A stretch of DNA of 64,000 nt, taken from contig NZ_NFJQ01000006.1 in the NCBI RefSeq assembly GCF_002159945.1, positions 1 to 64,000 on the forward strand. Reading direction: 5' to 3'. Both the position numbers and the translations under genes were made by a program. This document shows, one piece after another, positions 1 to 64,000 of this stretch (position 1 is its first letter; each line of letters opens with the position of its first letter). The notes beneath the pieces are model-generated. The model made no database searches. It was not told the origin of the DNA and saw only the letters and a list, made by a program, of their open reading frames with translations. This stretch comes from Cloacibacillus sp. An23 (lineage in GTDB: Bacteria > Synergistota > Synergistia > Synergistales > Synergistaceae).

Positions 1-18
1 CGCCGGAATTAGTTGAAT

Positions 19-51
19 GAGAGAGGGACGGCCTTAGGCCGTCCCTCTCTC
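19..51 (+). terminator. Perfect 15-bp hairpin, terminator-like
   Basis: A perfect inverted repeat (19-33 with 37-51, 3-nt loop) is followed by a moderately T-rich stretch on the plus strand. It probably ends a plus-strand gene lying left of the window. I see no gene in the rest of 1-331. Confidence 0.6.
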
Positions 52-331
52 GCTTTATTCTCTCGCTTTATATTATATTTATATCTACAGGAATCTCCCC
101 CCTGCGCCGGGAGCCCTTTTTGGCTTGTTGCCGTGAAAAGAATCTCGAGAGGTCCGTTCCGTCCCCCACCGTACAACCTCAAAAAGCTCCTGAACTACCT
201 GAGATCTTTTTGTTTATATTTTGTCTTATACAGACAATCCGCAGAAAAAAGGGGGCTGCGGATTGTTAGGCTCATGTGATATTGGGTAACTGAAACGGCT
301 GTTTTTCAGGGACGGCTAATTAGTATATCGT

Positions 332-796
332 TTATTGATATTTTTGTATTAGTTCGTCTGTGAGAGTGCAGGCGAAATTAATAGCTCTTGTACATGTTGT
401 TCTGTATAAGTCTCGCTTCTGAATTTCTGCTAGGTCATTCGAATCGCAATTTTTCAGCCCGTTCAATATGTCACTACAGTCTAAGCTGCCGAATTTCTCA
501 ATGAAACGTTGATTAAATTCTTGACGTATACTTTTGGCATGATTCAGACGCTCTACATCACCTAATTGATCGTTAGCAAATTTATATCCTAAAGCCATAT
601 ATGCCCCCGTAACGCATCCACAAGTTGCTGATCGTCCCATGCCACCTCCTATCAAAGCCGCGATTCGACGAGCCTGTGCTGTATCAAAGCCGAGTTTTGG
701 GGCTAAGGTCCCAAAGACGTACATGGCACAATTGATGCCATGGTCAAATCCATACATTAATTCATCTGGCGGAATATATTCTCTCGTCCTCTCCAT
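332..796 (-). CDS. C_GCAxxG_C_C family probable redox protein
   Basis: 154 aa. The protein carries the spaced cysteines of the C_GCAxxG_C_C family (putative redox-active or metal-binding proteins of unknown substrate): N-C-A near residue 23, the G-G-G-M-G-R..T-C-G-C block around residues 50-61, then C-S-D-I-L near 105 and a further Cys around 137. There is no signal peptide, so it should be cytosolic. The start is an ATG with AAGGACG upstream. It lies downstream of the opine dehydrogenase on the same strand, about 200 bp away, and may be co-transcribed with it. Family assignment is firm from the motifs; biochemical role is unknown. Confidence 0.8.
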   Translation of the reverse strand: MERTREYIPPDELMYGFDHGINCAMYVFGTLAPKLGFDTAQARRIAALIGGGMGRSATCGCVTGAYMALGYKFANDQLGDVERLNHAKSIRQEFNQRFIEKFGSLDCSDILNGLKNCDSNDLAEIQKRDLYRTTCTRAINFACTLTDELIQKYQ

Positions 797-927
797 ATTT
801 GTCGTCCTTCTTTCTATTTTTTGTTTAAGAAGCTAAATGTTCAAATTTTCGTTATATTGTACGTTATGTGGGGATTTTTGCTATCTAGGAACTATAAACG
901 TTTGATCCTTGATCTTGAAGAAAGCAA

Positions 928-987
928 GCACCGAAAACAATTTGGGCAAAGTTGTTATCATCAAGGAACAAATGTAGTTTTCGGTGC
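928..987 (-). terminator. Long-stem hairpin after opine dehydrogenase gene
   Basis: An 11-bp perfect stem (928-938 with 977-987) encloses a 38-nt loop that can itself form a short TTGTT/AACAA hairpin. It sits just after the stop of the minus-strand gene at 1001. Read on the minus strand it is followed by TTGCTTTCTTC, a poor T-run, so termination is plausible but not certain. Confidence 0.35.
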
Positions 988-1000
988 CTGTAACAAACTG

Positions 1001-2224
1001 TCAGTTTATAAGATTAACATTTTTCCCGCTGCGCATAAAGGTTACTATTTCTTCTGCCGTCATGTTATCCAGTCCGAGATCGGAGAGTGTATAACCTGCT
1101 GCATAGTAGTTTGTTTTCATCATGACGTTGCTCAAGTTTGTCATTGCGTGAAGAACAGGCGTGTCAACATTCAGGACTTTTGCAAAGTTGATTGCAGTTA
1201 CACATCCCACAGGTACATCTTCGGTAATATAGCGTGAATTTAATTCAAAGCGCGTTCCTTTAGGAGCAGGAAGCCATGTATTAAGGTCAAGTGGCTGGTC
1301 GAAAGGATACCTGAAATCCGGACCATAGAAGAACTGCCCGATCAATCCCATTCTGGACGATGTTAAAGCATCTTTTTCTACAGGGCAAATTCCAACGCCG
1401 AATGCCTTTGTGATGTTGACTAGGTCCTCGTAATAGGCATATTGCACTTCACCTACGGCTGGGGAACACCCAAATGCATAAATGTCATAGTAGATATCTT
1501 TGTCGCCCAGGTTGGGAATTACGCCCCAATTTTCAATCGTTCCGGCGTTCATTACTACAGCCGGAATATGAAGTAACGGGTTTACGTTAGAAATGCTGAT
1601 GTCCAGGACAGTGTCACCATGAATCAATTCTGTTGCGTCTAAAGCTGGAATCTCTTTAGATACACGCAGATATTCTTCGTAGTCACTAGATGGGAAGGTA
1701 TCAACTCGTATTTCATTTTCCCTATAGGTAATGTTTACCACGTCAGTTTCTGTTTCTAAATTATTGAAGTCTACCAGCCGCGCTCCATATACTAAGGAAT
1801 CATAACCGGCAATGATCACCTTTGTGGTAATGCCCTTATCTCGCATGATACGTCTGAGAATTAAACTACCAAAGTTATCAGGAAAAATGCTGACTGTCTG
1901 TCCGTCTTCGAGTAAAGGTGCTAGTTCCTCAAATACGCTGGGGAACCCCTGAGCCTGAACCGAAATCAAAATATGATTTGCACCGTGAACTGCCTGCGCC
2001 ATATCATAAGTTACCATATCCAACACTGCCGTACCGTTTCTCTTGAAATTCTTGTAGTTCATTTCAAGGCCTTCGAGTCGGATGCGCTTGCTTTTCTGGA
2101 TACCTTTGACCTTATTATTGAATTTTGTGAATTCGTACATTCTTACCTCAGCGCCACCTAATTTACAATCAGCGGCCAACGCATGAGCCCCATTTCCGGC
2201 ACCAATCACAGCAATAATAGACAT
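1001..2224 (-). CDS. NAD/NADP octopine/nopaline (opine) dehydrogenase family protein
   Basis: 407 aa, normal family length. The N-terminal Rossmann fold opens at once with V-I-G-A-G-N-G-A-H-A (about residues 6-15), the dinucleotide-binding loop typical of opine dehydrogenases. The C-terminal half (about 190-370) matches the helical octopine dehydrogenase domain. Family members reductively join an amino acid to a 2-oxo acid, or run the reverse reaction. The start is an ATG preceded by AGGAGG. It lies about 100 bp downstream of a YkvI-type transporter gene on the same strand, suggesting import and oxidation of an opine-like or amino-acid substrate. The exact substrate cannot be read from the sequence. 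Confidence 0.85.
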   Translation of the reverse strand: MSIIAVIGAGNGAHALAADCKLGGAEVRMYEFTKFNNKVKGIQKSKRIRLEGLEMNYKNFKRNGTAVLDMVTYDMAQAVHGANHILISVQAQGFPSVFEELAPLLEDGQTVSIFPDNFGSLILRRIMRDKGITTKVIIAGYDSLVYGARLVDFNNLETETDVVNITYRENEIRVDTFPSSDYEEYLRVSKEIPALDATELIHGDTVLDISISNVNPLLHIPAVVMNAGTIENWGVIPNLGDKDIYYDIYAFGCSPAVGEVQYAYYEDLVNITKAFGVGICPVEKDALTSSRMGLIGQFFYGPDFRYPFDQPLDLNTWLPAPKGTRFELNSRYITEDVPVGCVTAINFAKVLNVDTPVLHAMTNLSNVMMKTNYYAAGYTLSDLGLDNMTAEEIVTFMRSGKNVNLIN

Positions 2225-2320
2225 ATAAATTACCTCCTTCGAAAAATAAACAGGCTATGGTATGTATCTGACAGCCCATGAAAGATTGAGCAAAAAATGA
2301 TTATTTAATGAAAAATGAGA

Positions 2321-3442
2321 TTAAGCTTGCACCGCTTTGCGATCCTGACTCCAGAGCATGAAAAAGCGGATGATTGTAACTAGCCCGCTGAATGCTCCTG
2401 CGTACCCAAAGTATGTCATGATGTAATTGATGAGCATCTCGTATGGCACAAACAGTGTAATGAAGTAGACTGCGACACCACATATTACGATAAACAGCCT
2501 GTAAGGCATTGATTTTTCATCAGACCAGATTGTGGAAGCGCAAGTCCAAAGAATTGGGCACATCGTAGAATAAATGGATAGCATAATTATAATTGAGAAC
2601 ACAACGGCCATGCCGGAAATGAACTGGTTGGCAAGAACTAAATTGGGTATAGCTGCTATAGCGCATTCCTCAATCTTGCCGATGTAATTTAGTGCCAGAA
2701 TAATACAGCAAGCTGTATATAGAACGGCACCAGCCATAAATATACTCTTTGTATCTTTATATCGGTAGTCGCGAAGGTCGTGTCCCAAGTGCGCGACATA
2801 AGCCATTGGCAGCAAAATGCACGTACCAGTATAAGAGATGGCTGAAAGAAGTATGCTATGTCCCGCACGATTTACTTCCACCGCACCGCTTTGCATGAGT
2901 TCAACCCCTTCTTTAAGGTGTGGGAAAGTTAAAAACGCTGATATAACGCCTAAAATTAAGGAGAAACCGACAACAACGGGTCCAATTTTTCCTATGATAT
3001 CTACCATTTTCCTCAGGCCAAGAAGAGCAGTGCCGACTGAAATTATGACTGCGATCGCGCTACCAAGAGGAATTGAAATACCGAACTGCTGGTTAAGTGT
3101 ATTGCCGAAACCAGAAATCATGAAGAAGTAACAACCCAGGTTATAAGCCCAAACGAAAAAGCTAAAAAGCTTTCCTAGGTATTTTCCGCCGATAATCTCG
3201 TAGAGTTCATTAACATTACTGGCTTCTCGCGTTCGTCCAATATAGCCAACGCTGATGTAGGTCATTGTGAGAAAAACTATGAATATGATCCCTATTTCAA
3301 AAACACCAAAGATCGAACCCCAGTTAGAGAAATACTGCATAATCTCTTGGCCGCTTGCAAAGCCAGCGCCTATTAAGTAGGCTAAAATGGCACCTGTAGT
3401 ATTAACAATCAGCGCAAAGCCCATTTTTTTACAGCTTTCCAT
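2321..3442 (-). CDS. YkvI-family membrane transporter-like protein
   Basis: 373 aa, about ten hydrophobic segments. The first helix carries G-A-G-F-A-S-G-Q-E, the hallmark of YkvI-like proteins, distant relatives of the APC/LeuT-fold amino-acid transporters. I place the start at the ATG at 3442, with GGAGG nine bases upstream; a TTG three bases earlier is also possible. It is the first gene of a minus-strand group (transporter, opine dehydrogenase, C_GCAxxG protein) and has its own strong promoter. A frameshifted relative occurs at 17.2-18.3 kb. Transport of an amino acid or derivative is inferred from family and neighbours, not shown. Confidence 0.75.
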   Translation of the reverse strand: MESCKKMGFALIVNTTGAILAYLIGAGFASGQEIMQYFSNWGSIFGVFEIGIIFIVFLTMTYISVGYIGRTREASNVNELYEIIGGKYLGKLFSFFVWAYNLGCYFFMISGFGNTLNQQFGISIPLGSAIAVIISVGTALLGLRKMVDIIGKIGPVVVGFSLILGVISAFLTFPHLKEGVELMQSGAVEVNRAGHSILLSAISYTGTCILLPMAYVAHLGHDLRDYRYKDTKSIFMAGAVLYTACCIILALNYIGKIEECAIAAIPNLVLANQFISGMAVVFSIIIMLSIYSTMCPILWTCASTIWSDEKSMPYRLFIVICGVAVYFITLFVPYEMLINYIMTYFGYAGAFSGLVTIIRFFMLWSQDRKAVQA

Positions 3443-3557
3443 CAAACATCGCCTCCAAATTAATTTAGGTCTTTGAGGGAAAGAACCTACATGTGGAGGA
3501 AAAGAGCAGAAAATATTCTTAATATCGTACTTTCATCCGTTATAGTGTACAAAACGA

Positions 3558-3586
3558 AGTATAAAATACAAATTATTTTTTGTCAA
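3558..3586 (-). promoter_or_regulatory. Sigma-70 promoter for the YkvI/opine dehydrogenase group
   Basis: On the minus strand, TTGACA (3586-3581), a 17-bp spacer and TATACT (3563-3558). It is well placed for the gene starting at 3442. Confidence 0.7.
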
Positions 3587-3599
3587 TCAACTTATGTTA

Positions 3600-3628
3600 T
3601 TGATTACTTTGTCGAAATATAGTATAGT
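3600..3628 (+). promoter_or_regulatory. Promoter for the XRE-cupin regulator
   Basis: TTGATT (3600-3605), a 17-bp spacer and TATAGT (3623-3628), about 90 bp before the regulator ATG. It diverges from the promoter at 3558-3586, so the regulator could control both from this 275-bp interval. Confidence 0.55.
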
Positions 3629-3720
3629 ACACCGGGCGGTCATATATGCTGAATAATTACGCATTAACGTTACTTTAATCTACGCTTACTATTTCACTGG
3701 AAGAGAAAAGAGCTGTACTT

Positions 3721-4272
3721 ATGGACGAATTTACAGGTATTGGCGATAACCTGAAGCAATTGAGAAAACAGATGAATCTGAGTCTCAGTGAGGTATCTCG
3801 CCTCACCAACGTTAGTAAAACAATGCTGAGCCAAATTGAGCGCAATGAGTCTACTCCAACAATATCGACTGTTTGGAAAATTGCTAACGGCTTAAAAATA
3901 AAGTTCGATACGCTATTAGATACAAGTGCGGCTAGGTTGTGCGATATTCGTTCGATCCACGACATGGTGCCATTGCGGGATAAGTCTCATTTAGCTGAGA
4001 TTTATTGTATGGCGCCATTTTCTCCCAAGAGTGGTTACGAGTTTTTCTATTGTATTTTTCGTCCTGGATGCAATTATATTTCTGATGGACATCGTAATAG
4101 CCAATCTGAACTTGTATTTGTGTTTCAGGGTGAGCTAGAAATTGTAATAGGGACAAATTCTTATCGCATTCCGGAAGGCAGTGCGATCTCAATTGAGGCT
4201 GTGATGCCTCACCGTTATATTAATAATGGAGAGACAACAGTAATATCTTGTTCACTTGTTAGTTATAATTAA
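3721..4272 (+). CDS. XRE-family regulator with C-terminal cupin domain
   Basis: 183 aa, a common XRE-cupin size. Residues about 8-60 form a helix-turn-helix (L-K-Q-L-R-K..L-S-L-S-E-V-S..S-K-T-M-L-S-Q-I-E-R). Residues about 100-180 form a cupin barrel with the characteristic S-E-L-V-F-V-F-Q-G-E-L-E and P-E-G-S-A..P-H-R-Y segments. Such proteins sense small molecules, often amino-acid related, through the cupin. It is transcribed divergently from the transporter/opine dehydrogenase group and precedes the cysteine desulfidase gene, so it probably regulates one or both. The ligand is unknown. Confidence 0.9.
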   Translation: MDEFTGIGDNLKQLRKQMNLSLSEVSRLTNVSKTMLSQIERNESTPTISTVWKIANGLKIKFDTLLDTSAARLCDIRSIHDMVPLRDKSHLAEIYCMAPFSPKSGYEFFYCIFRPGCNYISDGHRNSQSELVFVFQGELEIVIGTNSYRIPEGSAISIEAVMPHRYINNGETTVISCSLVSYN

Positions 4273-4481
4273 CACTGATTTTGTAATTTAAAGATTTAGA
4301 AACCTATTTTTGTTTCTCTTCATAATATGTTATCGAAACGCTCCTTCTTTAATTTTTTATATAGTCTCACTTAAAAAAGTTGTATATTGCCGCTGCGTTG
4401 ATGTCGGTTTGCCACAAACTTTCGACGTCCATTGGATTATAAGTTGATCGCTGTAAAGATAACTTTGAATAAATATTTTTG

Positions 4482-4510
4482 TTGACATCCTACGCTCAAG
4501 ATGTTATTGT
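4482..4510 (+). promoter_or_regulatory. Promoter of the cysteine desulfidase-like gene
   Basis: TTGACA (4482-4487), a 17-bp spacer and TATTGT (4505-4510). The ATG is about 155 nt downstream of the expected start site, leaving a long leader. Confidence 0.65.
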
Positions 4511-4571
4511 GAAAGCGAGGGAAAGAGCAGGAGTATTTTACATATCAAGCGTCCGTTATCGCGAACAAAGT

Positions 4572-4612
4572 CGTTATATGGTGGATATAACGATAAGAGG
4601 CATTATTGCCTC
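4572..4612 (+). promoter_or_regulatory. Two tandem hairpins in the leader of the desulfidase gene
   Basis: Hairpin 1 pairs 4572-4579 with 4585-4592 (8 bp, 5-nt loop). Hairpin 2 pairs 4597-4602 with 4607-4612 (6 bp, 4-nt loop) and is followed by ATAGCATTTTTAT, so it could be a weak attenuator. I recognise no known riboswitch here. Confidence 0.4.
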
Positions 4613-4673
4613 ATAGCATTTTTATGATTAACGCGCGCACGAGAATTTAAGTTGAAGAAGGGAGACTTTCCAA

Positions 4674-5996
4674 ATGAAAAAAGATATCTATCTGCAGTTA
4701 TTGGAAAAAGAACTGATTCCGGCATGCGGTTGTACTGAGCCAATGGCATTCGCTTTAGCGGCGGCTCTTGCTCGCAGATACGCCCCTGGCGAAATTAAAG
4801 AAATTCATCTAAAAGGATCCGGTTTGATGGTGACCGGTGTCCAAGCCGTACTTATTCCTAATTCTCATGGCCGTCATGGCGGATTTATCTCAACAGCCAT
4901 GGGTGTAGTCGCCGGGAACCCAGACGACGATATGGAGGTTTTGACCAAGATCACAGACGCTGATCTGGAGAAAGCAGAGGAACTATCGCAGCGGCTGCAG
5001 GCGGCAGGTACGTTCACCCAAGAGTTGGAAGTTGATGTCCCGTCGATTTACCTTTCTACTAACATAGTCACAGATGAGCATAACGCTACAGTTATTTTGC
5101 AGAACGAACATAACGGGATTTGCTATATTGAGGCAGATGGAAAGGTTATTTTAGATACTAGGGATATAAACCCAGTCACTGAAGCCTTAGAAAAGAACAA
5201 TGTAGATAAATCCATTCTCACAATTCCTAAAATTGTAGAATTTTGTAATACTGTGGATTTAGAGCAATTAGGCCATATCCGCTATGCGATGAAACTGACG
5301 AAGGATATCTGTCAGGATGGCATGGACAATCCTCTTGGGATGCAGTGCGGACGTGTTTTAATGCAGAATATGGAAAAGGGACTGGTGGCGAAAGACGAAT
5401 TCAATTACACATTGGCTTGGACTATCGCCGGCTTAGATGCTCGTATGGGAGGCACAAGCTATACGGCTATGAGCAATACAGGCAGCGGTAACCAAGGTAT
5501 CATTTGCACCATGGCTCCTATGGCGGCAGGCGAATGGAGAAAAGAGTCCGAAGAGAAGATTATTCGAGCGGTGACACTATCCAATCTGATGAATATCTAT
5601 TTGGATTATCGTTCTAACGAATATGCGCACCTCTCTCCGGAGTGCTATTGCGGAGGAGTAGCGCCTGCGGCCGCTGCCTGCGGCGTTGCGTACTTAAGAG
5701 GCGATTCTGCTGATGTTCTGAATGACATCGTCCGTACTAGCCTGGGGAATCAGGCTGGGATTATATGTGACGGCGCCAAACCGAGCTGCGCATTCCGCGC
5801 ATATACCGGATTATTTGCAACTCTCCACGCTATGTTGCTGGCAGAACAGGGGATTGCTACCGGTCCGACAGAAGGCATAGTTCATGAATCTGCAGATGTG
5901 ACTATTGATAATATCTATCGTCTACAGAAAGATACTATGAGTCATACAGACGAGTTCGTTTGGAAAATTAAGCAGGAACAGAAGACAATTTGCTAA
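4674..5996 (+). CDS. L-cysteine desulfidase / L-serine dehydratase alpha-like protein (CyuA/YhaM family)
   Basis: 440 aa, full length for the UPF0597/CyuA (YhaM) family. Cys18-Gly-Cys20-Thr-Glu-Pro near the N-terminus is the family signature, and further cysteines occur in the E-C-Y-C-G-G and K-P-S-C-A-F-R segments of the C-terminal half, consistent with an Fe-S enzyme. Characterised members release sulfide, ammonia and pyruvate from L-cysteine. The ATG has GAAGGGAG upstream. It has its own promoter and structured leader and is followed by a terminator, so it is probably monocistronic. The neighbouring opine dehydrogenase, transporter and XRE-cupin genes suggest an amino-acid catabolic block. 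A serine-type substrate cannot be excluded. Confidence 0.8.
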   Translation: MKKDIYLQLLEKELIPACGCTEPMAFALAAALARRYAPGEIKEIHLKGSGLMVTGVQAVLIPNSHGRHGGFISTAMGVVAGNPDDDMEVLTKITDADLEKAEELSQRLQAAGTFTQELEVDVPSIYLSTNIVTDEHNATVILQNEHNGICYIEADGKVILDTRDINPVTEALEKNNVDKSILTIPKIVEFCNTVDLEQLGHIRYAMKLTKDICQDGMDNPLGMQCGRVLMQNMEKGLVAKDEFNYTLAWTIAGLDARMGGTSYTAMSNTGSGNQGIICTMAPMAAGEWRKESEEKIIRAVTLSNLMNIYLDYRSNEYAHLSPECYCGGVAPAAAACGVAYLRGDSADVLNDIVRTSLGNQAGIICDGAKPSCAFRAYTGLFATLHAMLLAEQGIATGPTEGIVHESADVTIDNIYRLQKDTMSHTDEFVWKIKQEQKTIC

Positions 5997-6183
5997 TTGG
6001 AAAGCATATACGCGATATATCACAGTGAGAAGTATAATTTATAAAAAATATTTTAGACAAAAGGTGGCTTGTGTATTATAACAAAATGCACGACCCATTC
6101 TTTGCGCAATGAAAAGCGATATCTGCTTTATACACAGGCAGAAAGTCAATCGCTACTAAGATATTGCACAAATTATAACTTGA

Positions 6184-6215
6184 GTGGCTCTGAAGTTTCA
6201 ACGGAGCCACTTTTT
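6184..6215 (+). terminator. Intrinsic terminator after the desulfidase gene
   Basis: The stem 6184-6190 with 6204-6210 (7 bp) has an internal TGAA/TTCA pairing and is followed by TTTTT. Confidence 0.75.
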
Positions 6216-6222
6216 ATTGTCT

Positions 6223-6601
6223 GAGGACGTATTTATCGGCGTGTCCGCCTCTGGCGCCGTCGCGTAGGATATGATACGTACTATGGCATCAAAGCCCATC
6301 CTCTTTACTATGGTGACCCCGACGCCAGAGAGCATGCTGGCGCTCGCGATTGAGGCCGGCGCGGTTCATCGGTATGGGACACCGCAACTTCTACAACCAG
6401 ACCAACAATGTTCTGTCCTTCCCGAGGATTTTCCGCGGCGCTCTGGACGTGCGTGCGAGCGACATAAACGATGGTATGAAGATAGCCGCGGCTATAGCTC
6501 TTGCGAATCTTGTCGGAGACGATGAGTCCAACCCTGAGTTCATCATTCTCGCCGCTTTCGCCCTGCGCGTCTGCGAGCACGTATCGAATGGCGGTTGCTG
6601 A
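6223..6601 (+). pseudogene. C-terminal remnant of a malic enzyme
   Basis: Two reading frames together give the C-terminal ~120 residues of an NAD-type malic enzyme. The first frame (from about 6223) reads D-V-F-I-G-V-S-A-S-G, hits an in-frame TAG at 6265-6267, then continues D-M-I-R-T-M-A..K-P-I-L-F. Near 6360 the homology moves to another frame with N-N-V-L-S-F-P-R-I-F-R-G-A-L-D-V-R-A, the strongly conserved family signature, and ends at 6601. The N-terminal three quarters are absent; the desulfidase gene and its terminator lie directly upstream. One nonsense codon, one frameshift and truncation make this a decayed gene. Confidence 0.8.
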
Positions 6602-7625
6602 AGCCGCGCGCAATAGCAGCGTAGCGATGATATAAGGACGGGCGGTCGCCTGATGCGGAATTTTTACGTACGAAACGAAGAACAACGAGATGCCGCCGTC
6701 GAGAACGCAGTTTTCCGTTCTATGCTGCGGCCAGTCGTTGCAAAAATAAGGCACGACGTAACATAGCCGCTCGATCAGTTGGGGCGGACGTATGGCGTTT
6801 TGCTTTAGGAAATGACGCCTGTCATGCCATATCTGGCTGCCCCAGGTGCTCCACGGCGCTGTTTTGGGTGCGCGCATGGATTTCAATGATCTGGGGCCGA
6901 TGTTTGCCGGGAAACGCGCCATGCATTGACTACGCGTTTTATCACGTTGTGCGGGCGGCGTGCTGCACCAAGCACGGCATGACGGAGACTCTGTTCTCTG
7001 TATTTAGTTGATTGCTGTTCAAAAATAAGTCAATCAACCATGTCATCCATATGAGATTAAGAAAGCGCATTCACAGCGGGCGCATTTCGATATATGTCCG
7101 GCAGGCGGAGTATTTTTTCATTCTAGCTCGCGATTGGTTTTTTGTGATCTATGCCAGAAAATCATATATCGCGATGTGTCAGCGCGGTATATGACGGCCC
7201 GTACGGCTGACCACGGCTGTGCCGAAGCAATAAGATTTATTTTCACGGCGGCACGACGGGAAGCGCAAGCGGAGCCGGCGCGCGGCGGCGGTTTTCTCAC
7301 TCGTTCAAACGGAAAAGGGGCGGGGCTCTTTCCAGTCTGATATATCAGAGGCTTCGGTATATGCAGACCTGTCATTGAACGACTTTGATTTTCTGAGAAA
7401 GGGAGATCATCGTTCCCGCGTCGTTTACGCCGCATGCGCCGTGTCGCGAGCGGGCATCCTCGCACGCCTCGGAAGCGCGTCCGAACGAGCTGTGCGGGCT
7501 GATGCAGGTGCGCGCGCGCTTTGCGGACGCCTTGCGTCCCGTAATAAAGATTTTGTTTTTCACCCGCTAATATGATACAAAATTTTAAAAAATATTTTTT
7601 ATTTTCTTATCCAATGCTTCAAACA
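6602..7625. other. Gene-free stretch
   Basis: About 1 kb in which I recognise no coding sequence, RNA gene or repeat. Open frames here lack recognisable motifs. Sitting next to the malic-enzyme remnant, it may be further decayed sequence, but nothing in it could be identified. Confidence 0.4.
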
Positions 7626-7654
7626 TTGACATCGCGGCAGTTCTGATATATCTT
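7626..7654 (+). promoter_or_regulatory. Promoter of the TRAP binding-protein gene
   Basis: TTGACA (7626-7631) with a -10-like TATATC (7647-7652) or TATCTT (7649-7654, 17-bp spacer). It lies about 115 bp before the ATG. Confidence 0.5.
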
Positions 7655-7768
7655 TTACATTAAAGTTAGTAGAATTGCTTACTTATTTTCGTATCTTCTA
7701 ACAAGCGGCTTTTGCGGCCTCGGGGGGCCGTAATTATAAAAAGCGAGAATCTGAAGGGAGAGCACAAA

Positions 7769-8770
7769 ATGAAGAAATTAGCAGTATTTATGGCATCGGT
7801 ACTTGTTCTTGCGATGATGGCTACGGCTTCGTTCGCTGCGGATCAGATAGTGTTCCGCTTCGCCGGGCAGCAGCCGGTCGAGCATCAGTGCACTAAGATG
7901 ATGCAGGATTTTGCGAAGGAAATCGCTGATAAGACTAACGGACACGTTAAAATCGAAGTTTATCCCGCCAGCCAGCTCGGCGATTACACGCTCGTAATGG
8001 AAGAGCTCATACGCGGCACCGTCGATATGTCGGTGACCTCGTTCGCGAGCTCCTTCGACCCCCGCTTCGAGCTCGTCTACATCAACGGATACGTCAGCGG
8101 CTATGACGAGGCCAAGAAGGTCTTCGCCCCCGGCGCGTGGCTCCCGAACAAGCTTAACGAACTCGGCCTCGCCCTCGGCGTCCGCGTCCTCGGCTCCTAC
8201 GTCGAAGGCATGATCGGCGTCGGCTCTACGAAGCCCCTCAACGAACCGCTCAACCCGAAAGTCGACAAGGGCGTCCTCACCCGCGTTCCGAACATGGACA
8301 CCTACATGCTCGGCGCTCAGGCGATGGGCTTCCGCACCATCACCATTCCGTGGGCCGACGTTTATCAGTCGCTCCAGACCGGCGTCTGCGATTCCGTCAA
8401 CGCGATGGCTACGGCCGCCGTCTACACGAGCCTCGGCGACGTCATCAAGTACTGGTACGCCACTAACTACTCGATGGAGTACCTCCCGCTCATGATCAGC
8501 GAAAAGTCCTGGCAGAAGCTCTCCCCCGAAGAGCAGGCGATCTTCCAGGAAGCCGCGAAGAACTTCACCATCAAGTCCATCGACACCGCCCAGGCTGAGG
8601 ATATGAAGTACATGGACCTCATGAAGAAGAAGGGCATCCAGGTCTTCACCTACAGCGAAGAAGAGCTCCGTCCCATCAAGGAAGCCTGCATCACCACCTG
8701 GGAAAAGCTTGGCGAGCGCGGCATGACCCCCGAACTTATGAAGGAATTCAGAGAGAACCTCGGGAAATAA
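7769..8770 (+). CDS. TRAP transporter substrate-binding protein (DctP family)
   Basis: 333 aa counted from the ATG at 7769, which has AAGGGAG upstream; a longer frame exists but would place residues before the signal peptide. Residues 1-23 are a Sec signal ending in A-S-F-A-A. The mature protein has the TAXI/DctP-type periplasmic fold with Q-L-G-D-Y-T-L-V-M-E-E-L..G-T-V-D-M near the N-terminus and the conserved domain-2 segment P-W-A-D-V-Y-Q-S-L-Q-T-G-V-C-D. It should capture a carboxylate. No DctQ or DctM gene lies beside it, so it is an orphan within this window. A strong terminator follows. Confidence 0.9.
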   Translation: MKKLAVFMASVLVLAMMATASFAADQIVFRFAGQQPVEHQCTKMMQDFAKEIADKTNGHVKIEVYPASQLGDYTLVMEELIRGTVDMSVTSFASSFDPRFELVYINGYVSGYDEAKKVFAPGAWLPNKLNELGLALGVRVLGSYVEGMIGVGSTKPLNEPLNPKVDKGVLTRVPNMDTYMLGAQAMGFRTITIPWADVYQSLQTGVCDSVNAMATAAVYTSLGDVIKYWYATNYSMEYLPLMISEKSWQKLSPEEQAIFQEAAKNFTIKSIDTAQAEDMKYMDLMKKKGIQVFTYSEEELRPIKEACITTWEKLGERGMTPELMKEFRENLGK

Positions 8771-8796
8771 ACCCTTGCCCCAACAAATCAAAAACG

Positions 8797-8826
8797 AAAG
8801 CGGCCCTTTTTAAAGGGCCGCTTTTT
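8797..8826 (+). terminator. Terminator after the TRAP binding-protein gene
   Basis: A 13-bp perfect stem (8797-8809 with 8812-8824) ends in a run of T. Confidence 0.85.
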
Positions 8827-9379
8827 TACGCCGTATGACGAACGTACGCGGGAATTATCGCAACCGGGCCGGAACGCCGCCGCCCTCCTTGCGCTTCCGA
8901 CGCCTAAGCGGAGACACAGTAGAAGCTCATGACCTCGACTCCGCGGCCGGAGACCCGTGCGGGGGCCTGCGTGCAAGAATATTCACGGGACGGCGTTTGC
9001 TTGACTATTTAGTATGATCGTTTTGCTTTTGGGAAAAAGCCGTAATGCGCCGTACCGGGCCCGTCACAGTCTGTTTGCCGCTGCGCCGCGAGCCGCCGCG
9101 TGTTCTAACGCGGTGAGATTCCGCGTCTGCCGGCAAAAAGTCGATGAAATTAAAATATTCCGTTCGTTCCGTCCGATGACTCGAACGGCGTTTTACGCCA
9201 GGCGCGGAATGACGGTAACTTCGGCTGTTTCCCCCTGCCGGTACAATCAGAGTAAACTCGCACCACATCCGCGCGCACGACGTACCACCGCCGCATTCCG
9301 CTTCACGGCGCGCCGCAAAAATTACAGCCGCAGGCCGCGCTATTCGTATGCGGCCAGCCGTGGCCGTCGGTTGAGGCGG
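8827..9379. other. Gene-free stretch
   Basis: About 550 bp between the TRAP gene terminator and the cysE stop codon. Open frames are present on both strands, but none shows a ribosome site or recognisable motif. I see no repeat or RNA gene. Confidence 0.4.
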
Positions 9380-10099
9380 CTACTGTCTTGCGGAATAGAC
9401 GCCGCGTCCGTGCCCGGCGCTCGTTGAAAAACGCATCGCCGCCGCGCCGCCGGCCGCGTCGCGTTCCGCGCGCAGCAGCCGCACTTCTTCCTCAAGGCGG
9501 GCCAGCCGGGCCTCAAGCTCCGCCGTGTAGGCTTCGCCGCCGGTCCGGCGCGTAGGAACGCCGTCTATCTTCACCACCTGCGCGCGGACGCCGGCGACCG
9601 TCGAATTTTCCGGCACGTCGCGCAGCACGACGCTGTTCGCGCCTATCTTTGAATTCGAGCCTATCGTTATCGGGCCGAGTATCTTCGCGCCACTTCCGAC
9701 GAAAATATTGTCGCGGAGCGTGGGGTGGCGTTTGTGGTCGCGTTCGTTGCCGGTCGCGCCGAGCGTGACGCCGTGGAAGAGCGTGACGTTCTCGCCGATC
9801 TCCGCCGTCTCGCCTATGACGACTCCCGCTCCGTGGTCGATGAAAAGTCCTGGGCCTATCTTGGCGGCCGGGTGTATCTCTATGCCCGTCCACCAGCGCA
9901 CGAAAAGCGAAAGCAGCCGCGGAAGCACGGGAATATGCAGCGTCGAGTGCATGAAATGCAGCCCGCGGTACGCTGTCACGGCGAGGAAGCCCGGCGTACA
10001 GAGGACGACCTCGAAAAATCCGCGCGCGCCGCCGGCTATGGACGGGTCGTTCCTCTTAGCCGCGAGATAGTCGCTCCTGATCATCCTCAATGCGTTCAT
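9380..10099 (-). CDS. cysE: Serine O-acetyltransferase
   Basis: 239 aa. It makes O-acetylserine from serine and acetyl-CoA, the first step of cysteine synthesis, in the cytosol. Residues about 65-175 are a left-handed beta-helix of hexapeptide repeats with the SAT landmarks G-I-E-I-H-P, I-D-H-G-A-G-V-V-I-G-E-T and V-T-L-G-A-T-G. The C-terminal ~55 residues (E-A-R-L-A-R-L-E-E-E-V) are predicted coiled coil, longer than in many SATs. The ATG has AGGAGGG upstream. The gene stands alone; no cysK is adjacent. Its ~190-nt leader encodes a Cys-Cys peptide and a terminator (see below), implying attenuation by cysteinyl-tRNA supply. Confidence 0.95.
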   Translation of the reverse strand: MNALRMIRSDYLAAKRNDPSIAGGARGFFEVVLCTPGFLAVTAYRGLHFMHSTLHIPVLPRLLSLFVRWWTGIEIHPAAKIGPGLFIDHGAGVVIGETAEIGENVTLFHGVTLGATGNERDHKRHPTLRDNIFVGSGAKILGPITIGSNSKIGANSVVLRDVPENSTVAGVRAQVVKIDGVPTRRTGGEAYTAELEARLARLEEEVRLLRAERDAAGGAAAMRFSTSAGHGRGVYSARQ

Positions 10100-10116
10100 G
10101 TGCGTCCCTCCTGAAT

Positions 10117-10147
10117 AAAAAAAGAGAGCCTGCTTTCGCAGGCCCTC
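10117..10147 (-). terminator. Leader terminator (attenuator) before cysE
   Basis: On the minus strand a 10-bp stem (10147-10138 with 10133-10124) is capped by a GAAA tetraloop and followed by seven T (10123-10117). It lies between the cysE promoter and its ribosome site, so it can only act as an attenuator of cysE. Confidence 0.85.
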
Positions 10148-10188
10148 ACAAAAATATTACGATTTCCGGTTATGCTGTTCCGCCCCGG

Positions 10189-10224
10189 GCCGCGCTCCTA
10201 TGCGCGCGGCTCGCCGTCCGCGCG
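10189..10224 (-). promoter_or_regulatory. Mutually exclusive leader hairpins before cysE
   Basis: On the minus strand, hairpin 1 pairs 10224-10218 with 10209-10203 (7 bp). Hairpin 2 pairs 10210-10204 with 10195-10189 (7 bp). Both use the CCGCGC at 10209-10204, so they exclude each other. The GGCCC at 10191-10187, partly hidden in hairpin 2, is complementary to GGGCC (10145-10141) in the terminator arm and could act as an antiterminator. Functional roles are inferred. Confidence 0.5.
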
Positions 10225-10226
10225 GT

Positions 10227-10289
10227 TTATAAATCCGTGCGGCGACAACAGACGATATTAAAGAGGCGGATCGTATATATCGTACTCAT
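10227..10289 (-). CDS. Leader peptide with Cys-Cys-Arg-Arg motif upstream of cysE
   Basis: A 20-codon frame, ATG at 10289-10287 and TAA at 10229-10227, encodes a peptide ending V-C-C-R-R-T-D-L. Two adjacent TGT cysteine codons are codons 14 and 15. The A of the ATG lies 8 nt past the -10 hexamer, so the transcript should begin at or within a base of the start codon, making the frame leaderless. It is followed by competing hairpins and an intrinsic terminator before cysE. This is the layout of a ribosome-stalling attenuator sensing charged tRNA-Cys. Expression is not shown, but position, codon content and terminator agree. Confidence 0.75.
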   Translation of the reverse strand: MSTIYTIRLFNIVCCRRTDL

Positions 10290-10296
10290 AGCGCTT

Positions 10297-10325
10297 ATTC
10301 TATAACGAATATGGCGCGTTGGCAA
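10297..10325 (-). promoter_or_regulatory. Promoter of the cysE leader
   Basis: On the minus strand, TTGCCA (10325-10320), a 17-bp spacer and TAGAAT (10302-10297). The expected start site coincides with the leader-peptide ATG. Confidence 0.75.
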
Positions 10326-10690
10326 GCCTGGATAAGGAAGGCGGATTGTCATCTGTCCGGCGGCAGAAAAGAATAGTCATGGGAAGAGCTGCTCAGTCCG
10401 CCGCACTCTGGGGCGCCGCGCAGGTTGGAAAGTTCGTGAGGGCCGTCGTCAGACAATATGGACGGAGCTTGCGCATGAACTCTAGTACCAGACGGAGGGA
10501 CGTGGAAAAATCGATAAAGAATAGAAATAAGAAAGATATACTTTCGATGTACCGTTCCAAACGCTGAGGAGGGCTATGTCGTTCTGAGAACGGAAAATAA
10601 AACGCGAGCGAAAGCTTGCGCCGCTTGATGCCGCAGCATTTCGGAGTGCGGTGTGAAAAAGCTGCGCCCATTGCTGTAAAGTTTTTCTCC
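10326..10690. other. Gene-free stretch between divergent cysE and ylxM units
   Basis: About 365 bp. An open frame here (10319-10567) has no family resemblance or convincing start site. Nothing else is recognised. Confidence 0.4.
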
Positions 10691-10719
10691 TTGACACTTC
10701 TCTCATCGCCCTGTATAAT
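10691..10719 (+). promoter_or_regulatory. Consensus sigma-70 promoter of the ylxM-ffh-rpsP run
   Basis: TTGACA (10691-10696), a 17-bp spacer and TATAAT (10714-10719): a perfect consensus, as expected for a highly expressed housekeeping operon. Confidence 0.9.
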
Positions 10720-10745
10720 CCCATAGTTGACTGGGGGTGGCTGCC

Positions 10746-11081
10746 TTGGCGGAGAAGGATTCTCTGAATCAGCGCGTTCGGGACGTGCTTTTGTTTGATA
10801 CTTACGGGCAGCGGCTCACGGAGAAGCAGCGGATGGCGTGCGACATGATCCTGATGCGGGATTTTTCGCTCGCGGAGGCGGCGGAGTCGCTCGGCGTCTC
10901 GCGGCAGGGGGTTCACGACCTCGTCGCGCGCGCGCGCGAGCACATGGAGGACTGCGAAAGCTCTTTCGGCCTCGTCTCGATGCGGAACAGACTTGAAGCC
11001 ATGCGGCGGGCGCTCGACGAGAACAAATCGCGTCTGCCCGAGGATTTTTACAGAGATTTCATGAAGCTGCTGGAGGGATAG
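10746..11081 (+). CDS. ylxM: YlxM-family HTH protein (UPF0122)
   Basis: 111 aa from the TTG at 10746, chosen because GGGGGTGG (10733-10740) is a ribosome site at good distance; the GTG at 10737 lies inside that site. It is a sigma region 4-like helix-turn-helix protein (L-T-E-K-Q-R-M-A-C..S-L-A-E-A-A-E-S-L-G-V-S-R-Q-G-V-H-D). YlxM sits beside ffh in many bacteria and is linked to the signal recognition particle, possibly as an RNA-binding partner; its exact role is debated. It ends 3 bp before ffh and is first in the operon. Confidence 0.9.
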   Translation: MAEKDSLNQRVRDVLLFDTYGQRLTEKQRMACDMILMRDFSLAEAAESLGVSRQGVHDLVARAREHMEDCESSFGLVSMRNRLEAMRRALDENKSRLPEDFYRDFMKLLEG

Positions 11082-11084
11082 CCG

Positions 11085-12455
11085 GTGTTTGATTCGCTCA
11101 AAGAACGTTTTGAAAATATTTTCGCGAGCCTCCGCGGCAAGGGAAAGCTGTCCGAAGAGGATATAAATCTCGCGCTGCGCGAGGTGCGCCGCGCGCTTCT
11201 CGAGGCCGACGTCAATTATAAGGTCGTCAAGGACGTCGTCGAGGCGATACGCGCGCGCGCCACCGGGCGCGAGGTGCTGGATTCCATCACGCCGTCGCAG
11301 CTTATTTTCACGATAGTTTACGAAGAGCTTATAAAGATCATGGGCGAAGCCCCGGCGCCGCTCGTGATTTCGCCGAAGCCGCCGACTATTTATATGATGG
11401 TCGGGCTCCAGGGTTCCGGTAAGACGACGACCACGGTCAAGATAGCGCGCCGTATGTCGAAGGGGCACAAGCCGCTGGTAGTGGCCTGCGACCTTCGGAG
11501 GCCCGCTGCGGTGGATCAGCTCCGCGTGCTAGCGGAGAAGGCGAACATCCCGTTCTTCGGCCCCGAGCCGGGCGAGACCGACCCCGTCGCCGTCGCGCGC
11601 AAGTCGCGCGCTTACGCAGAGTCTCACCTCTGCGACATGATCCTGCTCGACACTGCCGGCCGTCTCCAGATGGACGACGAGCTGATGCAGGAGCTCGAGA
11701 CTATGAAGGCGGCTATGGAGCCGACGGAAATCCTGCTCGTCGTGGATTCCATGACTGGGCAGGAGGCCGTCAACGTCGCGGACACTTTCCACGCGCGCCT
11801 CGGACTGACCGGCGTCGTGCTGACGAAGCTCGACGGCGACGCGCGCGGCGGCCCCGCGCTCGCGGTGCGCGCGAGCACGGGCGTCCCGATAAAGCTCGCG
11901 GGCTGCGGCGAAAAGACGGAAGATCTCGAAGTTTTCGACGCGCGGCGCATGGCGCAGCGCATAATCGGCATGGGGGACATGGAGGGGCTGCTCGAAAAGG
12001 TACAGTCCGCCACCTCCGAGGCCGACATAGAGCGCATGACGGAGAGCCTGAAGAAAAACCGCTTCACGCTCGAAGATATGCTGATGCAGCTCCAGCAGAT
12101 AAAGAAGCTCGGGCCGCTTGAAAAAATAGTCGAAATGCTGCCGATTCCGGGCGCGGCGAAGGCTCTGAAGAACGCCGAGATTGACCCGAAGCGCATGAAG
12201 CAGACCGAGGCGATCATACTTTCGATGACGCCGAAGGAGCGGCGCAACCCCGAGATAATCAAGGGCAGCCGCCGCCGCAGGATAGCGGAGGGCTCCGGCA
12301 CGTCGGTGCAGATGGTGAACCAGGTGCTGGCGCAGTATGAGCAGATGAAGGGCATGATGAAGACCTTCGGCAAGATGGCCGGAGGCAAGGGCGGCTTCCG
12401 TATGCCGCCCGGCCTTGGCGGGATGGGGCGCGGCAAGCGCGGCTTCTTCCGTTAA
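11085..12455 (+). CDS. ffh: Signal recognition particle protein Ffh (SRP54)
   Basis: 456 aa, GTG start. N-terminal N domain, then the GTPase G domain with G-L-Q-G-S-G-K-T-T-T (about 106-115), D-T-A-G-R (about 190) and T-K-L-D-G-D (about 247), then a methionine-rich M domain (about 300-445) that binds SRP RNA and signal sequences. It targets nascent membrane and secreted proteins to FtsY. It is directly downstream of ylxM in the translation-related operon. The SRP RNA gene is not in this window. Confidence 0.98.
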   Translation: MFDSLKERFENIFASLRGKGKLSEEDINLALREVRRALLEADVNYKVVKDVVEAIRARATGREVLDSITPSQLIFTIVYEELIKIMGEAPAPLVISPKPPTIYMMVGLQGSGKTTTTVKIARRMSKGHKPLVVACDLRRPAAVDQLRVLAEKANIPFFGPEPGETDPVAVARKSRAYAESHLCDMILLDTAGRLQMDDELMQELETMKAAMEPTEILLVVDSMTGQEAVNVADTFHARLGLTGVVLTKLDGDARGGPALAVRASTGVPIKLAGCGEKTEDLEVFDARRMAQRIIGMGDMEGLLEKVQSATSEADIERMTESLKKNRFTLEDMLMQLQQIKKLGPLEKIVEMLPIPGAAKALKNAEIDPKRMKQTEAIILSMTPKERRNPEIIKGSRRRRIAEGSGTSVQMVNQVLAQYEQMKGMMKTFGKMAGGKGGFRMPPGLGGMGRGKRGFFR

Positions 12456-12530
12456 ATTGTGATTGAGCCGGATATGATTCCGTTTTCAATAAAGCATTAA
12501 AAGAATAGACACAGGAGGTGTTAACGCAAA

Positions 12531-12803
12531 ATGTCAGTACGTATACGTCTTTCCCGTCACGGGAAAAAGAAGGCTCCTTTCTATCGTCTGGTTGTGGCGG
12601 ACTCTCATTCTCCGAGAGACGGCCGTTTCATAGAGATACTCGGGACCTACAACCCGCTCGTGGACCCGGCGGAGATCAAGATAAACGCCGAACGCGCCGC
12701 GTTCTGGCTCGGCAACGGCGCTTCTCCGTCGGACACGGCGAAGGAGCTGCTCAGGAAGGCCGGAGTCATCGACGCTCCCGCCGCGGCGGCCGAAGCGGAA
12801 TAG
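12531..12803 (+). CDS. rpsP: 30S ribosomal protein S16
   Basis: 90 aa, standard length. It begins [19 protein letters not shown], the classic S16 N-terminus. The ribosome site AGGAGG precedes the ATG. It binds 16S rRNA and is needed for 30S assembly. It is third in the ylxM-ffh-rpsP-khpA-rimM-trmD-rplS run, an order conserved across many bacteria. Confidence 0.98.
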
Positions 12804-12815
12804 GGCGGATAAATC

Positions 12816-13061
12816 ATGGCGAATTATGTCGACCTGGTTGATCTGATAGTGCGCAGGCTCGTCACGAAGCCGGAGGCGGTCCGTGTCGAAGAGGACCGTT
12901 CCGACGGCGGGGTCATACTCGTAACGATAAGGGTTGACTCCGAGGACGTGGGCCGCGTGATAGGCAAGAAAGGCTCCACCATCAACGCCATCCGCCACGT
13001 TGCGAAGGCGGCCTCGATAAAGTCGGGCGAAAAGGTGGACGTCGATGTCAAAGAAGACTGA
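12816..13061 (+). CDS. khpA: KH-domain RNA-binding protein KhpA (YlqC)
   Basis: 81 aa, essentially one KH domain with the G-x-x-G loop seen as V-I-G-K-K-G-S-T-I-N-A-I-R (about 49-61). KhpA pairs with KhpB in other bacteria and binds many RNAs. It starts 12 bp after rpsP and its end overlaps rimM by 17 bp, indicating translational coupling. Confidence 0.93.
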   Translation: MANYVDLVDLIVRRLVTKPEAVRVEEDRSDGGVILVTIRVDSEDVGRVIGKKGSTINAIRHVAKAASIKSGEKVDVDVKED

Positions 13062-13590
13062 TCCTTTTCTCGAAGGACGGTGCGAGATAGGCAAAATAGC
13101 GGCGGCGCACGGAGTCCGCGGGGACATGCTTCTGATACCGCTGACGGACTTCCCGGAGCGCTTCGTAGGCATGAAAACGCTCGACATATCGCTGCCGGGC
13201 AAGCCGGTGAAGAGCTGGAAAGTGCGCAGGCTTGAGCCTTACGAGGGGAAGAACACGTTCTTCCTGCACCTTCAGGGCGTAGACGACAGAAACGCCGCCG
13301 AAGCGCTGAAGGGAGCCTCGGTCACCGTACCGGACGACGAAAGGGTCGAGCTCGAAGAGGACGAATACTGGCTCGACGACATAATCGGCCTGACGGTCCT
13401 CGACGGGACGACGGGGGAGACTCTCGGACGGGTGAGCGAAATCATCCAGACCGGCAGCAACGACGTCTACGTCGTAAAGACCCCCGACGGTAAGGAAAAG
13501 CCCGTCCCCGCCGTAGGAGACGCGATAGTCTCCGTAGACGTGGAGGGCGGCACCATGACAGTGAATATTCCAGAGGGATTGTGGGACTGA
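13045..13590 (+). CDS. rimM: Ribosome maturation factor RimM
   Basis: 181 aa, normal length. The N-terminal RimM domain (about 10-95) opens with C-E-I-G-K-I-A-A-A-H-G-V-R-G; the C-terminal PRC barrel (about 108-178) contains Y-W-L-D-D-I-I-G-L-T-V and ends N-I-P-E-G-L-W-D. It binds S19 and assists 30S head maturation. It overlaps khpA by 17 bp and stops 1 bp before trmD. Confidence 0.96.
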   Translation: MSKKTDPFLEGRCEIGKIAAAHGVRGDMLLIPLTDFPERFVGMKTLDISLPGKPVKSWKVRRLEPYEGKNTFFLHLQGVDDRNAAEALKGASVTVPDDERVELEEDEYWLDDIIGLTVLDGTTGETLGRVSEIIQTGSNDVYVVKTPDGKEKPVPAVGDAIVSVDVEGGTMTVNIPEGLWD

Positions 13591-13591
13591 G

Positions 13592-14845
13592 ATGAAAATA
13601 ACCGTCATCACGGCCTTTCCAGAGCTGATGCGCAACTATCTCGCCGCGAGCGTCCTGGGACGCGGGATAGCGGCGGGGAGGCTCGAAGCCGAAGTCGTGG
13701 ACATCCGCGATTTTTCGGAGGGTTCGTACCGGCAGATAGACGACTATTGCTACGGCAGCGGCGGCATGATGCTCATGGCGGAACCGCTGGCCAAGGCGGT
13801 TGAATCGGTCTCCGGCGGCGGAAAGCCCTACGTCGTCTACCCGAGCCCGCAGGGGGTGCGCCTCCATCAGGAGCTCGTGGAAGACCTCGCGCGGAAGGAG
13901 CACCTCGTCATCGTCTGCGGCCACTACGAGGGCGTGGACGAGCGCTTCACGGAAAAGTTCGTCGATATGGAAATATCGCTCGGCGACTTCGTGCTGACGG
14001 GCGGCGAAATGCCCGCGATGGCGATAGTGGACGCCGTGTCGCGGCTGATTCCAGGCGTCGTCGGCAGCGGAAGCTCCGTCGAAGAAGACTCCTTCTACAG
14101 CGGAATGCTCGACACGCCGCACTACACGCGCCCGGCCGAATGGCGCGGCGAGCATGTGCCGGCGGTGCTTCTGAACGGGGACGCGAAGGCCATCGAGCGC
14201 TGGAGGCGGCGGCGGTCCGTCGAGCGCACGCTCGACAGGCGGCCCGACGTGACGTCGCGTGCGAGCCTCGCTCCGTGGCTCTCGGGCGGCGCGTACGTGA
14301 TGGAGGTGCATTATCCGGTTCTCGACAAGCGCGGCGAAAAATCGTCCACCGCTATAACCGGCATGGACCTGCACGACATCGCGCGCGCCTGCCGCACCTT
14401 TGGAATAAAGAAATACCTGCTCGTCACGCCCATCGCGCAGCAGCGCGAAATGGCGAAGCGCATCGCGGGACACTGGACCTCGGGCTGGGGCGCGGACTAC
14501 AACCCCGACAGACGCGAGGCTTTCTCCACGCTCAAGATATTCGCCTCCGTACAGAAGGCGCTCGCCTGGGCCGAAGAGAAAGAAAAAAAGCCCGTGTTCA
14601 AGATAGCGACGACGGCGAAGCGGCACGAGGGCGCGCAGCACTGGCTGACGCTCAAGCGCGAAATACTGCGGCGCGACCACAGCCCCGTATTCATATTCGG
14701 GACAGGCTGGGGCCTCCACGACGAAGTCATGGACGTGGCGGACGCCGTAATGACGCCCATAACAGGCGGCAAAGACGGCTGGAACCACCTCTCCGTGCGC
14801 AGCGCCGTGAGCATAACGCTCGACCGCTTCTTCGGCTGGCGCTGA
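13592..14845 (+). CDS. trmD: TrmD tRNA (guanine37-N1)-methyltransferase fused to a second SPOUT methyltransferase-like domain
   Basis: 417 aa, far longer than the usual ~240. Residues 1 to ~225 are TrmD: G-H-Y-E-G-V-D-E-R and S-L-G-D-F-V-L-T-G-G-E-M form the knotted SAM site, with the C-terminal P-H-Y-T-R-P..W-R-G helix region. Residues ~230-417 match the SAM-dependent RNA methyltransferase family PF09936 (V-H-Y-P-V-L-D-K-R-G..T-A-I-T-G-M-D-L-H-D-I-A-R-A and F-G-T-G-W-G-L), another SPOUT-type fold. The first half methylates G37 of tRNAs; the target of the second half is not known to me. The frame is continuous, so the fusion is real. The gene starts 1 bp after rimM. Confidence 0.93.
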   Translation: MKITVITAFPELMRNYLAASVLGRGIAAGRLEAEVVDIRDFSEGSYRQIDDYCYGSGGMMLMAEPLAKAVESVSGGGKPYVVYPSPQGVRLHQELVEDLARKEHLVIVCGHYEGVDERFTEKFVDMEISLGDFVLTGGEMPAMAIVDAVSRLIPGVVGSGSSVEEDSFYSGMLDTPHYTRPAEWRGEHVPAVLLNGDAKAIERWRRRRSVERTLDRRPDVTSRASLAPWLSGGAYVMEVHYPVLDKRGEKSSTAITGMDLHDIARACRTFGIKKYLLVTPIAQQREMAKRIAGHWTSGWGADYNPDRREAFSTLKIFASVQKALAWAEEKEKKPVFKIATTAKRHEGAQHWLTLKREILRRDHSPVFIFGTGWGLHDEVMDVADAVMTPITGGKDGWNHLSVRSAVSITLDRFFGWR

Positions 14846-14936
14846 CGGCGAAGCGGGCTTAAGCAACAGACCAACGGCGCGAAAACGCCGTAAAAGATGA
14901 AAAAATAAAACAATTACGAAAAGGAGGGAAAACCTC

Positions 14937-15302
14937 ATGCAGGATCCAAGAATTGCTCTGGTAGAGAAAAAATACCATAAGGCGGAAGGCTCCATCCCCG
15001 AGTTCCGCCCCGGCGACACGGTCAAAGTCCACGTCAAAGTCGTGGAAGGAAACCGCAGCCGTATACAGGTCTTCGAAGGCGTAGTCATCGGCCGCCAGCA
15101 CGGCGGTCTCCGCGAAAACTTCGTCGTCCGCAAAATATCCAACGGCGTAGGCGTGGAAAGAATATTCCCCGTCCATTGCCCGAGCATCGACAAAATCGAA
15201 GTGACCCGCAAGGGCCGTGTCCGCCGCGCGAAGCTCTACTACCTCCGCAAACTCAGCGGAAAGGCCGCGCGCATCAAAGAGCGCAAAGACTTCGACAAAT
15301 AA
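14937..15302 (+). CDS. rplS: 50S ribosomal protein L19
   Basis: 121 aa. The core [29 protein letters not shown] region is unmistakable. AGGAGG precedes the ATG. It sits at the 30S-50S interface. Last gene of the operon, followed by a strong terminator. Confidence 0.98.
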
Positions 15303-15324
15303 CCCGTATCACTACGGAAAACGC

Positions 15325-15355
15325 AAAAGCCTCTCCATCGCGGAGAGGCTTTTTT
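15325..15355 (+). terminator. Terminator of the ylxM-rplS operon
   Basis: A 12-bp stem (15325-15336 with 15342-15353, 5-nt loop) ends in a T run. Confidence 0.9.
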
Positions 15356-15590
15356 CATGCGCGCGCGCCGCCGCCCTTCCGCGTCGCGCAGAAGAGAAAC
15401 GCGCGCTCCGGAGTTTGCGAAAAAACCGGCTCCGTCCATGTGTCATGACGCCGCCTTCGCCGCAAAAGGCCGCCGCGCCCCGGCGCTTTACCGCCAGCGC
15501 GTCCGCGCGCCGAAATTCGCCGTTCCCAAACCGACAGCCCAAATAATATAATTTATCGCGGAAAACACAAGACAGGCAGGCGAGCGTCAG

Positions 15591-16538
15591 ATGGAAGTCA
15601 AAAAATGGAGCTACGAAGAATTTCCTGAATACACGGAAACGCCTGAAGGGGCCGTCCGCGTCGAAACCACCGGGGACGAAACAGGCGTGCGCTTCGTCCG
15701 CGAAGTCGAATACGCCGCGCCGGACGGCGTGCCGCTGCGTCTCAACATACTGCTCCCCGTAACGCGGAACGAGCCGGACAAAAAACATCCCTGCCTCGTC
15801 TACGTGCAGGGCTCCGCGTGGAAAGAACAGGATTTATACATGTCCGTCTGTGCCGTGGACGAGCTCGTGAAAAAAGGCTGCGCGGTCGCGATAGCCCAAT
15901 ACCGCCACACGGGACAGGCCCCATTCCCCGCGCAGATAAGCGACGCGCGCAACGCCGTGCGCTACATGCGCGCCCACGCTGAAGAATACCGCGTAAACCC
16001 TGACGAAATATTCGTAGGCGGCGACTCCTCCGGCGGACACACCGCCGTCTTCTGCGCCATAGCTGAAGAGGGCGGCGACATGGACGAAAGCCTCTTCCCG
16101 GGCGTCTCGGCCGAAGTGCGCGGCGTGCTCGACTACTACGGCACGGTCACGCTCCTCATGGAAGACGGATTCCCGACGACCACGAGCCACCACACGCCCA
16201 AAAGCCCCGAAGGGAAACTCCTCGGCGGCGTGTACGTCATGGAACACCCGGAACTCGCCGCGAAAGCGAGCGCCGTCACCCACATAACGCCGGACAAAAA
16301 ACTCCCGCCAGTCTGCATCTTCCACGGCACCAAAGACCGCACCGCGAACGTCCGCCAAAGCGTAGAACTCTACGAAAAACTCCGCGCCTGCGGCAAAGAG
16401 GCGCGCCTGTACCTGATAGCCGGAGCCGGCCACTGCGGCCCGGAATTCTGGACGCCGGAAGTATGCGCCCTCGCGTGGGACTTCATGCAGGACTGCCTGA
16501 AAAAATCAGCCGCGCAGGACTGGCGGGAAAGCCGGTGA
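15591..16538 (+). CDS. Alpha/beta hydrolase (esterase/lipase-like)
   Basis: 315 aa, no signal peptide. The nucleophile elbow is G-G-D-S-S-G-G-H (about residue 146), the acid is probably the Asp in H-G-T-K-D-R-T (about 254) and the His lies in G-A-G-H-C-G (about 285), giving a complete Ser-Asp-His triad. The layout resembles BD-FAE/carboxylesterase-type hydrolases that act on small ester substrates. It stands alone between the rplS terminator and tRNA-Leu. Substrate unknown. Confidence 0.8.
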   Translation: MEVKKWSYEEFPEYTETPEGAVRVETTGDETGVRFVREVEYAAPDGVPLRLNILLPVTRNEPDKKHPCLVYVQGSAWKEQDLYMSVCAVDELVKKGCAVAIAQYRHTGQAPFPAQISDARNAVRYMRAHAEEYRVNPDEIFVGGDSSGGHTAVFCAIAEEGGDMDESLFPGVSAEVRGVLDYYGTVTLLMEDGFPTTTSHHTPKSPEGKLLGGVYVMEHPELAAKASAVTHITPDKKLPPVCIFHGTKDRTANVRQSVELYEKLRACGKEARLYLIAGAGHCGPEFWTPEVCALAWDFMQDCLKKSAAQDWRESR

Positions 16539-16635
16539 AAAACGGAGAAAAAGAATATTTGTGCCTCTTCGCCCGCGGCTTAGCGGCCTTGCAAAACCCG
16601 TTTGAAAAAATCCTAAAAAATCTTTCTAAAAAGGC

Positions 16636-16664
16636 TTGACGAAACGCCGAACTTTTTATATACT
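16636..16664 (+). promoter_or_regulatory. Promoter of tRNA-Leu
   Basis: TTGACG (16636-16641), a 17-bp spacer and TATACT (16659-16664), ending 14 bp before the tRNA 5' end. Confidence 0.7.
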
Positions 16665-16678
16665 TTTTTGCGTTGAGC

Positions 16679-16763
16679 GCCGGGGTGGTGGAAATGGTAG
16701 ACACGCACGTTTGAGGGGCGTGTGGGGCAACCCGTACGAGTTCAATTCTCGTCTCCGGCACCA
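16679..16763 (+). tRNA. tRNA-Leu(GAG)
   Basis: 85 nt including an encoded CCA. The acceptor arm GCCGGGG pairs with CTCCGGC (one G-T). The D-arm contains the TGGTAGAC typical of class II tRNAs. The anticodon stem CACGT/GCGTG encloses loop TTGAGGG, giving anticodon GAG for CUC/CUU leucine codons. A long variable arm follows and the T-arm is GAGTTCAATTCTC. Confidence 0.96.
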
Positions 16764-16780
16764 TTTTTAAAAACCCTCGA

Positions 16781-16811
16781 GAGACCAGCCGAAAGGTTGG
16801 CCTCTTTTTTA
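16781..16811 (+). terminator. Terminator of tRNA-Leu
   Basis: A stem 16781-16790 with 16795-16804 (one mismatch) and a GAAA loop, followed by TTTTTT. Confidence 0.75.
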
Positions 16812-16824
16812 TTATTTGATATTA

Positions 16825-16862
16825 TTTTTCTTTTCCGCCGCGTACGAGGCGGAAAAGAAAAA
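16825..16862. terminator. Second hairpin after tRNA-Leu, symmetric
   Basis: A perfect 15-bp stem (16825-16839 with 16848-16862). T-rich on one arm and A-rich on the other, so it could work in either direction. Confidence 0.55.
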
Positions 16863-16898
16863 TATAGTGAATTAACTAAAACAGCAAACATTTATGTC

Positions 16899-17049
16899 AT
16901 TTCGGCAATCTTCCGGCTGGAATCTCCGCCACTAACACAGAGGCTGAATGAAGCTATGCAGCTATAATGGATTCTATTGAGTATAGGACGAAGGCCCCGC
17001 AGAGCCTGCCCCGTTTCACTGGGCACAGAAGATTTGCGGGGCGGCATAA
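16899..17049 (+). repeat. Dispersed ~150-bp structured repeat, copy 1
   Basis: Contains AGGCTGAAT, a TGCAGCTATAAT-like hairpin region and GGCCCCGCAGAGCCTGCCCCG followed by TTGCGGGGCGGCAT. It shares order and spacing with the copies at 54.66 kb and 22.72 kb (reverse). This is the most diverged of the three long copies in its 5' half. It lies between tRNA-Leu and the broken YkvI-type gene. Confidence 0.7.
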
Positions 17050-17174
17050 TGTTTAGTGTAAAGTTGAATTATTGTAAATGTTTCTTGTCTTTAGTTAAAC
17101 TGCCATAAAAACCGGCTGCGCGTTCTGGAAACTCCACAGACGCGCGGCCGGTTTTTATTCGTCGTTCGTTTCGG

Positions 17175-18309
17175 TTACAGCTGTCCGGCTTTATATTTTT
17201 TATGTACCCAGTAGGGCAGTATGAACATGAACGGGATGTAGATCACGGGAACGCCCATGTAGGACAGGAAAATCTTGTAGCCCCAGTTGACTATCGCGAG
17301 AATGCCGAACTGTCCGAGCGCTATCGCTATGACCATGAAAAAAGCTATTATCAGGAAGCGCGATGCGACGCTGCCTACCTTCAGCTTCGACGACACGACG
17401 CCTTCGTACCTCGCCACCGTGCCGCACATGAAACCAACACCTGTGCTGAGTACGGCGAGCATGGCGAGAGTTACGTAAATCAGATGGAAGTGCGTCCCCA
17501 TGCCTATGCGTTTGAGCGCGGTGACGACCGGCAGGCTGTCGGTGAGAGCCCCGGGCATCTGCGAGGCGAAGAGCGTGTTCATTATCATCGTGCATCCGCC
17601 GACGAGCACGGAGCCGAGGACCGCCGTGACGAGCGAGTCGCGTTTGCTTTTTATTACGCCTTTTGAGGTCGCCATGCCGGAGTCGATGAACGAGCAGAAA
17701 ATGGCTATGTAGAGCACGATGTTGAGGATCACCGTGCCGTACGAGGCGTTCATCGTCCTGTCGGCTATGTACTCGTGCGTTGCGGGCCACGACGGGCCGA
17801 CGCCTTTGACGCCGATGGCGAGAACCATGAGGACCAGCGCCACTGTGATAGCCGTCGAGGCGTGGCGCACGAGCGCTTCACCGAACAGCAGCAGCGCGAC
17901 GACCACGACGACGGTGGTAAGCCCGCCGATGAAGAAGGGGATTCCGAGCGTCTCAAGCAGCGCCCCGCCGCTCGCGTAGGACATGGAGGGCTATGACGAT
18001 GCTCGAAAGCAGAACGGCGAGCTCCTTGTAGGCGACGAAGATTTTTCTGTATCTTCCGAACACGACGTTGTAGAAATCGTGGTAGTTGTACACCTGATAT
18101 AACCTGCATGTTTCAAGAACGTAATAGACTATCCACGAGCTGATTATCATCAGGACGATGGGGCCGACGTAGACGCCGAGCCACCCGTAGCCGACGAAGT
18201 ACTGCACGAGCTGCGCGCCGCTGGCGAAGCCGGGCCCTATGTGCGTGCCGAACCAGACGCACGCAACGGATACGGGCCCCATTAACCCTTTTAGCGTGCC
18301 GCCTGACAT
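17175..18309 (-). pseudogene. YkvI-family membrane protein, frameshifted
   Basis: Two overlapping frames make one ~375-aa membrane protein. The 5' part (18309 to about 17985) begins M-S-G-G-T-L-K-G-L-M and carries G-P-G-F-A-S-G-A-Q, the YkvI first-helix motif. The 3' part (from about 17984 to 17175) continues S-Y-A-S-G-G-A-L-L-E-T-L-G-I-P-F. They join near 17985-18000, where one extra base shifts the frame. No other damage is visible, so it is either a recent inactivation or a sequence error. It lies 3 bp downstream of the aldolase gene, consistent with an operon. Confidence 0.75.
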
Positions 18310-18311
18310 CG

Positions 18312-19088
18312 CTATCCCTCCCTGATGTCTCTTACAAGATTCCTGAATGCGCTGATGTAGAATTTCGTGTCGAGGGACACCGCAGCCGCGTCGAATCCCT
18401 GCTCAAAGTAGGCGCGCGTGGACTTCGCGTCTCCGGTGTAGAGCATCGCGAATTTTCCGGTCTCTTTGCATGCCTTCAATATTCTGTCGATTGAGTCCTT
18501 AAACTCCTGCGTGCCGAATTCTCCGGGCTTTCCGAGCGCGGCGGAAAGGTCGAACGGGCCGATGAATATTCCGTCGACGCCCTCGATATGCGTTATTTCT
18601 TCTATTCCTGCGAGGCATCCCGCCGTCTCGCACTGGGGAATCAGCAGGGTTTCGCTGTTGCAGGTCTCGAAATACGGCGTGAGCCCTTTACTCGCGTAGT
18701 CCGCTTCGCCCCATATCGCGTCGCGCCCCCACATTACGCCGCGGCTGCCGACCGGGTAATATTTCGCGTAGCCGACGAGGTCGCGCACCTCCTGCACCGA
18801 CTCCACGCACGGGACGACGAGCCCCTGGACGCCTATGTCGAGCATCTTCAGCACCGACGGGCGGCTGCAGTCCTTGATTCTCGCGAGCGGCGTGATATTG
18901 CGCAGGCATGCCGCGCGCACGAGGTCCGCCGAGCTTTCCGGCTCGAACGGGCCGTGCTCGGAATCTATGATGAAGAAGTCCAGCCCCGAAGCTCCGAGGC
19001 ATTCGACGGCATTCGAGCCGCCTATCTCAAAAAACGTCCCAATCCCTTTGCCGCCGGCGAGCAGTTTTTCTTTCAGCAAGTTTTTCAT
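18312..19088 (-). CDS. HpcH/HpaI-family aldolase
   Basis: 258 aa from the ATG at 19088, which has AGGAG upstream; an earlier ATG overlaps the preceding gene and would place the ribosome site inside the coding region. Class II pyruvate aldolase of the HpcH/HpaI family with I-I-D-S-E-H-G-P-F (about 44-52), the metal-site region L-L-I-P-Q-C-E-T (about 150) and D-G-I-F-I-G-P-F-D-L-S (about 175). These enzymes split 4-hydroxy-2-oxo acids into pyruvate and an aldehyde. It overlaps the region just after the hydroxyacid dehydrogenase, forming an operon. Confidence 0.9.
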   Translation of the reverse strand: MKNLLKEKLLAGGKGIGTFFEIGGSNAVECLGASGLDFFIIDSEHGPFEPESSADLVRAACLRNITPLARIKDCSRPSVLKMLDIGVQGLVVPCVESVQEVRDLVGYAKYYPVGSRGVMWGRDAIWGEADYASKGLTPYFETCNSETLLIPQCETAGCLAGIEEITHIEGVDGIFIGPFDLSAALGKPGEFGTQEFKDSIDRILKACKETGKFAMLYTGDAKSTRAYFEQGFDAAAVSLDTKFYISAFRNLVRDIREG

Positions 19089-19101
19089 CGTATTCGCTCC
19101 T

Positions 19102-20082
19102 TTACTTCGCAATGGCCTTTTTGTTTATCGTGTTGTAGGGGATTTCTCCGCGGCACAGCGTGACCGCCGTCTTCGCCGCCTTTTCGTGGAGCTCTTCAGT
19201 CGATTCGACGCCGTCGTAGCCCGCGTGCGGCGTTAGTATGACGTTGTTCATGGAGACGTACGGATGGTCGCTCGACGTTATCGTCTCAAACTCGACGACG
19301 TCCAGCCCCGCGGCTCCGACCTTACCGGATTTCAGAGCCTCGATGAGGTCGGCTTCGCAGATGATCGGGCCGCGCGCGGTGTTTACGATGATCACGCCGT
19401 CCTTCATCTTCGCGAGCGCCTCTTTGTCTATCATGTGGCGCGTCTCCGGCGTCATCGGGGTGTGGACGGAGATGATGTCGGCCTGCTCGAACAGTTCGTC
19501 CTTCGTGAGGCGTTTCACGCCATGTTTCTCAAAAACGTCGTCGGGTAGGAACGGGTCGTAGGCTGCCACGTTGTAGCCCATCGGCTTGGCGAAGGCGGTG
19601 AGCTGGCACGCGATGGCTCCGAAGCCGACGAGGCCGAGCGTCCTGCTGCTCGCCCGGCGCATCGGGATCCCTTTCGGGCCGCGCGACCATAGCCCCTGCC
19701 GGACGTTTTTGTCGAAGAGCAGAAGATTGCGCGAGAGCGCGAGAATGAGCGCGAAGGCGTGCGTCGCCACCTCCGGGATGCAGTAGTCGGTGAAATTGCA
19801 GACGGGCAGGCCGCGCTTGTTCGCCGCCTCTATGTCTATCGCGTCGACGCCTATCCCGTAACGGACGAGCCCTTTCAGATTCGGGCAGGCGTCCATGACT
19901 TCGGCGCTGAGCTTGACGAGCACCGTCATCAGCACGTCCGAGTCTTTGCAGCGTTCTATAACGTCCCGCTCGTTCGCGCAAGTTTCGAGCACGAGCTCTA
20001 TGCCGTTTTCGGCGAGGAGCTTCTTTTCGATTGCGTAATCGTATCCGACGAAAAAGTCGGAGTCCACAAGACAGACTTTCAT
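19102..20082 (-). CDS. D-isomer-specific 2-hydroxyacid dehydrogenase
   Basis: 326 aa from the ATG at 20082, which follows AAGGAGG. The NAD-binding domain includes T-L-G-L-V-G-F-G-A-I-A (about 142-152). Catalytic residues fit the family: Arg in N-T-A-R-G-P (about 233), Glu after it, and His in L-T-P-H-A-G-Y (about 285). It resembles the CtBP/phosphoglycerate dehydrogenase-like group and should interconvert a 2-oxo acid and a D-2-hydroxy acid. It is first gene of a minus-strand group with the HpcH/HpaI aldolase and the frameshifted transporter; a GntR regulator is divergent. Confidence 0.9.
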   Translation of the reverse strand: MKVCLVDSDFFVGYDYAIEKKLLAENGIELVLETCANERDVIERCKDSDVLMTVLVKLSAEVMDACPNLKGLVRYGIGVDAIDIEAANKRGLPVCNFTDYCIPEVATHAFALILALSRNLLLFDKNVRQGLWSRGPKGIPMRRASSRTLGLVGFGAIACQLTAFAKPMGYNVAAYDPFLPDDVFEKHGVKRLTKDELFEQADIISVHTPMTPETRHMIDKEALAKMKDGVIIVNTARGPIICEADLIEALKSGKVGAAGLDVVEFETITSSDHPYVSMNNVILTPHAGYDGVESTEELHEKAAKTAVTLCRGEIPYNTINKKAIAK

Positions 20083-20396
20083 AATAAATTCCTCCTTTTG
20101 GGTTGTATGGCTTGCCGCTGGCATTTATTCTATGTTGCGCGCGAAATGTGTATCAAATAAAAGACAGGCGGCGGCGCGCTGGAAGCTTCCGTGTATTCTG
20201 AAAAGACATCGCATATTAGTGCATGAGGTTAAATGTTTAATTAAAAAACTCACAATATTTCAATATGTTTATGGCTTTGTGGTATTATGAGAACAGTTAG
20301 GTTTTTTATAAGATATTGGACTACACGCTTCGGCGCGGCGCGGGAACTCCGTATGACAGGGCAGCGTGCGCGTGCGGTAAGAGGGAGGTTTTTGCG

Positions 20397-21137
20397 TTGC
20401 CGTCTCCGAGAGAATATATCCAGAAAGTTTTGGACAGAAATCCGTTCACTCCGCTGTGGCAGGCGGTGTTCTCATATCTCAAGCGCGAGATCATCACCTT
20501 GAAGCTGCCCCCGGGTGAAAAACTCATGGAGAGCCGCATAGCTTTGGAGCTTGAGGTCAGCAGGTCTCCGGTGCGGCGCGCCGTTGAACAGCTTGTTATG
20601 GAAGGGCTGGTCGAAACGCATGACGGCAAGCCGCAGGTTTCGACTATCACCAAGAAAGATTTGCAGCATCTCGCGTTCGCGCGCTTTGAAATCGACGGGG
20701 AATCGGCGGGGCTTGCCGCGAAAAGGATAATGAAAGAGGATTTGTCCGCGATGGAAAACCTGCTCGGACAATTTGAAACTTTTCACGGAGAAGAGCCTTT
20801 CTACAGATTTGCTATCATCGACGACAAATTTCACGCGATCATATATAAGTCGTGCGGGAACCCGTATTTGCAGTCGATGTACGCGGTCATCCGCCCTAGC
20901 CTGCTGAGGTACAGGTATTACTCGATGACCGTCTATCCGGATAAAGAGGATATGCTTCGGAACACGTACGTATGTCACGGCGCTATTTTCCACGCGCTGA
21001 AAAATCATTTGTCGCACTGCGCAAAGGTGGAGGCACAGCAGGACGCCTCTAGGATGGCCGAGACCATAGCGGTCATTCCGAATATGGTAAACTACGATAT
21101 TTTCAAAACACTCGATAATTCTGCAATAGATTTATAG
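20397..21137 (+). CDS. GntR-family regulator with FCD-type C-terminal domain
   Basis: 246 aa from the TTG at 20397, which has GAGGGAGG eight bases upstream; a longer frame to 20316 lacks a site. N-terminal winged HTH (Y-L-K-R-E-I-I-T-L-K-L-P-P-G-E-K-L-M-E-S region with S-R-S-P-V-R-R-A-V-E-Q-L) and an all-helical ligand-binding domain (about 90-235) of the FCD type. Such regulators respond to small organic acids. It is divergent from the hydroxyacid dehydrogenase/aldolase genes, which it likely controls. Confidence 0.88.
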   Translation: MPSPREYIQKVLDRNPFTPLWQAVFSYLKREIITLKLPPGEKLMESRIALELEVSRSPVRRAVEQLVMEGLVETHDGKPQVSTITKKDLQHLAFARFEIDGESAGLAAKRIMKEDLSAMENLLGQFETFHGEEPFYRFAIIDDKFHAIIYKSCGNPYLQSMYAVIRPSLLRYRYYSMTVYPDKEDMLRNTYVCHGAIFHALKNHLSHCAKVEAQQDASRMAETIAVIPNMVNYDIFKTLDNSAIDL

Positions 21138-21614
21138 CTTCCGCGCTGTGTTATCAGTGCAGAATTCATTTGCGGAGCTGCGTAATAGGAGCCACGTATG
21201 TGAAAATCCGGCGGACGACGGATCTTCCTGCAAGCCTGGCTGTAATTTATGCGTCCTGCGTATGAGCGGAGTTTTACGGCAGAAAGTCAGCGCGCCCGTT
21301 GAGAAGCGGCTCTAGGCCGCCAGCTGCAGCATTGCGTGGAGCTTCGCATGGAGCGCGGTCGTCTGGTGTGTCAAATCGTTTCTAGCGCATGTAGAGCGAA
21401 TTGCCGTAATGCATGTTTCCATAATTCAAGCGGCTTTGCAGTGTGAAGAATCTCCGTTGCCTGAGCGTCCATGTCGTAGTCCAAGCCGCCGTCGTCATAG
21501 TTCGACGCGCCGTAATGGGGCGCGCAGTGTAAAACATGCATAATGAGATAGAGCCAGACGGCGCTGCATTGAGGAACGGAGGCAGGCAAAGTGTTGAGTT
21601 ATCGTTACAAAAAA
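21138..21614. other. Gene-free stretch
   Basis: About 480 bp between two convergent genes. I see no convincing ORF, repeat or RNA. Confidence 0.4.
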
Positions 21615-22532
21615 CTAACGTCGGTTCACGCGCCAGATGCCCGCCGTTATCATCATCGCTCCCAGCGCGAGCCATATCGTGTAGCGTTCGCCGATCAGCA
21701 GGTAGGATATGACCATGCCTGCGAGGGGCTGGAGGAACTGGAACACCGTCAGACGCGCCACCGGTATGGCGGAAAGAGCTCTGTACCAGAAAAGATAGGC
21801 GAGGCCGGAGGATAGCGCGCCGAGGAAGACGAGGGCCGTCCATGTGCCGGCCGTGAACGACGGGACGACGGAGTAGTCGGTTCCTACGGCGAGAGTCGCG
21901 GCGAAGGCGAATAGCGCGGCGAATACCAGCTCCCAGAAGATTGAGAACGAGGGCGGCATGTCGTGTTTGAGGAAGCGGCGCGAGACGACTAGGAAGACGC
22001 CCCAGTTCAGCACCGATGCGAGCATCAGCCAATCGCCCCACGAGCCGAACGAAGCCTCGGCCGTCTCTTTCACAGTCCCGGCGGCGAGCACGAGCGCGAC
22101 TCCGGCCGAGGCCAGCGCGAGCCCGGCGGCGGCTCCGCGCGACAGCTTTTCCTTGAGGAATATCCAGCCAAGCGCCGCTACGGCCGCCGGCGACGCGACC
22201 ATCATCCAGTTTGCGTTGCCCGCGCCCGCCGTCTTCATCGCTACAGCCTGTATCCCCTGGTGGAAGAAAATCCCCTGAAAACCAAGAAAAGCCAGCAGCG
22301 CAGCCTCGCGCGCCGAGGGCAGCCGCAGCTCGCGCGACGCGGCGCAGCCGAGCGCGAGCACGGGGAGGGTCATAGCGAGGCGTATGAAAAGTATCAGCGA
22401 CGGCTCCGCCTGCGCGAGCGCGTACTTGACCGCTGCGAAGCTCCCGCCCCATATCGTTACGGCGCATAGCGCCATCGCGTAATCCGCCGCGCGCGGAGCG
22501 CGCTGTCCCGAGATTTCATCCTTTTCCGGCAT
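21615..22532 (-). CDS. EamA-family (DMT) transporter
   Basis: 305 aa from the ATG at 22532. A TATAAT on the minus strand at 22574-22569 places transcription start near 22562, so the longer frame from 22583 is unlikely. About ten hydrophobic segments form two EamA repeats: the first starts A-L-C-A-V-T-I-W-G-G-S-F-A-A-V-K and the second S-V-L-N-W-G-V-F-L-V-V-S-R-R. Members export amino acids or metabolites; substrate unknown. Monocistronic. Confidence 0.88.
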   Translation of the reverse strand: MPEKDEISGQRAPRAADYAMALCAVTIWGGSFAAVKYALAQAEPSLILFIRLAMTLPVLALGCAASRELRLPSAREAALLAFLGFQGIFFHQGIQAVAMKTAGAGNANWMMVASPAAVAALGWIFLKEKLSRGAAAGLALASAGVALVLAAGTVKETAEASFGSWGDWLMLASVLNWGVFLVVSRRFLKHDMPPSFSIFWELVFAALFAFAATLAVGTDYSVVPSFTAGTWTALVFLGALSSGLAYLFWYRALSAIPVARLTVFQFLQPLAGMVISYLLIGERYTIWLALGAMMITAGIWRVNRR

Positions 22533-22723
22533 TGACGACACCGTCCCAACTTGAAATATAACGCGAAGATTATACAGCTTCACGGCGCGTTCCGCCTCGC
22601 CTCGCGCCTCCTGTTAAGAAACGCGGCCGTTGGCGGCCTCGCGGGATACGCGGGCTTGGAGCCGACGGACGCCGCGTCCGCTGGGAGGCGTTATAGTTCT
22701 TTAACTTTTATAAAAAAATATAT

Positions 22724-22869
22724 GTCGCCCCGCAACGTCCCTGTGTCCGATGAAGCGGGGCAGGATCTGCGGGGCCTCCGTCCCGTCCCCAGCGGCAGCT
22801 TTTGTGGCTATATCGCATTGTTTTAGCCTCAGTGTTTAGGACGGAGGTTCCGCGCAGAAGATTCGCGGA
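22724..22869 (-). repeat. Dispersed ~150-bp structured repeat, copy 2 (reverse)
   Basis: Read on the minus strand it gives CCGCGAATCTTCTGCGCGG, then CCTCCGTCC and GGGACGGAGG as a long-range stem, then GGCCCCGCAG..TTGCGGGGC. It is the closest match to the copy at 54.66 kb. It lies between divergent eamA and lysR. I see nothing else in the rest of 22533-23140. Confidence 0.75.
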
Positions 22870-23140
22870 ACGAAGTCGTTTTTATATAAAAGTTAAGCAC
22901 TATACAGGCTGCGGCTTTGCGTCGGTGTGGTTTGACGCGCAGTGTCAGACGCGGCACCATACGTTTTGCTTATAGGGCTTGCAGCTGTATTTTCCCGGCC
23001 GGGCCGCGCCGAAAATCCGCGCGTCCAGGCTTAAAAAAGAAATGGAAAAATATTTCCTTTTTTATAAAACCGGGACACATTTTTTTAATTTATCTGCTAT
23101 TATTAAGAGAGCGCCAGAATAACGACCGGAGGATAAATTT

Positions 23141-24085
23141 ATGAATAACATACAACACCTGCGCTACGCGGTAGAGGTGGCGAAGACGGGCTCGATATCG
23201 CGGGCCGCGGAAAACCTCTTTATGGGCCAGCCGCATCTAAGCAAGGCGATACGCGAGCTCGAAGACGACATGAACATCACCATATTCCGCCGCACGCCGA
23301 AGGGCGTCGAGCCGACGGAGCAGGGCGAGCAGTTCATAGAATACGCGCGCCGCATCCTCGAACAGGTGGACGAGCTCGAAGCGCTCTATAAACCCTCCGG
23401 CGTAAAAAAGTTCAGCCTTTCGCTGCCGCGCGCGAGCTACGCGGCCTTCGCCTTCACGGAGTTCGCGGCGGAGCTCGACGACGCGGAGGGGCTTGACATT
23501 AAATACCGCGAGACCAACTCGACGCAGGTCATAAAGGACGTCGGCGACGCCGTATCGAACCTCGGCATACTGCGCTGCCAGAGAGAGCACGAAAAATACT
23601 TCCTGAGCGCGCTTGCTGAGCGCTCGCTCGGATGCGAGCCGGTGTGGGAGTTCGAGTACCTTGCGCTGATGTCGCGCGCCCACCCGCTCGCGCGCCGTCC
23701 CGAGCTGAAATACGGCGAGCTGCGCCTATATACGGAGATAGTCCACGACGACAATTCGATTCCCGCGATGCCGGTCTCCGAGGCGCGCGTGCTGGCGCAG
23801 AAGCACGAGAAAAAGAAAAAGATAGCCGTCTACGAGCGCGGCATACAGTTCGAGCTGCTCTGCCGCGTGCCTTCCACTTATATATGGGTCTCTCCGATGC
23901 CGCGCGAGACGCTCGACCGCTTCGGCCTCGTACAGAAGCGGTGCAGCGACGCGGACAACGCTTTCCGCGACTTTCTCATCTTCCGCAGGAATTACCGTTT
24001 CACCTCCGAGGACGAGCTGTTTGTGAAAAAACTGCGCGAGACCGTGGCGAAGGTGAAGGCGGAGACGGAGCCTGCGAGCGCGTAG
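23141..24085 (+). CDS. LysR-family transcriptional regulator
   Basis: 314 aa, family length. N-terminal winged HTH (M-N-N-I-Q-H-L-R-Y-A-V-E-V-A-K-T-G-S-I-S-R-A-A-E-N-L and Q-P-H-L-S-K-A-I-R-E-L-E-D) with the usual linker helix and a substrate-binding domain (about 95-300). GGAGG precedes the ATG. Convergent with the DUF362 cluster downstream and divergent from eamA; the target is not evident. Confidence 0.93.
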   Translation: MNNIQHLRYAVEVAKTGSISRAAENLFMGQPHLSKAIRELEDDMNITIFRRTPKGVEPTEQGEQFIEYARRILEQVDELEALYKPSGVKKFSLSLPRASYAAFAFTEFAAELDDAEGLDIKYRETNSTQVIKDVGDAVSNLGILRCQREHEKYFLSALAERSLGCEPVWEFEYLALMSRAHPLARRPELKYGELRLYTEIVHDDNSIPAMPVSEARVLAQKHEKKKKIAVYERGIQFELLCRVPSTYIWVSPMPRETLDRFGLVQKRCSDADNAFRDFLIFRRNYRFTSEDELFVKKLRETVAKVKAETEPASA

Positions 24086-24457
24086 GCCGGGGCGAGAGGA
24101 GCGGCGCGCGCCGGCCGCAAGCGGCGTTTCACAAACGACGCGGCGTCCGCCGTCCAGGACTTCCGAAAATCTGGCGAAGTCAAGGCGGCCGGACGCCGCG
24201 TGAATATTTACGGACGTTTAGCGGCGCTTAAGGAGAAACGGCGCGCCTTACGCCGTTCAGCGGCTGCGTGAAGTTTCGCGCGCGCCGCCGGACTTTTTGA
24301 ATTTCACCGTTGCTTTGCCGGAACCGGCGGCGTCAGAGGCATGTGGCCGTTAGAGGCGCAAGCCGCCGGACGCCCGGCCTCACAAGTCCGGCGCGACGGT
24401 TTTTCTTCTTTGAGCTAAACGTATCCGCCTTTGCGCTGTTACGCCGTCAGAAGCGGC
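24086..24457. other. Gene-free stretch between lysR and the DUF362 cluster
   Basis: About 370 bp, GC-rich, between convergent genes. I see several short inverted repeats but no clear terminator, gene or repeat copy. Confidence 0.35.
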
Positions 24458-25351
24458 TTAGTCCAGACTTATAAGCTTGTACTTCCTGCTGCCGAGCCCT
24501 ATCTCTTCGCCGTATTCGAGCGTGCGAGGGCCGTCGCGCGACTCCATGCGCTCGACGAGCGCGGCTCCGTCGGGCGCGGCGCGGACGAGATCGACGCAGG
24601 CCTGGTCGAGCGCCACGGGGTCGAGCGAGGCGAGCACGCCGATGTCGTGCATCTCAGGCTCGGAGGGCGTCCCGTCGCAGTCACAGTCTACGGATAGGCG
24701 GTTCATAACGTTTATGTAGAGGATTTTATCGCCGAGCGCGTCAGTCACGGACTTCGCCGCCTCCGCCATCGACTCGATGAAGCCGTTGCTGTGTATGACG
24801 CTCTTGCCGTGCCCGGAGGCGAGCCCTATCGAGATGTTCTTGACCGCGCCGCCGAGCCCCGCCATCGCGTGCCCCTTGAAGTGCGAGAGAATGACGTAGA
24901 AATCGTAATTCCCGAAGTGCGAGCCGACGAAGTTTTCCTTGAGATGCCTGCCGCCGCGCACGGGGAGGGCCGTTTCACCCTCCGCGTCCAGTATGTCCAC
25001 CTTCGCTATCTTTGTAAATCCGTGCTCTTCTGCGACCTTCATGTGATTTTCCGCGTCGCTGCGCGCCGTGCCGTAGGCGGTGTTGCACTCGACTATCGTG
25101 CCGTTCACCCCGCGCACGAGCTTTTCTATCAGCTCCGGGCGCAGGTAGTTGCTGCTCGGCGGCTCTCCGGTGCTTATCTTCACGGCGACGTTCTTCCCCT
25201 CGGCTTTGCGTCCGAGAGCCTTGTAGACCTTTACGATCGAGTCGGGCGTTATTTCCTTCGTGAAATATACCGCCGGCGGCTCGGCAGCGAAGGCCGCGCC
25301 CGCGCAGAGCGCCGCCGCGGCTGCCGCCGCAATAATTTTTACGCTTTTCAT
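24458..25351 (-). CDS. Secreted DUF362 protein, copy 1
   Basis: 297 aa. Residues 1-22 are a Sec signal ending A-A-F-A-A. The rest is a DUF362 (COG2768-like) domain: Y-F-T-K-E-I-T-P at the mature N-terminus, H-F-K-G-H-A-M-A-G-L-G-G-A-V-K-N (about 158-173), and the S-V-D-C-D-C-D-G motif near 219 followed by D-I-G-V-L-A-S-L-D-P-V-A-L-D-Q-A. The ferredoxin-type Cys-x2-Cys insert often found in COG2768 proteins is absent; the Cys-Asp-Cys pair could still bind metal. It is the last gene of a minus-strand cluster with two paralogues at 25.6 and 27.4 kb. Function unknown. Confidence 0.85.
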   Translation of the reverse strand: MKSVKIIAAAAAAALCAGAAFAAEPPAVYFTKEITPDSIVKVYKALGRKAEGKNVAVKISTGEPPSSNYLRPELIEKLVRGVNGTIVECNTAYGTARSDAENHMKVAEEHGFTKIAKVDILDAEGETALPVRGGRHLKENFVGSHFGNYDFYVILSHFKGHAMAGLGGAVKNISIGLASGHGKSVIHSNGFIESMAEAAKSVTDALGDKILYINVMNRLSVDCDCDGTPSEPEMHDIGVLASLDPVALDQACVDLVRAAPDGAALVERMESRDGPRTLEYGEEIGLGSRKYKLISLD

Positions 25352-25416
25352 TCCTGTCTCTCCTTTCGGCTGTTTGTAGTTGTCTAACTGACAAGGGAAA
25401 ACAACGGGGGTTCATC

Positions 25417-25510
25417 GTCATTCCGCGCTTGGCGCGGAATTCAGCGGCGTTAAATGCGTGAAGCTGTGTGGAACATGAGTCGCTGGATACCGGGTCAAGC
25501 CCGGTATGAC
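25417..25510. repeat. 94-bp palindromic dispersed element, copy 1
   Basis: Begins GTCATTCCGCGC and ends CCCGGTATGAC, with a CCGCG..CGCGG-type inner hairpin at each end and a variable middle. Copies of the same length lie at 42243-42336 and 57357-57451. It separates DUF362 copies 1 and 2. Confidence 0.8.
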
Positions 25511-25613
25511 AAATTATGTTCTTCCCAAAAAGTTAGATATTTATATGTCCAAACGCTGCCGGTCGGAACCGTCTCCGTGCCGCTGAAAAAGAGGCGGACG
25601 GGCCGCCCCTTCG

Positions 25614-26564
25614 TCAGTCTATCGAAACGAGCCTGTATTCGCGTCTGCCCGCTCCGGCTTCTTCGGCGTACCGCAGCAGTTCGGTGTGGTGGTAGTCCTC
25701 CCACTCGCGGCGCAGCTCTTCGGTCGCCGCCGCGCCGAATGTCATGTCCACGGCGGCCTGGTCTACGGCTACGGGGTCGAGCGATGCAAGTATGCAGAGG
25801 TCGCCGGGGTTCTTCGTGCCTTCGCAGCCGTCGTCCGGCTCCGTCGATGAGAGTACGTTGATGAAGACCCACGCGTCTTTTTTATAGTCGAGCGCGGCTT
25901 TAACGGCGTCGGCGAAGGCTTCGAGCTGTTCTTCCATCGGCGCGGGCGAGTAGCGTTCTGTCGTCGCGCCAGCGCTGTGTATGTTGCATTTGCCCGCTGG
26001 CGAGGCGAGGCATATCGTCAGGTTTTTGAGCGTGCCGCCGTAGTGTTCGATGTGGTGCGGCTTGAAGCGCACGACCGATATGACGGAATCGTAGTCCGCG
26101 AAGTGCGAGCCGGTGCGGTGGAACGTCAGCCGCTTGCCGTTCGTCACTGGCATGTCGAGCTCGCCGTCGGCGTCAAGGATGTCTACCGGGGCTACCGCCG
26201 TGAAGCCGTGCTCGGCGGCGAGCGCCATGTGGCTCTCCGCGTCGGAGCGGCGCGCCGTCATCGCGTTGGATTCGATGAAGGTCCCGTTCACGCGCTCTGC
26301 GAGGCCGCGCAGCATCTCGGGCGGCAGGTACGGGCCGCCGGGCGTCTCGAATGTCAGCTTTATGCCCACTTTGCCGCGAGGCGCGCGTCCGAGCGCCTCG
26401 TATATTTTCACGAGCCCTTCGGCGCTCACGCCGCGCGTCGCGAGGACGACGGAGGCTTTCTCGCCGTCGGTGCGGTGTGCGAGTCTGCCGAAGTCAGCCG
26501 CGGCGCACTCCCCCGCCGACAACGCGAGGGCCGCGGCCGCTATGAGCGACAGTCCTAAAATCAC
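25614..26564 (-). CDS. Secreted DUF362 protein, copy 2
   Basis: 316 aa from a GTG with AAGGAGG upstream. A short Sec signal (about 1-22) precedes a DUF362 domain aligned throughout with copies 1 and 3: F-K-P-H-H-I-E-H-Y-G-G-T-L-K-N, D-L-C-I-L-A-S-L-D-P-V-A-V-D-Q-A. The Cys-Asp-Cys motif of the other two copies is degraded here to D-D-G-C-E-G, keeping one Cys, so any metal site is probably altered. It lies 56 bp downstream of the tautomerase gene on the same strand. Confidence 0.85.
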   Translation of the reverse strand: MILGLSLIAAAALALSAGECAAADFGRLAHRTDGEKASVVLATRGVSAEGLVKIYEALGRAPRGKVGIKLTFETPGGPYLPPEMLRGLAERVNGTFIESNAMTARRSDAESHMALAAEHGFTAVAPVDILDADGELDMPVTNGKRLTFHRTGSHFADYDSVISVVRFKPHHIEHYGGTLKNLTICLASPAGKCNIHSAGATTERYSPAPMEEQLEAFADAVKAALDYKKDAWVFINVLSSTEPDDGCEGTKNPGDLCILASLDPVAVDQAAVDMTFGAAATEELRREWEDYHHTELLRYAEEAGAGRREYRLVSID

Positions 26565-26620
26565 CTATTTTCCCTCCTTATGACGAAGGCGCGCGGCTTT
26601 CCGTCCGCGCGCCGTGTCCT

Positions 26621-26824
26621 TTACTCTGCCGGCGTTTTTTTATCGCGCTCCGAGAGCGCGACGCCTCCGGCGCCGATGTTGTCCGGGCTGTTCTCTTTAA
26701 GGAAGACGAAGATGATTTCCTTCGGCAGCCCCATGATTCTCGACGCGCTTTCGGTCAGCTCGCTGATGAGCGCGTTTTTCTGTTCTTTCGTAAGCTTAGC
26801 GGCTTCCACCGTGATTGCGGGCAT
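26621..26824 (-). CDS. 4-oxalocrotonate tautomerase family protein
   Basis: 67 aa, full length for the family. After removal of Met the N-terminus is Pro-1 (M-P-A-I-T-V-E), the catalytic base of tautomerases, and the K-L-T-K-E-Q-K-N-A-L-I-S-E-L-T helix is typical. Likely cytosolic, homo-oligomeric keto-enol tautomerase; substrate unknown. Part of the minus-strand cluster 24.5-29.9 kb. Confidence 0.9.
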   Translation of the reverse strand: MPAITVEAAKLTKEQKNALISELTESASRIMGLPKEIIFVFLKENSPDNIGAGGVALSERDKKTPAE

Positions 26825-26849
26825 CTCCGGAAAATCCCCTTTCCGTCCG

Positions 26850-27254
26850 TTATTTCTCTGGCGCGCTTGCGAGCCTGTCGCATAGCTCGAGCGGCGCCGT
26901 TTGTATGACTTCTTTGGAGACGGCCATGTCTTTCGTCGTCTCTATGTATTTTTTGAAGTGCGGCATGTCGCGGTGTTTCTGGTACGCTTCGTCGTCCGCG
27001 TATATCTCAAAGAAAAGGAGCCTGTTTTCGTCGTTTTTGTCGGCGACCATATAGAGCGCGACGACGCCGGGTTCCACGCGCAGCGACTCGCGCATTTCCT
27101 CGCGCACCGAGGCGAGGAACGCTTCGCGGCATTCTGGTTTGACCACTATTTCCGCCATGTTGACGCGCGGGGCTTTCTCCGCGGCCGCCGCCGCCCCCGC
27201 GAAGGGCAGGGCGAGCGCCGCGGCGCAGAGTAACGCTAATATCGTCTTTTTCAT
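26850..27254 (-). CDS. Secreted antibiotic-biosynthesis-monooxygenase (ABM) domain protein
   Basis: 134 aa. Sec signal at 1-26 (ending A-A-A-A-E). The mature part is an ABM/quinol-monooxygenase-like dimeric alpha-beta barrel: E-I-V-V-K-P-E-C-R-E-A-F-L-A-S-V-R-E, L-F-F-E-I-Y-A-D-D-E-A-Y-Q-K-H..H-F-K-K-Y. YgiN-type relatives act on quinols. Its secretion is unusual and matches its secreted neighbours. AAGGAGG precedes the ATG. Confidence 0.87.
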   Translation of the reverse strand: MKKTILALLCAAALALPFAGAAAAAEKAPRVNMAEIVVKPECREAFLASVREEMRESLRVEPGVVALYMVADKNDENRLLFFEIYADDEAYQKHRDMPHFKKYIETTKDMAVSKEVIQTAPLELCDRLASAPEK

Positions 27255-27352
27255 AAATATCTTCCTCCTTAAAAATTCCGGCCGTCCGGATGCGGCCTAG
27301 CCGTTAAAAAAACGCCGGACGCCGTCGCGCCCGGCTGAATTCCGTTTTTCCT

Positions 27353-28297
27353 TTAGTCGAGCGAGACGAGCTTATATTCTCCCGTGCCCATGCCGAGCTC
27401 CTTCATGTACGAGAGCTGGCGCAGGCCGTGGCGCGTCTCTATGCGCTCGCGCAGCCCGCCGTCCTTGTTCTCGGGGAGCTGGTAAATCATGTCTATCGTC
27501 GCCTGGTCCACGGCGAGCAGGCTCGTCGAGCCGAGTATGCCTATGTCGGCGAGGGCCGGGGCCGCCGCCGTCGAGCCGGCGCAGTCGCAGTCCACGGACA
27601 TGTTCTTCATCACGTTGATGAAGGTTATCTTCTTGCCGAAGTGGTCGACGACGGCCTTGGCGGATTCCGCCATGCGCTCCTGGAGAAGGTCCTGCGTCGC
27701 GCCCCACTGCTGTCCGCCTTCCGCGTGGATCATCTTCTTGCCTATCTTGCCGTCGGCGCAGCCTATGCCGATGTTCTTGAGCGAGCCGCCGTAGCCGCCC
27801 ATCGTGTGGCCCTTGAAGTGCGTGTAGACCACCATCGAGTCGTAGTCCGTTATGCTCTTGCCCATCGACATCTCTTTGAAATGTTTGCCGCCCTTGACGG
27901 GAAGCATCACGGCGCCGGATTCGTCCATGATGTCCACCTTGCAGAAGTCGAAGCCGTTGGTCTTGATAGTCTCGCGGTGTCCCTCTGTCGTCTGGCGCGG
28001 GCTTTCGTAATAGACGTTCGTCTCGACGATGTTGCTGTTCGGTATGTGCGGCTGGAGCGCCTTGATAAGCTCGAGCGGCAGCAGGTTCGGGCCGTTCGGC
28101 TCTCCCGTGTGCAGCTTGATCGCCACCTTGCCGCTGATGTCTGCGCTTATCTTGTCGTAGATTTTGAGAAGGCCCTCAGGGCTTATGTCCTTCGTGAAGT
28201 AGACGACGGGAACGTCCCCTTCGGCGGCGAGGGCCGCGCCGCACATGAGCGCGAAGGCCGCGGCGAGACAAAAAAAGCGCGCGATGATTTTTTTCAT
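27353..28297 (-). CDS. Secreted DUF362 protein, copy 3
   Basis: 314 aa. Sec signal 1-24 (ending A-A-L-A-A). DUF362 domain with V-Y-F-T-K-D-I-S-P, H-F-K-G-H-T-M-G-G-Y-G-G-S-L-K-N and the S-V-D-C-D-C-A-G motif, followed by D-I-G-I-L-G-S-T-S-L-L-A-V-D-Q-A. As in copy 1, the ferredoxin insert is missing. Tandem duplication with copies 1 and 2 is clear from alignment. The terminal L-V-S-L-D/L-I-S-L-D/L-V-S-I-D is shared by all three. Confidence 0.87.
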   Translation of the reverse strand: MKKIIARFFCLAAAFALMCGAALAAEGDVPVVYFTKDISPEGLLKIYDKISADISGKVAIKLHTGEPNGPNLLPLELIKALQPHIPNSNIVETNVYYESPRQTTEGHRETIKTNGFDFCKVDIMDESGAVMLPVKGGKHFKEMSMGKSITDYDSMVVYTHFKGHTMGGYGGSLKNIGIGCADGKIGKKMIHAEGGQQWGATQDLLQERMAESAKAVVDHFGKKITFINVMKNMSVDCDCAGSTAAAPALADIGILGSTSLLAVDQATIDMIYQLPENKDGGLRERIETRHGLRQLSYMKELGMGTGEYKLVSLD

Positions 28298-28393
28298 ACT
28301 TTCATGCTCCTTTCACAGTATTATGAAGGATATTTTAAACGTTGAAGCAAACTCCATGTCAAGCGCGGAATCGCGCGCCGCGGCTTCGTCCCG

Positions 28394-28945
28394 TTATTTT
28401 TCCTTCTTCGCCATGTTTCTGCACTTTCCGATGATTTCGCCGGTGCGCAGGTAGGAGTATGTCGGCATCTCGAAGAGCACCGGCTTCAGCTTCGCGTAGT
28501 CGATTTTGCCGTTTTCGTCCAGCACGTCCTCGTCGGCGCAGGTGCAGGCTATTTTGCAGATGAAGTTGTCGAAGGTCTCCGTCTCGTAGTTGTCCACGAC
28601 CTCGCACTCCATCGTGAGCGGGCTCTCGTCGATGACCGGAGTTCCGGCCTCGCCTTCGTGCCACTCGAACAACGCGGACTTGTCCTCAGCCGCGCCGCTC
28701 ACGGTCCCCGCGTAGTCGGCGCGCGGCAGCATCGCCTCGTTGACCATGTTCACGGAGAGCTTTTTTGACGCGATTATGCGCTTGTTCGAAAAATGCGCCT
28801 TGTGCATGCTTATCAGTATGCGGTCGTGGCCTATGATGCCGAGGTGTCCTATCATCAGCCAGTTCGGCTTTCCGTCCTCGAGGCTTCCTACGACCGCCGC
28901 GGGCGTCGGGTAGAGCGCTAGCACCGCGCCTATGTTTTTCTTCAT
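28394..28945 (-). CDS. Flavin reductase family protein
   Basis: 183 aa from the ATG at 28945 (GGAG upstream); a longer frame to 29008 lacks support. An FMN-binding split barrel: L-Y-P-T-P-A-A-V-V-G-S at the N-terminus, I-S-M-H-K-A-H-F-S-N-K and L-S-V-N-M-V-N-E-A. No signal peptide, so cytosolic. Members reduce flavin or use FMN for small-molecule reduction. Cluster context suggests redox chemistry. Confidence 0.88.
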   Translation of the reverse strand: MKKNIGAVLALYPTPAAVVGSLEDGKPNWLMIGHLGIIGHDRILISMHKAHFSNKRIIASKKLSVNMVNEAMLPRADYAGTVSGAAEDKSALFEWHEGEAGTPVIDESPLTMECEVVDNYETETFDNFICKIACTCADEDVLDENGKIDYAKLKPVLFEMPTYSYLRTGEIIGKCRNMAKKEK

Positions 28946-29078
28946 TTCAACGTCAGCTCCGTTTCTTTTATTTTTCCGCGCCGCCGAAAAGGGCGCGCGC
29001 GTTATCATGCGCGGATATTCCCGCGTAGGGGAGGGCGCGGCGCGCCTCGGCGGCGGTTTTTATCCGCTCAGCGTGTGT

Positions 29079-29939
29079 TTACCGTTTAACGACCTCGTCC
29101 ACGCAGGCGAGCGCGTTCAGCGTCCGCGGGAAACCCATGTAGGGCAGGCACTGCGTTATCGCCGCGACCATCGTATCCTCGTCGTTGCCGACGTTGAGGT
29201 TGCCCTGCACGTGCGCCTTGACCTGCGCCTCGCAGCCGCCCTGCGCCGAGATTATGCAGAGCGTCAGTATCTCGCGCGTCTTTATGTCGAGCGCGCCGCG
29301 CGTGTAAAAGTCGCCGAAGCACATCGAGGCGAGATACTCCGCGACGTGTCTGCGGTTCTCCGGCGAGCTTTGGTACATTCCGTCGAGGCCGCCGGGGAAA
29401 ATGGATTTCTGCGTGAGATAGCCTTTTTCGCCGCGGTCGGCTTCGGTCACCGTCGCCATGCTCTTGGGCGGCGCGGCCTTCTTTTCGCGCAGAGCCTCGT
29501 TCATCTTGTCCGCCGCCGCGAGCGCCTTGGAGAAGCCTATGTACGGCGCGCACTGGTATATCGCTTCCTGAATCTCCTCCGGCGACACGCCGGCGTTGAC
29601 CGCGGCCTTGACCTGCGCCTTGAGCTCGTCGAGCGTCTGGTTGACAGTCAGCACCGAAAGAGTGATGAGCGCGCGTTGCTTGTCCGTCAGCTTGCCTACG
29701 TTATACACGTCGCCGTAGACGAAGTTCGTCATCATCTGCCCGAGCTCGCCGCCGTTTTTGTAGTACGCGCCGTCGTCGCCCTTGAAAAGCTCGGCGGTCT
29801 TCGCCTCCGCCGCCTTGACGCGGCCGCGCGCGCCTATCTCCTTCGCCCACTGCGGGGCCTCCTCCGCGAAGCACGCGCCGGCTCCGAGAATTACGGCGAA
29901 AAGCGCGGCGGCCGTGAGCGCCGCTATTTTTGAACGCAT
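29079..29939 (-). CDS. Secreted two-domain carboxymuconolactone decarboxylase (CMD) family protein
   Basis: 286 aa, Sec signal 1-25 (ending C-F-A-E-E). Two CMD domains in tandem (about 50-135 and 175-280): D-V-Y-N-V-G-K-L-T-D-K-Q-R-A-L-I-T-L-S..E-E-I-Q-E-A-I-Y-Q-C-A-P-Y-I-G-F, then D-F-Y-T-R-G-A-L-D..I-T-Q-C-L-P-Y-M-G-F-P-R-T-L-N-A. The AhpD-type Cys-x2-Cys pair is absent; each repeat keeps one Cys (Q-C-A-P-Y, Q-C-L-P-Y). First gene of the minus-strand cluster. Confidence 0.88.
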   Translation of the reverse strand: MRSKIAALTAAALFAVILGAGACFAEEAPQWAKEIGARGRVKAAEAKTAELFKGDDGAYYKNGGELGQMMTNFVYGDVYNVGKLTDKQRALITLSVLTVNQTLDELKAQVKAAVNAGVSPEEIQEAIYQCAPYIGFSKALAAADKMNEALREKKAAPPKSMATVTEADRGEKGYLTQKSIFPGGLDGMYQSSPENRRHVAEYLASMCFGDFYTRGALDIKTREILTLCIISAQGGCEAQVKAHVQGNLNVGNDEDTMVAAITQCLPYMGFPRTLNALACVDEVVKR

Positions 29940-30119
29940 GACATATTCCTCCTTAAAAATTTTGTTTCTGACCTCATGCTAAAATCTGGAGCCGGCTCCA
30001 TGTCAATATGCGGAGCGCGGAAAATACGCGGGAGCCGAAGCGTATAATGGAACGAGATAAATTAAAATTCGTCCGCTCCGCGGCGCACGCGGCGCGGACG
30101 CGGAACGGAGATATGAAAA

Positions 30120-30674
30120 ATGACGGAAACCACAAAAATGGAAAAGATACTGCTGGCGGTGAAAGACTCTCTGCTGCCGCTCACCTTGCGCATGGTCGAG
30201 GCCGGCAACCATGTATTCGGCGGCCTCGTGCTGCGCGCGGACGACTGCTCCGTAGTTGCGGCGGGCAGCAACGACCGCGTCGAAAACCCGATATATCACG
30301 GCGAGATAGACACGCTGCGCCGCTTCTTCGCTCTTGCGGAGCGCCCCGCGCCGCGCGGCTGCATCTTCGTCGCGAGCCACGCGCCCTGCCCGATGTGCGC
30401 CGCCGCCATAGCGTGGGCCGGCTTCCGCGAAGTATGGATGCTCTACGGATACGAAGCCGTGCGCGACGGCTTCGACATGCCGGTCGACCTCGCGATGTAC
30501 CGCGAGATATTCGGCGCGGACGGCCCGCGCTCGGAAAACTCTTTCTACACGCTGCGCTGTCTGCGCGACGAGGCGAAAAAACACGGAAGCCCGAAAATCA
30601 CAAAACTGCTGGCCGAGATAGACGCGGCCTATTCGTCGATGCGCGTGTGTGACTTCGAGTACCCCGGCATGTAG
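30120..30674 (+). CDS. Nucleoside/CMP-dCMP deaminase family protein
   Basis: 184 aa. Zinc-dependent deaminase fold: H-G-E near residue 60 gives the His ligand and proton-shuttling Glu, and P-C-P-M-C-A-A-A-I near 90-98 gives the two Cys ligands. Length and the F-D-M-P..C-terminal extension resemble guanine/nucleoside deaminases rather than TadA, but the substrate is uncertain. Cytosolic. Divergent from the CMD cluster, alone on its strand. Confidence 0.85.
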   Translation: MTETTKMEKILLAVKDSLLPLTLRMVEAGNHVFGGLVLRADDCSVVAAGSNDRVENPIYHGEIDTLRRFFALAERPAPRGCIFVASHAPCPMCAAAIAWAGFREVWMLYGYEAVRDGFDMPVDLAMYREIFGADGPRSENSFYTLRCLRDEAKKHGSPKITKLLAEIDAAYSSMRVCDFEYPGM

Positions 30675-30725
30675 CGAAACGCGCCGCCGCTGAAAATCCG
30701 CTCCACGCCGCGCTTCACGGCGGCG

Positions 30726-30813
30726 TTACACATTTTCCCAGCAGAACAAGCCGTTATTTTACACATTTTTCCGGCAAAATCACGGCGCTTTTTACACGTT
30801 TTTCCGAAATTCC
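30726..30813 (+). repeat. Three tandem 33-bp repeats before sufC
   Basis: TTACAC[A/G]TTTT-type units start at 30726, 30759 and 30792, exactly 33 bp apart, each followed by a CC-containing segment. They lie about 160-245 bp before sufC. Could be a binding-site array; function inferred only from position. Confidence 0.5.
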
Positions 30814-30971
30814 GGCGCGGCGCTTTTCGCTTAACCGCGCTGGCGTGCGGCGCGGCGTTTCTTCGCGGGGCGTAATCTTCCGCAAAACGATATTAAGTTA
30901 TATACTTGATTGCGTGGGTGTGGGAAAGTTTCTCACGGATATATCGCGGGAAAAGGGGTTGAACATAGATA

Positions 30972-31766
30972 ATGGCTGAAAGAAATCTGCTTGAGATAAA
31001 AGACCTGCACGTTGAAGTCGAGGGCACGGAGGTTCTAAAAGGCGTCTCGCTCTCGGTGGGCGAGGGCGAGATCCACGCGCTCTTCGGGCCTAACGGCTCC
31101 GGCAAAACGACGCTGCTCAACACAGTCATCGGCTTCGCGCGCTACCATGTGACGCACGGCTCGATATGGTTCAAGGGAAAGGACATCACGAACGCGACGA
31201 TAGACGAGCGCGCACGCCTCGGCGTCGGCATCTCGTTCCAGAGGCCGCCGACGATACGCGGCGTCACGCTGCGCTCTCTCATTTCGTTCAGCCGCCCGTC
31301 GCTGACGAACGAAGAGATAGAGAGCACGGCGGAAAAGCTCGACGCGCGCGAGTTCCTCGACCGCGAGATAAACGCGGGGCTCTCAGGCGGCGAGATGAAG
31401 CGCACCGAAATGCTCCAGATAATCCTCCAGTCGCCGGATTTCGTCTGCCTCGACGAGCCGGAGTCGGGCGTAGACCTTGAGAACATGGCGCTCATCGGCA
31501 AAGCCGCGCGCATCGCGCTCGGGCGCGACAGCTTCGACGGCGCGGGCTGCCGCTCGATAAAGAGCCGCCGCGCCGAATACAAATCCGGGCTCATAATCAC
31601 GCACACGGGGCAGATAATGGATCACGTCTTCGTGGACAAAGGCCACGTGCTGATGAACGGCGAAATAGTATGCTCCGGCAACGCCGCGGAGCTATTGAAC
31701 GAAATACGCAATCACGGCTATACGGAATGCTTCCGCTGCGCCGGCTGCGCGGGGAGGAATGCCTGA
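30972..31766 (+). CDS. sufC: Fe-S cluster assembly ATPase, SufC-like
   Basis: 264 aa, ABC ATPase. Walker A is G-P-N-G-S-G-K-T-T (about 38-46), signature L-S-G-G-E-M-K-R-T (about 138), Walker B V-C-L-D-E-P-E-S-G-V-D. The E-P-E-S-G-V-D segment is SufC-like. It powers Fe-S assembly on its partner. It overlaps the next gene by 1 bp. No sufS, sufU or sufD is nearby, so the pair looks like a minimal two-gene SUF (SMS-type) system. Confidence 0.88.
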   Translation: MAERNLLEIKDLHVEVEGTEVLKGVSLSVGEGEIHALFGPNGSGKTTLLNTVIGFARYHVTHGSIWFKGKDITNATIDERARLGVGISFQRPPTIRGVTLRSLISFSRPSLTNEEIESTAEKLDAREFLDREINAGLSGGEMKRTEMLQIILQSPDFVCLDEPESGVDLENMALIGKAARIALGRDSFDGAGCRSIKSRRAEYKSGLIITHTGQIMDHVFVDKGHVLMNGEIVCSGNAAELLNEIRNHGYTECFRCAGCAGRNA

Positions 31767-32929
31767 TGAAAGAATTCAAAATCGAAGAACATCTCGACGA
31801 GTTCCGCAGCGACGCGCCGGAGCATAAAGAAATAAAAAGCATCGGCGAGCTGCCCGAGGCCGACCGCGAGCGTCTGCTCCGCGCAGGAATAGACGAAAAG
31901 GAAAAAGCGGCGGGCACGATAGTCCACGCCGACCACGACACCGTATTCTGCAACGCGAACCTAAAGGGCGTGCAGGTCATGCCCATCTCATACGCGCAGT
32001 TCAAATACGGCCTCGAGGACTATAGCTGGAAACTCATCGAAAAAGAGCAGGACGCCTTTACGGAGCGCGCAGCGAACCGCAAAGAGGGCGGCTACTTCAT
32101 CCGCGCCGAAAAGGGCGCGAAAGCCGAATTCCCCGTGCAGGCCTGCATGTATATAGAAACCGACGCGCTCGCGCAGGACGTCCACAACATCATCATAGCC
32201 GAAGAAGGCTCCGAACTCAGCGTCATATCCGGCTGCGCCTCCGGTCCGCACGTGCGCTCCGGCCTCCACGTCGGCGTATCCGAAATCTACGTAAAGAAAG
32301 GCGCGACTCTGACCTTCACGATGGTACACGACTGGGCCGAGGAAATGGCCGTCCGTCCGCGCACCGTCGTCGTGGTCGAAGAGGGCGGAAAATACATATC
32401 GAACTACATCTGCCTGAAGCCCGCTAAGGACCTGCAGATGTACCCGACGGTCTACCTCAACGGCGACCGCTCGGCCGCGGCCTTCAACACCGTGCTCATG
32501 GCCGGCGAAGGCTCGAAGATGGACACCGGCTCGCGCGTCTACCTGCGCGGGTGCGGCAGCCGCGCCGAGATAGTATCGCGCACAGTCTCGACCGGCGGCG
32601 AAATATACGCGCGCGGACATCTCATAGGCGAAGCCGCCGGCGTCAAGGCGCACCTTGAATGCAACGGCCTGCTGCTCTCGAACAAAGGCATGATACACGC
32701 GATCCCCGAGCTCGAAGCGCGCCACCAGGACCTCGAAATGTCGCACGAGGCCGCCGTCGGCAAAATAAACCAGGAAGAGACGGAATACCTAATGGCGCGC
32801 GGCCTCACCGAAGCCGAGGCGCAGTCGCTCATCATCAAGGGCTTCCTCTCGCTCGACATCCTGGGCCTGCCCGAGTCGCTGCGCCGCGACGTGGACAAGA
32901 TGGTGGAAGAATCCGCCGGCGCGATGTAG
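31766..32929 (+). CDS. sufB: SufB/SufD-family Fe-S assembly scaffold
   Basis: 387 aa, ATG at 31766 overlapping the sufC TGA; the longer frame from 31670 runs inside sufC. SufBD domain of parallel beta-helix type (about 130-370), with V-S-R-T-V-S-T-G-G-E-I-Y-A-R-G and the C-terminal L-M-A-R-G-L-T-E-A-E-A-Q-S-L-I-I-K-G-F-L signature. C-N-G-L-L-L-S-N-K near 320 contains a conserved-position Cys. Shorter than canonical SufB (~470 aa), consistent with a minimal system where one SufB-like protein pairs with SufC. Confidence 0.88.
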   Translation: MKEFKIEEHLDEFRSDAPEHKEIKSIGELPEADRERLLRAGIDEKEKAAGTIVHADHDTVFCNANLKGVQVMPISYAQFKYGLEDYSWKLIEKEQDAFTERAANRKEGGYFIRAEKGAKAEFPVQACMYIETDALAQDVHNIIIAEEGSELSVISGCASGPHVRSGLHVGVSEIYVKKGATLTFTMVHDWAEEMAVRPRTVVVVEEGGKYISNYICLKPAKDLQMYPTVYLNGDRSAAAFNTVLMAGEGSKMDTGSRVYLRGCGSRAEIVSRTVSTGGEIYARGHLIGEAAGVKAHLECNGLLLSNKGMIHAIPELEARHQDLEMSHEAAVGKINQEETEYLMARGLTEAEAQSLIIKGFLSLDILGLPESLRRDVDKMVEESAGAM

Positions 32930-32962
32930 CGGCGCTAAAAAATCAATACGAACGAAAAGCAG

Positions 32963-32991
32963 TCCCCTTCGCCGCGCGGAGGGGATTTTTT
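32963..32991 (+). terminator. Terminator of the sufCB operon
   Basis: TCCCCT (32963-32968) pairs with AGGGGA (32980-32985); six T follow. Confidence 0.65.
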
Positions 32992-33036
32992 CGCGCCGTT
33001 GCGCGCGGAGACGCGCGATGCTACCATAGGGGAAGA

Positions 33037-33052
33037 ATACCAAGCAAGGTAT
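33037..33052 (+). promoter_or_regulatory. Probable CsoR operator upstream of csoR
   Basis: ATACC-N6-GGTAT, identical in half-sites and spacing to the operator before the metal ATPase gene. It lies 14 bp before the csoR ATG, next to the ribosome site, suggesting autoregulation. Confidence 0.6.
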
Positions 33053-33066
33053 CGGAGTGAGGACGC

Positions 33067-33342
33067 ATGAGACAATGTATGGACGCGGAGAACCTTCACA
33101 GAAGGCTCAACAAAATCATAGGGCAGGTGAAGGCCGTAGACAGGATGGTGGACGAGGACATCCCGTGCGAGGACGTGCTCGCGCAGATAAACGCCGCTAA
33201 ATCCGCGCTCCACAGGGTCGGGCAGATAGTCCTCGAAGGGCACATAAAGCACTGCGTCCGCGACGGCATCGAGCACGGCGACGCGGACAAGACGATAGAG
33301 AGCTTCACGAAAGCCGTAGAGCGCTTCGCGAATATGAAATGA
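33067..33342 (+). CDS. csoR: CsoR-family metal-sensing repressor
   Basis: 91 aa, all-helical DUF156/CsoR family. Cys34, His59 and Cys63 match the Cys-His-Cys Cu(I) ligand set of CsoR. With copper bound, CsoR releases its operator and lets efflux genes be expressed. An operator-like repeat precedes it, and the same repeat overlaps the promoter of the P1B ATPase 200 bp downstream. Formaldehyde-sensing FrmR relatives keep a different ligand set; the Cys-His-Cys set favours copper. Confidence 0.88.
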   Translation: MRQCMDAENLHRRLNKIIGQVKAVDRMVDEDIPCEDVLAQINAAKSALHRVGQIVLEGHIKHCVRDGIEHGDADKTIESFTKAVERFANMK

Positions 33343-33465
33343 CGCCGCCCGCGGCATAGGCCGAACGCCGCCGCGTCCGACGGGGAGCGCTCCAGGCGGA
33401 CGCCGTGCGCCGCGGTGGTTTTCCGCGTCCGTGCTTTACGGCGCGCCATTTTATTTGCGCCGCTC

Positions 33466-33494
33466 TTGCCTACATATACCCCTATAGGTATAAT
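33466..33494 (+). promoter_or_regulatory. Promoter with overlapping CsoR operator, metal ATPase gene
   Basis: TTGCCT (33466-33471), a 17-bp spacer and TATAAT (33489-33494). The 18-bp near-palindrome 33475-33492 (TATACC..GGTATA, core ATACC-N6-GGTAT) fills the spacer and part of the -10, ideal for repression. Confidence 0.75.
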
Positions 33495-33538
33495 GTCCGC
33501 AGCGATTATCTGTCTTATACGAAAGGGCGGCTGCGGCT

Positions 33539-35410
33539 ATGATAGAAAAACTGGAAAAACTTCTCGAATGGGGCGGCGTCAGGCGCGACGCGGCGTTTCT
33601 CGCAATTTCGGGCGCGGCGCTCGCGGCGAGCTTTTTCGGGTACGGCGGGCTGCCCTTCGACCCGGCGTGGATAGCTATCGTGCTATGCGGCGCTCCGATA
33701 ATCCTTGAGGCGTTCATCGGCCTCGTCACAGCCTTCGACGTGAAGGCCGACCTGCTCGTTTCGATGGCGCTCGCCGCATCGGTGAGCATCGGCGAGGATT
33801 TCGCCGCGGGCGAGGTGGCATTCATCATGCAGATAGGCGCGCTGCTCGAAGATCTGACGGTCGCGAAGGCACGAGCTGGCATAGAAAAGCTCGTGCGCCT
33901 CACGCCGCGGACTGCGCGAGTGCTGCGCGGCGGCGCGGAGGCCGAGATACCGGCGGAAGAAGTCGCGGCGGGCGATGTACTCCGCGTGCTGCCTGGCGAG
34001 ACGATCCCCGCGGACGGCGTCGTGCTCGACGGGCAGACTTCGGTCGACCAGTCCGTTATGACCGGGGAGCCGATGCCAGTGGACAAAGGGCCGGGGGACG
34101 AAGTGTCTAGCGGCACGATCAACCAGTACGGCGGCTTCACGATGAAGGCGACGCGCGCGGGCGGAGACAGCTCGTTCCAGCGCATGGTGCGCCTCGTGCA
34201 GTCCGCCGACGCGGGCAAGGCGAAGATAGTGCGTCTCGCCGACCGCTGGGCTGCGTGGATAGTCGCGGCGGCGCTCGTCTCGGCGCTCGCCGTTTGGCTC
34301 GTCACAGGCGAGGCGATACGCGGCGTCACTATCCTCGTCGTCTTCTGCCCTTGCGCGCTCGTGCTCGCAACGCCTACCGCCATCATGGCGGCGGTCGGGA
34401 ACTGCACGAGGTACGGCGTGCTCGTGCGCGAAGGGGACGCTCTGGAACGCCTTGCACAGATAAAAAAAATCGCCTTCGACAAAACCGGGACTCTGACCTA
34501 CGGAAAGCCATCCGTCGCCGCGGTGCGCAGCTTCGCCGCCGGAGTATCCGACACGGAGCTGCTTTCGCTCGCCGCCTCGGCGGAGCTGCGCTCTGAGCAT
34601 CCGCTGGGCAGGGCGCTCGTCGGGCGGGCCCGCGCCGGGGGCGTGACGGTGCGCGAACCCGACGGATTTTCCATGCTCCCGGGACTCGGGGTGGAAGCCT
34701 CCGTCACGGGGCGCGATGTGCTCGCCGGCAACGAAGCGCTGCTCGCGCGCCGCGGCGTATCGGTCGGGGGTGAAATCAAGGAAGCCGCGCGCGGCCTTGA
34801 GAGCGAGGGGGCGATAATCGTCTGGCTCGCGCTCGACGGGAGGTGCGCGGGCTTCGCCGCCTTCTCCGACGAAATGCGCCCTGGCGCGCCCGACGCCGTG
34901 CGCCGCCTGAAAAAGCTCGGCGTCTCTCCGGTGCTGCTCAGCGGCGACAGGAGCGAGGCGGTAGCCCGCGCCGCGCGCCTCGCGGGAATAGAAGAAACGC
35001 GCTGCGAATGCCGACCAGAGGATAAAATCAACGCGATAAAGGGATTTCAGGCCGCCGGGGCGCCTGTCTGCATGGTGGGCGACGGCGTCAACGACGCGCC
35101 CGCGCTGCGCGCCGCCTACGCTGGCATAGCTATGGGCGGCGTCGGCAGCGACATAGCCGTCGAGTCCGCCGGCGTAGTGCTTGTAGGCGACGACACAGAC
35201 GTGCTGCCGCGCCTCTTCGCGCTCTCGCGCCGCATGATGACGACGATAAAGCTCAACATGGCCTTTTCAATGACGCTCAACTTCGCCGCAATAGCGCTCG
35301 CCGCCGCCGGGATACTGAATCCCGTCGCGGGCGCGCTCGTCCACAACGCCGGCTCTGTGCTTGTCATAATAAATTCGTCTCTGCTGCTGAAGTGGAAGAG
35401 AACGGATTAA
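33539..35410 (+). CDS. P1B-type heavy-metal-transporting ATPase
   Basis: 623 aa. No N-terminal CxxC metal-binding domain. Actuator T-G-E-P (about 179), transmembrane C-P-C in V-V-F-C-P-C-A-L-V (about 272), phosphorylation site D-K-T-G-T-L-T (about 313), nucleotide-domain H-P in S-E-H-P-L-G (about 352) and hinge G-D-G-V-N-D-A-P-A-L (about 517). The last helix reads H-N-A-G-S-V-L-V-I-I-N-S-S, unlike the classic Cu(I) or Zn patterns, so the metal is uncertain; CsoR control points to copper. It is preceded by a promoter with a CsoR site. Confidence 0.93.
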   Translation: MIEKLEKLLEWGGVRRDAAFLAISGAALAASFFGYGGLPFDPAWIAIVLCGAPIILEAFIGLVTAFDVKADLLVSMALAASVSIGEDFAAGEVAFIMQIGALLEDLTVAKARAGIEKLVRLTPRTARVLRGGAEAEIPAEEVAAGDVLRVLPGETIPADGVVLDGQTSVDQSVMTGEPMPVDKGPGDEVSSGTINQYGGFTMKATRAGGDSSFQRMVRLVQSADAGKAKIVRLADRWAAWIVAAALVSALAVWLVTGEAIRGVTILVVFCPCALVLATPTAIMAAVGNCTRYGVLVREGDALERLAQIKKIAFDKTGTLTYGKPSVAAVRSFAAGVSDTELLSLAASAELRSEHPLGRALVGRARAGGVTVREPDGFSMLPGLGVEASVTGRDVLAGNEALLARRGVSVGGEIKEAARGLESEGAIIVWLALDGRCAGFAAFSDEMRPGAPDAVRRLKKLGVSPVLLSGDRSEAVARAARLAGIEETRCECRPEDKINAIKGFQAAGAPVCMVGDGVNDAPALRAAYAGIAMGGVGSDIAVESAGVVLVGDDTDVLPRLFALSRRMMTTIKLNMAFSMTLNFAAIALAAAGILNPVAGALVHNAGSVLVIINSSLLLKWKRTD

Positions 35411-35500
35411 AACGCCCGACATGGCGAAACGCCGCTCCGTCTCTCCTTGTGGCCGTATGTATCATTTGTAGCAGAAAAATCCCGTCGCCGCCCGTACAAT

Positions 35501-36181
35501 CTAATCGTCGGGCTGATCGACCGTCTCAAGCGAGCAGCGGCGCGCTAGCGCTTCGCGGTCGATGATTTCCACGCAGCCGCGCCGCGTGCGGACGACGCCT
35601 TCGCTCCGGAGCTGCGCGAGGCCGCGCGTGAGATTCACGCGGCTCGTGCCGAGCACGTCGGCCAGCTCCTCCTGCGTTATTGCCTCGAGCCCTCCGGACG
35701 GCGCGAGCAGATAAAGCAGATTGCAGAGCTTCAGGAAAGAGCCGTTGTACTCCTGGTGCGCCGTATCATAAAGCAGCAGATTCACGTAAGAGGCGTACCA
35801 CTCGACGACCGCGGCGGCGAGCGCGCGGTTCTCCTCGAACATCGCGCGAAAGCCGGATTTTGTGAACGCGAGCGTCTCGACGGGAGAAAGCGCCTCCGTC
35901 GTCACCGCGAGCTCGATCTTATAATCGCGCTCGTGATAGACCGGAAAAATCGTCCCGGCGCCGTGGAACGAGATTATCTTGCGCCGCCCGTTCTCGTGCT
36001 CGACGCAGCAGCGCGCCGCGCCAGACATGATGTAGTGGATATTCCCGAAAGGCTCGCCGGGACGCCACAGAAATTCGCCGCGCGCGAAACGGCGCGCCTC
36101 GTGCGGACGCGAAAGGAAATATCCGTGAAAGGCGGAAAAATCGCCCGTGAAAAAATAACACGGCGTATTCGTGGAAATCAC
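35501..36181 (-). CDS. Crp/Fnr-family transcriptional regulator
   Basis: 226 aa. N-terminal cyclic-nucleotide-like jelly roll (about 25-130, F-G-N-I-H-Y-I-M-S-G-A-A) and C-terminal winged HTH (about 165-215, I-T-Q-E-E-L-A-D-V-L-G-T-S-R-V-N-L-T-R). No Fe-S Cys cluster like that of Fnr is evident. The annotated GTG start lies only two bases from AAAGGAG, so the true start could be slightly further in. Divergent from the TIGR04076 gene. Confidence 0.85.
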   Translation of the reverse strand: MISTNTPCYFFTGDFSAFHGYFLSRPHEARRFARGEFLWRPGEPFGNIHYIMSGAARCCVEHENGRRKIISFHGAGTIFPVYHERDYKIELAVTTEALSPVETLAFTKSGFRAMFEENRALAAAVVEWYASYVNLLLYDTAHQEYNGSFLKLCNLLYLLAPSGGLEAITQEELADVLGTSRVNLTRGLAQLRSEGVVRTRRGCVEIIDREALARRCSLETVDQPDD

Positions 36182-36266
36182 GCTCCTTTGCGGGACTTTT
36201 CCCGTATTGTAACACGCCGTGCGTGCGTGAAGATATTTTCATAAAATGTGTGCGGAGGGATAAACG

Positions 36267-36611
36267 ATGAAAAAAGTAAAAATAACGGTGCTCAAGACGA
36301 CGCTCGACAAAGAACTAGCGGAAGAATACGGAGCGGAAGGGCTCGGCCCCTGCCCGATGATGCTGGCCGGGCAGGAATTCTACGCCGACTACGCAAAGCC
36401 CGAGGGCTTCTGCGACGAGGCGTGGAAAGCGATATACCAGTACGTCTTCGCGCTCGCGCACGGCGCGGGCGGCGGCGTCTTCTACTACGGCGACTGGATA
36501 AGAAAGCCCGGCGTCGCGATATGCAGCTGCAACGACGGCCTGCGCCCGGTGATATTCAAGCTCGAGGCCACTGACGAGGAATCGAAGCTGGACTACACGC
36601 CGGTGCGGTAA
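36267..36611 (+). CDS. TIGR04076 family protein
   Basis: 114 aa, normal family length. Signature features: M-K-K-V-K-I-T-V-L-K at the start, G-P-C-P-M-M (about 27-32), P-E-G-F-C-D-E-A-W (about 45-53) and a terminal C-S-C-N-D-G-L-R-P-V-I-F-K. The conserved Cys positions suggest metal or redox binding, but function is not established. Divergent from a Crp/Fnr regulator, which may control it. Confidence 0.85.
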   Translation: MKKVKITVLKTTLDKELAEEYGAEGLGPCPMMLAGQEFYADYAKPEGFCDEAWKAIYQYVFALAHGAGGGVFYYGDWIRKPGVAICSCNDGLRPVIFKLEATDEESKLDYTPVR

Positions 36612-36926
36612 AAATACAGTCAGACAGACAAAAACACGGCGCGGGAAAACGGCGCTCCGTTTCATAAAGACGCGGCGCGCCTGTCATAACTTCGTTGCTT
36701 CGTTCGCCCGCTGCGCCCGTGACGGAACAGGAAAATCGCCTGAACGACGTAAACGACTTTGCTTTTTTCAGTGGGAGAGCCGCCGCCGTGCGCATCATTA
36801 AGACAGCCGTATTATATTTTTCAAACATCGCGCATGTGCGAAAAGCGGCAGCCTGCCGGGGTATATAGATATAATTATATCGATATTCCAAATTCGTATC
36901 TACCGCAAAAAGCTTCTCCGCCGTAT
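36612..36926. other. Gene-free stretch
   Basis: About 315 bp after the TIGR04076 gene. I see no gene, terminator or repeat here. Confidence 0.35.
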
Positions 36927-37034
36927 TATAATGGCGTTGAGGGCGAGGAACGACGCCAAGCCCGAAAACAGACGACAACACGGCACACCGGGCCGATCAG
37001 CACGGAAAGCGCCGTTGAAGATAACAACCTTCCT

Positions 37035-37105
37035 TAAATCTTCACAAAAAACCCCTCAGATTAGGCCCCGTCCTCGAAAAGAGGAACCCGGGGCGCTTTT
37101 TTTTT
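37035..37105 (+). repeat. Hairpin element, left copy
   Basis: Starts TAAATCTTCACAA and ends in a nested hairpin: outer GCCCCG (37065-37070) with CGGGGC (37089-37094), inner CCTC/GAGG with loop GAAAA, then nine T. The right copy is at 43493-43555, in the same orientation. Confidence 0.7.
37065..37105 (+). terminator. Strong intrinsic terminator
   Basis: Outer stem 37065-37070 with 37089-37094, inner CCTC (37072-37075) with GAGG (37081-37084), then T9. Confidence 0.8.
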
Positions 37106-37238
37106 GTGTCTAAAGAAATGGCCTCGTTTGTGCGAGGCCATTTGAGGACATATTGATAAGCTTCTCAGATGCTGAACTTGAAAATTTCGTCAATTAATTT
37201 TCATGAAAAGTATACGACGATGACGGCTCATGAAAAGT

Positions 37239-38002
37239 TCACAAAGCGTGTGCAACATTATCCGCCCTTTTGCAAAGGGAACTTAATGCCTCAGAAAATT
37301 TTTCTGGGTTTTCAAGCATCGGTGTGTGTCCAGCATGGTCTATTATGAACAGCTCAGAGTGCGAATACCATGCGCCAACTGCTGAGCGTGCGCTATGGGA
37401 CGCGCTTTGTCATCTATTCCATGGACAACCATTGTTGGGCAGGAGATTTCACAGAGCCGTTGTGTAAAATCCAGATGAAGCTGTGAAACCCATGGCTCGA
37501 TTCTAGCTTGAGGGCTGATGCGTGCGCTGTATGCTTCTAGATGTGCAAATGTTTCGCCGTCAATGCTGCTCGAAAAGCACCTTTCTAAGAAAGCTATACG
37601 TGTTTTTTCCTCGCTCCACGACGCCTTGATCTCTTCCGGAGGCTTGTTGTTGATATGCCCTATCGTATTGCAGCCAGTGTCACATAGCAGTATTCCAGTG
37701 ATGATTGATTTATTGGGCAGAGAAAAATAAGTCTGCATTACGATAAATCCACCGGAAGAATGCCCGACAAGAATGATGTTGCGGCACGCGTGCTGACGAA
37801 CTAGGCGTAGTATTTTATCCGCCGTACTCTCTATGCTGTGATAGCCAGGTGCATCATGCCAAGACAGATAGACGGCCTCGTACCCGCAAGGGATACGAAC
37901 ATTTTTATAAATCTCAGGGCTTAACGCAGTTCCTGGGACAAAGAGTATAACCTTTTCCTGCTCTAAATTGCCCTTATAGTATAAATCTGCTTCTAGATGC
38001 AT
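37239..38002 (-). pseudogene. Alpha/beta hydrolase, frameshifted near its C-terminus
   Basis: The first frame (38002-37343, 219 aa) holds the nucleophile G-H-S-S-G-G (about residue 80) and acid H-G-I-D-D, then runs into a stop. The missing catalytic His region, I-I-D-H-A-G-H-T-P-M-L-E-N-P-E, is in another frame and ends at a TGA at 37239-37241. One lost base near 37350-37362 explains the break. The intact protein would be about 250 aa. Either a recent pseudogene or a sequence error. Downstream of the CitMHS transporter. Confidence 0.75.
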
Positions 38003-38058
38003 GTATTACGGTTCCTTTCCACAGCGTTTTTTATCTGTCAAAAGATGAGCCCGGGATG

Positions 38059-39360
38059 TTAAATAGCCCCGGTAACTATTGCGAAGACCAGCAACACGAC
38101 GGTAAATCCCCATACGATAGGTATAGAGTATTTTAACCAGTCTTTTAATTCGCAGCCTATCAGCGCGCAGCCCAGATAGACGGTAGATACTGCGGGGCTG
38201 ATTGTCCACCCCGCGCATTCGCCCATTACGACGGCAATCGCAGTTGAAGTCCCGCTGACTCCGGCGGCCTCAGTAACTCCCAAAATGACGGGGAGAAAAC
38301 CATACGCGTATGGGTCTGCGCCGATCAGCATTCCAAGCGGAGCCGCGAATATTCCGACGATGATATGCAAGACCGGAGCGAGGAAAGGCGGCATGATTTT
38401 GATAAGCATAGTTACCATTTCTGTGACCATCTTTGTACCTGAAAAAATTCCGAGGAAAACACCGGAGCTAATTACGATAATCACCATAGCCATAACCTGT
38501 CCGGCGTGCGCTTTAATACGCTCGTTCTGAGCTTCTGATCCGCGGAAGTTGATGAGCAGCGCTACTACTACGCCGACTAAGAATATGACATGCGATGGAA
38601 CCAAACCGAAAAATAGGGCGATTAGTATAATCGCAGTTACGAACCAGTTAATGGCGACGAGTTTAGGGCGTTTTAGCGATTCGTCTCCCGACGACACGAT
38701 CATATTGCTTGTGTCAACGCTTGAATTCAGCGTGTTGCCTGCGCCGTATCTTATCGCCCGCTTTGCCAAGCAGAAAGAAATTACATACGCTAAAATCACG
38801 CCGAATATCTGAGTCGGGAGCATAATATGCCAGCAAATGTTCGGGTCGATTCCTAACACCGCTCCTACGCGGACAAACGGGCCGCCCCATGGCAGAAGAT
38901 TCATAACTCCGGCCATAAGAGCGGTTGTCAGCAGCAAATCAAGTCTTTTGATTTTAAATTTTTCATATAACGGTAGCATGATAGGAATCGTCAATAAGTA
39001 TGTGCTGGCACCGGAGCCGTCCAGATGCGTGACCATAGCGATTGCTGAGGTTGCGAGGAATATACTGACGACCCCCTTGTCGGCAAAACGCACAAGCCGG
39101 TTGACTAAGGGGTCAAACATTCCGACCTCTCCCATGATGCAAAAATATGTAATCGTTCCGATGAACAGGATCGCTACGCTTGATACCTGCTTCATGCCAT
39201 CAACTGTAAAAGTAATAATTTCAGATAAATTGAAACCTGCCAAAAGCGCAAATATAATGGGAATCAAAACAAACGGAATTGCCGGAGAATTTTTACCCCT
39301 GAGAAGCAATACCATCATTATGACGACCATTGCGATGCCAAGTGCACCTAAATATGTCAT
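38059..39360 (-). CDS. CitMHS-family citrate/dicarboxylate-type transporter
   Basis: 433 aa from the ATG at 39360, which has GGGGG seven bases upstream; an ATG at 39375 is the alternative. About 11-12 hydrophobic helices. The family signature H-L-D-G-S-G-A-S-T-Y-L-L-T-I-P-I-M-L-P lies near residue 110. CitMHS proteins import metal-citrate or related carboxylates. With the CoA-transferase and HMG-CoA lyase it probably imports the carboxylate substrate of the island. Confidence 0.88.
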   Translation of the reverse strand: MTYLGALGIAMVVIMMVLLLRGKNSPAIPFVLIPIIFALLAGFNLSEIITFTVDGMKQVSSVAILFIGTITYFCIMGEVGMFDPLVNRLVRFADKGVVSIFLATSAIAMVTHLDGSGASTYLLTIPIMLPLYEKFKIKRLDLLLTTALMAGVMNLLPWGGPFVRVGAVLGIDPNICWHIMLPTQIFGVILAYVISFCLAKRAIRYGAGNTLNSSVDTSNMIVSSGDESLKRPKLVAINWFVTAIILIALFFGLVPSHVIFLVGVVVALLINFRGSEAQNERIKAHAGQVMAMVIIVISSGVFLGIFSGTKMVTEMVTMLIKIMPPFLAPVLHIIVGIFAAPLGMLIGADPYAYGFLPVILGVTEAAGVSGTSTAIAVVMGECAGWTISPAVSTVYLGCALIGCELKDWLKYSIPIVWGFTVVLLVFAIVTGAI

Positions 39361-39775
39361 AAACATTTCCCCCATGATTTACTCAATAAAATTTACGAGT
39401 GGTACTAGAAATTGACGAGATATACTCACCACTCAAGGGCCACTCGTAGTCAGGCTCGTCTATGATAGCCTTGTGTATTCTTTCTCAAACACCTTTGTAA
39501 CACTGCCGGCATAAACGCATGCTGGCGTTGTTCCAGTTACCGTATTAAGGCGGCAGTTCCGCCAGGCGCTTTGATTCTCAATTAGAATACATCGTTAATA
39601 AACTTTCGATTGTCGTGCGCATTGTCATCCTATGCTCTATTCCTTCCGTAAAGGAATGGTTTCAGCATGTCCCATACTTCATCGCTAATATCATGTCTAT
39701 GATAATCTTCCAGCATTTACTATGACTCCATCCTGCTTTTAAGAGTATTATAAAAATATCTCTTGCCAGCACTAT
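39361..39775. other. Intergenic stretch between CoA-transferase and transporter genes
   Basis: About 415 bp. It holds a small hairpin, 39639-39645 with 39651-39657, of unknown role; it should also contain the transporter promoter, which I cannot place confidently. No gene is seen. Confidence 0.4.
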
Positions 39776-40966
39776 CTAGATTACTTTTCGCTCCTTCAGA
39801 GCGGTTATTTCCTCTTCGCTCAGGCCGAGCAGCCCTCGATATACGTCCTCGTTCTGTGCGCCGATCTTCTGGCCCGGCCATTTGATTTTGCCCGGAGTTT
39901 CGGAAAGGACCGGGAAGACGGCCGGCATTTTTACGCTGCCGAATTCCTCGCACGGCACATCCACGATGTCGTGGCGCGCCGCGTACTGCGGGTCTTCGAA
40001 TATGTCCTTGATGCTGTAGACCGGGGAAATCGGCACGCCGCACTCGTTGCAGCGCGCGGTGAGCTCGTCGTAGGTGTAGGACGCAACCCAGTCCGTCACT
40101 GCCTGCATTATCGGGTTCGGGTCGGCGAGTCGGTCCTTGGCCTTCGCGTACTTCGGAAGCCAGTCCGGGCGCTCCATCGCGTCGCAGAGGTGGTTGAATA
40201 CCGGGTCGGTGCTGCATACGAGTATCACGTATTTGCCGTCCTTCGTGAGGAAAGTCCCTATCGGGCAGGACGCGCCGCTCGGCATAGGCGAACGTTCCCT
40301 TATTTTCCCCTGAAGGTCGTACTGCGCGACGAAGTTCTCTTCCATGCGGAAAATGCCTTCATATAGGCTGATGTCAACCTCCTGCGCCGTGCCCTTGAGC
40401 GCGTCGCGGTGGTAGAGCGTTATCATTGTGCCGAGCGCCGCGTTGAGTCCGGCGATGTAGTCGGCGAGGGCGAACGGAGGGCTGACGGGCGGCCTGTCGG
40501 AGTATCCCGTGACGTAGGTCATTCCGGCGAAGGCCGCGGCGGGCGTGCCGAGCCCAGCGAGCTTCGCGTACGGGCCGGTCTGTCCGTAGCCGGTGACGTG
40601 GACGACGATGATGTCGGGATTGGCCTTCCGCAGCACGTCCATGCCGAGGCCCCACTTGTCGAGGGTGCCGGTTCTGAAGTTTTCGATGATGACGTCGCTC
40701 TTGGCCACGAGCTTCAGAAACAGCTCTTTTCCTTCTTCATAGTGGAAGTCGAGGCTTATGCTTTTTTTGTTGCGCCCCATGCAGGGCCAGCGCATGCTGA
40801 CTCCGTCCTTGTGCGGCCCCATCCCGCGGAACGCGTCGCCGCGCCCGGGCATCTCCACCTTGATGACCTCGGCTCCGAAGTCCGCGAGGAGCCCGGCTCC
40901 CCACGGCCCGGCTATAACGGTCGCTATGTCTAATATGCGCACTCCTTCGAGCGCTTCTCTTGGCAT
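39776..40966 (-). CDS. CaiB/BaiF (type III) CoA-transferase
   Basis: 396 aa, family length. N-terminal G-V-R-I-L-D-I-A-T-V-I-A-G-P-W-G-A, Y-G-Q-T-G-P-Y (about 127) and the probable catalytic Asp in F-A-L-A-D-Y-I-A-G-L-N-A-A-L (about 168). These enzymes move CoA between carboxylates such as succinate and the acid to be degraded. Starts with ATG. Neighbouring HMG-CoA lyase suggests it activates 3-hydroxy-3-methylglutarate or a similar acid; this is an inference. A LysR regulator is divergent. Confidence 0.92.
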   Translation of the reverse strand: MPREALEGVRILDIATVIAGPWGAGLLADFGAEVIKVEMPGRGDAFRGMGPHKDGVSMRWPCMGRNKKSISLDFHYEEGKELFLKLVAKSDVIIENFRTGTLDKWGLGMDVLRKANPDIIVVHVTGYGQTGPYAKLAGLGTPAAAFAGMTYVTGYSDRPPVSPPFALADYIAGLNAALGTMITLYHRDALKGTAQEVDISLYEGIFRMEENFVAQYDLQGKIRERSPMPSGASCPIGTFLTKDGKYVILVCSTDPVFNHLCDAMERPDWLPKYAKAKDRLADPNPIMQAVTDWVASYTYDELTARCNECGVPISPVYSIKDIFEDPQYAARHDIVDVPCEEFGSVKMPAVFPVLSETPGKIKWPGQKIGAQNEDVYRGLLGLSEEEITALKERKVI

Positions 40967-41188
40967 GAAGCACCACTCCCAGCATATAAATTTTTAAAGT
41001 TTTGAGAATTTGCTGCCTTGTCGACGCTTAATAGTCTAGGCGCTTTTACCTACGTAATAAAGCAAATTGATTTTTCAACAATGTAAAAATCTTTTGCAGC
41101 CGCGCGCGGTTCTGGTGATATAAAATTTAGAACAGTTAGCACATTTATCCGGCTGTATGGAAAATTTATCTATCAGAGGTATGGCGAG

Positions 41189-42157
41189 ATGTTTATAAAT
41201 TACCGGTATTTCATAGTCTTAGCGGAGGAGGGCAGCATATCAGGCGCGGCGAAGCGCCTTTATATCACGCATCAGGCGCTCTGCCGGTACCTCGCGAATC
41301 TCGAGGAGGAGCTGAACGTGACGCTCTTTGAGAGAAAACCGTCGCTCAGGCTGACGGACGCGGGGCGCATGGTGTACGAGACGCTGAAGCAGGCCGGCTC
41401 GCTCGAGCAGAATCTTCGCAGCAGGCTCGCGGACTACAACAACGACGTTACCGGCGAGATCAGGCTCGGCACGACAGAGGGACGCTTCCGCATACTTCTG
41501 CCCGACATCATCGAGGAATATAAAAAGACTTTCCCGCTGGTCTCGCTTTACACTCAAAGCGCGAAATCCACGTGGCTGCACAAGATGCTTGCGGCGGGCG
41601 AGCTTGACGCCGCGATACTGAATTACTCGCCGGGGCTTGAAAAGCAGTTCGACGTCGAAACCATATTGGAAGAGAATCTTTATTTGGTGATCAGCGACAG
41701 CATGATGAAGACCTATTTCGGCGACAAGGCCGGGGAATACGCGGAGATGTTCAAAAGCGGCGCAGACCTTCGGCTTATGACCGGAGTGCCGTTCGCGCTC
41801 AACCTTCCGACCTTCAATTCGAGCATCATGATCTCGGACGTTCTGCACCGGCTTGGGATATCACTGAACTGCATCCACGTGTCGTCGCACCCGGACCTGC
41901 ATCACGCGCTTTCCGCGAAAAACCTCGCCGCCAGCCTCTGCCTTACGATGTACCTGCCGAGCGTCTTCCGTCTCAATAAGGAAGAGAAGGAGCATCTGAA
42001 TATTTTCCCGATACTCGGGCTGAACTCGACCAACAAAGTCGTCATGGCCCGTGTGAAGAACAGGATATTCACGCACTACGGGAGCGCTCTGCTCGAGATC
42101 ATCAGGAAGAGGAGCAGGGACTTCAAAAAATACGACGCGTATATAGAGGGCGGTTAA
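41189..42157 (+). CDS. LysR-family regulator of the CoA-transferase island
   Basis: 322 aa. N-terminal HTH (Y-F-I-V-L-A-E-E-G-S-I-S-G-A-A-K-R-L-Y-I-T-H-Q-A-L) and effector-binding domain (about 95-300). It lies between, and divergent from, the CoA-transferase gene and upstream of the HMG-CoA lyase, so it probably controls both sides in response to the substrate. Confidence 0.92.
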   Translation: MFINYRYFIVLAEEGSISGAAKRLYITHQALCRYLANLEEELNVTLFERKPSLRLTDAGRMVYETLKQAGSLEQNLRSRLADYNNDVTGEIRLGTTEGRFRILLPDIIEEYKKTFPLVSLYTQSAKSTWLHKMLAAGELDAAILNYSPGLEKQFDVETILEENLYLVISDSMMKTYFGDKAGEYAEMFKSGADLRLMTGVPFALNLPTFNSSIMISDVLHRLGISLNCIHVSSHPDLHHALSAKNLAASLCLTMYLPSVFRLNKEEKEHLNIFPILGLNSTNKVVMARVKNRIFTHYGSALLEIIRKRSRDFKKYDAYIEGG

Positions 42158-42242
42158 ATCACGCGGCTGAACGCGCCGGCTGAAATACGGCGGCCGCAGT
42201 TTATGGTCATTCAACTAACAAAGATAAACGGTTGTCTTTATT

Positions 42243-42336
42243 GTCATTCCGCGCTTGACGCGGAATCCAGCGTCTTCAAATTCCGTAACGTATGTGAATT
42301 TAGGGACGCTGGATGCAGGGTCAAGCCCGGCATGAC
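42243..42336. repeat. 94-bp palindromic dispersed element, copy 2
   Basis: GTCATTCCGCGC..GCCCGGCATGAC, same length and ends as the copies at 25417 and 57357. It sits between lysR and the HMG-CoA lyase gene. Confidence 0.85.
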
Positions 42337-42412
42337 GAAATGTCAATCTCTCTTATTAAGTTATTATAAAGAAAAGGAATGTCATGAAAAATAAAGAAAG
42401 GCGGTATATATC

Positions 42413-43360
42413 ATGTCATGGATGAATCCTGTAAAAAAAGTAATTCTCTGCGAGGTCGGGCCTAGGGACGGCCTGCAGAACGAGAAAAATATAATCTCAG
42501 CGGAAGATAAAGTCCGTCTGATAAACGGCATCGTTGAGGCGGGATATCCCGTCGTCGAGGTCGGCTCTTTCGTCCATCCGAAGGCAGTGCCGCAGATGGC
42601 GAACACGGACGAGGTGTTTCGCAGCCTTACGTTCAGGGACGGCGTGGAATACCGCGCGCTGATAGCGAACCTGAAGGGAGTGGAGCGCGCCGCAGCCTGC
42701 GGCTGCCGTAAGGTCAAGCTCAACGTGTCGGCGAGCAAGGCGCACAACATCGCGAACCTTAACCGCACCCCGGCGGAGACCGTCGCGGGCTTCGGAAAAT
42801 GCGTCGATGCGGCGGAGGAGGGCGGGATAGCGGTCTCCGGCTCGATATCGATGGCCTTCGGCTCGCCGTGGGACAGGGAGATACCGCTTTCCGACGTGAA
42901 GGAGATCGTCGAGGCATACCTCGCCGTCGGCGTGCGCGAGATCTCGCTCTCCGACGCTTCGGGGCAGGCTTATCCGACGCAGGTGTATGAAATGTGCACG
43001 GAGATGAAAGCGGCATATCCGGAGGTTACGTGGTGGCTGCATTTCCATAACACCAGAGGGCTGGGCATAGCCAACATCCTCGCCGGAATGTCGGCGGGAT
43101 TCGACAGGTTCGACACGTCGTTCGCCGGGGTCGGCGGCTGCCCCTTCGTTCCCGGAGCCGCCGGCAACGTCGCGAGCGAAGACGTCGTACATATGCTCGA
43201 CGAGATGGGAGTGGAGACCGGCATAGATCTGGACAAGCTCATGGAGGTGAGCAGAGACGTTGCGAAGCTTCTCGCCCATCCGACTGACAGCTATCTGCTG
43301 CGCGCGGGGAAGGCGAAGGATCTGATACTTGATCTTCCGCAGCGCCAGAAAAATAATTAA
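42413..43360 (+). CDS. Hydroxymethylglutaryl-CoA lyase
   Basis: 315 aa. HMGL-like TIM barrel: E-V-G-P-R-D-G-L-Q-N-E (about 16-26) with the catalytic Arg-Asp, H-F-H-N-T-R-G (about 207) for metal binding and G-G-C-P-F-V-P-G-A-A-G-N (about 241) with the active-site Cys. It splits HMG-CoA into acetoacetate and acetyl-CoA; a related aldol lyase activity cannot be ruled out. Followed by a terminator. Confidence 0.93.
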   Translation: MSWMNPVKKVILCEVGPRDGLQNEKNIISAEDKVRLINGIVEAGYPVVEVGSFVHPKAVPQMANTDEVFRSLTFRDGVEYRALIANLKGVERAAACGCRKVKLNVSASKAHNIANLNRTPAETVAGFGKCVDAAEEGGIAVSGSISMAFGSPWDREIPLSDVKEIVEAYLAVGVREISLSDASGQAYPTQVYEMCTEMKAAYPEVTWWLHFHNTRGLGIANILAGMSAGFDRFDTSFAGVGGCPFVPGAAGNVASEDVVHMLDEMGVETGIDLDKLMEVSRDVAKLLAHPTDSYLLRAGKAKDLILDLPQRQKNN

Positions 43361-43424
43361 AGCGTTGCCGCGCCAGTTTTAACCACGGCTCCCGCCGCCG
43401 CTCTGCGAAGCGCCGCCGCGGGGG

Positions 43425-43451
43425 CCGCACTTTTGTGCGGTTCTCATTTTT
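43425..43451 (+). terminator. Terminator after the HMG-CoA lyase gene
   Basis: CCGCAC (43425-43430) pairs with GTGCGG (43435-43440), TTTT loop, then a T-rich run. Confidence 0.65.
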
Positions 43452-43492
43452 CAAGCGTGGCGACTTGCGGCGCTAAGGTCAGCGACCCTCCA

Positions 43493-43555
43493 TAAATCTT
43501 CACAACCCCCAACAGAGAGGCTCCGCCCTCGAAAAGAGGAACCTAGAGCATTTTC
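43493..43555 (+). repeat. Hairpin element, right copy
   Basis: TAAATCTTCACAA then outer GCTC (43520-43523) with GAGC (43546-43549), inner CCTC (43527-43530) with GAGG (43536-43539) and loop GAAAA. Weaker similarity to the left copy continues upstream to about 43460. The T run is short. Confidence 0.7.
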
Positions 43556-43627
43556 TATCCGCGCAGTTAAATCTCCTGTTTAGGCGCTTTTTAACAGACG
43601 CGTTGTGGCAGCCGGAGCCAAATCTCT

Positions 43628-43655
43628 TTGCCGTTACAAATAATATAGGTATAAT
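43628..43655 (+). promoter_or_regulatory. Promoter of the restriction-modification gene
   Basis: TTGCCG (43628-43633), a 16-bp spacer and TATAAT (43650-43655), about 165 bp before the ATG. Confidence 0.55.
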
Positions 43656-43819
43656 AATTTGGTATATCGCTGTCAAAAAAATAAATGACAGAGGTAGAAT
43701 GAATCCGCACAAAGACCGGCAAAGGCATATTTAGCCGCCAAAGCGGCGCAAAGGGCTGGCAAGCGCGGCGCACGATAATTGCCGCGGCTGATATAACAAA
43801 AACTGGAAGGAAAAAGCGC

Positions 43820-46800
43820 ATGATAACGGAATCCAATTTCAGCGGATTGCTGCTCTTTTTGGGCTTCACAAAAAACGGCGAATTGTATGAGAAAAATTTC
43901 CCCGCTTTCGGAGTATCTATGAGCGCGGATTTTTCCGCGAAAAAGCTGTATTATCCCGACGCGATAAAAGGCAGGGAACGCAACGACGGATTCAGCGCGC
44001 CAGAAAACTTCGTAGTGTTTGAGTGCGTGAACCGCCTTCTTGAAAAAGGATACCGCCCTGAACACATAGAGCTTGAAAAGGAATGGCATCTCGGTCACGA
44101 CGCGAAGGGCGGGCGCGCAGATGTCTGCGTAACTGATGAAAACGGGGATATGCTCTTTATCATCGAATGTAAAACGTGGGGCAAAGAGTTTGAAAAAGCG
44201 CTGAAAGATACGAAGAGCGACGGCGCGCAGCTGTTTTCTTACTGGCAGCAGGAGCAGTCGTGTAAGTGGCTCGTGCTGTACGCTTCCGATTTCAAGAAAG
44301 AGGGCGTGGAATATACGGCTCCGTCGATTTCTTGCTCCGATGACGCCAATATCATAATCCTCGCCAAGAAAGACAAATCGATAAAACTCTATCGCGACGC
44401 GCATACCGCTCTGGAAAAACACGCCGCGTGGAAAGAAACCTACGCCTGTCAAATTCATGACGATTTAATCTTTTCCGCCGATTCCGTCGCCTACCAAATC
44501 GGCGTGAAGCCGCTGCTCAAGAAAAATCTGTACGACTTCACCCCGGAAGACAAAATCGTCAACAAGTTTGAAGAAATCCTGCGGCACAACAACGTCAGCG
44601 ACAAAGAAAACGCCTTTAACCGCCTTGTAGCCCTGTTCATCTGCAAGCTCGTAGACGAAAGCACAAAGGAAGAAGACGACGAAGTCGAATTCCAGTACAA
44701 GCAGGGCACGGACACATACGAGACATTGCAGGACCGTCTCCAGAGGCTTCACCGCGACGGCATGGAGAAATTCATGCGCGAGAAAATATATTATGTTTCC
44801 GCGGATTACCCAGAGCAGCTTTTTGCAAACTATACCGATTCAAAGAGAAAAAACGCAATCGAGAACTTAAAAGAGACGATCCGCATTTTGAAATTCTACT
44901 CAAACAACGAATTTGCTTTCAAGGACGTGCATAACGAAGAACTTTTTTATCAAAACGGGAAAATCCTTGTGGAAATGGTGCAGTTGTTTGAAAAATACAG
45001 AATCGTCTATCCGTCAAGGCATCAGTTCCTCGGCGATTTGTTCGAGCAGCTTCTCAACAAGGGCTTCAAGCAGAACGAGGGCCAGTTTTTTACGCCGGTG
45101 CCGGTAACGCGCTTTATATGGGACAGCCTGCCTGTCGCGCGCATGGTGAAATCCGAGCGTGGAACTGTCTATCCCAAGGTTATAGATTACGCCTGCGGCG
45201 CGGGGCACTTCCTGACGGAGGCGGTCGAGGCAATCAATTATTTCGTGAAGTCGGACGGAAACAACGCATGGGCGAGAGACCATATTTACGGTATTGAAAA
45301 AGACTACCGCCTCGCGCGCGTCGCCAAGATTTCGCTTTTTATGAACGGCGCGGGAGAGGGAAACATCATCTTCGGCGACGGCCTCGAAAACGTGCCGGAC
45401 AAGGGAATTGAAAACGGAGCGTTCGACATTCTCGTCGCGAATCCTCCGTACTCGGTCAAGGACTTCAAACAGCATCTACAGCTGAAAAACAACAGCTTTG
45501 AGCTCCTTGACCGTATCGGGCTGAACGGCGGAGAGATAGAAACCCTGTTTGTTGAACGCATAGGCCAGCTCTTAAAGCCGCGCGGCGTCGCCGCCGTAAT
45601 ACTGCCGAGTTCGATTCTTTCCAACGACAGCGCAAGTTACACGGGCGCGCGCGAGCAGCTTCTCAAAAATTTCTATATCAGGGCTATCGTCTCGCTCGGC
45701 TCAAAAACGTTCGGCGCGACAGGGACGAACACAGTTATCATGTTTCTTGAAAAATTCAACGAGCCGCCGAAGACGGCTGATTTGACCGAAGATTCCGTCG
45801 AGGCGATTTTCAGCGGCGCATCGCTCAACGGGTGGACAGACAAAGAAATTCTCGAAGCGTACGCGGCACAGATAGAGGTTGACGAAGATATATACAATGC
45901 GTTCTTGGCTAAGAAATACTCCTTGACCGAGCTGGAGGAAACAGCGTATTTCAAGATGTACGCCTCAGCTTTCGCCGGTTCGTCCGACGCAAAAAAACTG
46001 AAAGATAAGAAAGTCTACAAAAAGATGAACGTCGAGGAGCAAAAAGCTGCGTATCTTGAAGCGTTCTATAATTACGCCAACGAGATTGAAAGAAAAAAGG
46101 TATTCTATTTCTCGCTGGTTTTCCGGCAGACCACAGTTATTATCACAGCTCCGTCCGATAATAACGCACAAAGAGAGTTTCTCGGCTATGACTGGTCCAA
46201 CCGCAAGGGGAACGAAGGCATTCAGATAATTGCGCCCGGCGGCAAAATGTACGGCGACGCAGACCGCGAAGCGGAGAATACTTTAGCCCATGCCGTCAGG
46301 CAGTCGTTTGACGGAGCCGCGCCGTCTTTTAGTGAAGAGCATCAAGCGTACGGAGCTGTGGTAGATACAAAAGATATGCTTGATTTTTCGAGACCAAGTT
46401 TTAATAAGACTCTCAAACTGTCTGCGGCAAGAAAGCAGCAAATATCAATCCGCAGCAAGTATCCGCTAAAAAAACTTGGTGAGATTGCACCGTATGTTAT
46501 GGATAGGGGAAATTTAGACGATATTGACATTACCTCATTCATAACAACCGATAACATGATTAGAAACAGAGGAGGTGTAGTGGATTATAAGGGCATTCCA
46601 AATATCCAGACGGTTGTCCGCTATCAAAGAGATGATATTCTTGTATCGAATATACGGCCATATCTTAAAAAGATATGGTATGCAGATATAGATGGCGGCT
46701 GTTCCCCAGACGTTCTGGTATTTAGGGTGACAAATCAGAATTTGATTTTACCCAAATACTTGTTTGCGGTATTATCGCTTGACGTGTTCTTTGATTTTAT

Positions 46801-47533
46801 GATGGCAGACCATAAAGGAACAAAAATGCCACGAGGTAACAAGACTTTGATACCTCAGTTTAATGTACCAGTTCCGCCCATTTCTGTACAACAGCAAATT
46901 ATCGAAGAATGCGAGAAGATAGACGAAGAATATAATACAACTCGTATGTCTATTGAGACGTATAGACACAAAATAGAAGAGTTATTTAATGAGTTAGATA
47001 TCGCTAACGGGGGGGGGGCAAAACTAAGTTTAAGTGATATTGAAAAATTTGACATTTCTATAGGGAAGCGCGTCGTCAGCACGCAGCTTGTGGAAAACGG
47101 CTTGATTCCGGTCTACAGCGCGAACGTTACTGAGCCTTTCGGATATATAAACGAACTGCTGATTACGGATTTTTCCGTTCCGTCCGTCCTGTGGGGCATA
47201 GACGGCGACTGGATGACGGCTTACATGCCGGAAAACATAGAATTTTATCCGACCGACCACTGCGGCGTCCTGCGCTGCAAAACGCCGCAGGTCAACCCGC
47301 GTTACATGGCGCACGTACTAGAAAGGGAAGGGCAAAAAATCGGTTTCTCACGTTCGCTGCGTGCGTCTATAGACAGGGTTCAGGGAATCACGTTCACCGT
47401 GCCGGACAGAAAGGCGCAGGACGAAACGGTCGCCAAGGTAAACGAACTTGAAGAGAAGATCAAAGAGGCTGAAAGTATCCTTGACACGTTGAACGACAGT
47501 ATTTCCGACATTCTTAACCGTTATCTTATCTGA
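43820..47533 (+). CDS. Single-chain restriction-modification-specificity enzyme (type IIG/I-like) with a poly-G tract
   Basis: 1237 aa. Nuclease region: Asp101 and E116-C-K118 form a PD-(D/E)xK site. Adenine N6-methyltransferase: motif I D-Y-A-C-G-A-G-H-F (from about 456) and motif IV N-P-P-Y (541-544). C-terminal specificity part: two target-recognition domains (about 876-1060 and 1067-1230), each followed by a coiled-coil spacer, as in HsdS. So cleavage, methylation and recognition sit in one chain. Ten consecutive G (47009-47018) encode Gly-Gly-Gly between the two recognition domains; loss or gain of one G stops translation within a few codons. The first recognition domain region (about 46.44-47.0 kb) is noticeably AT-richer than the rest, suggesting replacement by recombination. 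No other RM subunit genes are nearby. Confidence 0.9.
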   Translation: MITESNFSGLLLFLGFTKNGELYEKNFPAFGVSMSADFSAKKLYYPDAIKGRERNDGFSAPENFVVFECVNRLLEKGYRPEHIELEKEWHLGHDAKGGRADVCVTDENGDMLFIIECKTWGKEFEKALKDTKSDGAQLFSYWQQEQSCKWLVLYASDFKKEGVEYTAPSISCSDDANIIILAKKDKSIKLYRDAHTALEKHAAWKETYACQIHDDLIFSADSVAYQIGVKPLLKKNLYDFTPEDKIVNKFEEILRHNNVSDKENAFNRLVALFICKLVDESTKEEDDEVEFQYKQGTDTYETLQDRLQRLHRDGMEKFMREKIYYVSADYPEQLFANYTDSKRKNAIENLKETIRILKFYSNNEFAFKDVHNEELFYQNGKILVEMVQLFEKYRIVYPSRHQFLGDLFEQLLNKGFKQNEGQFFTPVPVTRFIWDSLPVARMVKSERGTVYPKVIDYACGAGHFLTEAVEAINYFVKSDGNNAWARDHIYGIEKDYRLARVAKISLFMNGAGEGNIIFGDGLENVPDKGIENGAFDILVANPPYSVKDFKQHLQLKNNSFELLDRIGLNGGEIETLFVERIGQLLKPRGVAAVILPSSILSNDSASYTGAREQLLKNFYIRAIVSLGSKTFGATGTNTVIMFLEKFNEPPKTADLTEDSVEAIFSGASLNGWTDKEILEAYAAQIEVDEDIYNAFLAKKYSLTELEETAYFKMYASAFAGSSDAKKLKDKKVYKKMNVEEQKAAYLEAFYNYANEIERKKVFYFSLVFRQTTVIITAPSDNNAQREFLGYDWSNRKGNEGIQIIAPGGKMYGDADREAENTLAHAVRQSFDGAAPSFSEEHQAYGAVVDTKDMLDFSRPSFNKTLKLSAARKQQISIRSKYPLKKLGEIAPYVMDRGNLDDIDITSFITTDNMIRNRGGVVDYKGIPNIQTVVRYQRDDILVSNIRPYLKKIWYADIDGGCSPDVLVFRVTNQNLILPKYLFAVLSLDVFFDFMMADHKGTKMPRGNKTLIPQFNVPVPPISVQQQIIEECEKIDEEYNTTRMSIETYRHKIEELFNELDIANGGGAKLSLSDIEKFDISIGKRVVSTQLVENGLIPVYSANVTEPFGYINELLITDFSVPSVLWGIDGDWMTAYMPENIEFYPTDHCGVLRCKTPQVNPRYMAHVLEREGQKIGFSRSLRASIDRVQGITFTVPDRKAQDETVAKVNELEEKIKEAESILDTLNDSISDILNRYLI
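47009..47018 (+). repeat. Homopolymer of ten G, likely phase-variable
   Basis: In-frame at ten G. With nine G the frame reads ..G-Q-N-stop; with eleven it reads ..G-K-T-K-F-K-stop. Either removes the second recognition domain. Confidence 0.85.
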
Positions 47534-47594
47534 TACCAGGCAGTTAAGAACGCACAGTAAACATTGCATAGCGAGCTTACTAAACTGCAAACGA

Positions 47595-47637
47595 CCGCCG
47601 CCCCACTTCACTCGGAGACGGAAATTCGCGGGGCGGC
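47595..47637. terminator. Hairpin between convergent genes
   Basis: CGCCGCCCC (47595-47603) pairs with GGGGCGGCG (47629-47637). No strong T run. The right arm resembles the TTCGCGGGGCGGC end of the ~150-bp repeat and could be a fragment of it. Confidence 0.4.
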
Positions 47638-47720
47638 GTGATTCTCACAAAAATGGAAAATGCTATAAGCTTGCTGTAAGCCTTCCGCAGAGAGCGGCGC
47701 TTTCGTTCAGCTTTGGGCGC

Positions 47721-48827
47721 TTACCAGATTTCCGAGTTTTCCGTCACGGCGGCGATTATCTCCGCGGCGGCGTATGGGCGGGCTATCGCTTTGGCTTTTT
47801 CGCTCATTTCGCGCGCTTCGCCGTTTTCTAAGAGCTTTTCGGCGGCTTCGGCTGCGCGCTGCGGCAGTACGAGGCGGCGCGCCGCTCCGTTCGCGGTCAG
47901 GTAGGATAGGTTCAGCTCTTCCTGTCCCGGTATCGGGTCGGCTAGCAGCATCGGCAGCCCGGCGCAGAGCGCCTCGGAGGCGGAGAGTCCGCCTGGCTTC
48001 ATCACGGCGAGGTCCGCCGCGGCGTAGTAGTTTTCCATGTCTTTGACGAAGCCTTCGACGCGCACGTTTTCCTTATACATGAAGTAGGCTTTCATGCGCG
48101 CGCGGAGCTTTGCGTTGCCGCCGCAGACGGCGAGCACGTGGAAGCCGCGCGAGGCGAGCGACTTCGCGGCCTCGGCGACGGGGCCCGCGCCGATGCCGCC
48201 GCCGCTGACGAGGACGACGCGAGCGTCATGCGGCAGGCCGAGCTTTTCACGCGCCTCAGCCTTCGACGGCATTTTTGCGTATTTGCGCGCGACGGGGACG
48301 CCGGTCGTCACGACGTTGGTTATCCCCTCGGCTATGCGCTGGCGCGCGGCGCGCGGGCTGCCGGCGAAGCTCATGGCGAATTCCGCGCTGCGCTGGAAGC
48401 GGTGCGTCTCGAAGTCGGTGTCGGCGAAGTACACGGGCGCGCGTCCCCTGTTCATCGCCGCGAACTCCGCGGCTCCGAAGTAGTGCGTGAATATCGCGGC
48501 CTCCGCGCCTTTCGAGGCGAGGCGCTGCCGGAGCTTCGGCAGGCATGCGCGGCAGAACTGTCCGTGTACCCATTCGAAGGCCGAGGCCTGTCCGCCGCGC
48601 CTGTCGGAGCCCCAGTAGAAGCGCGACCAGAGCCACGGCGCGCTGCGCGCCATCACGTCGTAGCCGCCGGAGAATAGGCTTTTCATGAAGGGCGGCACGA
48701 AGTCCAGTATGTCGAGGCAGAAGGCCTCGCCGTCCGGGTTCGCGGCGAGGAAAGCCTCGCGCAGCGCGAAGGCCGCCGACTTGTGCCCGGTTCCCTCCGA
48801 GGCGTATATGAGGGCGAGAGTTTTCAT
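47721..48827 (-). CDS. MGDG synthase/UgtP-like glycosyltransferase (GT28 type)
   Basis: 368 aa. N-terminal acceptor-binding domain starts A-S-E-G-T-G-H-K-S-A-A as in monogalactosyldiacylglycerol synthases. C-terminal nucleotide-sugar domain has S-G-G-G-I-G-A-G-P (about 210) and M-K-P-G-G-L-S-A-S-E-A-L (about 279-290). Probably adds sugar to diacylglycerol at the inner membrane face. Its start lies one base past the stop of the DHH gene, so the two are coupled. Confidence 0.87.
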   Translation of the reverse strand: MKTLALIYASEGTGHKSAAFALREAFLAANPDGEAFCLDILDFVPPFMKSLFSGGYDVMARSAPWLWSRFYWGSDRRGGQASAFEWVHGQFCRACLPKLRQRLASKGAEAAIFTHYFGAAEFAAMNRGRAPVYFADTDFETHRFQRSAEFAMSFAGSPRAARQRIAEGITNVVTTGVPVARKYAKMPSKAEAREKLGLPHDARVVLVSGGGIGAGPVAEAAKSLASRGFHVLAVCGGNAKLRARMKAYFMYKENVRVEGFVKDMENYYAAADLAVMKPGGLSASEALCAGLPMLLADPIPGQEELNLSYLTANGAARRLVLPQRAAEAAEKLLENGEAREMSEKAKAIARPYAAAEIIAAVTENSEIW

Positions 48828-48828
48828 T

Positions 48829-49824
48829 TTACGCGAGCCCTTTGAAAAGGTCGCCGAGCGTCACCTTCGGCGCCGCGCTGCGTTCCTTTTCCACTTTTAT
48901 CGCGGCGAGTATGGAGTCGCGCATCTGCTCCTGCGTGTAGTTGCGCGGAAAGTAGAGCGCGGACGCGTCGCCGTGTCCGCCGCCGCGCACTTTTTTGCCG
49001 TCTTTGAGCAGCGCGAGCACGCGCCCCGCGAGGCCGTCGCGGCTGCGCATCGAGACGGCCCAGTCGCCGCCGAGCCTGCGCGCCGCCACCGCCGCCACTT
49101 CGGGCGGATTATCGTCGCGGTCGAGCAGCAGTCCGCAGAAGTCCGAAACGTCGCCGTATTCGAGAATGCCGTCGCATAGGAAGGCCAGCTCTTTGCCGTG
49201 ACGCCATATGTGCTCCTTCGCCTCGGCGAAGCGCGCCTCCTGCCGCTCGGTGAACTCCGACGCGCCGTCGAATTCCTCGGGCGTCAGCGCCGCGTCCGGG
49301 TTCGCCGCGAGCCGCGCGAAGACGGCCCACTGCCCGCACATCGTCACGAGCGCCTGCCACAGACGGCTCTCCGGCATCTGCCCGAGCCAGAGGTCGCGGT
49401 CGTTCGCGATGCGCACTATAGGCTCGAGCTTCGCGAGCACGTCCTTCGTCCGGGCGTCCTGCGCGCGCTCGGAGAGCCAGTTCCAGTAGACCAGAGCGCC
49501 GCAGTAGTTCGTATCTATGACGGCCCATTTCCTGTTGCCGTAGCGCTCGAAGGTGCTTTTGTGGTGGTCGAATAGGAAAGGCGGGCGCGTCTCGTCGTAG
49601 AGCCTGTCCACCTCGTCTATGGTCTGCTCCTTCTGGCAGAAGAGGTCCAGCACGAGCGGCTCCTTGCCCGAGGCGAGCGTCTCGAGGATCAGCGTATCCA
49701 CCTCGCCGTAGCCGGTGAGCGAGACGCGCGCGACGCGCCCGCCCTTCGCGTGCCACGCGAGCGCCGCGGCCGTTACGCCGTCCAGGTCCGTGTGGCTGAT
49801 TATATGAAGAAGAGGTCTGTCCAT
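48829..49824 (-). CDS. DHH-family phosphoesterase
   Basis: 331 aa. Metal-binding motifs S-H-T-D-L-D-G (about 10-16) and F-D-H-H-K (about 84-88) define the DHH domain; the DHHA1-type tail has R-G-G-G-H-G-D-A-S-A-L (about 286). Relatives cleave short RNA/DNA or cyclic dinucleotide products; substrate not decided here. GGGGGA precedes the ATG. First gene of a two-gene minus-strand operon with the glycosyltransferase. Confidence 0.88.
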   Translation of the reverse strand: MDRPLLHIISHTDLDGVTAAALAWHAKGGRVARVSLTGYGEVDTLILETLASGKEPLVLDLFCQKEQTIDEVDRLYDETRPPFLFDHHKSTFERYGNRKWAVIDTNYCGALVYWNWLSERAQDARTKDVLAKLEPIVRIANDRDLWLGQMPESRLWQALVTMCGQWAVFARLAANPDAALTPEEFDGASEFTERQEARFAEAKEHIWRHGKELAFLCDGILEYGDVSDFCGLLLDRDDNPPEVAAVAARRLGGDWAVSMRSRDGLAGRVLALLKDGKKVRGGGHGDASALYFPRNYTQEQMRDSILAAIKVEKERSAAPKVTLGDLFKGLA

Positions 49825-50023
49825 CGTGATTCCCCCGGTTTTTTATAAATTGTAAAACAGCGCCGCGGCTGAGTAAAGCGCGGGAGCGAAGCGGAGGGCC
49901 ATTACTTTGGAGCATGGGCCGCGATAGAAAGCGGGCATTTTACATTTTCGCACTGCGACACAATAATGCGGGAGGCGGCGAAAATATTCTGCGCCGCAGC
50001 CTGTTTCAGGGAGGAATTACGAT

Positions 50024-50932
50024 ATGACGCGGACTATACTTTGCGCTATGCTTTTCGCTCTGCTTTGCGGCGCGGCCTGCGCCTTTGCGGAAGAGCGAAA
50101 GACTGCTGAAAACCCCGGAGGCTTCGACTTCGGGACGAAAACCGTGACGCTCGGCAGCGGACACGAAATGCCGCTCGCCGGGCTCGGAACGTACAGCCTT
50201 TCAGACGAGGAGTGCTACGCCTCCGTCCGGGCGCTGCTCGCCGCGGGCGGGCGGCTCATCGACACGGCGTACATGTACGGCAACGAGGCCGCCGTCGGGC
50301 GCGCCGTGCGAGACTCAGGCGTGACGAGGGAAGAGGTATTCGTGATAACAAAAATTTACCCGAGCCAGTTCGCGCGCGCGGACGAGGCGATAGAAGAGGC
50401 GCTGCGCAAGCTCGATATAGGCTATGTGGACATGATGCTGCTGCACCACCCCGGCGCGGGCGACGTCGAAGCATACCGCGCGATGGAGCGCGCGGCGGAG
50501 GCCGGGAAAATACGCTCGCTCGGCCTCTCTAACTGGTACGTGAAGGAACTGAAAGATTTCCTGCCGAAAGTGAAGATCAGGCCCGCGCTCGTGCAGAACG
50601 AAATACATCCGTACTATCAGGAAAACGACGTGATACCTTACATACAGAGCCTCGGCATAACGGCGCAGGGCTGGTACCCGTTCGGCGGCCGCGGATGGAC
50701 GGCGGAGCTGCTTGGAAACGAGACGATAAAAGAAATAGCAGAAGCGCACGGCGTAACCGCGGCTCAGGCCGTACTGCGCTGGAACTTGCAGAAAGGCGTG
50801 ACGGTCATCCCCGGCTCGTCGAACCCCGCGCACATCCGCGAAAACCTCGACATCTTCGGCTTCTCGCTCACGGACGAAGAAATGAAAAAAATCAACGCGC
50901 TCGACCGGAACGAGAAACACGACTGGTATTAG
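50024..50932 (+). CDS. Aldo/keto reductase with signal peptide
   Basis: 302 aa. Residues 1-22 look like a Sec signal (I-L-C-A-M-L-F-A-L-L-C-G-A-A-C-A-F-A). The AKR barrel keeps the catalytic set: Asp and Tyr in I-D-T-A-Y-M-Y-G-N-E, Lys in I-T-K-I-Y-P, His in L-L-H-H-P. NADPH-dependent carbonyl reductases are normally cytosolic, so the signal is unusual. Its stop overlaps, by a few bases, the end of the convergent toxin gene. Confidence 0.9.
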   Translation: MTRTILCAMLFALLCGAACAFAEERKTAENPGGFDFGTKTVTLGSGHEMPLAGLGTYSLSDEECYASVRALLAAGGRLIDTAYMYGNEAAVGRAVRDSGVTREEVFVITKIYPSQFARADEAIEEALRKLDIGYVDMMLLHHPGAGDVEAYRAMERAAEAGKIRSLGLSNWYVKELKDFLPKVKIRPALVQNEIHPYYQENDVIPYIQSLGITAQGWYPFGGRGWTAELLGNETIKEIAEAHGVTAAQAVLRWNLQKGVTVIPGSSNPAHIRENLDIFGFSLTDEEMKKINALDRNEKHDWY

Positions 50933-51351
50933 GAAGTCCGGCGTATAAGTGACAGAAATTCATCCGGCGTGTAGGCTGGAACGGGCGACACGGCGTAATC
51001 CCTGATATTGCGCGTCACGATGCAGTCCATCCCTGCGCGCGCCGCCGTCGCTGACATAATCGCGTCCTCGTAGTCCGACATCGCGAGGGCGAGGGCGTTT
51101 ATGCAGTCCTCCGCCGTCGTGTCCAGAAGGCTGAAAAGCGTGTAGATTTTCCGAAGCGTCTCCCGCGCCGCCATGCCGTCGTGCGTGTGCCTGTGCATGA
51201 TGTAATAAATGTCAGCCGACGCCTTCGCCGCGATATAGCCGTCGAAAAGACACGCGGCGGCGGCGCGGAATACCTCCTTCGCTTCGTCCGCGAACGGGCG
51301 GCGCTCTTGAAGCGCGTCGATTATGACGCACGTATCGATGAGCGCGCGCAT
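50929..51351 (-). CDS. PIN-domain toxin (VapC-like)
   Basis: 140 aa PIN domain: A-L-I-D-T-C-V-I-I-D-A-L at the start with the first acidic residue Asp6, further acids in the middle, and D-C-I-V-T-R-N-I-R-D-Y near 110, a common PIN ending. Ribonuclease toxin partner of the antitoxin directly upstream, whose stop it overlaps by one base. Confidence 0.88.
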   Translation of the reverse strand: MRALIDTCVIIDALQERRPFADEAKEVFRAAAACLFDGYIAAKASADIYYIMHRHTHDGMAARETLRKIYTLFSLLDTTAEDCINALALAMSDYEDAIMSATAARAGMDCIVTRNIRDYAVSPVPAYTPDEFLSLIRRTS

Positions 51352-51566
51352 TATATCCCGCTCAGTCTCTCGTCTCTGGCTTCCTCGAGCGTTATGTCCG
51401 CCGGGATGACGCCGAAGAGCGACTCCGCGAGCTCCATCCTGTTCTTATACGGAGCCGTCAGCCGCGCGACGACCCTGCCGTTGCGCGTTATGTAAACGTC
51501 CTCTGTCTCCGCCATAGCGAGATATTTTCCGAGATTGGCCTTGAATTCTGTGGCAGTTATAGACAT
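51351..51566 (-). CDS. Phd/YefM-family antitoxin
   Basis: 71 aa. S-I-T-A-T-E-F-K-A-N-L-G-K-Y-L and I-T-R-N-G-R-V-V-A-R-L-T are the Phd/YefM DNA-binding signature; the C-terminal ~25 residues should bind and block the PIN toxin. AAAGGAG precedes the ATG. Autoregulation is likely through the three palindromes upstream. Confidence 0.9.
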   Translation of the reverse strand: MSITATEFKANLGKYLAMAETEDVYITRNGRVVARLTAPYKNRMELAESLFGVIPADITLEEARDERLSGI

Positions 51567-51582
51567 GTTATCAGCTCCTTTT

Positions 51583-51635
51583 ATCGTACAAAATTATAAC
51601 ATAAATCGTACGATGTAAATAAATCATCGCACGAT
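51583..51635 (-). promoter_or_regulatory. Promoter with three phased operator palindromes, TA module
   Basis: ATCGTACGAT-like units at 51583 (imperfect), 51605 (perfect) and 51626 (one change), spaced 22 and 21 bp, i.e. two helical turns. On the minus strand TATAAT lies at 51598-51593 between the first two. Confidence 0.65.
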
Positions 51636-51661
51636 TGCGCGCCGTCCCAGGCGTGCGAAAA

Positions 51662-51687
51662 AGCGGCGCGGGGACTCCCGCGCCGCT
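51662..51687 (-). terminator. Terminator of the PDZ protein gene
   Basis: An 11-bp stem (51662-51672 with 51677-51687), followed on the minus strand by TTTTT. Confidence 0.8.
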
Positions 51688-51713
51688 GCTCCGTATATTT
51701 CGCCTTCGCGAGG

Positions 51714-52619
51714 CTAGGGCCTTATCTCCACCGTTTTGCGGCCCGCGCCGTCGGAGAAGGTTATCTTCACCGTCGCTCCGGCTGCGGCTCTGCCGTTCAC
51801 GTAGGCCTCTAGCTGCTCCGCGCCCGCCTGCGCCGTGTCGTTGCCGTCTACGGCGTAGAGCACGGCGCCGTTTGCGACGCCCGCGTAGGCCGCGGCGGTC
51901 CCCGGGGTCACAGAGGTTATCACGAGACGTCCGTCGGGGCTGCGCGAATCGTCGGAGACCGTGAAGCCCAGCGTCCGCTCCACGCTCCTTACGGGCGCGG
52001 CAGGGACGGGCGGCGTATAGACATACGGCAGCGACCGCGTCTCCGAAACGTCGTAGTCCGGCGCGCTCACCGTCACGGTCACCGTGCTGCGCTCGCGGTC
52101 GATGTCGTAGACGAGCGCCATGTTGCGGCTGAAGCCCGCGACTTTGAGCTTTCTCGGCGGCCTGTTCACGTCCTGGAGCGTCGGCTGCCCGTGGGCCTGC
52201 CAGTAGTTGTCGAGATCCTCGAGCGCGTGGTCGGGCCCGAGCTTCGAGACTATCTGCATGACGTTCTCGCTCTGCGTCTCAGCGAGGCTGCGCGCGGCGT
52301 CGCGCACTTCGGCGGCGTCGCGCTCGTAGGCGAGCCGCTCCTCCTCGGCCTTCGCCCGCGCCTGGGCGGCTGAGTCGTCGTGCCCGGCGTTCGCGAGCGC
52401 TCCGATCAGCAGTCCGACGGCGAGGCCGCTGAAAAGGTCTCCGTCGCGGCAGTAGTCGTGCGGATGCCGGTGGTGCGGAGGCGGAGGCGGCGGCCCCATC
52501 GGCCTTCTGGGAGGCGGCCCGGCCGGGCCTCTGCCGTGCGGCGGAGGGGGCGGCGGATAAGCGGCGGCAGCGGAGGCCGATATGAGTACCGCGAGCAGCG
52601 CCGCGAGAAATTTCTTCAT
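51714..52619 (-). CDS. Secreted proline-rich PDZ-domain protein
   Basis: 301 aa from the ATG at 52619 (AGGAG ten bases before; an ATG at 52625 is also possible). Sec signal 1-20, then a Pro/His-rich stretch (P-P-P-P-P-P, H-H-R-H), a glycine-rich hydrophobic segment (L-F-S-G-L-A-V-G-L-L-I-G-A-L), a charged helix (about 85-115) and a C-terminal PDZ-like domain (about 215-301, L-V-I-T-S-V-T-P-G-T-A-A-A-Y-A-G-V). No protease domain. Probably envelope-associated; role unknown. Confidence 0.78.
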   Translation of the reverse strand: MKKFLAALLAVLISASAAAAYPPPPPPHGRGPAGPPPRRPMGPPPPPPHHRHPHDYCRDGDLFSGLAVGLLIGALANAGHDDSAAQARAKAEEERLAYERDAAEVRDAARSLAETQSENVMQIVSKLGPDHALEDLDNYWQAHGQPTLQDVNRPPRKLKVAGFSRNMALVYDIDRERSTVTVTVSAPDYDVSETRSLPYVYTPPVPAAPVRSVERTLGFTVSDDSRSPDGRLVITSVTPGTAAAYAGVANGAVLYAVDGNDTAQAGAEQLEAYVNGRAAAGATVKITFSDGAGRKTVEIRP

Positions 52620-52787
52620 CGTCATCAAACTCCTTTCACTGTAATACACGCGCCTATTGTAGCATCGCCGCGCCCTCTCCGAAGGATTACTCAGAAATCG
52701 TGCGGAAAAGAAAAAGAAAACTATTTGTAAAATAAACGTCTCCTTCCCACTATTATTGTCATCAAACGGAGAAAGGAGGAACACGAA

Positions 52788-53006
52788 ATGGCACAGTTCA
52801 AGCATGTAAGCAGCTCGCTCCGCCTCACCATCTCGCTCGGCGAGGAAGAGGGCAAGAGCGTCACCAAGACGGTATCGCTCTCCAACATCGGCGGCGCGGC
52901 GACGGCGGACACGCTCAGCGCGCTCGCCTCGGCGCTCGGGGAGCTCCTCGAGTACCCGGTCGCCTCCGTCAGGAAGTACGACACCGAGCTCATCGAAAGC
53001 GCCTAG
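52788..53006 (+). CDS. DUF1659 family small protein
   Basis: 72 aa, family length. K-T-V-S-L-S-N-I-G-G-A-A-T-A-D-T-L and the terminal Y-D-T-E-L-I match the DUF1659 pattern. Strong site AAAGGAGG. Unknown function; in Firmicutes the family is found with DUF2922 and YvrJ, as here. First gene of the cassette 52.8-54.6 kb. Confidence 0.85.
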   Translation: MAQFKHVSSSLRLTISLGEEEGKSVTKTVSLSNIGGAATADTLSALASALGELLEYPVASVRKYDTELIESA

Positions 53007-53054
53007 CAGAGTACGGCGAAAGCCGCGGGAAAAAGGACGAAGGAGGTGAAAGCA

Positions 53055-53282
53055 ATGAAAACGGTAAAAATCAAATTCGTGACCGACGCGGGAAAGAGCT
53101 TCTACGTCAGTATGGACTATGCGGCTCCGACCCTCGCCGACCCCGAGGGCGCGGCCAAGGTGCAGGCCGCGGTGGAGCTCATACTCGAACAGCAGCCCTT
53201 CGCGGTCGTTCTCGCCTCCTGCGAGAGCGCGGAGCTCATAGACCGCACCTCGACCGCAATCGAACTTACGCCCACGGCGTAA
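53055..53282 (+). CDS. DUF2922 family small protein
   Basis: 75 aa from the ATG at 53055, six bases after AGGAGGTG (a GTG at 53046 lies in that site). V-K-I-K-F-V-T-D-A-G-K-S-F-Y-V-S and the A-A-V-E-L-I-L-E helix fit DUF2922. It looks like a distant partner of the DUF1659 protein: similar size, similar strand-helix layout. Followed by a terminator. Confidence 0.85.
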   Translation: MKTVKIKFVTDAGKSFYVSMDYAAPTLADPEGAAKVQAAVELILEQQPFAVVLASCESAELIDRTSTAIELTPTA

Positions 53283-53290
53283 ACCAGAAG

Positions 53291-53317
53291 GGGAGGGGAC
53301 GCCCCTCCCCGATTTTT
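53291..53317 (+). terminator. Terminator after the DUF2922 gene
   Basis: GGGGAGGGG (53291-53299) pairs with CCCCTCCCC (53303-53311), then GATTTTT. Confidence 0.75.
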
Positions 53318-53355
53318 AAAAAACATATAGTATTTCTTTTTTAGCAAACACATAC

Positions 53356-53361
53356 TATAAT
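53356..53361 (+). promoter_or_regulatory. Promoter-like -10 before the YvrJ/M15/sigma genes
   Basis: TATAAT inside ACTATAATCATCTCATCAAA (53354-53373). A similar string, ACTATTATTGTCATCAAA (52749-52766), precedes the DUF1659 gene. Neither has a good TTGACA -35. Confidence 0.4.
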
Positions 53362-53416
53362 CATCTCATCAAAAAACCCTGGCAAAAAACTATAAAAGGA
53401 GAACGTCCCGCAAAAA

Positions 53417-53500
53417 ATGGAAAAACTTGTAAAAATAATGCGCCCGGCGCTCGCGGCGCTGCTCCGGCTGCTGCGCCCGCGCGCCGGAAGGAGGCGGTGA
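53417..53500 (+). CDS. Possible 27-aa basic hydrophobic peptide
   Basis: An ATG-to-TGA frame directly before the YvrJ gene encodes a short peptide with alternating leucine/arginine content (L-L-R-L-L-R-P-R). The ribosome site is distant and weak, so it may not be translated. It could be an amphipathic peptide of the cassette. Confidence 0.3.
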   Translation: MEKLVKIMRPALAALLRLLRPRAGRRR

Positions 53501-53502
53501 AA

Positions 53503-53658
53503 ATGGAAGAGTTTGCGGCCAGCATGGTGCAGAACGGCTTTTCCGTAGCCGTCGCGTCATACCTTCTCATAAGGATGGACAGGCGGCTCGAGGAGCTGAC
53601 GAAAGCCGTGATAAACCTCGGAAACGTAATGGAAAAGGCCTCCGCCCGCAATGGGTGA
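53503..53658 (+). CDS. YvrJ family protein (small holin-like membrane protein)
   Basis: 51 aa, too short for many gene finders. Begins M-E-E-F-A-A-S-M-V-Q-N-G-F-S-V-A-V-A-S-Y-L and continues with an R-M-D-R-R-L-E-E-L-T-K-A helix. This is the YvrJ pattern: a short N-terminal membrane segment followed by an amphipathic helix, a topology like the BhlA/UviB holin-like proteins. AAGGAGG precedes the ATG. Role in this cassette unknown; holin-like action is inferred from topology. Confidence 0.8.
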   Translation: MEEFAASMVQNGFSVAVASYLLIRMDRRLEELTKAVINLGNVMEKASARNG

Positions 53659-53726
53659 CGTGGAGGCGAGACCGCCGCCGCGCCGCGGCATAAGGCGCGG
53701 CGGCCATGACGAAGGAGGAAAGATAA

Positions 53727-54074
53727 ATGCGCCTCAACGACTTTAAGATAACCGAAAACTTCAGCCTTCGGGAATTTCAGTGCCCATGCTGTCACACCGT
53801 CATGCTGCACCCGCGCCTCGCGCTCGCGCTGCAAAAACTGCGCGGATCGTGGGGGCGGCCCGTCGTAATAACGAGCGGATACCGTTGCGCGCGGCACAAC
53901 GCGGAGGTCGGCGGCGCGGCGCGCAGCCGCCACATGCGCGGCCTCGCCGCCGACATAGCCGTCCCGCGCGCGGAACAGGATCACGTCCGAGGCCTCGCGC
54001 GGCGCGCGGGATTTTCGAAAGCGATAGCCTACCCTGAACGGAACTTCATACATCTGGAGATAAACGATGACTGA
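53727..54074 (+). CDS. Peptidase M15-type (D,D-carboxypeptidase-like) protein
   Basis: 115 aa, one compact M15 (M15A/VanY-like small) domain with no signal peptide. Zinc ligands are seen as His in S-R-H-M-R-G-L-A-A-D (with Asp at its end) and His in F-I-H-L-E-I near the C-terminus. AAGGAGG precedes the ATG. Phage endolysin-like size. Overlaps the sigma-factor gene by 8 bp. Confidence 0.87.
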   Translation: MRLNDFKITENFSLREFQCPCCHTVMLHPRLALALQKLRGSWGRPVVITSGYRCARHNAEVGGAARSRHMRGLAADIAVPRAEQDHVRGLARRAGFSKAIAYPERNFIHLEINDD

Positions 54075-54576
54075 CGCCTGCGAAATGGCGCGGATAGCGC
54101 GCGACTACACGCCGCTCGTAAAATCGGCGGCGGCGAAATATCAGGGGCGCGGCGCGGAATACGAGGATCTCGTGCAGGAGGGCTACATGGCGCTCGTCGT
54201 CCTCGTCCCTCAGTGCCGCGACAGGAAATGGCTGCCGCTCTTCCTCCGAAACAGGATACCCTCGCGCGTGCGCGACGCGGCTGAGAGGCTGCGCGGGCGC
54301 GCAAACGGCGGAGGCGAGGTGCTGCTCGAGGCGATAGAGGAGACGGAAGGGGCCGAGGACGAAAAATTCGGCGAAGCCGAACTGCGCGAGACTCTGCGCC
54401 GCATACTCACGAAGGGCGAGCTCGACATGACGCAGGCGCTCATGGAGGGCTTCACTCAGGCCGAAATAGCGCGGGAGCTCGGCATAAGCCAGCAGGCGGT
54501 AGCCGCGCGCCTCAAAAAAATACGCGGCAAGCTGCGCCCTCTGATAAAAACTGGAAAAGCCGGGTACGGAGAATAA
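54067..54576 (+). CDS. Small sigma-70-family sigma factor-like protein
   Basis: 169 aa. Region 2-like N-terminus (Y-T-P-L-V-K-S-A-A-A-K-Y and E-Y-E-D-L-V-Q-E-G-Y-M-A-L) and region 4-like HTH (F-T-Q-A-E-I-A-R-E-L-G-I-S-Q-Q-A-V-A-A-R-L-K-K-I). Resembles small alternative sigma factors of phage or UviA/ECF type. Coupled to the M15 gene by overlap and last in the cassette. It likely drives the cassette itself. Confidence 0.85.
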   Translation: MTDACEMARIARDYTPLVKSAAAKYQGRGAEYEDLVQEGYMALVVLVPQCRDRKWLPLFLRNRIPSRVRDAAERLRGRANGGGEVLLEAIEETEGAEDEKFGEAELRETLRRILTKGELDMTQALMEGFTQAEIARELGISQQAVAARLKKIRGKLRPLIKTGKAGYGE

Positions 54577-54660
54577 CGCCGCGGACGGCGCACGGAGCAG
54601 CAAAATTTGCAGTCTCTCCATCATGGCTGAATGCCCATATATCTCTATAAAAATACCGTC

Positions 54661-54808
54661 GTCCCGCGAATTTTCAGCGCGGAACCTCCGTCCTGAACAC
54701 TGAGGCTGAATTAGAGCGCTGCAGCCATAATAGCGGCTGCGTGGTATGGGACGGAGGCCCCGCAGAGCCTGCCCCGCTTTATCGGGCGCAAAAGATTTGC
54801 GTGGCTGC
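54661..54808 (+). repeat. Dispersed ~150-bp structured repeat, copy 3 (reference copy)
   Basis: Can fold as: hairpin A (54664-54668 with 54678-54682), a long-range stem CCTCCGTCC (54685-54693) with GGACGGAGG (54749-54757) enclosing hairpin C (54721-54726 with 54735-54740), and hairpin D GCCCCGCA (54757-54764) with TGCGTGGC (54798-54805). Between convergent genes. Nothing else is seen in 54577-54880. Confidence 0.75.
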
Positions 54809-54880
54809 ATAAAGTTCGGCATAAGAGTTAAACAGATATGTTATGACGGCTTACATGACAGCAAACAAAATATACGAAAA

Positions 54881-54909
54881 AAGCGGAGCCGGGACGCAAG
54901 GCTCCGCTT
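54881..54909 (-). terminator. Terminator of the Synerg-CTERM protein gene
   Basis: AAGCGGAGCC (54881-54890) pairs with GGCTCCGCTT (54900-54909); on the minus strand a T run follows. Confidence 0.85.
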
Positions 54910-54940
54910 ACTGCTTTTTTGACGCTTAAACCTGAAAAAA

Positions 54941-56374
54941 CTACTTCTTCCTTCTGAACAGCATCGGAACTGCCGCGAGCAGCGCGAGAGCGCCGAAGCC
55001 CGCCGAGCATCCGCCGCCGCTTCCGCCCGAGCTGGGAGGAATGTCGGGCGAGGTGGGCTCCTCGGGCACGTCGGGCGATGTGGGGCCGCCCGTCGTTATT
55101 GTGTAGACCTCAGTCAACGGCGCACTGTACGCGCCGTTGACTGCTGCGATGGCCTTAAGCGTTGTCGTATTGTCTATCGTAATGGCTCCGCTGTAAAGAG
55201 TCGAGGCTTCCGTCGGGTCTGTGCCGTCGGTCGTATAGTAGATAGCCGCCGTCTCGTCCTCAGCCGTCAGCGTTACGGTCTGCGCTTCAGTATACTCGCC
55301 GCCCGCGGGCGTCGCGACAGGAGCAGCGACGTCAGGCGTCACGTCTTCGGATACAGGAGTATAGGCGCCGTCGTCGCTCTTCTTTGGCGTAATGCTGTAA
55401 ACATGTCCGTCTTCTGTAAGCTTCACCACAGCCCCTTCTGCCGTCGGCTCTATTATCTCCCCGTTTCTTTCAAGTGAATCGAACGCTATCATGTCCTTTA
55501 ACGAGGCAGCAGTACCGTCGGCGAGAGTGACGGTGTTTCTCTCGAGGTTGAACGTCCCGTCCATGCGGTGGAGTATGACTTTGTCATAGCCCAGCGGAAC
55601 ATTTATAAATTTGCAGTCTGTGACGTTCATCGTCCCCATATCGGTACTCGGAGGCGTAGCCCATGTGGTGTTGCCGATGAAGTATGTGTCTTCCGCCGGC
55701 GTGTCGAAGGTGCAGCCGCTTATAGTAACGACGTCGGCTTCTGTCGGGTCGTTTGCGAACACGCAGGCTTTGACGAAGGTCGTTCCGGTAATAGTTGCGT
55801 TCGTTCCCTCGCTTATACACAGGCTTCCGCCGTCGGCCGTCGAAGTTATAGTCCCGCTTGCGTCGCTGTATTTTGTATTCGGAGTGAGCGTGCAGTTGAC
55901 CATCGTGAATCCTTCGCCGCATACCTCGACCGTTTTGTTGGTGTCCCCGTCAACGTCGAATTTCGGCATGATGGCGACGTCTTTAATCGTCACGTTGGAA
56001 CCGAATACGGTTATAAAGTTCTGCGTCCCCCACGCTCCGTTTGCGACGGCTTCGCTGGGGTAAAGCAAAGCGTCGTCGGTCTTGCCTTCAACAGATACGT
56101 TGTCCGCGCTGATTACCAAAAAAGCATCCTGCCCGGATAAACCGTGCTCTCCTCCCATCCGTGAGAGACGGATATTCACTTCTCCGTAGACCTCTATCAC
56201 GGAATTGTCCGTGACTATGCCGCTTCCTGGATTCAGAGCGTCAATCATTGCCTCCTGCTCGTATTTCGTACCGTTGATGATTACGTACCCGTCCTGCGCC
56301 AGCGCGCTGCCGCACATCGCGAGCACCGCTATGAGCGCGAGGACAAGCGCGAGCTTCCGTTTCAATACTTTCAT
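54941..56374 (-). CDS. Surface protein with Synerg-CTERM sorting signal
   Basis: 477 aa. Sec signal 1-26. The central part (about 80-300) is a beta-helix-like array with repeated V-T-I-x-G-C/N-V-T type turns (pectate-lyase-like). A chitobiase C-terminal-like domain (T-P-A-G-G-E-Y-T-E-A-Q-T-V-T-L-T) follows at about 355-425. The end is P-P-S-S-G-G-S-G-G-G-C-S-A-G-F-G-A then a hydrophobic helix and R-R-K-K: the Synerg-CTERM signal, thought to be processed for surface display in this phylum. Strong own promoter. Confidence 0.9.
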   Translation of the reverse strand: MKVLKRKLALVLALIAVLAMCGSALAQDGYVIINGTKYEQEAMIDALNPGSGIVTDNSVIEVYGEVNIRLSRMGGEHGLSGQDAFLVISADNVSVEGKTDDALLYPSEAVANGAWGTQNFITVFGSNVTIKDVAIMPKFDVDGDTNKTVEVCGEGFTMVNCTLTPNTKYSDASGTITSTADGGSLCISEGTNATITGTTFVKACVFANDPTEADVVTISGCTFDTPAEDTYFIGNTTWATPPSTDMGTMNVTDCKFINVPLGYDKVILHRMDGTFNLERNTVTLADGTAASLKDMIAFDSLERNGEIIEPTAEGAVVKLTEDGHVYSITPKKSDDGAYTPVSEDVTPDVAAPVATPAGGEYTEAQTVTLTAEDETAAIYYTTDGTDPTEASTLYSGAITIDNTTTLKAIAAVNGAYSAPLTEVYTITTGGPTSPDVPEEPTSPDIPPSSGGSGGGCSAGFGALALLAAVPMLFRRKK

Positions 56375-56529
56375 TATCCGTTCCCCTTTCCTTCGTTCGT
56401 ACTGCCGTTTTGTTTCTTCCCTTTGGACATAAAGCGACGGAGCATAGAAAATTTGCAGGACTTCCCGGAGGCATCACTCCTTTGAAAACTCCCAAAAGCA
56501 GAATCTGTATTGCGGTGCTTATGGCTGCA

Positions 56530-56559
56530 ATTATATTCGCCGGTTCATATATATGTCAA
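56530..56559 (-). promoter_or_regulatory. Promoter of the Synerg-CTERM gene
   Basis: On the minus strand TTGACA (56559-56554), an 18-bp spacer and TATAAT (56535-56530). ATATGTCA (56551-56558) and TGACATGT (56588-56595) form an inverted pair nearby that the divergent XRE regulator might bind. Confidence 0.7.
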
Positions 56560-56652
56560 TTAAACACGTCAATATGCGCCAACAAAATGACATGTTTATT
56601 TGCTTTTTCGCTCTTTACATTCGCGCTATGTTTTTGCAAGGGGGTGTTCGCG

Positions 56653-57066
56653 ATGTCCGTGGGTAAAACAATACGCGACCTCAGAAAAGAGAGAGGCATC
56701 AGAAGCCAGGAAGAGCTCGCATACCTCCTAGATACGGCGCGCCAGACGGTCTCGTCATGGGAACGCGACATTTGTCTGCCTGAAGGCGCGAACCTGGTGA
56801 AGCTCGCGAACGTGCTCGGAACGTCGGTGGCCCATATTTTAGGCGAAGATACGGCGCGGGGCCGCGGGCAGGGTCCGGCGCGCCCGAGGAAAGAGAAGCG
56901 CTACGCGCTGAACGCGCGCTCGCCGGAGCCTTTTTCGATTTCGATAGAACGGAGCGAGAACGGGAAAACGGTGCGGTACGATCTGCCGCCGGAGGACGCT
57001 GAGATATTTTTCCCGCTCGTCGAGCGGCTGTGGAAGAAGATCGAGAGAAAGATGGAGTCGCGGTGA
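56653..57066 (+). CDS. XRE-family HTH regulator
   Basis: 137 aa from the ATG at 56653, six bases after GGGGGTG; the longer frame adds an unlikely hydrophobic N-terminus. HTH at about 5-60 (I-R-D-L-R-K-E-R-G-I-R-S-Q-E-E-L-A..T-V-S-S-W-E-R). The C-terminal half is basic, then acidic, with no known domain. Divergent from the Synerg-CTERM gene, which it may regulate. Confidence 0.85.
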   Translation: MSVGKTIRDLRKERGIRSQEELAYLLDTARQTVSSWERDICLPEGANLVKLANVLGTSVAHILGEDTARGRGQGPARPRKEKRYALNARSPEPFSISIERSENGKTVRYDLPPEDAEIFFPLVERLWKKIERKMESR

Positions 57067-57222
57067 GCCGCCGCGCCTCGCGAAGAAGGGCGGACGGGCG
57101 TTTCTGCGCTCCGTCCGCGTTTTGCCGGTGCGGCGTTTGCCGCGCCGGCGCGTCAGAGATCTTACTGTACGCCGGCTTTTATCGCGGTTTTTCTATAAAA
57201 AGTAACGACTGCTATTGTGCCA

Positions 57223-57300
57223 GATGAAACTGGGCCGGCCTCCATTCCGGTCGTGTGGTAAGTGGCGGAGGCCCCGTACAGGAGATTTGCGGGGCGACAT
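57223..57300 (+). repeat. Dispersed structured repeat, partial copy 4
   Basis: Only the last third matches: GGCGGAGGCCCCGTA..GATTTGCGGGGCGACAT. Between convergent xre and hom. Together with the palindromic element at 57357 it fills most of the 515-bp gap. Confidence 0.55.
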
Positions 57301-57356
57301 GTGTTTATAAGAAGTTATAGCGGTTTAACCAACAAGGCGAAACATCCAGCTTTACC

Positions 57357-57451
57357 GTCATGTCGCGCTTGACGCGGCATCCAGCGTCTTCAAATACCCT
57401 CAGTGTGTGGGAATCAAAAGCCGCTGCGCCCCGCGTCAAGCGCGGGGTGAC
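57357..57451. repeat. 95-bp palindromic dispersed element, copy 3
   Basis: GTCATGTCGCGC..CGCGGGGTGAC. The right arm has changed to CGCGTCAAGCGCGG while still pairing with itself. Confidence 0.8.
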
Positions 57452-57581
57452 GCGGGCATGGCTTTAAGTTAAATATCTATATAATCTGCTGTCAGCGTGC
57501 ATATACGCGGGGTGCCGGGCTGTAGCCAGCCGCCGTCCCTTGAGCGTCGGGGCGGCGGCTTTGTCGTGTGTTTCTGTTCTT

Positions 57582-58628
57582 CTATTCCCGTTCCCCGCTT
57601 ATTATCGAGAGCAGGTCGCTGTAGACGCCGTAGGCGGTCTGTTTTATTTCCGGGTCTTTTTCTATTATCGACAGCTCGCCCATCATGTCCGTGCGTATCG
57701 TTATTATGTTCGACGTGCCGTTGACGAGCGCCTCGGGCGAGTCGAGCGGGACGAGCGACGGGGCTACGGTAAGGCGCAGCGCGCCGTCCGCCGCGCGTTC
57801 GGCGGAGCAGATGTATTTAAGGCGGAAGCCCTGCGTGCGCGCGGCTTTCAGCTCGCCGAAGGTGATGCCGCGCAGGCTCGTCACCTTCACGGCGTCTGGC
57901 GTCGCGCCGGCGTTCATCAGGACGTTGGCGAGCGCGCATATCTTCGCCGCGCCGTCCCAGCCGTCCACATCCATAGACGGGTCGGCCTCGGCGAACTGGC
58001 GGCGCTGCGCCTCTGCGACGGCTTCGTCGTAGGTGCCGCCTTTTTCCATCTCGCCGAGTATGAAATTCGTGGTCGTGTTGAGTATCCCGCGTATCCCGGT
58101 TATCTCGCAGCCGCGCAGGCAGCTCCGCGCCATGTTGAATAGCGGCGCGCCGTCGAGCACTGCCGTCTCGAAGAGGTAGCGCTTTCCGCGCTCGTCTGCG
58201 AGAGCCTTGAGCTCCGCGTACCGCCACGCCTCCGGGCCCTTGTTCGCCGTGATCACGTGCATGTCGTGCTCGAGCGCCGCGCGTATGTAGCCGGACGCAG
58301 GTTCGCCGTCTTTTACGGAGAGCGTGCTGAGTTCGATGAATATGTCCGCGCCGCAGCGCTCTATCATTTCTGGCGCGCCGCAGTCGGGCGCGAAGCCCGG
58401 ATATTCGGAGTCGAAGCGCCCCAGCTCCTCTTTCATTATAAGGAGCGCGCCGAGGTCGAGCCCTTCAGGGTTTATCACCGTGCCGCGCGTGCGCGTGCAG
58501 ACGCCAGTGACTATTACGCGGCAGCCGTATTCGTCCGCGAGCTGGCGCTCCTGTTCGAGCAGCATGCGCGCGAAGCGCACTCCGACGTTGCCGAAGCCCG
58601 TCATGCAGATTTTTACGGTTTTCTCCAT
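57582..58628 (-). CDS. hom: Homoserine dehydrogenase
   Basis: 348 aa without an ACT domain. NAD(P)-binding start I-C-M-T-G-F-G-N-V-G-V-R-F-A-R (about 8-22). Catalytic-domain landmarks: T-A-N-K-G-P-E-A-W (about 122-130), F-E-T-A-V-L-D-G-A-P-L-F (about 152), G-I-R-G-I-L-N-T-T-T-N-F-I-L (about 180). It makes homoserine, feeding the divergent metY-metX pair. GGAGGG precedes the ATG. Lack of an ACT domain suggests no direct threonine feedback. Confidence 0.93.
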   Translation of the reverse strand: MEKTVKICMTGFGNVGVRFARMLLEQERQLADEYGCRVIVTGVCTRTRGTVINPEGLDLGALLIMKEELGRFDSEYPGFAPDCGAPEMIERCGADIFIELSTLSVKDGEPASGYIRAALEHDMHVITANKGPEAWRYAELKALADERGKRYLFETAVLDGAPLFNMARSCLRGCEITGIRGILNTTTNFILGEMEKGGTYDEAVAEAQRRQFAEADPSMDVDGWDGAAKICALANVLMNAGATPDAVKVTSLRGITFGELKAARTQGFRLKYICSAERAADGALRLTVAPSLVPLDSPEALVNGTSNIITIRTDMMGELSIIEKDPEIKQTAYGVYSDLLSIISGERE

Positions 58629-58717
58629 TTCAGTCGGTCCCTCCGTTTTTTTGCAGGTGTTTCACGGCGCGGGCGGTTTTGCCTCAGAGGGCCGCCGGCG
58701 TCGTTGAGTTTGGATAG

Positions 58718-58747
58718 ATTTTAACGCGCGCGCGGCTTTCTTGACAA
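58718..58747 (-). promoter_or_regulatory. Promoter of hom
   Basis: On the minus strand TTGTCA (58747-58742), an 18-bp spacer and TAAAAT (58723-58718). Its -35 overlaps the -35 of the metY promoter. Confidence 0.55.
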
Positions 58748-58769
58748 GGCCGGAGGCCGCCGCTAGAAT
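58741..58769 (+). promoter_or_regulatory. Promoter of metY-metX
   Basis: TTGACA (58741-58746), a 17-bp spacer and TAGAAT (58764-58769). A ~145-nt leader follows; it contains a 10-bp hairpin GGCGTGTCCG/CGGACGCGCC and then TTTTTT near 58850, so attenuation is possible. I see no SAM riboswitch motif. Confidence 0.65.
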
Positions 58770-58922
58770 GGCCGTGAATCGGTTTCCGACTGGATTTTTT
58801 TCTCTGATATGGCGTGTCCGCGCGTCGGACGCGCCGGCGGGGGCCGCTCGTTTTTTCAATGATTTTACGTACCGCTCCGGCTTCGTCCGGCCGGCTGTTT
58901 TTTATATGAGGAGGCGTTTTTT

Positions 58923-60215
58923 ATGGCTGATTGTAAGGATTACGGCTTTATGACGAGGGCCCTGCACGAGGGATGGAACTGCGACCCCGCGACCGGGGCG
59001 CTGGGGCTCCCGATTTACGCGACGGCGGCCTATCAGTTTCACGACGGCGCCCACGCCGCACGGCTTTTTAATCTCGAGGAAGAGGGCTTCACATATTCGC
59101 GCATAGCGAACCCGACCGTCAAGGCCTTCGAGGATACGCTCGCGTCGCTCGAGGGCGGCGTCGGCGCCGTGGCGCTCTCGTCGGGGCAGGCGGCCCTCGC
59201 GCATATCGTCGCGGCTTTGTGCGAGGCTGGGACGAACGTCGTCGTCTCGCGCAAGGTCTACGGCGGCACTCTGACGCTGCTTCAGAATTTATTCTCGCGC
59301 TTCGGTGTGGAAGCTATACTCGTAGACGGAGACCACCCGTGCCAGGCTGAGCAGGCTGTAAACGACGGAACGCGCGCTATTTTTACGGAGACGATAGGCA
59401 ATCCCGTCATCAACGTCGCGCCGCTCGAAGCGCTCGCGCGCATCGCGAAACGTCAGGGCGTGCCGCTCGTCGTGGACAACACATTCGCCTCGCCCGCGCT
59501 ATGCCGCCCGATAGAGTGGGGCGCGCACATAGTGTTTCATTCGACTACGAAATATATCTCCGGCTTCGGCAACATCGTCGGAGGCGCGGTGATAGACGGC
59601 GGCAATTTCGACTGGGCCGCGTGGGCGGACAAGTTCCCCGGCCTCGCGAAGCCGGACGCGGGCTATCACGGCGTGACCTTCACGGAGCGCTTCGGACGCG
59701 CGGCCTTCGCCGCGAAGCTCCGCGCCTCTATACTGCGCGACCTCGGCGGCTGCCCGTCGCCGTTCGACGCCTATCTGCTGCGCATGTCGCTCGGCACGCT
59801 CGCGCTGCGCATGAAGCGCCACAGCGAGAACGCGCTCGAAATCGCGCGCTTCCTCGAAAACCACCCGCAGGTCGAGTGGGTTCGTTATCCCGGCCTCGAA
59901 AGCCATCCGCAGCACGACATGGCGGAGGTCTACCTCAAAGACGGCTGCGGCGGCATGATGGCGGTCGAGGTCAAAGGCGGCGTGGATGCCGGACGGCGCT
60001 TCGTAGACGCGCTCAAGATGATCCACCACGCTGCGAACCTCGGCGAATCGCGCACTCTTGTGACGCACCCGGCGAGCACCACCCATTCGCAGCTCGCGCC
60101 CGAACAGCGCCGCGCGGCGGGAATTTCCGACGGGATGCTGCGCCTCAGCGTGGGTATAGAAGACGCGCGCGACATAATCGCCGACCTTGAAAGAGGGCTC
60201 GCGGCGGCCCGCTGA
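58923..60215 (+). CDS. metY: O-acetylhomoserine sulfhydrylase (PLP-dependent)
   Basis: 430 aa, MetY length. N-terminal T-R-A-L-H-E-G-W and Y-A-T-A-A-Y-Q-F; S-S-G-Q-A-A (about 81); PLP lysine in H-S-T-T-K-Y-I-S-G (about 207); C-terminal H-P-A-S-T-T-H-S-Q-L. Makes homocysteine from O-acetylhomoserine and sulfide. GAGGAGG precedes the ATG. Next gene starts 5 bp downstream. Confidence 0.93.
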   Translation: MADCKDYGFMTRALHEGWNCDPATGALGLPIYATAAYQFHDGAHAARLFNLEEEGFTYSRIANPTVKAFEDTLASLEGGVGAVALSSGQAALAHIVAALCEAGTNVVVSRKVYGGTLTLLQNLFSRFGVEAILVDGDHPCQAEQAVNDGTRAIFTETIGNPVINVAPLEALARIAKRQGVPLVVDNTFASPALCRPIEWGAHIVFHSTTKYISGFGNIVGGAVIDGGNFDWAAWADKFPGLAKPDAGYHGVTFTERFGRAAFAAKLRASILRDLGGCPSPFDAYLLRMSLGTLALRMKRHSENALEIARFLENHPQVEWVRYPGLESHPQHDMAEVYLKDGCGGMMAVEVKGGVDAGRRFVDALKMIHHAANLGESRTLVTHPASTTHSQLAPEQRRAAGISDGMLRLSVGIEDARDIIADLERGLAAAR

Positions 60216-60220
60216 CGGGG

Positions 60221-61294
60221 ATGCGCGAAGAACACGCCTCCGTAGTCCTGCCGCGCGTGACGCTGCCGTCCGGCGCGTACTTTGAAGAACTCGCGCAGGC
60301 CTACGGGGATTACGGCGAAGGGGGCGAGACGATACTCGTCTGCCACGCTCTGACGGGGAGCTGGAAGCTCGCCGGAGAACGCAGAGATGGCGAACCCGAG
60401 CCGTGGTGGAGCGGCGTCGTGGGAGACGGCCTCGCGCTCGACACGCGGCGCTTCCGCGTGATATGCTTCAACAACCTCGGAAGTCCCTACGGCAGCACCT
60501 CGCCCGCGAGCGTCAATCCCGCGGACGGGCGGCGCTGGGCCATGCGGTTCCCCATACTTTCGCCGCGCGACGCGGCCTTCGCGCAGAAAGCGGCGCTCGA
60601 AGCGCTCGGCGTGAAAAAGCTGCGCGCGGTCGTCGGCGGCTCGCTCGGCGGCATGATAGCGCTCGAAGCCGCGATCTCATTCCCCGAGTTCGCGGGCAGC
60701 TGCGCGCTCATAGCCGCGCCCGACCGCTTGTACCCGCAGGCGATAGCCTTCAACGCGGTGCAGCGTCAGAGCATCATGGACGACCCTCAGTGGAACGGCG
60801 GCGACTACGAGGGCGCGGGGCCGGTCAACGGCCTCGCCGCGGCGCGGATGCTCGCGATGATAACCTACAAAAGCGAACAGACCTTCACCAGCCGCTACAT
60901 GCGCGAAATGGCGGACGGCGCGTCCGGGGCGTGGGGCGGACAGTTCCAGATAGAAAGCTACCTGCGCCACCACGGGCAGGCGCTCGTCAAGCGCTTCGAC
61001 GCGAACTGCTATCTTTACCTCACGCGCATGATGGACCTGCACGACATAGGCGCGGGCCGCGGCGGGCTCGACGCGGCGTGGAAACGCTTCGCGGGCCGCA
61101 GGCTGCTCGGCCTCGGCATATCGAGCGACATGCTCTTCCCCAACTGGCAGGTGGAAGAGGCCGTCCGCGCCGCCGCGAAAAACGGAGTCGCGGCATACTA
61201 CGAAGAGATAGAAAGCGACAACGGCCACGACGCCTTTTTAATGGACTTCGACCAGGTGGACGATTATCTGAGGGAATTTCTGTACGGCGCGTAG
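60221..61294 (+). CDS. metX: Homoserine O-acetyltransferase (MetX)
   Basis: 357 aa alpha/beta-hydrolase fold. Nucleophile in G-G-S-L-G-G-M (about 143), Asp in S-S-D-M-L-F-P (about 307) and His in D-N-G-H-D-A-F-L (about 340): the MetX triad. N-terminal N-N-L-G-S-P-Y-G-S-T-S-P-A-S is typical. Makes O-acetylhomoserine for MetY. Serine- or succinyl-type relatives exist; acetyl is assumed from the MetY partner. Confidence 0.92.
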   Translation: MREEHASVVLPRVTLPSGAYFEELAQAYGDYGEGGETILVCHALTGSWKLAGERRDGEPEPWWSGVVGDGLALDTRRFRVICFNNLGSPYGSTSPASVNPADGRRWAMRFPILSPRDAAFAQKAALEALGVKKLRAVVGGSLGGMIALEAAISFPEFAGSCALIAAPDRLYPQAIAFNAVQRQSIMDDPQWNGGDYEGAGPVNGLAAARMLAMITYKSEQTFTSRYMREMADGASGAWGGQFQIESYLRHHGQALVKRFDANCYLYLTRMMDLHDIGAGRGGLDAAWKRFAGRRLLGLGISSDMLFPNWQVEEAVRAAAKNGVAAYYEEIESDNGHDAFLMDFDQVDDYLREFLYGA

Positions 61295-61334
61295 CGCGCG
61301 GAGCTCCGCCGCGTGCGCCGGAGGATATAAAAAC

Positions 61335-61370
61335 AAAACCGGGAGCGGCGCGCGGTCTCTCCCGGTTTTT
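61335..61370 (+). terminator. Terminator of metY-metX
   Basis: An 11-bp stem (61335-61345 with 61359-61369), then T. Confidence 0.85.
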
Positions 61371-61486
61371 GTCTATGCGGATACGGAAGGAATTTGATTG
61401 CACCGGCGCGTTGAGATACCTGCGGCATTTTCGCCGGCCGGCGCAAAGTCCCGCCGCTTGACGTTCGGTTATTTACGCCGCGCGGC

Positions 61487-62506
61487 TCAGCCTTTCGCGG
61501 CGTATTCGCGCGCCGCGGCTATCAGCAGGTCGTCCTCCTCGCTCGTGCGCGCGGCTATTCTTACGAACCGGCCGTCGAGGCCCGCGAAGTTTCGCGTGTG
61601 GCGCACGACTATGCCGCGTGCGAGCATGAAGCGGATGAATTTTTCGTCGTCTTCGATTTCCATGAGGAAGAAATTCGCGCAGGTCGGGCGCGCCGCGAAG
61701 CCCGCTTCGTTCAGCGCGTTCGTAAGGCGCGGTATCTCGCGCGCGTAGTATTCGCGCGTGCGGCTTTTGAGCGTTTTGTCGGCGACGCGCCAGAGCGCCG
61801 CCTGCTGCGCGAGGCCGCCGACGCTCCACTCGGGCTGGCGCGCCTTTATCTTTTTCACGGCGGCTTCGTCCGCGGCGAGAGCGCCGATGCGCGCGCCGCA
61901 GAGGTCGTAAATTTTCGTAAGCGAGCGCAGCCGCACGACGTTCGGCAAAATTTCCGGCGCGCCGCGAAGTTCCTCCGTCCAGACGAAATCGCGGTAGGCC
62001 TCGTCGATTATGAAAACTGTTCTCGGGTTGCGTTCCGCCGCCGCGTCGAGCTCCGCGTCGGGAATCAGCGCGCCGGTCGGGTTGCACGGGTTGCAGAGCC
62101 AGACGGCGGCGTTTTCCGCGCCTTCGGCCTCGCCTAGCGAGAATATGTTCCGCGTCCGCGCGCCGTAGCCTTCGAGCGCCGTGCGGTATTCGCCGTAGAC
62201 GGGCTGGAGCAGGAGGTTTTCGCGCGAGGCCGCGTATGAGGCTATGATGTATATCGCTTCGTTGGAGCCGCTCGTGACGAGCAGGTTTTCCGCCGGAAGG
62301 CCGTATTCCCCGGCGAGCGCGGCGCGCAGTGCGATGCAGTCGCCGTCCGGGTAGTCTTCGAGAGCGGCGCGCAGGTCGGGGACGAAGCCCGCGCGCTGCG
62401 GCACGGCGTTGGTGTTGGTGCTGAAGTCGTAGATTTTCTCCGGTTTCGGGATTCCGAATTGTTCGTAGAGTTTTTCGGGGTTCGCCCCGTGCGCGCGGAA
62501 TTCCAT
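61487..62506 (-). CDS. cobD: Threonine-phosphate decarboxylase / histidinol-phosphate aminotransferase-like (CobD)
   Basis: 339 aa from the ATG at 62506 with AAGGTG upstream; a longer frame runs into cbiB. Fold type I PLP enzyme: N-P-C-N-P-T-G (about 154), I-I-D-E-A-Y-R-D-F (about 187) and PLP lysine in S-L-T-K-I-Y-D-L-C-G-A-R-I-G (about 217). It starts H-G-A-N-P-E-K..Y-D-F-S-T-N-T-N as CobD proteins do. CobD makes the aminopropanol linker of cobalamin; adjacency to cbiB supports CobD over HisC. Confidence 0.88.
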   Translation of the reverse strand: MEFRAHGANPEKLYEQFGIPKPEKIYDFSTNTNAVPQRAGFVPDLRAALEDYPDGDCIALRAALAGEYGLPAENLLVTSGSNEAIYIIASYAASRENLLLQPVYGEYRTALEGYGARTRNIFSLGEAEGAENAAVWLCNPCNPTGALIPDAELDAAAERNPRTVFIIDEAYRDFVWTEELRGAPEILPNVVRLRSLTKIYDLCGARIGALAADEAAVKKIKARQPEWSVGGLAQQAALWRVADKTLKSRTREYYAREIPRLTNALNEAGFAARPTCANFFLMEIEDDEKFIRFMLARGIVVRHTRNFAGLDGRFVRIAARTSEEDDLLIAAAREYAAKG

Positions 62507-62511
62507 GTTTT

Positions 62512-63444
62512 TCACCTTATCGCGAATATCAGCACGGCGCATATCGCGACGGAGATGTTGAGGACGTACTGAGCGCGGAAGATGTCGTCCGGCTCCGGCT
62601 CGCGCAGGTCGTCGCCGAGCGTCGGGCGCGGCTCCCACTCGCCGCCGTAGAAGGCCCCGCCGCCGAGCTGTATGCCGAGCAGCCCCGCGAATACGCTTTC
62701 GCCGTGCGCGCTGTTCGGGCTTTTGTGGTTGAGCCTGTCACGCCGGAATGTGCGCCACGCGCGCTTCCAGTCCATGCCCGCGAGCGCGCCGGCCGCTATC
62801 GCGATGAGGCCGCCGAGCCGCGCTGGGACGAAGTTGAGCAGGTCGTCGAGCTTCGCCGCGGCCCAGCCGAAGTCGTGGTAGCGCTCGTCGTCGTAGCCTA
62901 TCATCGAATCCATCGTGCTGGCGGCCTTGAAGAGCCACGCGAACAGCGCCGCCTGCCCGCAGAGCGAGCCGAGCGCCATGTAGAAGAGCACGGAGACTAT
63001 GCCGTCGATGTAGCTTTCCGCTATCGTCTCGACCGTCGCGCGCACGACGCCGCTTTCGGAGAGTTGCTCCGTGTCGCGCCCGACGATGCGTCCGACCTGG
63101 CGGCGCGCCCCCTCGAGGTCGTCGTCGGCCAAAAGCCGCGCGACCGGCGCGGATTCGTCCTTGAGCGACTTGAAGGCCAGCGCCGCGTAGAGCAGATAGA
63201 TGTTGACCGCGGCGTATATCCATTCGCCGAGATAGGCCGCGAAGGAGAGGACGAGCGAGACCGCCGCGCCTGCGGTAACGAGCACGGCTGCGGCGAGCAT
63301 CGCGCCCCCGGCCTTCGAGCCGGGCCGTCCGTAGAAGAATTTTTCATAAAAACTTATGAGCCGCCCTATCCCCGCGACGGGGTGAGGAACGCCGCGCGGA
63401 TCCCCGAACAGCGAGTCGAGCAGCAAAGCCATGATTATCTGCAA
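62512..63444 (-). CDS. cbiB: Adenosylcobinamide-phosphate synthase CbiB
   Basis: 310 aa, membrane protein. Start is TTG at 63444, five bases after GGAGGTG; ATG at 63432 is possible but too far. L-L-L-D-S-L-F-G-D-P-R-G-V-P-H-P-V (start) and E-S-Y-I-D-G-I-V-S-V-L-F-Y (about 138-150) are CbiB signatures. Joins the aminopropanol linker to cobyric acid. Ends 5 bp before cobD. Confidence 0.93.
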   Translation of the reverse strand: MQIIMALLLDSLFGDPRGVPHPVAGIGRLISFYEKFFYGRPGSKAGGAMLAAAVLVTAGAAVSLVLSFAAYLGEWIYAAVNIYLLYAALAFKSLKDESAPVARLLADDDLEGARRQVGRIVGRDTEQLSESGVVRATVETIAESYIDGIVSVLFYMALGSLCGQAALFAWLFKAASTMDSMIGYDDERYHDFGWAAAKLDDLLNFVPARLGGLIAIAAGALAGMDWKRAWRTFRRDRLNHKSPNSAHGESVFAGLLGIQLGGGAFYGGEWEPRPTLGDDLREPEPDDIFRAQYVLNISVAICAVLIFAIR

Positions 63445-63546
63445 AGCGACACCTCCGAGCTTCGATCTATGCCTTCCGCATTATATTACAATGACGGTGC
63501 AAAAAACGGCGCGCCGCAAACGCGAATTAGTGGTATAGTTTTTACC

Positions 63547-64000
63547 ATGATTATAGACTTTCATACTCACGTGTTTCCCAATACTCTGGCGCACCCCGCG
63601 ATGCTCAAGCTTCACGAGCAGAGCCGCGTGCCCTACGAATCGGAGGCGAAGGTCGAAGACCTTCTCTCCGCGATGAAAGAGGCCGGCGTGGACAAGAGCG
63701 TCCTGCTGCACATAGCGACGAAGGAGAGCCAGCACCAGCACGTGCTGGAATTCGCAAAGGAGACAAATTCGGAAAAACTCATCTCCTTCGGCTCCGTCAT
63801 GCCCGGCTCCGTCAGCGCGCTCGAATACGTCTGGAAAATTTCGGACGAAGGGCTGAAGGGCGTAAAGCTCCACACGCCGCTCCAGCGCATAGACGCCGAC
63901 GACGAGCGCATCTTCCCCGTCTACGACCTTATACGCGCGCTGAACCTCATACTCGTCTTCCACGCGGGATGGGACGCGACCTACCGCGACGAAATGCGCT
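63547..64000 (+). CDS. Amidohydrolase-family protein, partial
   Basis: The first 151 codons of a gene cut by the window end. I-I-D-F-H-T-H-V-F-P gives the metal-binding H-x-H, and L-V-F-H-A-G-W near residue 140 fits a further metal-ligand His of the amidohydrolase_2 type. Substrate unknown. No signal peptide. Confidence 0.85.
   Translation, partial: MIIDFHTHVFPNTLAHPAMLKLHEQSRVPYESEAKVEDLLSAMKEAGVDKSVLLHIATKESQHQHVLEFAKETNSEKLISFGSVMPGSVSALEYVWKISDEGLKGVKLHTPLQRIDADDERIFPVYDLIRALNLILVFHAGWDATYRDEMR

Follow-up and report, generated by a model that had tools for sequence, protein, structure and literature searches.

A predicted leaderless cysteine attenuator ahead of cysE in Cloacibacillus sp. 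An23 and its counterparts across the Synergistales

The cysE leader region

The locus of interest lies on the minus strand of the window (the whole 64,000-nucleotide stretch of Cloacibacillus sp. An23 DNA that was analysed). It consists of cysE and an upstream leader, in which a promoter, a short open reading frame (ORF), a series of pairing regions (numbered 1 to 6) and an intrinsic terminator follow one another in the direction of transcription:

10320–10325, minus strand: promoter −35 hexamer TTGCCA, from a promoter scan (TTGCCA, TTGCAT or TTGCAA at 16–17 nt spacing is kept in 29 leaders)
10297–10302, minus strand: promoter −10 hexamer TAGAAT, 17 nt after the −35 hexamer and ending 7 nt ahead of the ATG
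10227–10289, minus strand: leader-peptide ORF MSTIYTIRLFNIVCCRRTDL, 20 codons, predicted to be leaderless (ATG at 10289, stop codon TAA at 10229–10227)
10245–10250, minus strand: two Cys codons, TGT TGT, putatively regulatory (Cys codons are present in 53 of 53 distinct leaders)
10235–10248, minus strand: region 1, the end of the Cys codons plus the Arg codons, forming the 5′ arm of helix 1:2 (minimum free energy structure; helix 1:2 covaries in other families)
10211–10225, minus strand: region 2, partner of region 1 (13 bp) or, via 10224–10218, of region 3 (minimum free energy fold and chain test; lies under a stop-codon ribosome in the geometry model)
10203–10210, minus strand: region 3, GCCGCGCG, partner of region 2 (stalled state) or of region 4 (terminating state), from the chain test
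10198–10202, minus strand: loop motif CATAG of hairpin 3:4 (YATAN at the same place in 39 of 53 leaders)
10187–10195, minus strand: region 4, GCGCGGCCC, partner of region 3 or, as antiterminator, of the 5′ arm of the terminator (chain test and folding energies)
10124–10147, minus strand: intrinsic terminator hairpin (regions 5 and 6) with a GAAA loop, −19.1 kcal/mol
10117–10123, minus strand: T7 tract of the terminator, read in the sequence
10107–10112, minus strand: cysE Shine-Dalgarno sequence AGGAGG, read in the sequence
9380–10099, minus strand: cysE, serine O-acetyltransferase, 239 aa (NF041874 EpsC/CysE, E 5e-61, over the cut-off; TIGR01172 cysE, E 5e-59)

The elements listed in the initial annotation—promoter, Cys-Cys-Arg-Arg ORF, hairpins, terminator and cysE ribosome site—were all recovered base for base on the minus strand. 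The leader promoter, TTGCCA-17-TAGAAT, scores 10 out of 12, and three such sites were found against 0.6 expected. Two Arg codons (CGC CGC) directly follow TGT TGT in the leader ORF, and the terminator reads GAGGGCCTGC-GAAA-GCAGGCTCTC. The neighbour on the other side of the leader, the ylxM-ffh operon, is divergent; the terminator at 10147–10124 can therefore serve this leader transcript only. Ahead of ylxM-ffh, and divergent from cysE, lies a consensus-perfect promoter (TTGACA-17-TATAAT, 10691–10719, plus strand).

Conservation and translation initiation across the Synergistales

The regions upstream of cysE were gathered from (i) named genomes, (ii) 53 genomes of the same family, and (iii) 188 Synergistota genomes. 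A short-form cysE is present in 59 genomes (57 Synergistales and two from outside the order), and deduplication gave 53 distinct leaders; these are related, non-independent sequences, and so counts of leaders exceed the true number of events. In 56 of the 57 Synergistales genomes, spanning 24 genera and nine families, cysE is preceded by a short ORF containing a Cys-codon run and by an intrinsic terminator. The Cys leader is missing at the short-form cysE of three of the 59 genomes: G003, and the two genomes from outside the order (G054 and G056). The G003 locus (L104) is that of a close relative that has kept the short cysE and lost the Cys leader, a case of natural loss.

Every one of the 53 distinct leaders carries adjacent Cys codons (C-I-C in family f9), with a run of at least three in 48 of them (C-I-C in two of these 48), and in all 53 the ORF and cysE are separated by an intrinsic terminator, with energies ranging from −13 to −34 kcal/mol. 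Relatives that keep the terminator without the Cys codons had been named in the initial annotation as evidence that would count against an attenuator; the comparison of cysE upstream regions gave the opposite result, with both elements kept throughout. Within the family to which the window belongs, Cys codons are TGT and TGC in a ratio of 58:23 while the amino acid is kept, which fits selection on codon meaning rather than on RNA sequence. The leader peptide of the sister species, Candidatus Caccocola (L002), is MSTILLNRRFDNVCCRRTEL.

Elsewhere, the pattern was not found: among 59 regions upstream of cysE in other phyla, none contains an ORF with three consecutive Cys codons (two occur in six regions, patternless), and running the RNA model on cysE upstream regions of other phyla gave no credible match. 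The longer serine acetyltransferase paralogs that were tested have no Cys leader. In families f1 (g10–g13) and f6 (g38), short CysE is replaced by such a longer paralog, which has no Cys leader and in most cases follows another gene. No Cys-run ORF was found upstream of cysK or cysM at the 30 loci checked, and in the 188 genomes the strong hits of a covariance model of the leader core were all cysE leaders, apart from an additional copy that precedes a truncated second cysE. The switch appears to be dedicated to cysE. The extra copy (L182, about 3743–3249, minus strand, contig 4 of G061) has an integrase-like frame nearby. At five loci from two families (L130, L132, L136, L121 and L123), a second Cys-rich frame (e.g., MPMEIDCPCTCKCKQTISRRCQKM) lies between terminator and cysE, in frame with cysE where checked; this is apparently an N-terminal CysE extension with its own ribosome site, or else a second sensor.

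The leaders differ in how translation of the ORF would begin. In 29 of them—27 from the family of the window and two from family f6—the −10 box lies 6–9 nt ahead of the ATG (9 nt in L107, 6–7 nt in the others). Anti-Shine-Dalgarno energies in these 29 leaders are mostly near 0 (+0.2 at the window ATG), and nearly all are without a Shine-Dalgarno sequence; the exception, L106, has both. In the other families, no promoter occurs at this spacing, and Shine-Dalgarno energies lie between −7 and −14 in nearly all leaders. Leaderless and Shine-Dalgarno-led leaders separate almost cleanly, and on a CysE tree of partial sequences with several weak forks, the leaderless label needs two changes, versus 18 for shuffled labels. 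The window ORF is predicted from sequence to be leaderless, its transcript beginning at or beside 10289. A general tendency to leaderless genes was considered and rejected: of the 51 other long frames in the window, none has a leaderless appearance, so the predicted leaderless start belongs to the leader and is not evidently genome-wide.

A cysteine-responsive attenuator could, hypothetically, operate here without being leaderless, if the transcript began further upstream and a Shine-Dalgarno sequence or an upstream start were used. The window does contain in-frame upstream starts, a TTG (giving 32 codons) and an ATG (giving 41 codons); however, these lie within or upstream of the promoter. 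Given, in addition, the Shine-Dalgarno energy of +0.2 at the ATG and a −10 spacing that recurs in 29 leaders but not in the Shine-Dalgarno-led families, we regard this arrangement as unlikely.

On balance, we favour a history in which one homologous cysteine attenuator has been inherited vertically with cysE through the order. Initiation would have switched between Shine-Dalgarno-led and leaderless once or twice while the codons, helices and terminator were kept, and one sublineage would have been rewired when its ORF grew longer and came to end within what had been the 3:4 loop. If this is true, the initiation mode is an exchangeable module of an attenuator.

Alternative RNA structures and ribosome position

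The leader RNA of the window folds better than dinucleotide shuffles (z −3.2). The two mutually exclusive GC hairpins proposed initially are present and overlap in region 3: CGCGCGG (10224–10218) with CCGCGCG (10209–10203), and GCCGCGC (10210–10204) with GCGCGGC (10195–10189). A further helix, 1:2 (10248–10235 with 10225–10211), was absent from the initial annotation and is built largely from Arg codons: TTGTCGCCGC-A-CGG pairs with CCG-C-GCGG-A-CGGCGA. Arginine as a second signal was considered and rejected; the Arg codons form an arm of helix 1:2, and other genera are without them. In this structural model, the Arg codons are structural elements, not sensors.

In sister families (f2–f7, f9 and f10), the Cys codons mostly adjoin a conserved arm, in the order TGTTGTTGTCGGTGGATC...TGATCCACCGCGGC...GGCTGCGG. 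Helix 1:2 of these families consists of CGGTGGATC with GATCCACCG, and helix 2:3 of CCGCGGCC with GGCTGCGG; the helices have region 2 in common and are mutually exclusive. Covariation was counted on 15 sister-family leaders, the window's own family being too diverged to add. In helix 1:2, 86.7% of cells are paired and 11 cells have changed on both sides; in helix 2:3, 90.8% are paired and nine have done so. For neither helix did any of 500 shuffles reach these values. Recognition of the window by the sister-family RNA model was tried and rejected: the window leader, which has two Cys codons only, scores 5.5 bits, reflecting strong sequence drift. Its presumed homology to the sister-family leaders rests on position and architecture.

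The chain test scores helices 2:3, 3:4 and 4:5 with their required overlaps against dinucleotide shuffles. The full chain is found in 45 of the 53 leaders, the window included (74% at p ≤ 0.05), and the window chain (CGCGCGG/CCGCGCG, GCCGCGC/GCGCGGC and GGCCC/GGGCC) has a p of about 0.02. Before the 3′ arm of the terminator exists, helices 2:3 and 4:5 of the window, with a bulged extension CGC/GCG, amount to −27.1 kcal/mol, versus −16.1 kcal/mol for 3:4 alone. The alternative-structure logic put forward in the initial annotation is thus supported by covariation (1:2 and 2:3) and by the chain test.

The 3:4 loop carries YATAN (mostly CATAG) in the 39 leaders noted above, against 2.8 expected and independent of reading frame; the motif is possibly a pause site or a protein site. 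Eight leaders from five related genera (L003–L006 and L088–L091) have a longer ORF, the stop of which lies 29–53 nt before the terminator, at the position of the YATAN loop. The six-segment chain was not found in these eight by the chain test. A simpler antiterminator was also rejected for this group, its duplexes being no better than shuffles in seven of the eight leaders; direct ribosome masking with a four-segment switch is plausible.

Toeprinting places the downstream edge of the ribosome ~12 nt from the first base of the A-site codon, and ribosome geometry was computed with this 12-nt edge as an assumption. For the window, the model puts the leading edge of a ribosome that has arrived at the stop codon at 10218, where the region 2 arm (10224–10218) ends; with the ribosome on the first Cys codon, region 1 alone is covered. 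In 41 leaders, with 21–30 nt between the first Cys codon and the stop, a ribosome at the stop covers a mean of 60% of the region 2 arm and a stalled one 0%; at least half of region 2 lies under the ribosome at the stop in 31 leaders, and region 2 is free in all 41 on a first-Cys-codon stall. An equilibrium folding calculation that masks the ribosome gives 0.57 (stalled) versus 0.42 (at the stop) for pairing of the terminator arm with upstream sequence (18 leaders up, one down), and the difference is 0.16 in leaders versus 0.04 in shuffles. For the window, this same crude model gives 0.50 stalled and 0.48 at the stop, which is almost no difference and the weakest point of the analysis; the case for the window hence rests on explicit structures and on kinetics.

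The leader combines codons for the pathway product in a short, presumably translated frame with a target gene from the same pathway, an intrinsic terminator, and computed mutually exclusive helices. Given these sequence features, ribosome-mediated transcription attenuation of cysE, with charged tRNA-Cys as the sensed signal, is in our view very probable. Transcription would begin at or beside the ATG at 10289, and a ribosome would load onto the leaderless 20-codon frame. Three outcomes can be envisaged: (i) with ample cysteine, the ribosome would get to the stop codon and cover region 2 (10224–10218), upon which 3:4 would pair, terminator 5:6 would form, and transcription would end ahead of cysE; (ii) with scarce charged tRNA-Cys, the ribosome would stall on the Cys codons and cover region 1, so that 2:3 would pair and the freed region 4 would capture the terminator arm (CGCGGCCC with GGGCC-U-GCG), allowing cysE to be transcribed; and (iii) with no ribosome, 1:2, 3:4 and 5:6 would form, helix 1:2 thereby making termination the default for an untranslated leader.

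Comparison with known systems

The closest known mechanism is that of the uORFC-8-2 motif before cysS in Rhodobacterales, for which ribosome-mediated transcription attenuation has been proposed on the basis of tandem Cys codons, hairpins and an intrinsic terminator (PMC8632094). The Synergistales leader shares the short tandem-Cys ORF, the hairpins and the terminator, but differs in target (cysE rather than cysteinyl-tRNA synthetase), in host (uORFC-8-2 being alphaproteobacterial), in its usually longer Cys runs, and in its predicted leaderless start in the window lineage. It therefore falls outside that motif, and it matched no Rfam family.

In actinobacteria, Cys-run leaders without terminators precede cys operons (PMC1262725), and leaderless Cys ORFs have been proposed in mycobacteria (PMC4633059); for the leaderless polycysteine ORFs of M. 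smegmatis, a cysteine response through translation attenuation was later reported (Canestrari 2020, as cited in PMC13236596). These upstream ORFs, leaderless in mycobacteria, resemble the Synergistales leader in being short, in carrying their Cys codons close to the end, and in preceding cysteine genes. Control could conceivably be of the same kind here—Cys-dependent translation attenuation or Rho-dependent control, with the terminator secondary—as the mycobacterial ORFs act without conserved intrinsic terminators (PMC1262725; Canestrari 2020, as cited in PMC13236596). We judge this to be very improbable: whereas a conserved terminator hairpin is absent from the mycobacterial ORFs (PMC1262725), all 53 Synergistales leaders have an intrinsic terminator and so lie outside that group. 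Moreover, the alternative helices aim at the terminator arm, not at the cysE ribosome site.

Marginally less likely still is direct binding of tRNA-Cys or a metabolite by a riboswitch or T-box, the short ORF being incidental. The RNA is highly structured and conserved, with its YATAN loop motif, and cysteine T-boxes precede cysE in Firmicutes; such a T-box shares both gene and signal (tRNA-Cys charging) with the attenuator proposed here but reads the tRNA directly, without translation. Rfam searches at gathering and permissive thresholds, the T-box covariance model included, nevertheless returned no match of any kind, and a riboswitch or T-box was rejected. Further, the leaders retain the start, frame, Cys codons and stop despite variation in the surrounding RNA, and changes between TGT and TGC are synonymous. 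Least credible of all is a functional small Cys-rich peptide beside an ordinary terminator: some leader peptides do work in trans (peTrpL; PMC7298713), but the Synergistales peptides share only their Cys codons, the remainder differing among genera and partly following the RNA arms (CRW, CRR, CMEG).

For the proposed attenuator, precedents with a leaderless start exist: trpL of Sinorhizobium meliloti (PMC7298713), ilvBNC of Corynebacterium (PMC11857589), and the leu, ilv and trp leaders of Streptomyces (PMC8079986). The trp, his and ilv attenuators resemble the cysE leader in that ribosome position sets the alternative helices, and differ in amino acid and gene; a relation in sequence was neither tested nor expected. 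The main text of a survey of intergenic regions in Thermovirga lienii (Synergistetes) reports no cysteine motif (PMC6429828). In the searchable literature, which included that main text, no earlier account of cysE attenuation in the phylum was found.

While the attenuator class is known, the target cysE, the phylum, the order-wide conservation, and the predicted natural exchange between leaderless and Shine-Dalgarno-led initiation are new. Cysteine attenuation has so far comprised actinobacterial leaders, mostly without terminators, and the predicted cysS motif, to which cysE and a new phylum are now added. The leader peptides and the covariance model can be used in annotating an order of anaerobes. 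Finally, nature provides in these leaders one switch with two predicted modes of ribosome loading, leaderless and Shine-Dalgarno-led, making the effect of leaderless initiation on the sensitivity and timing of attenuation testable.
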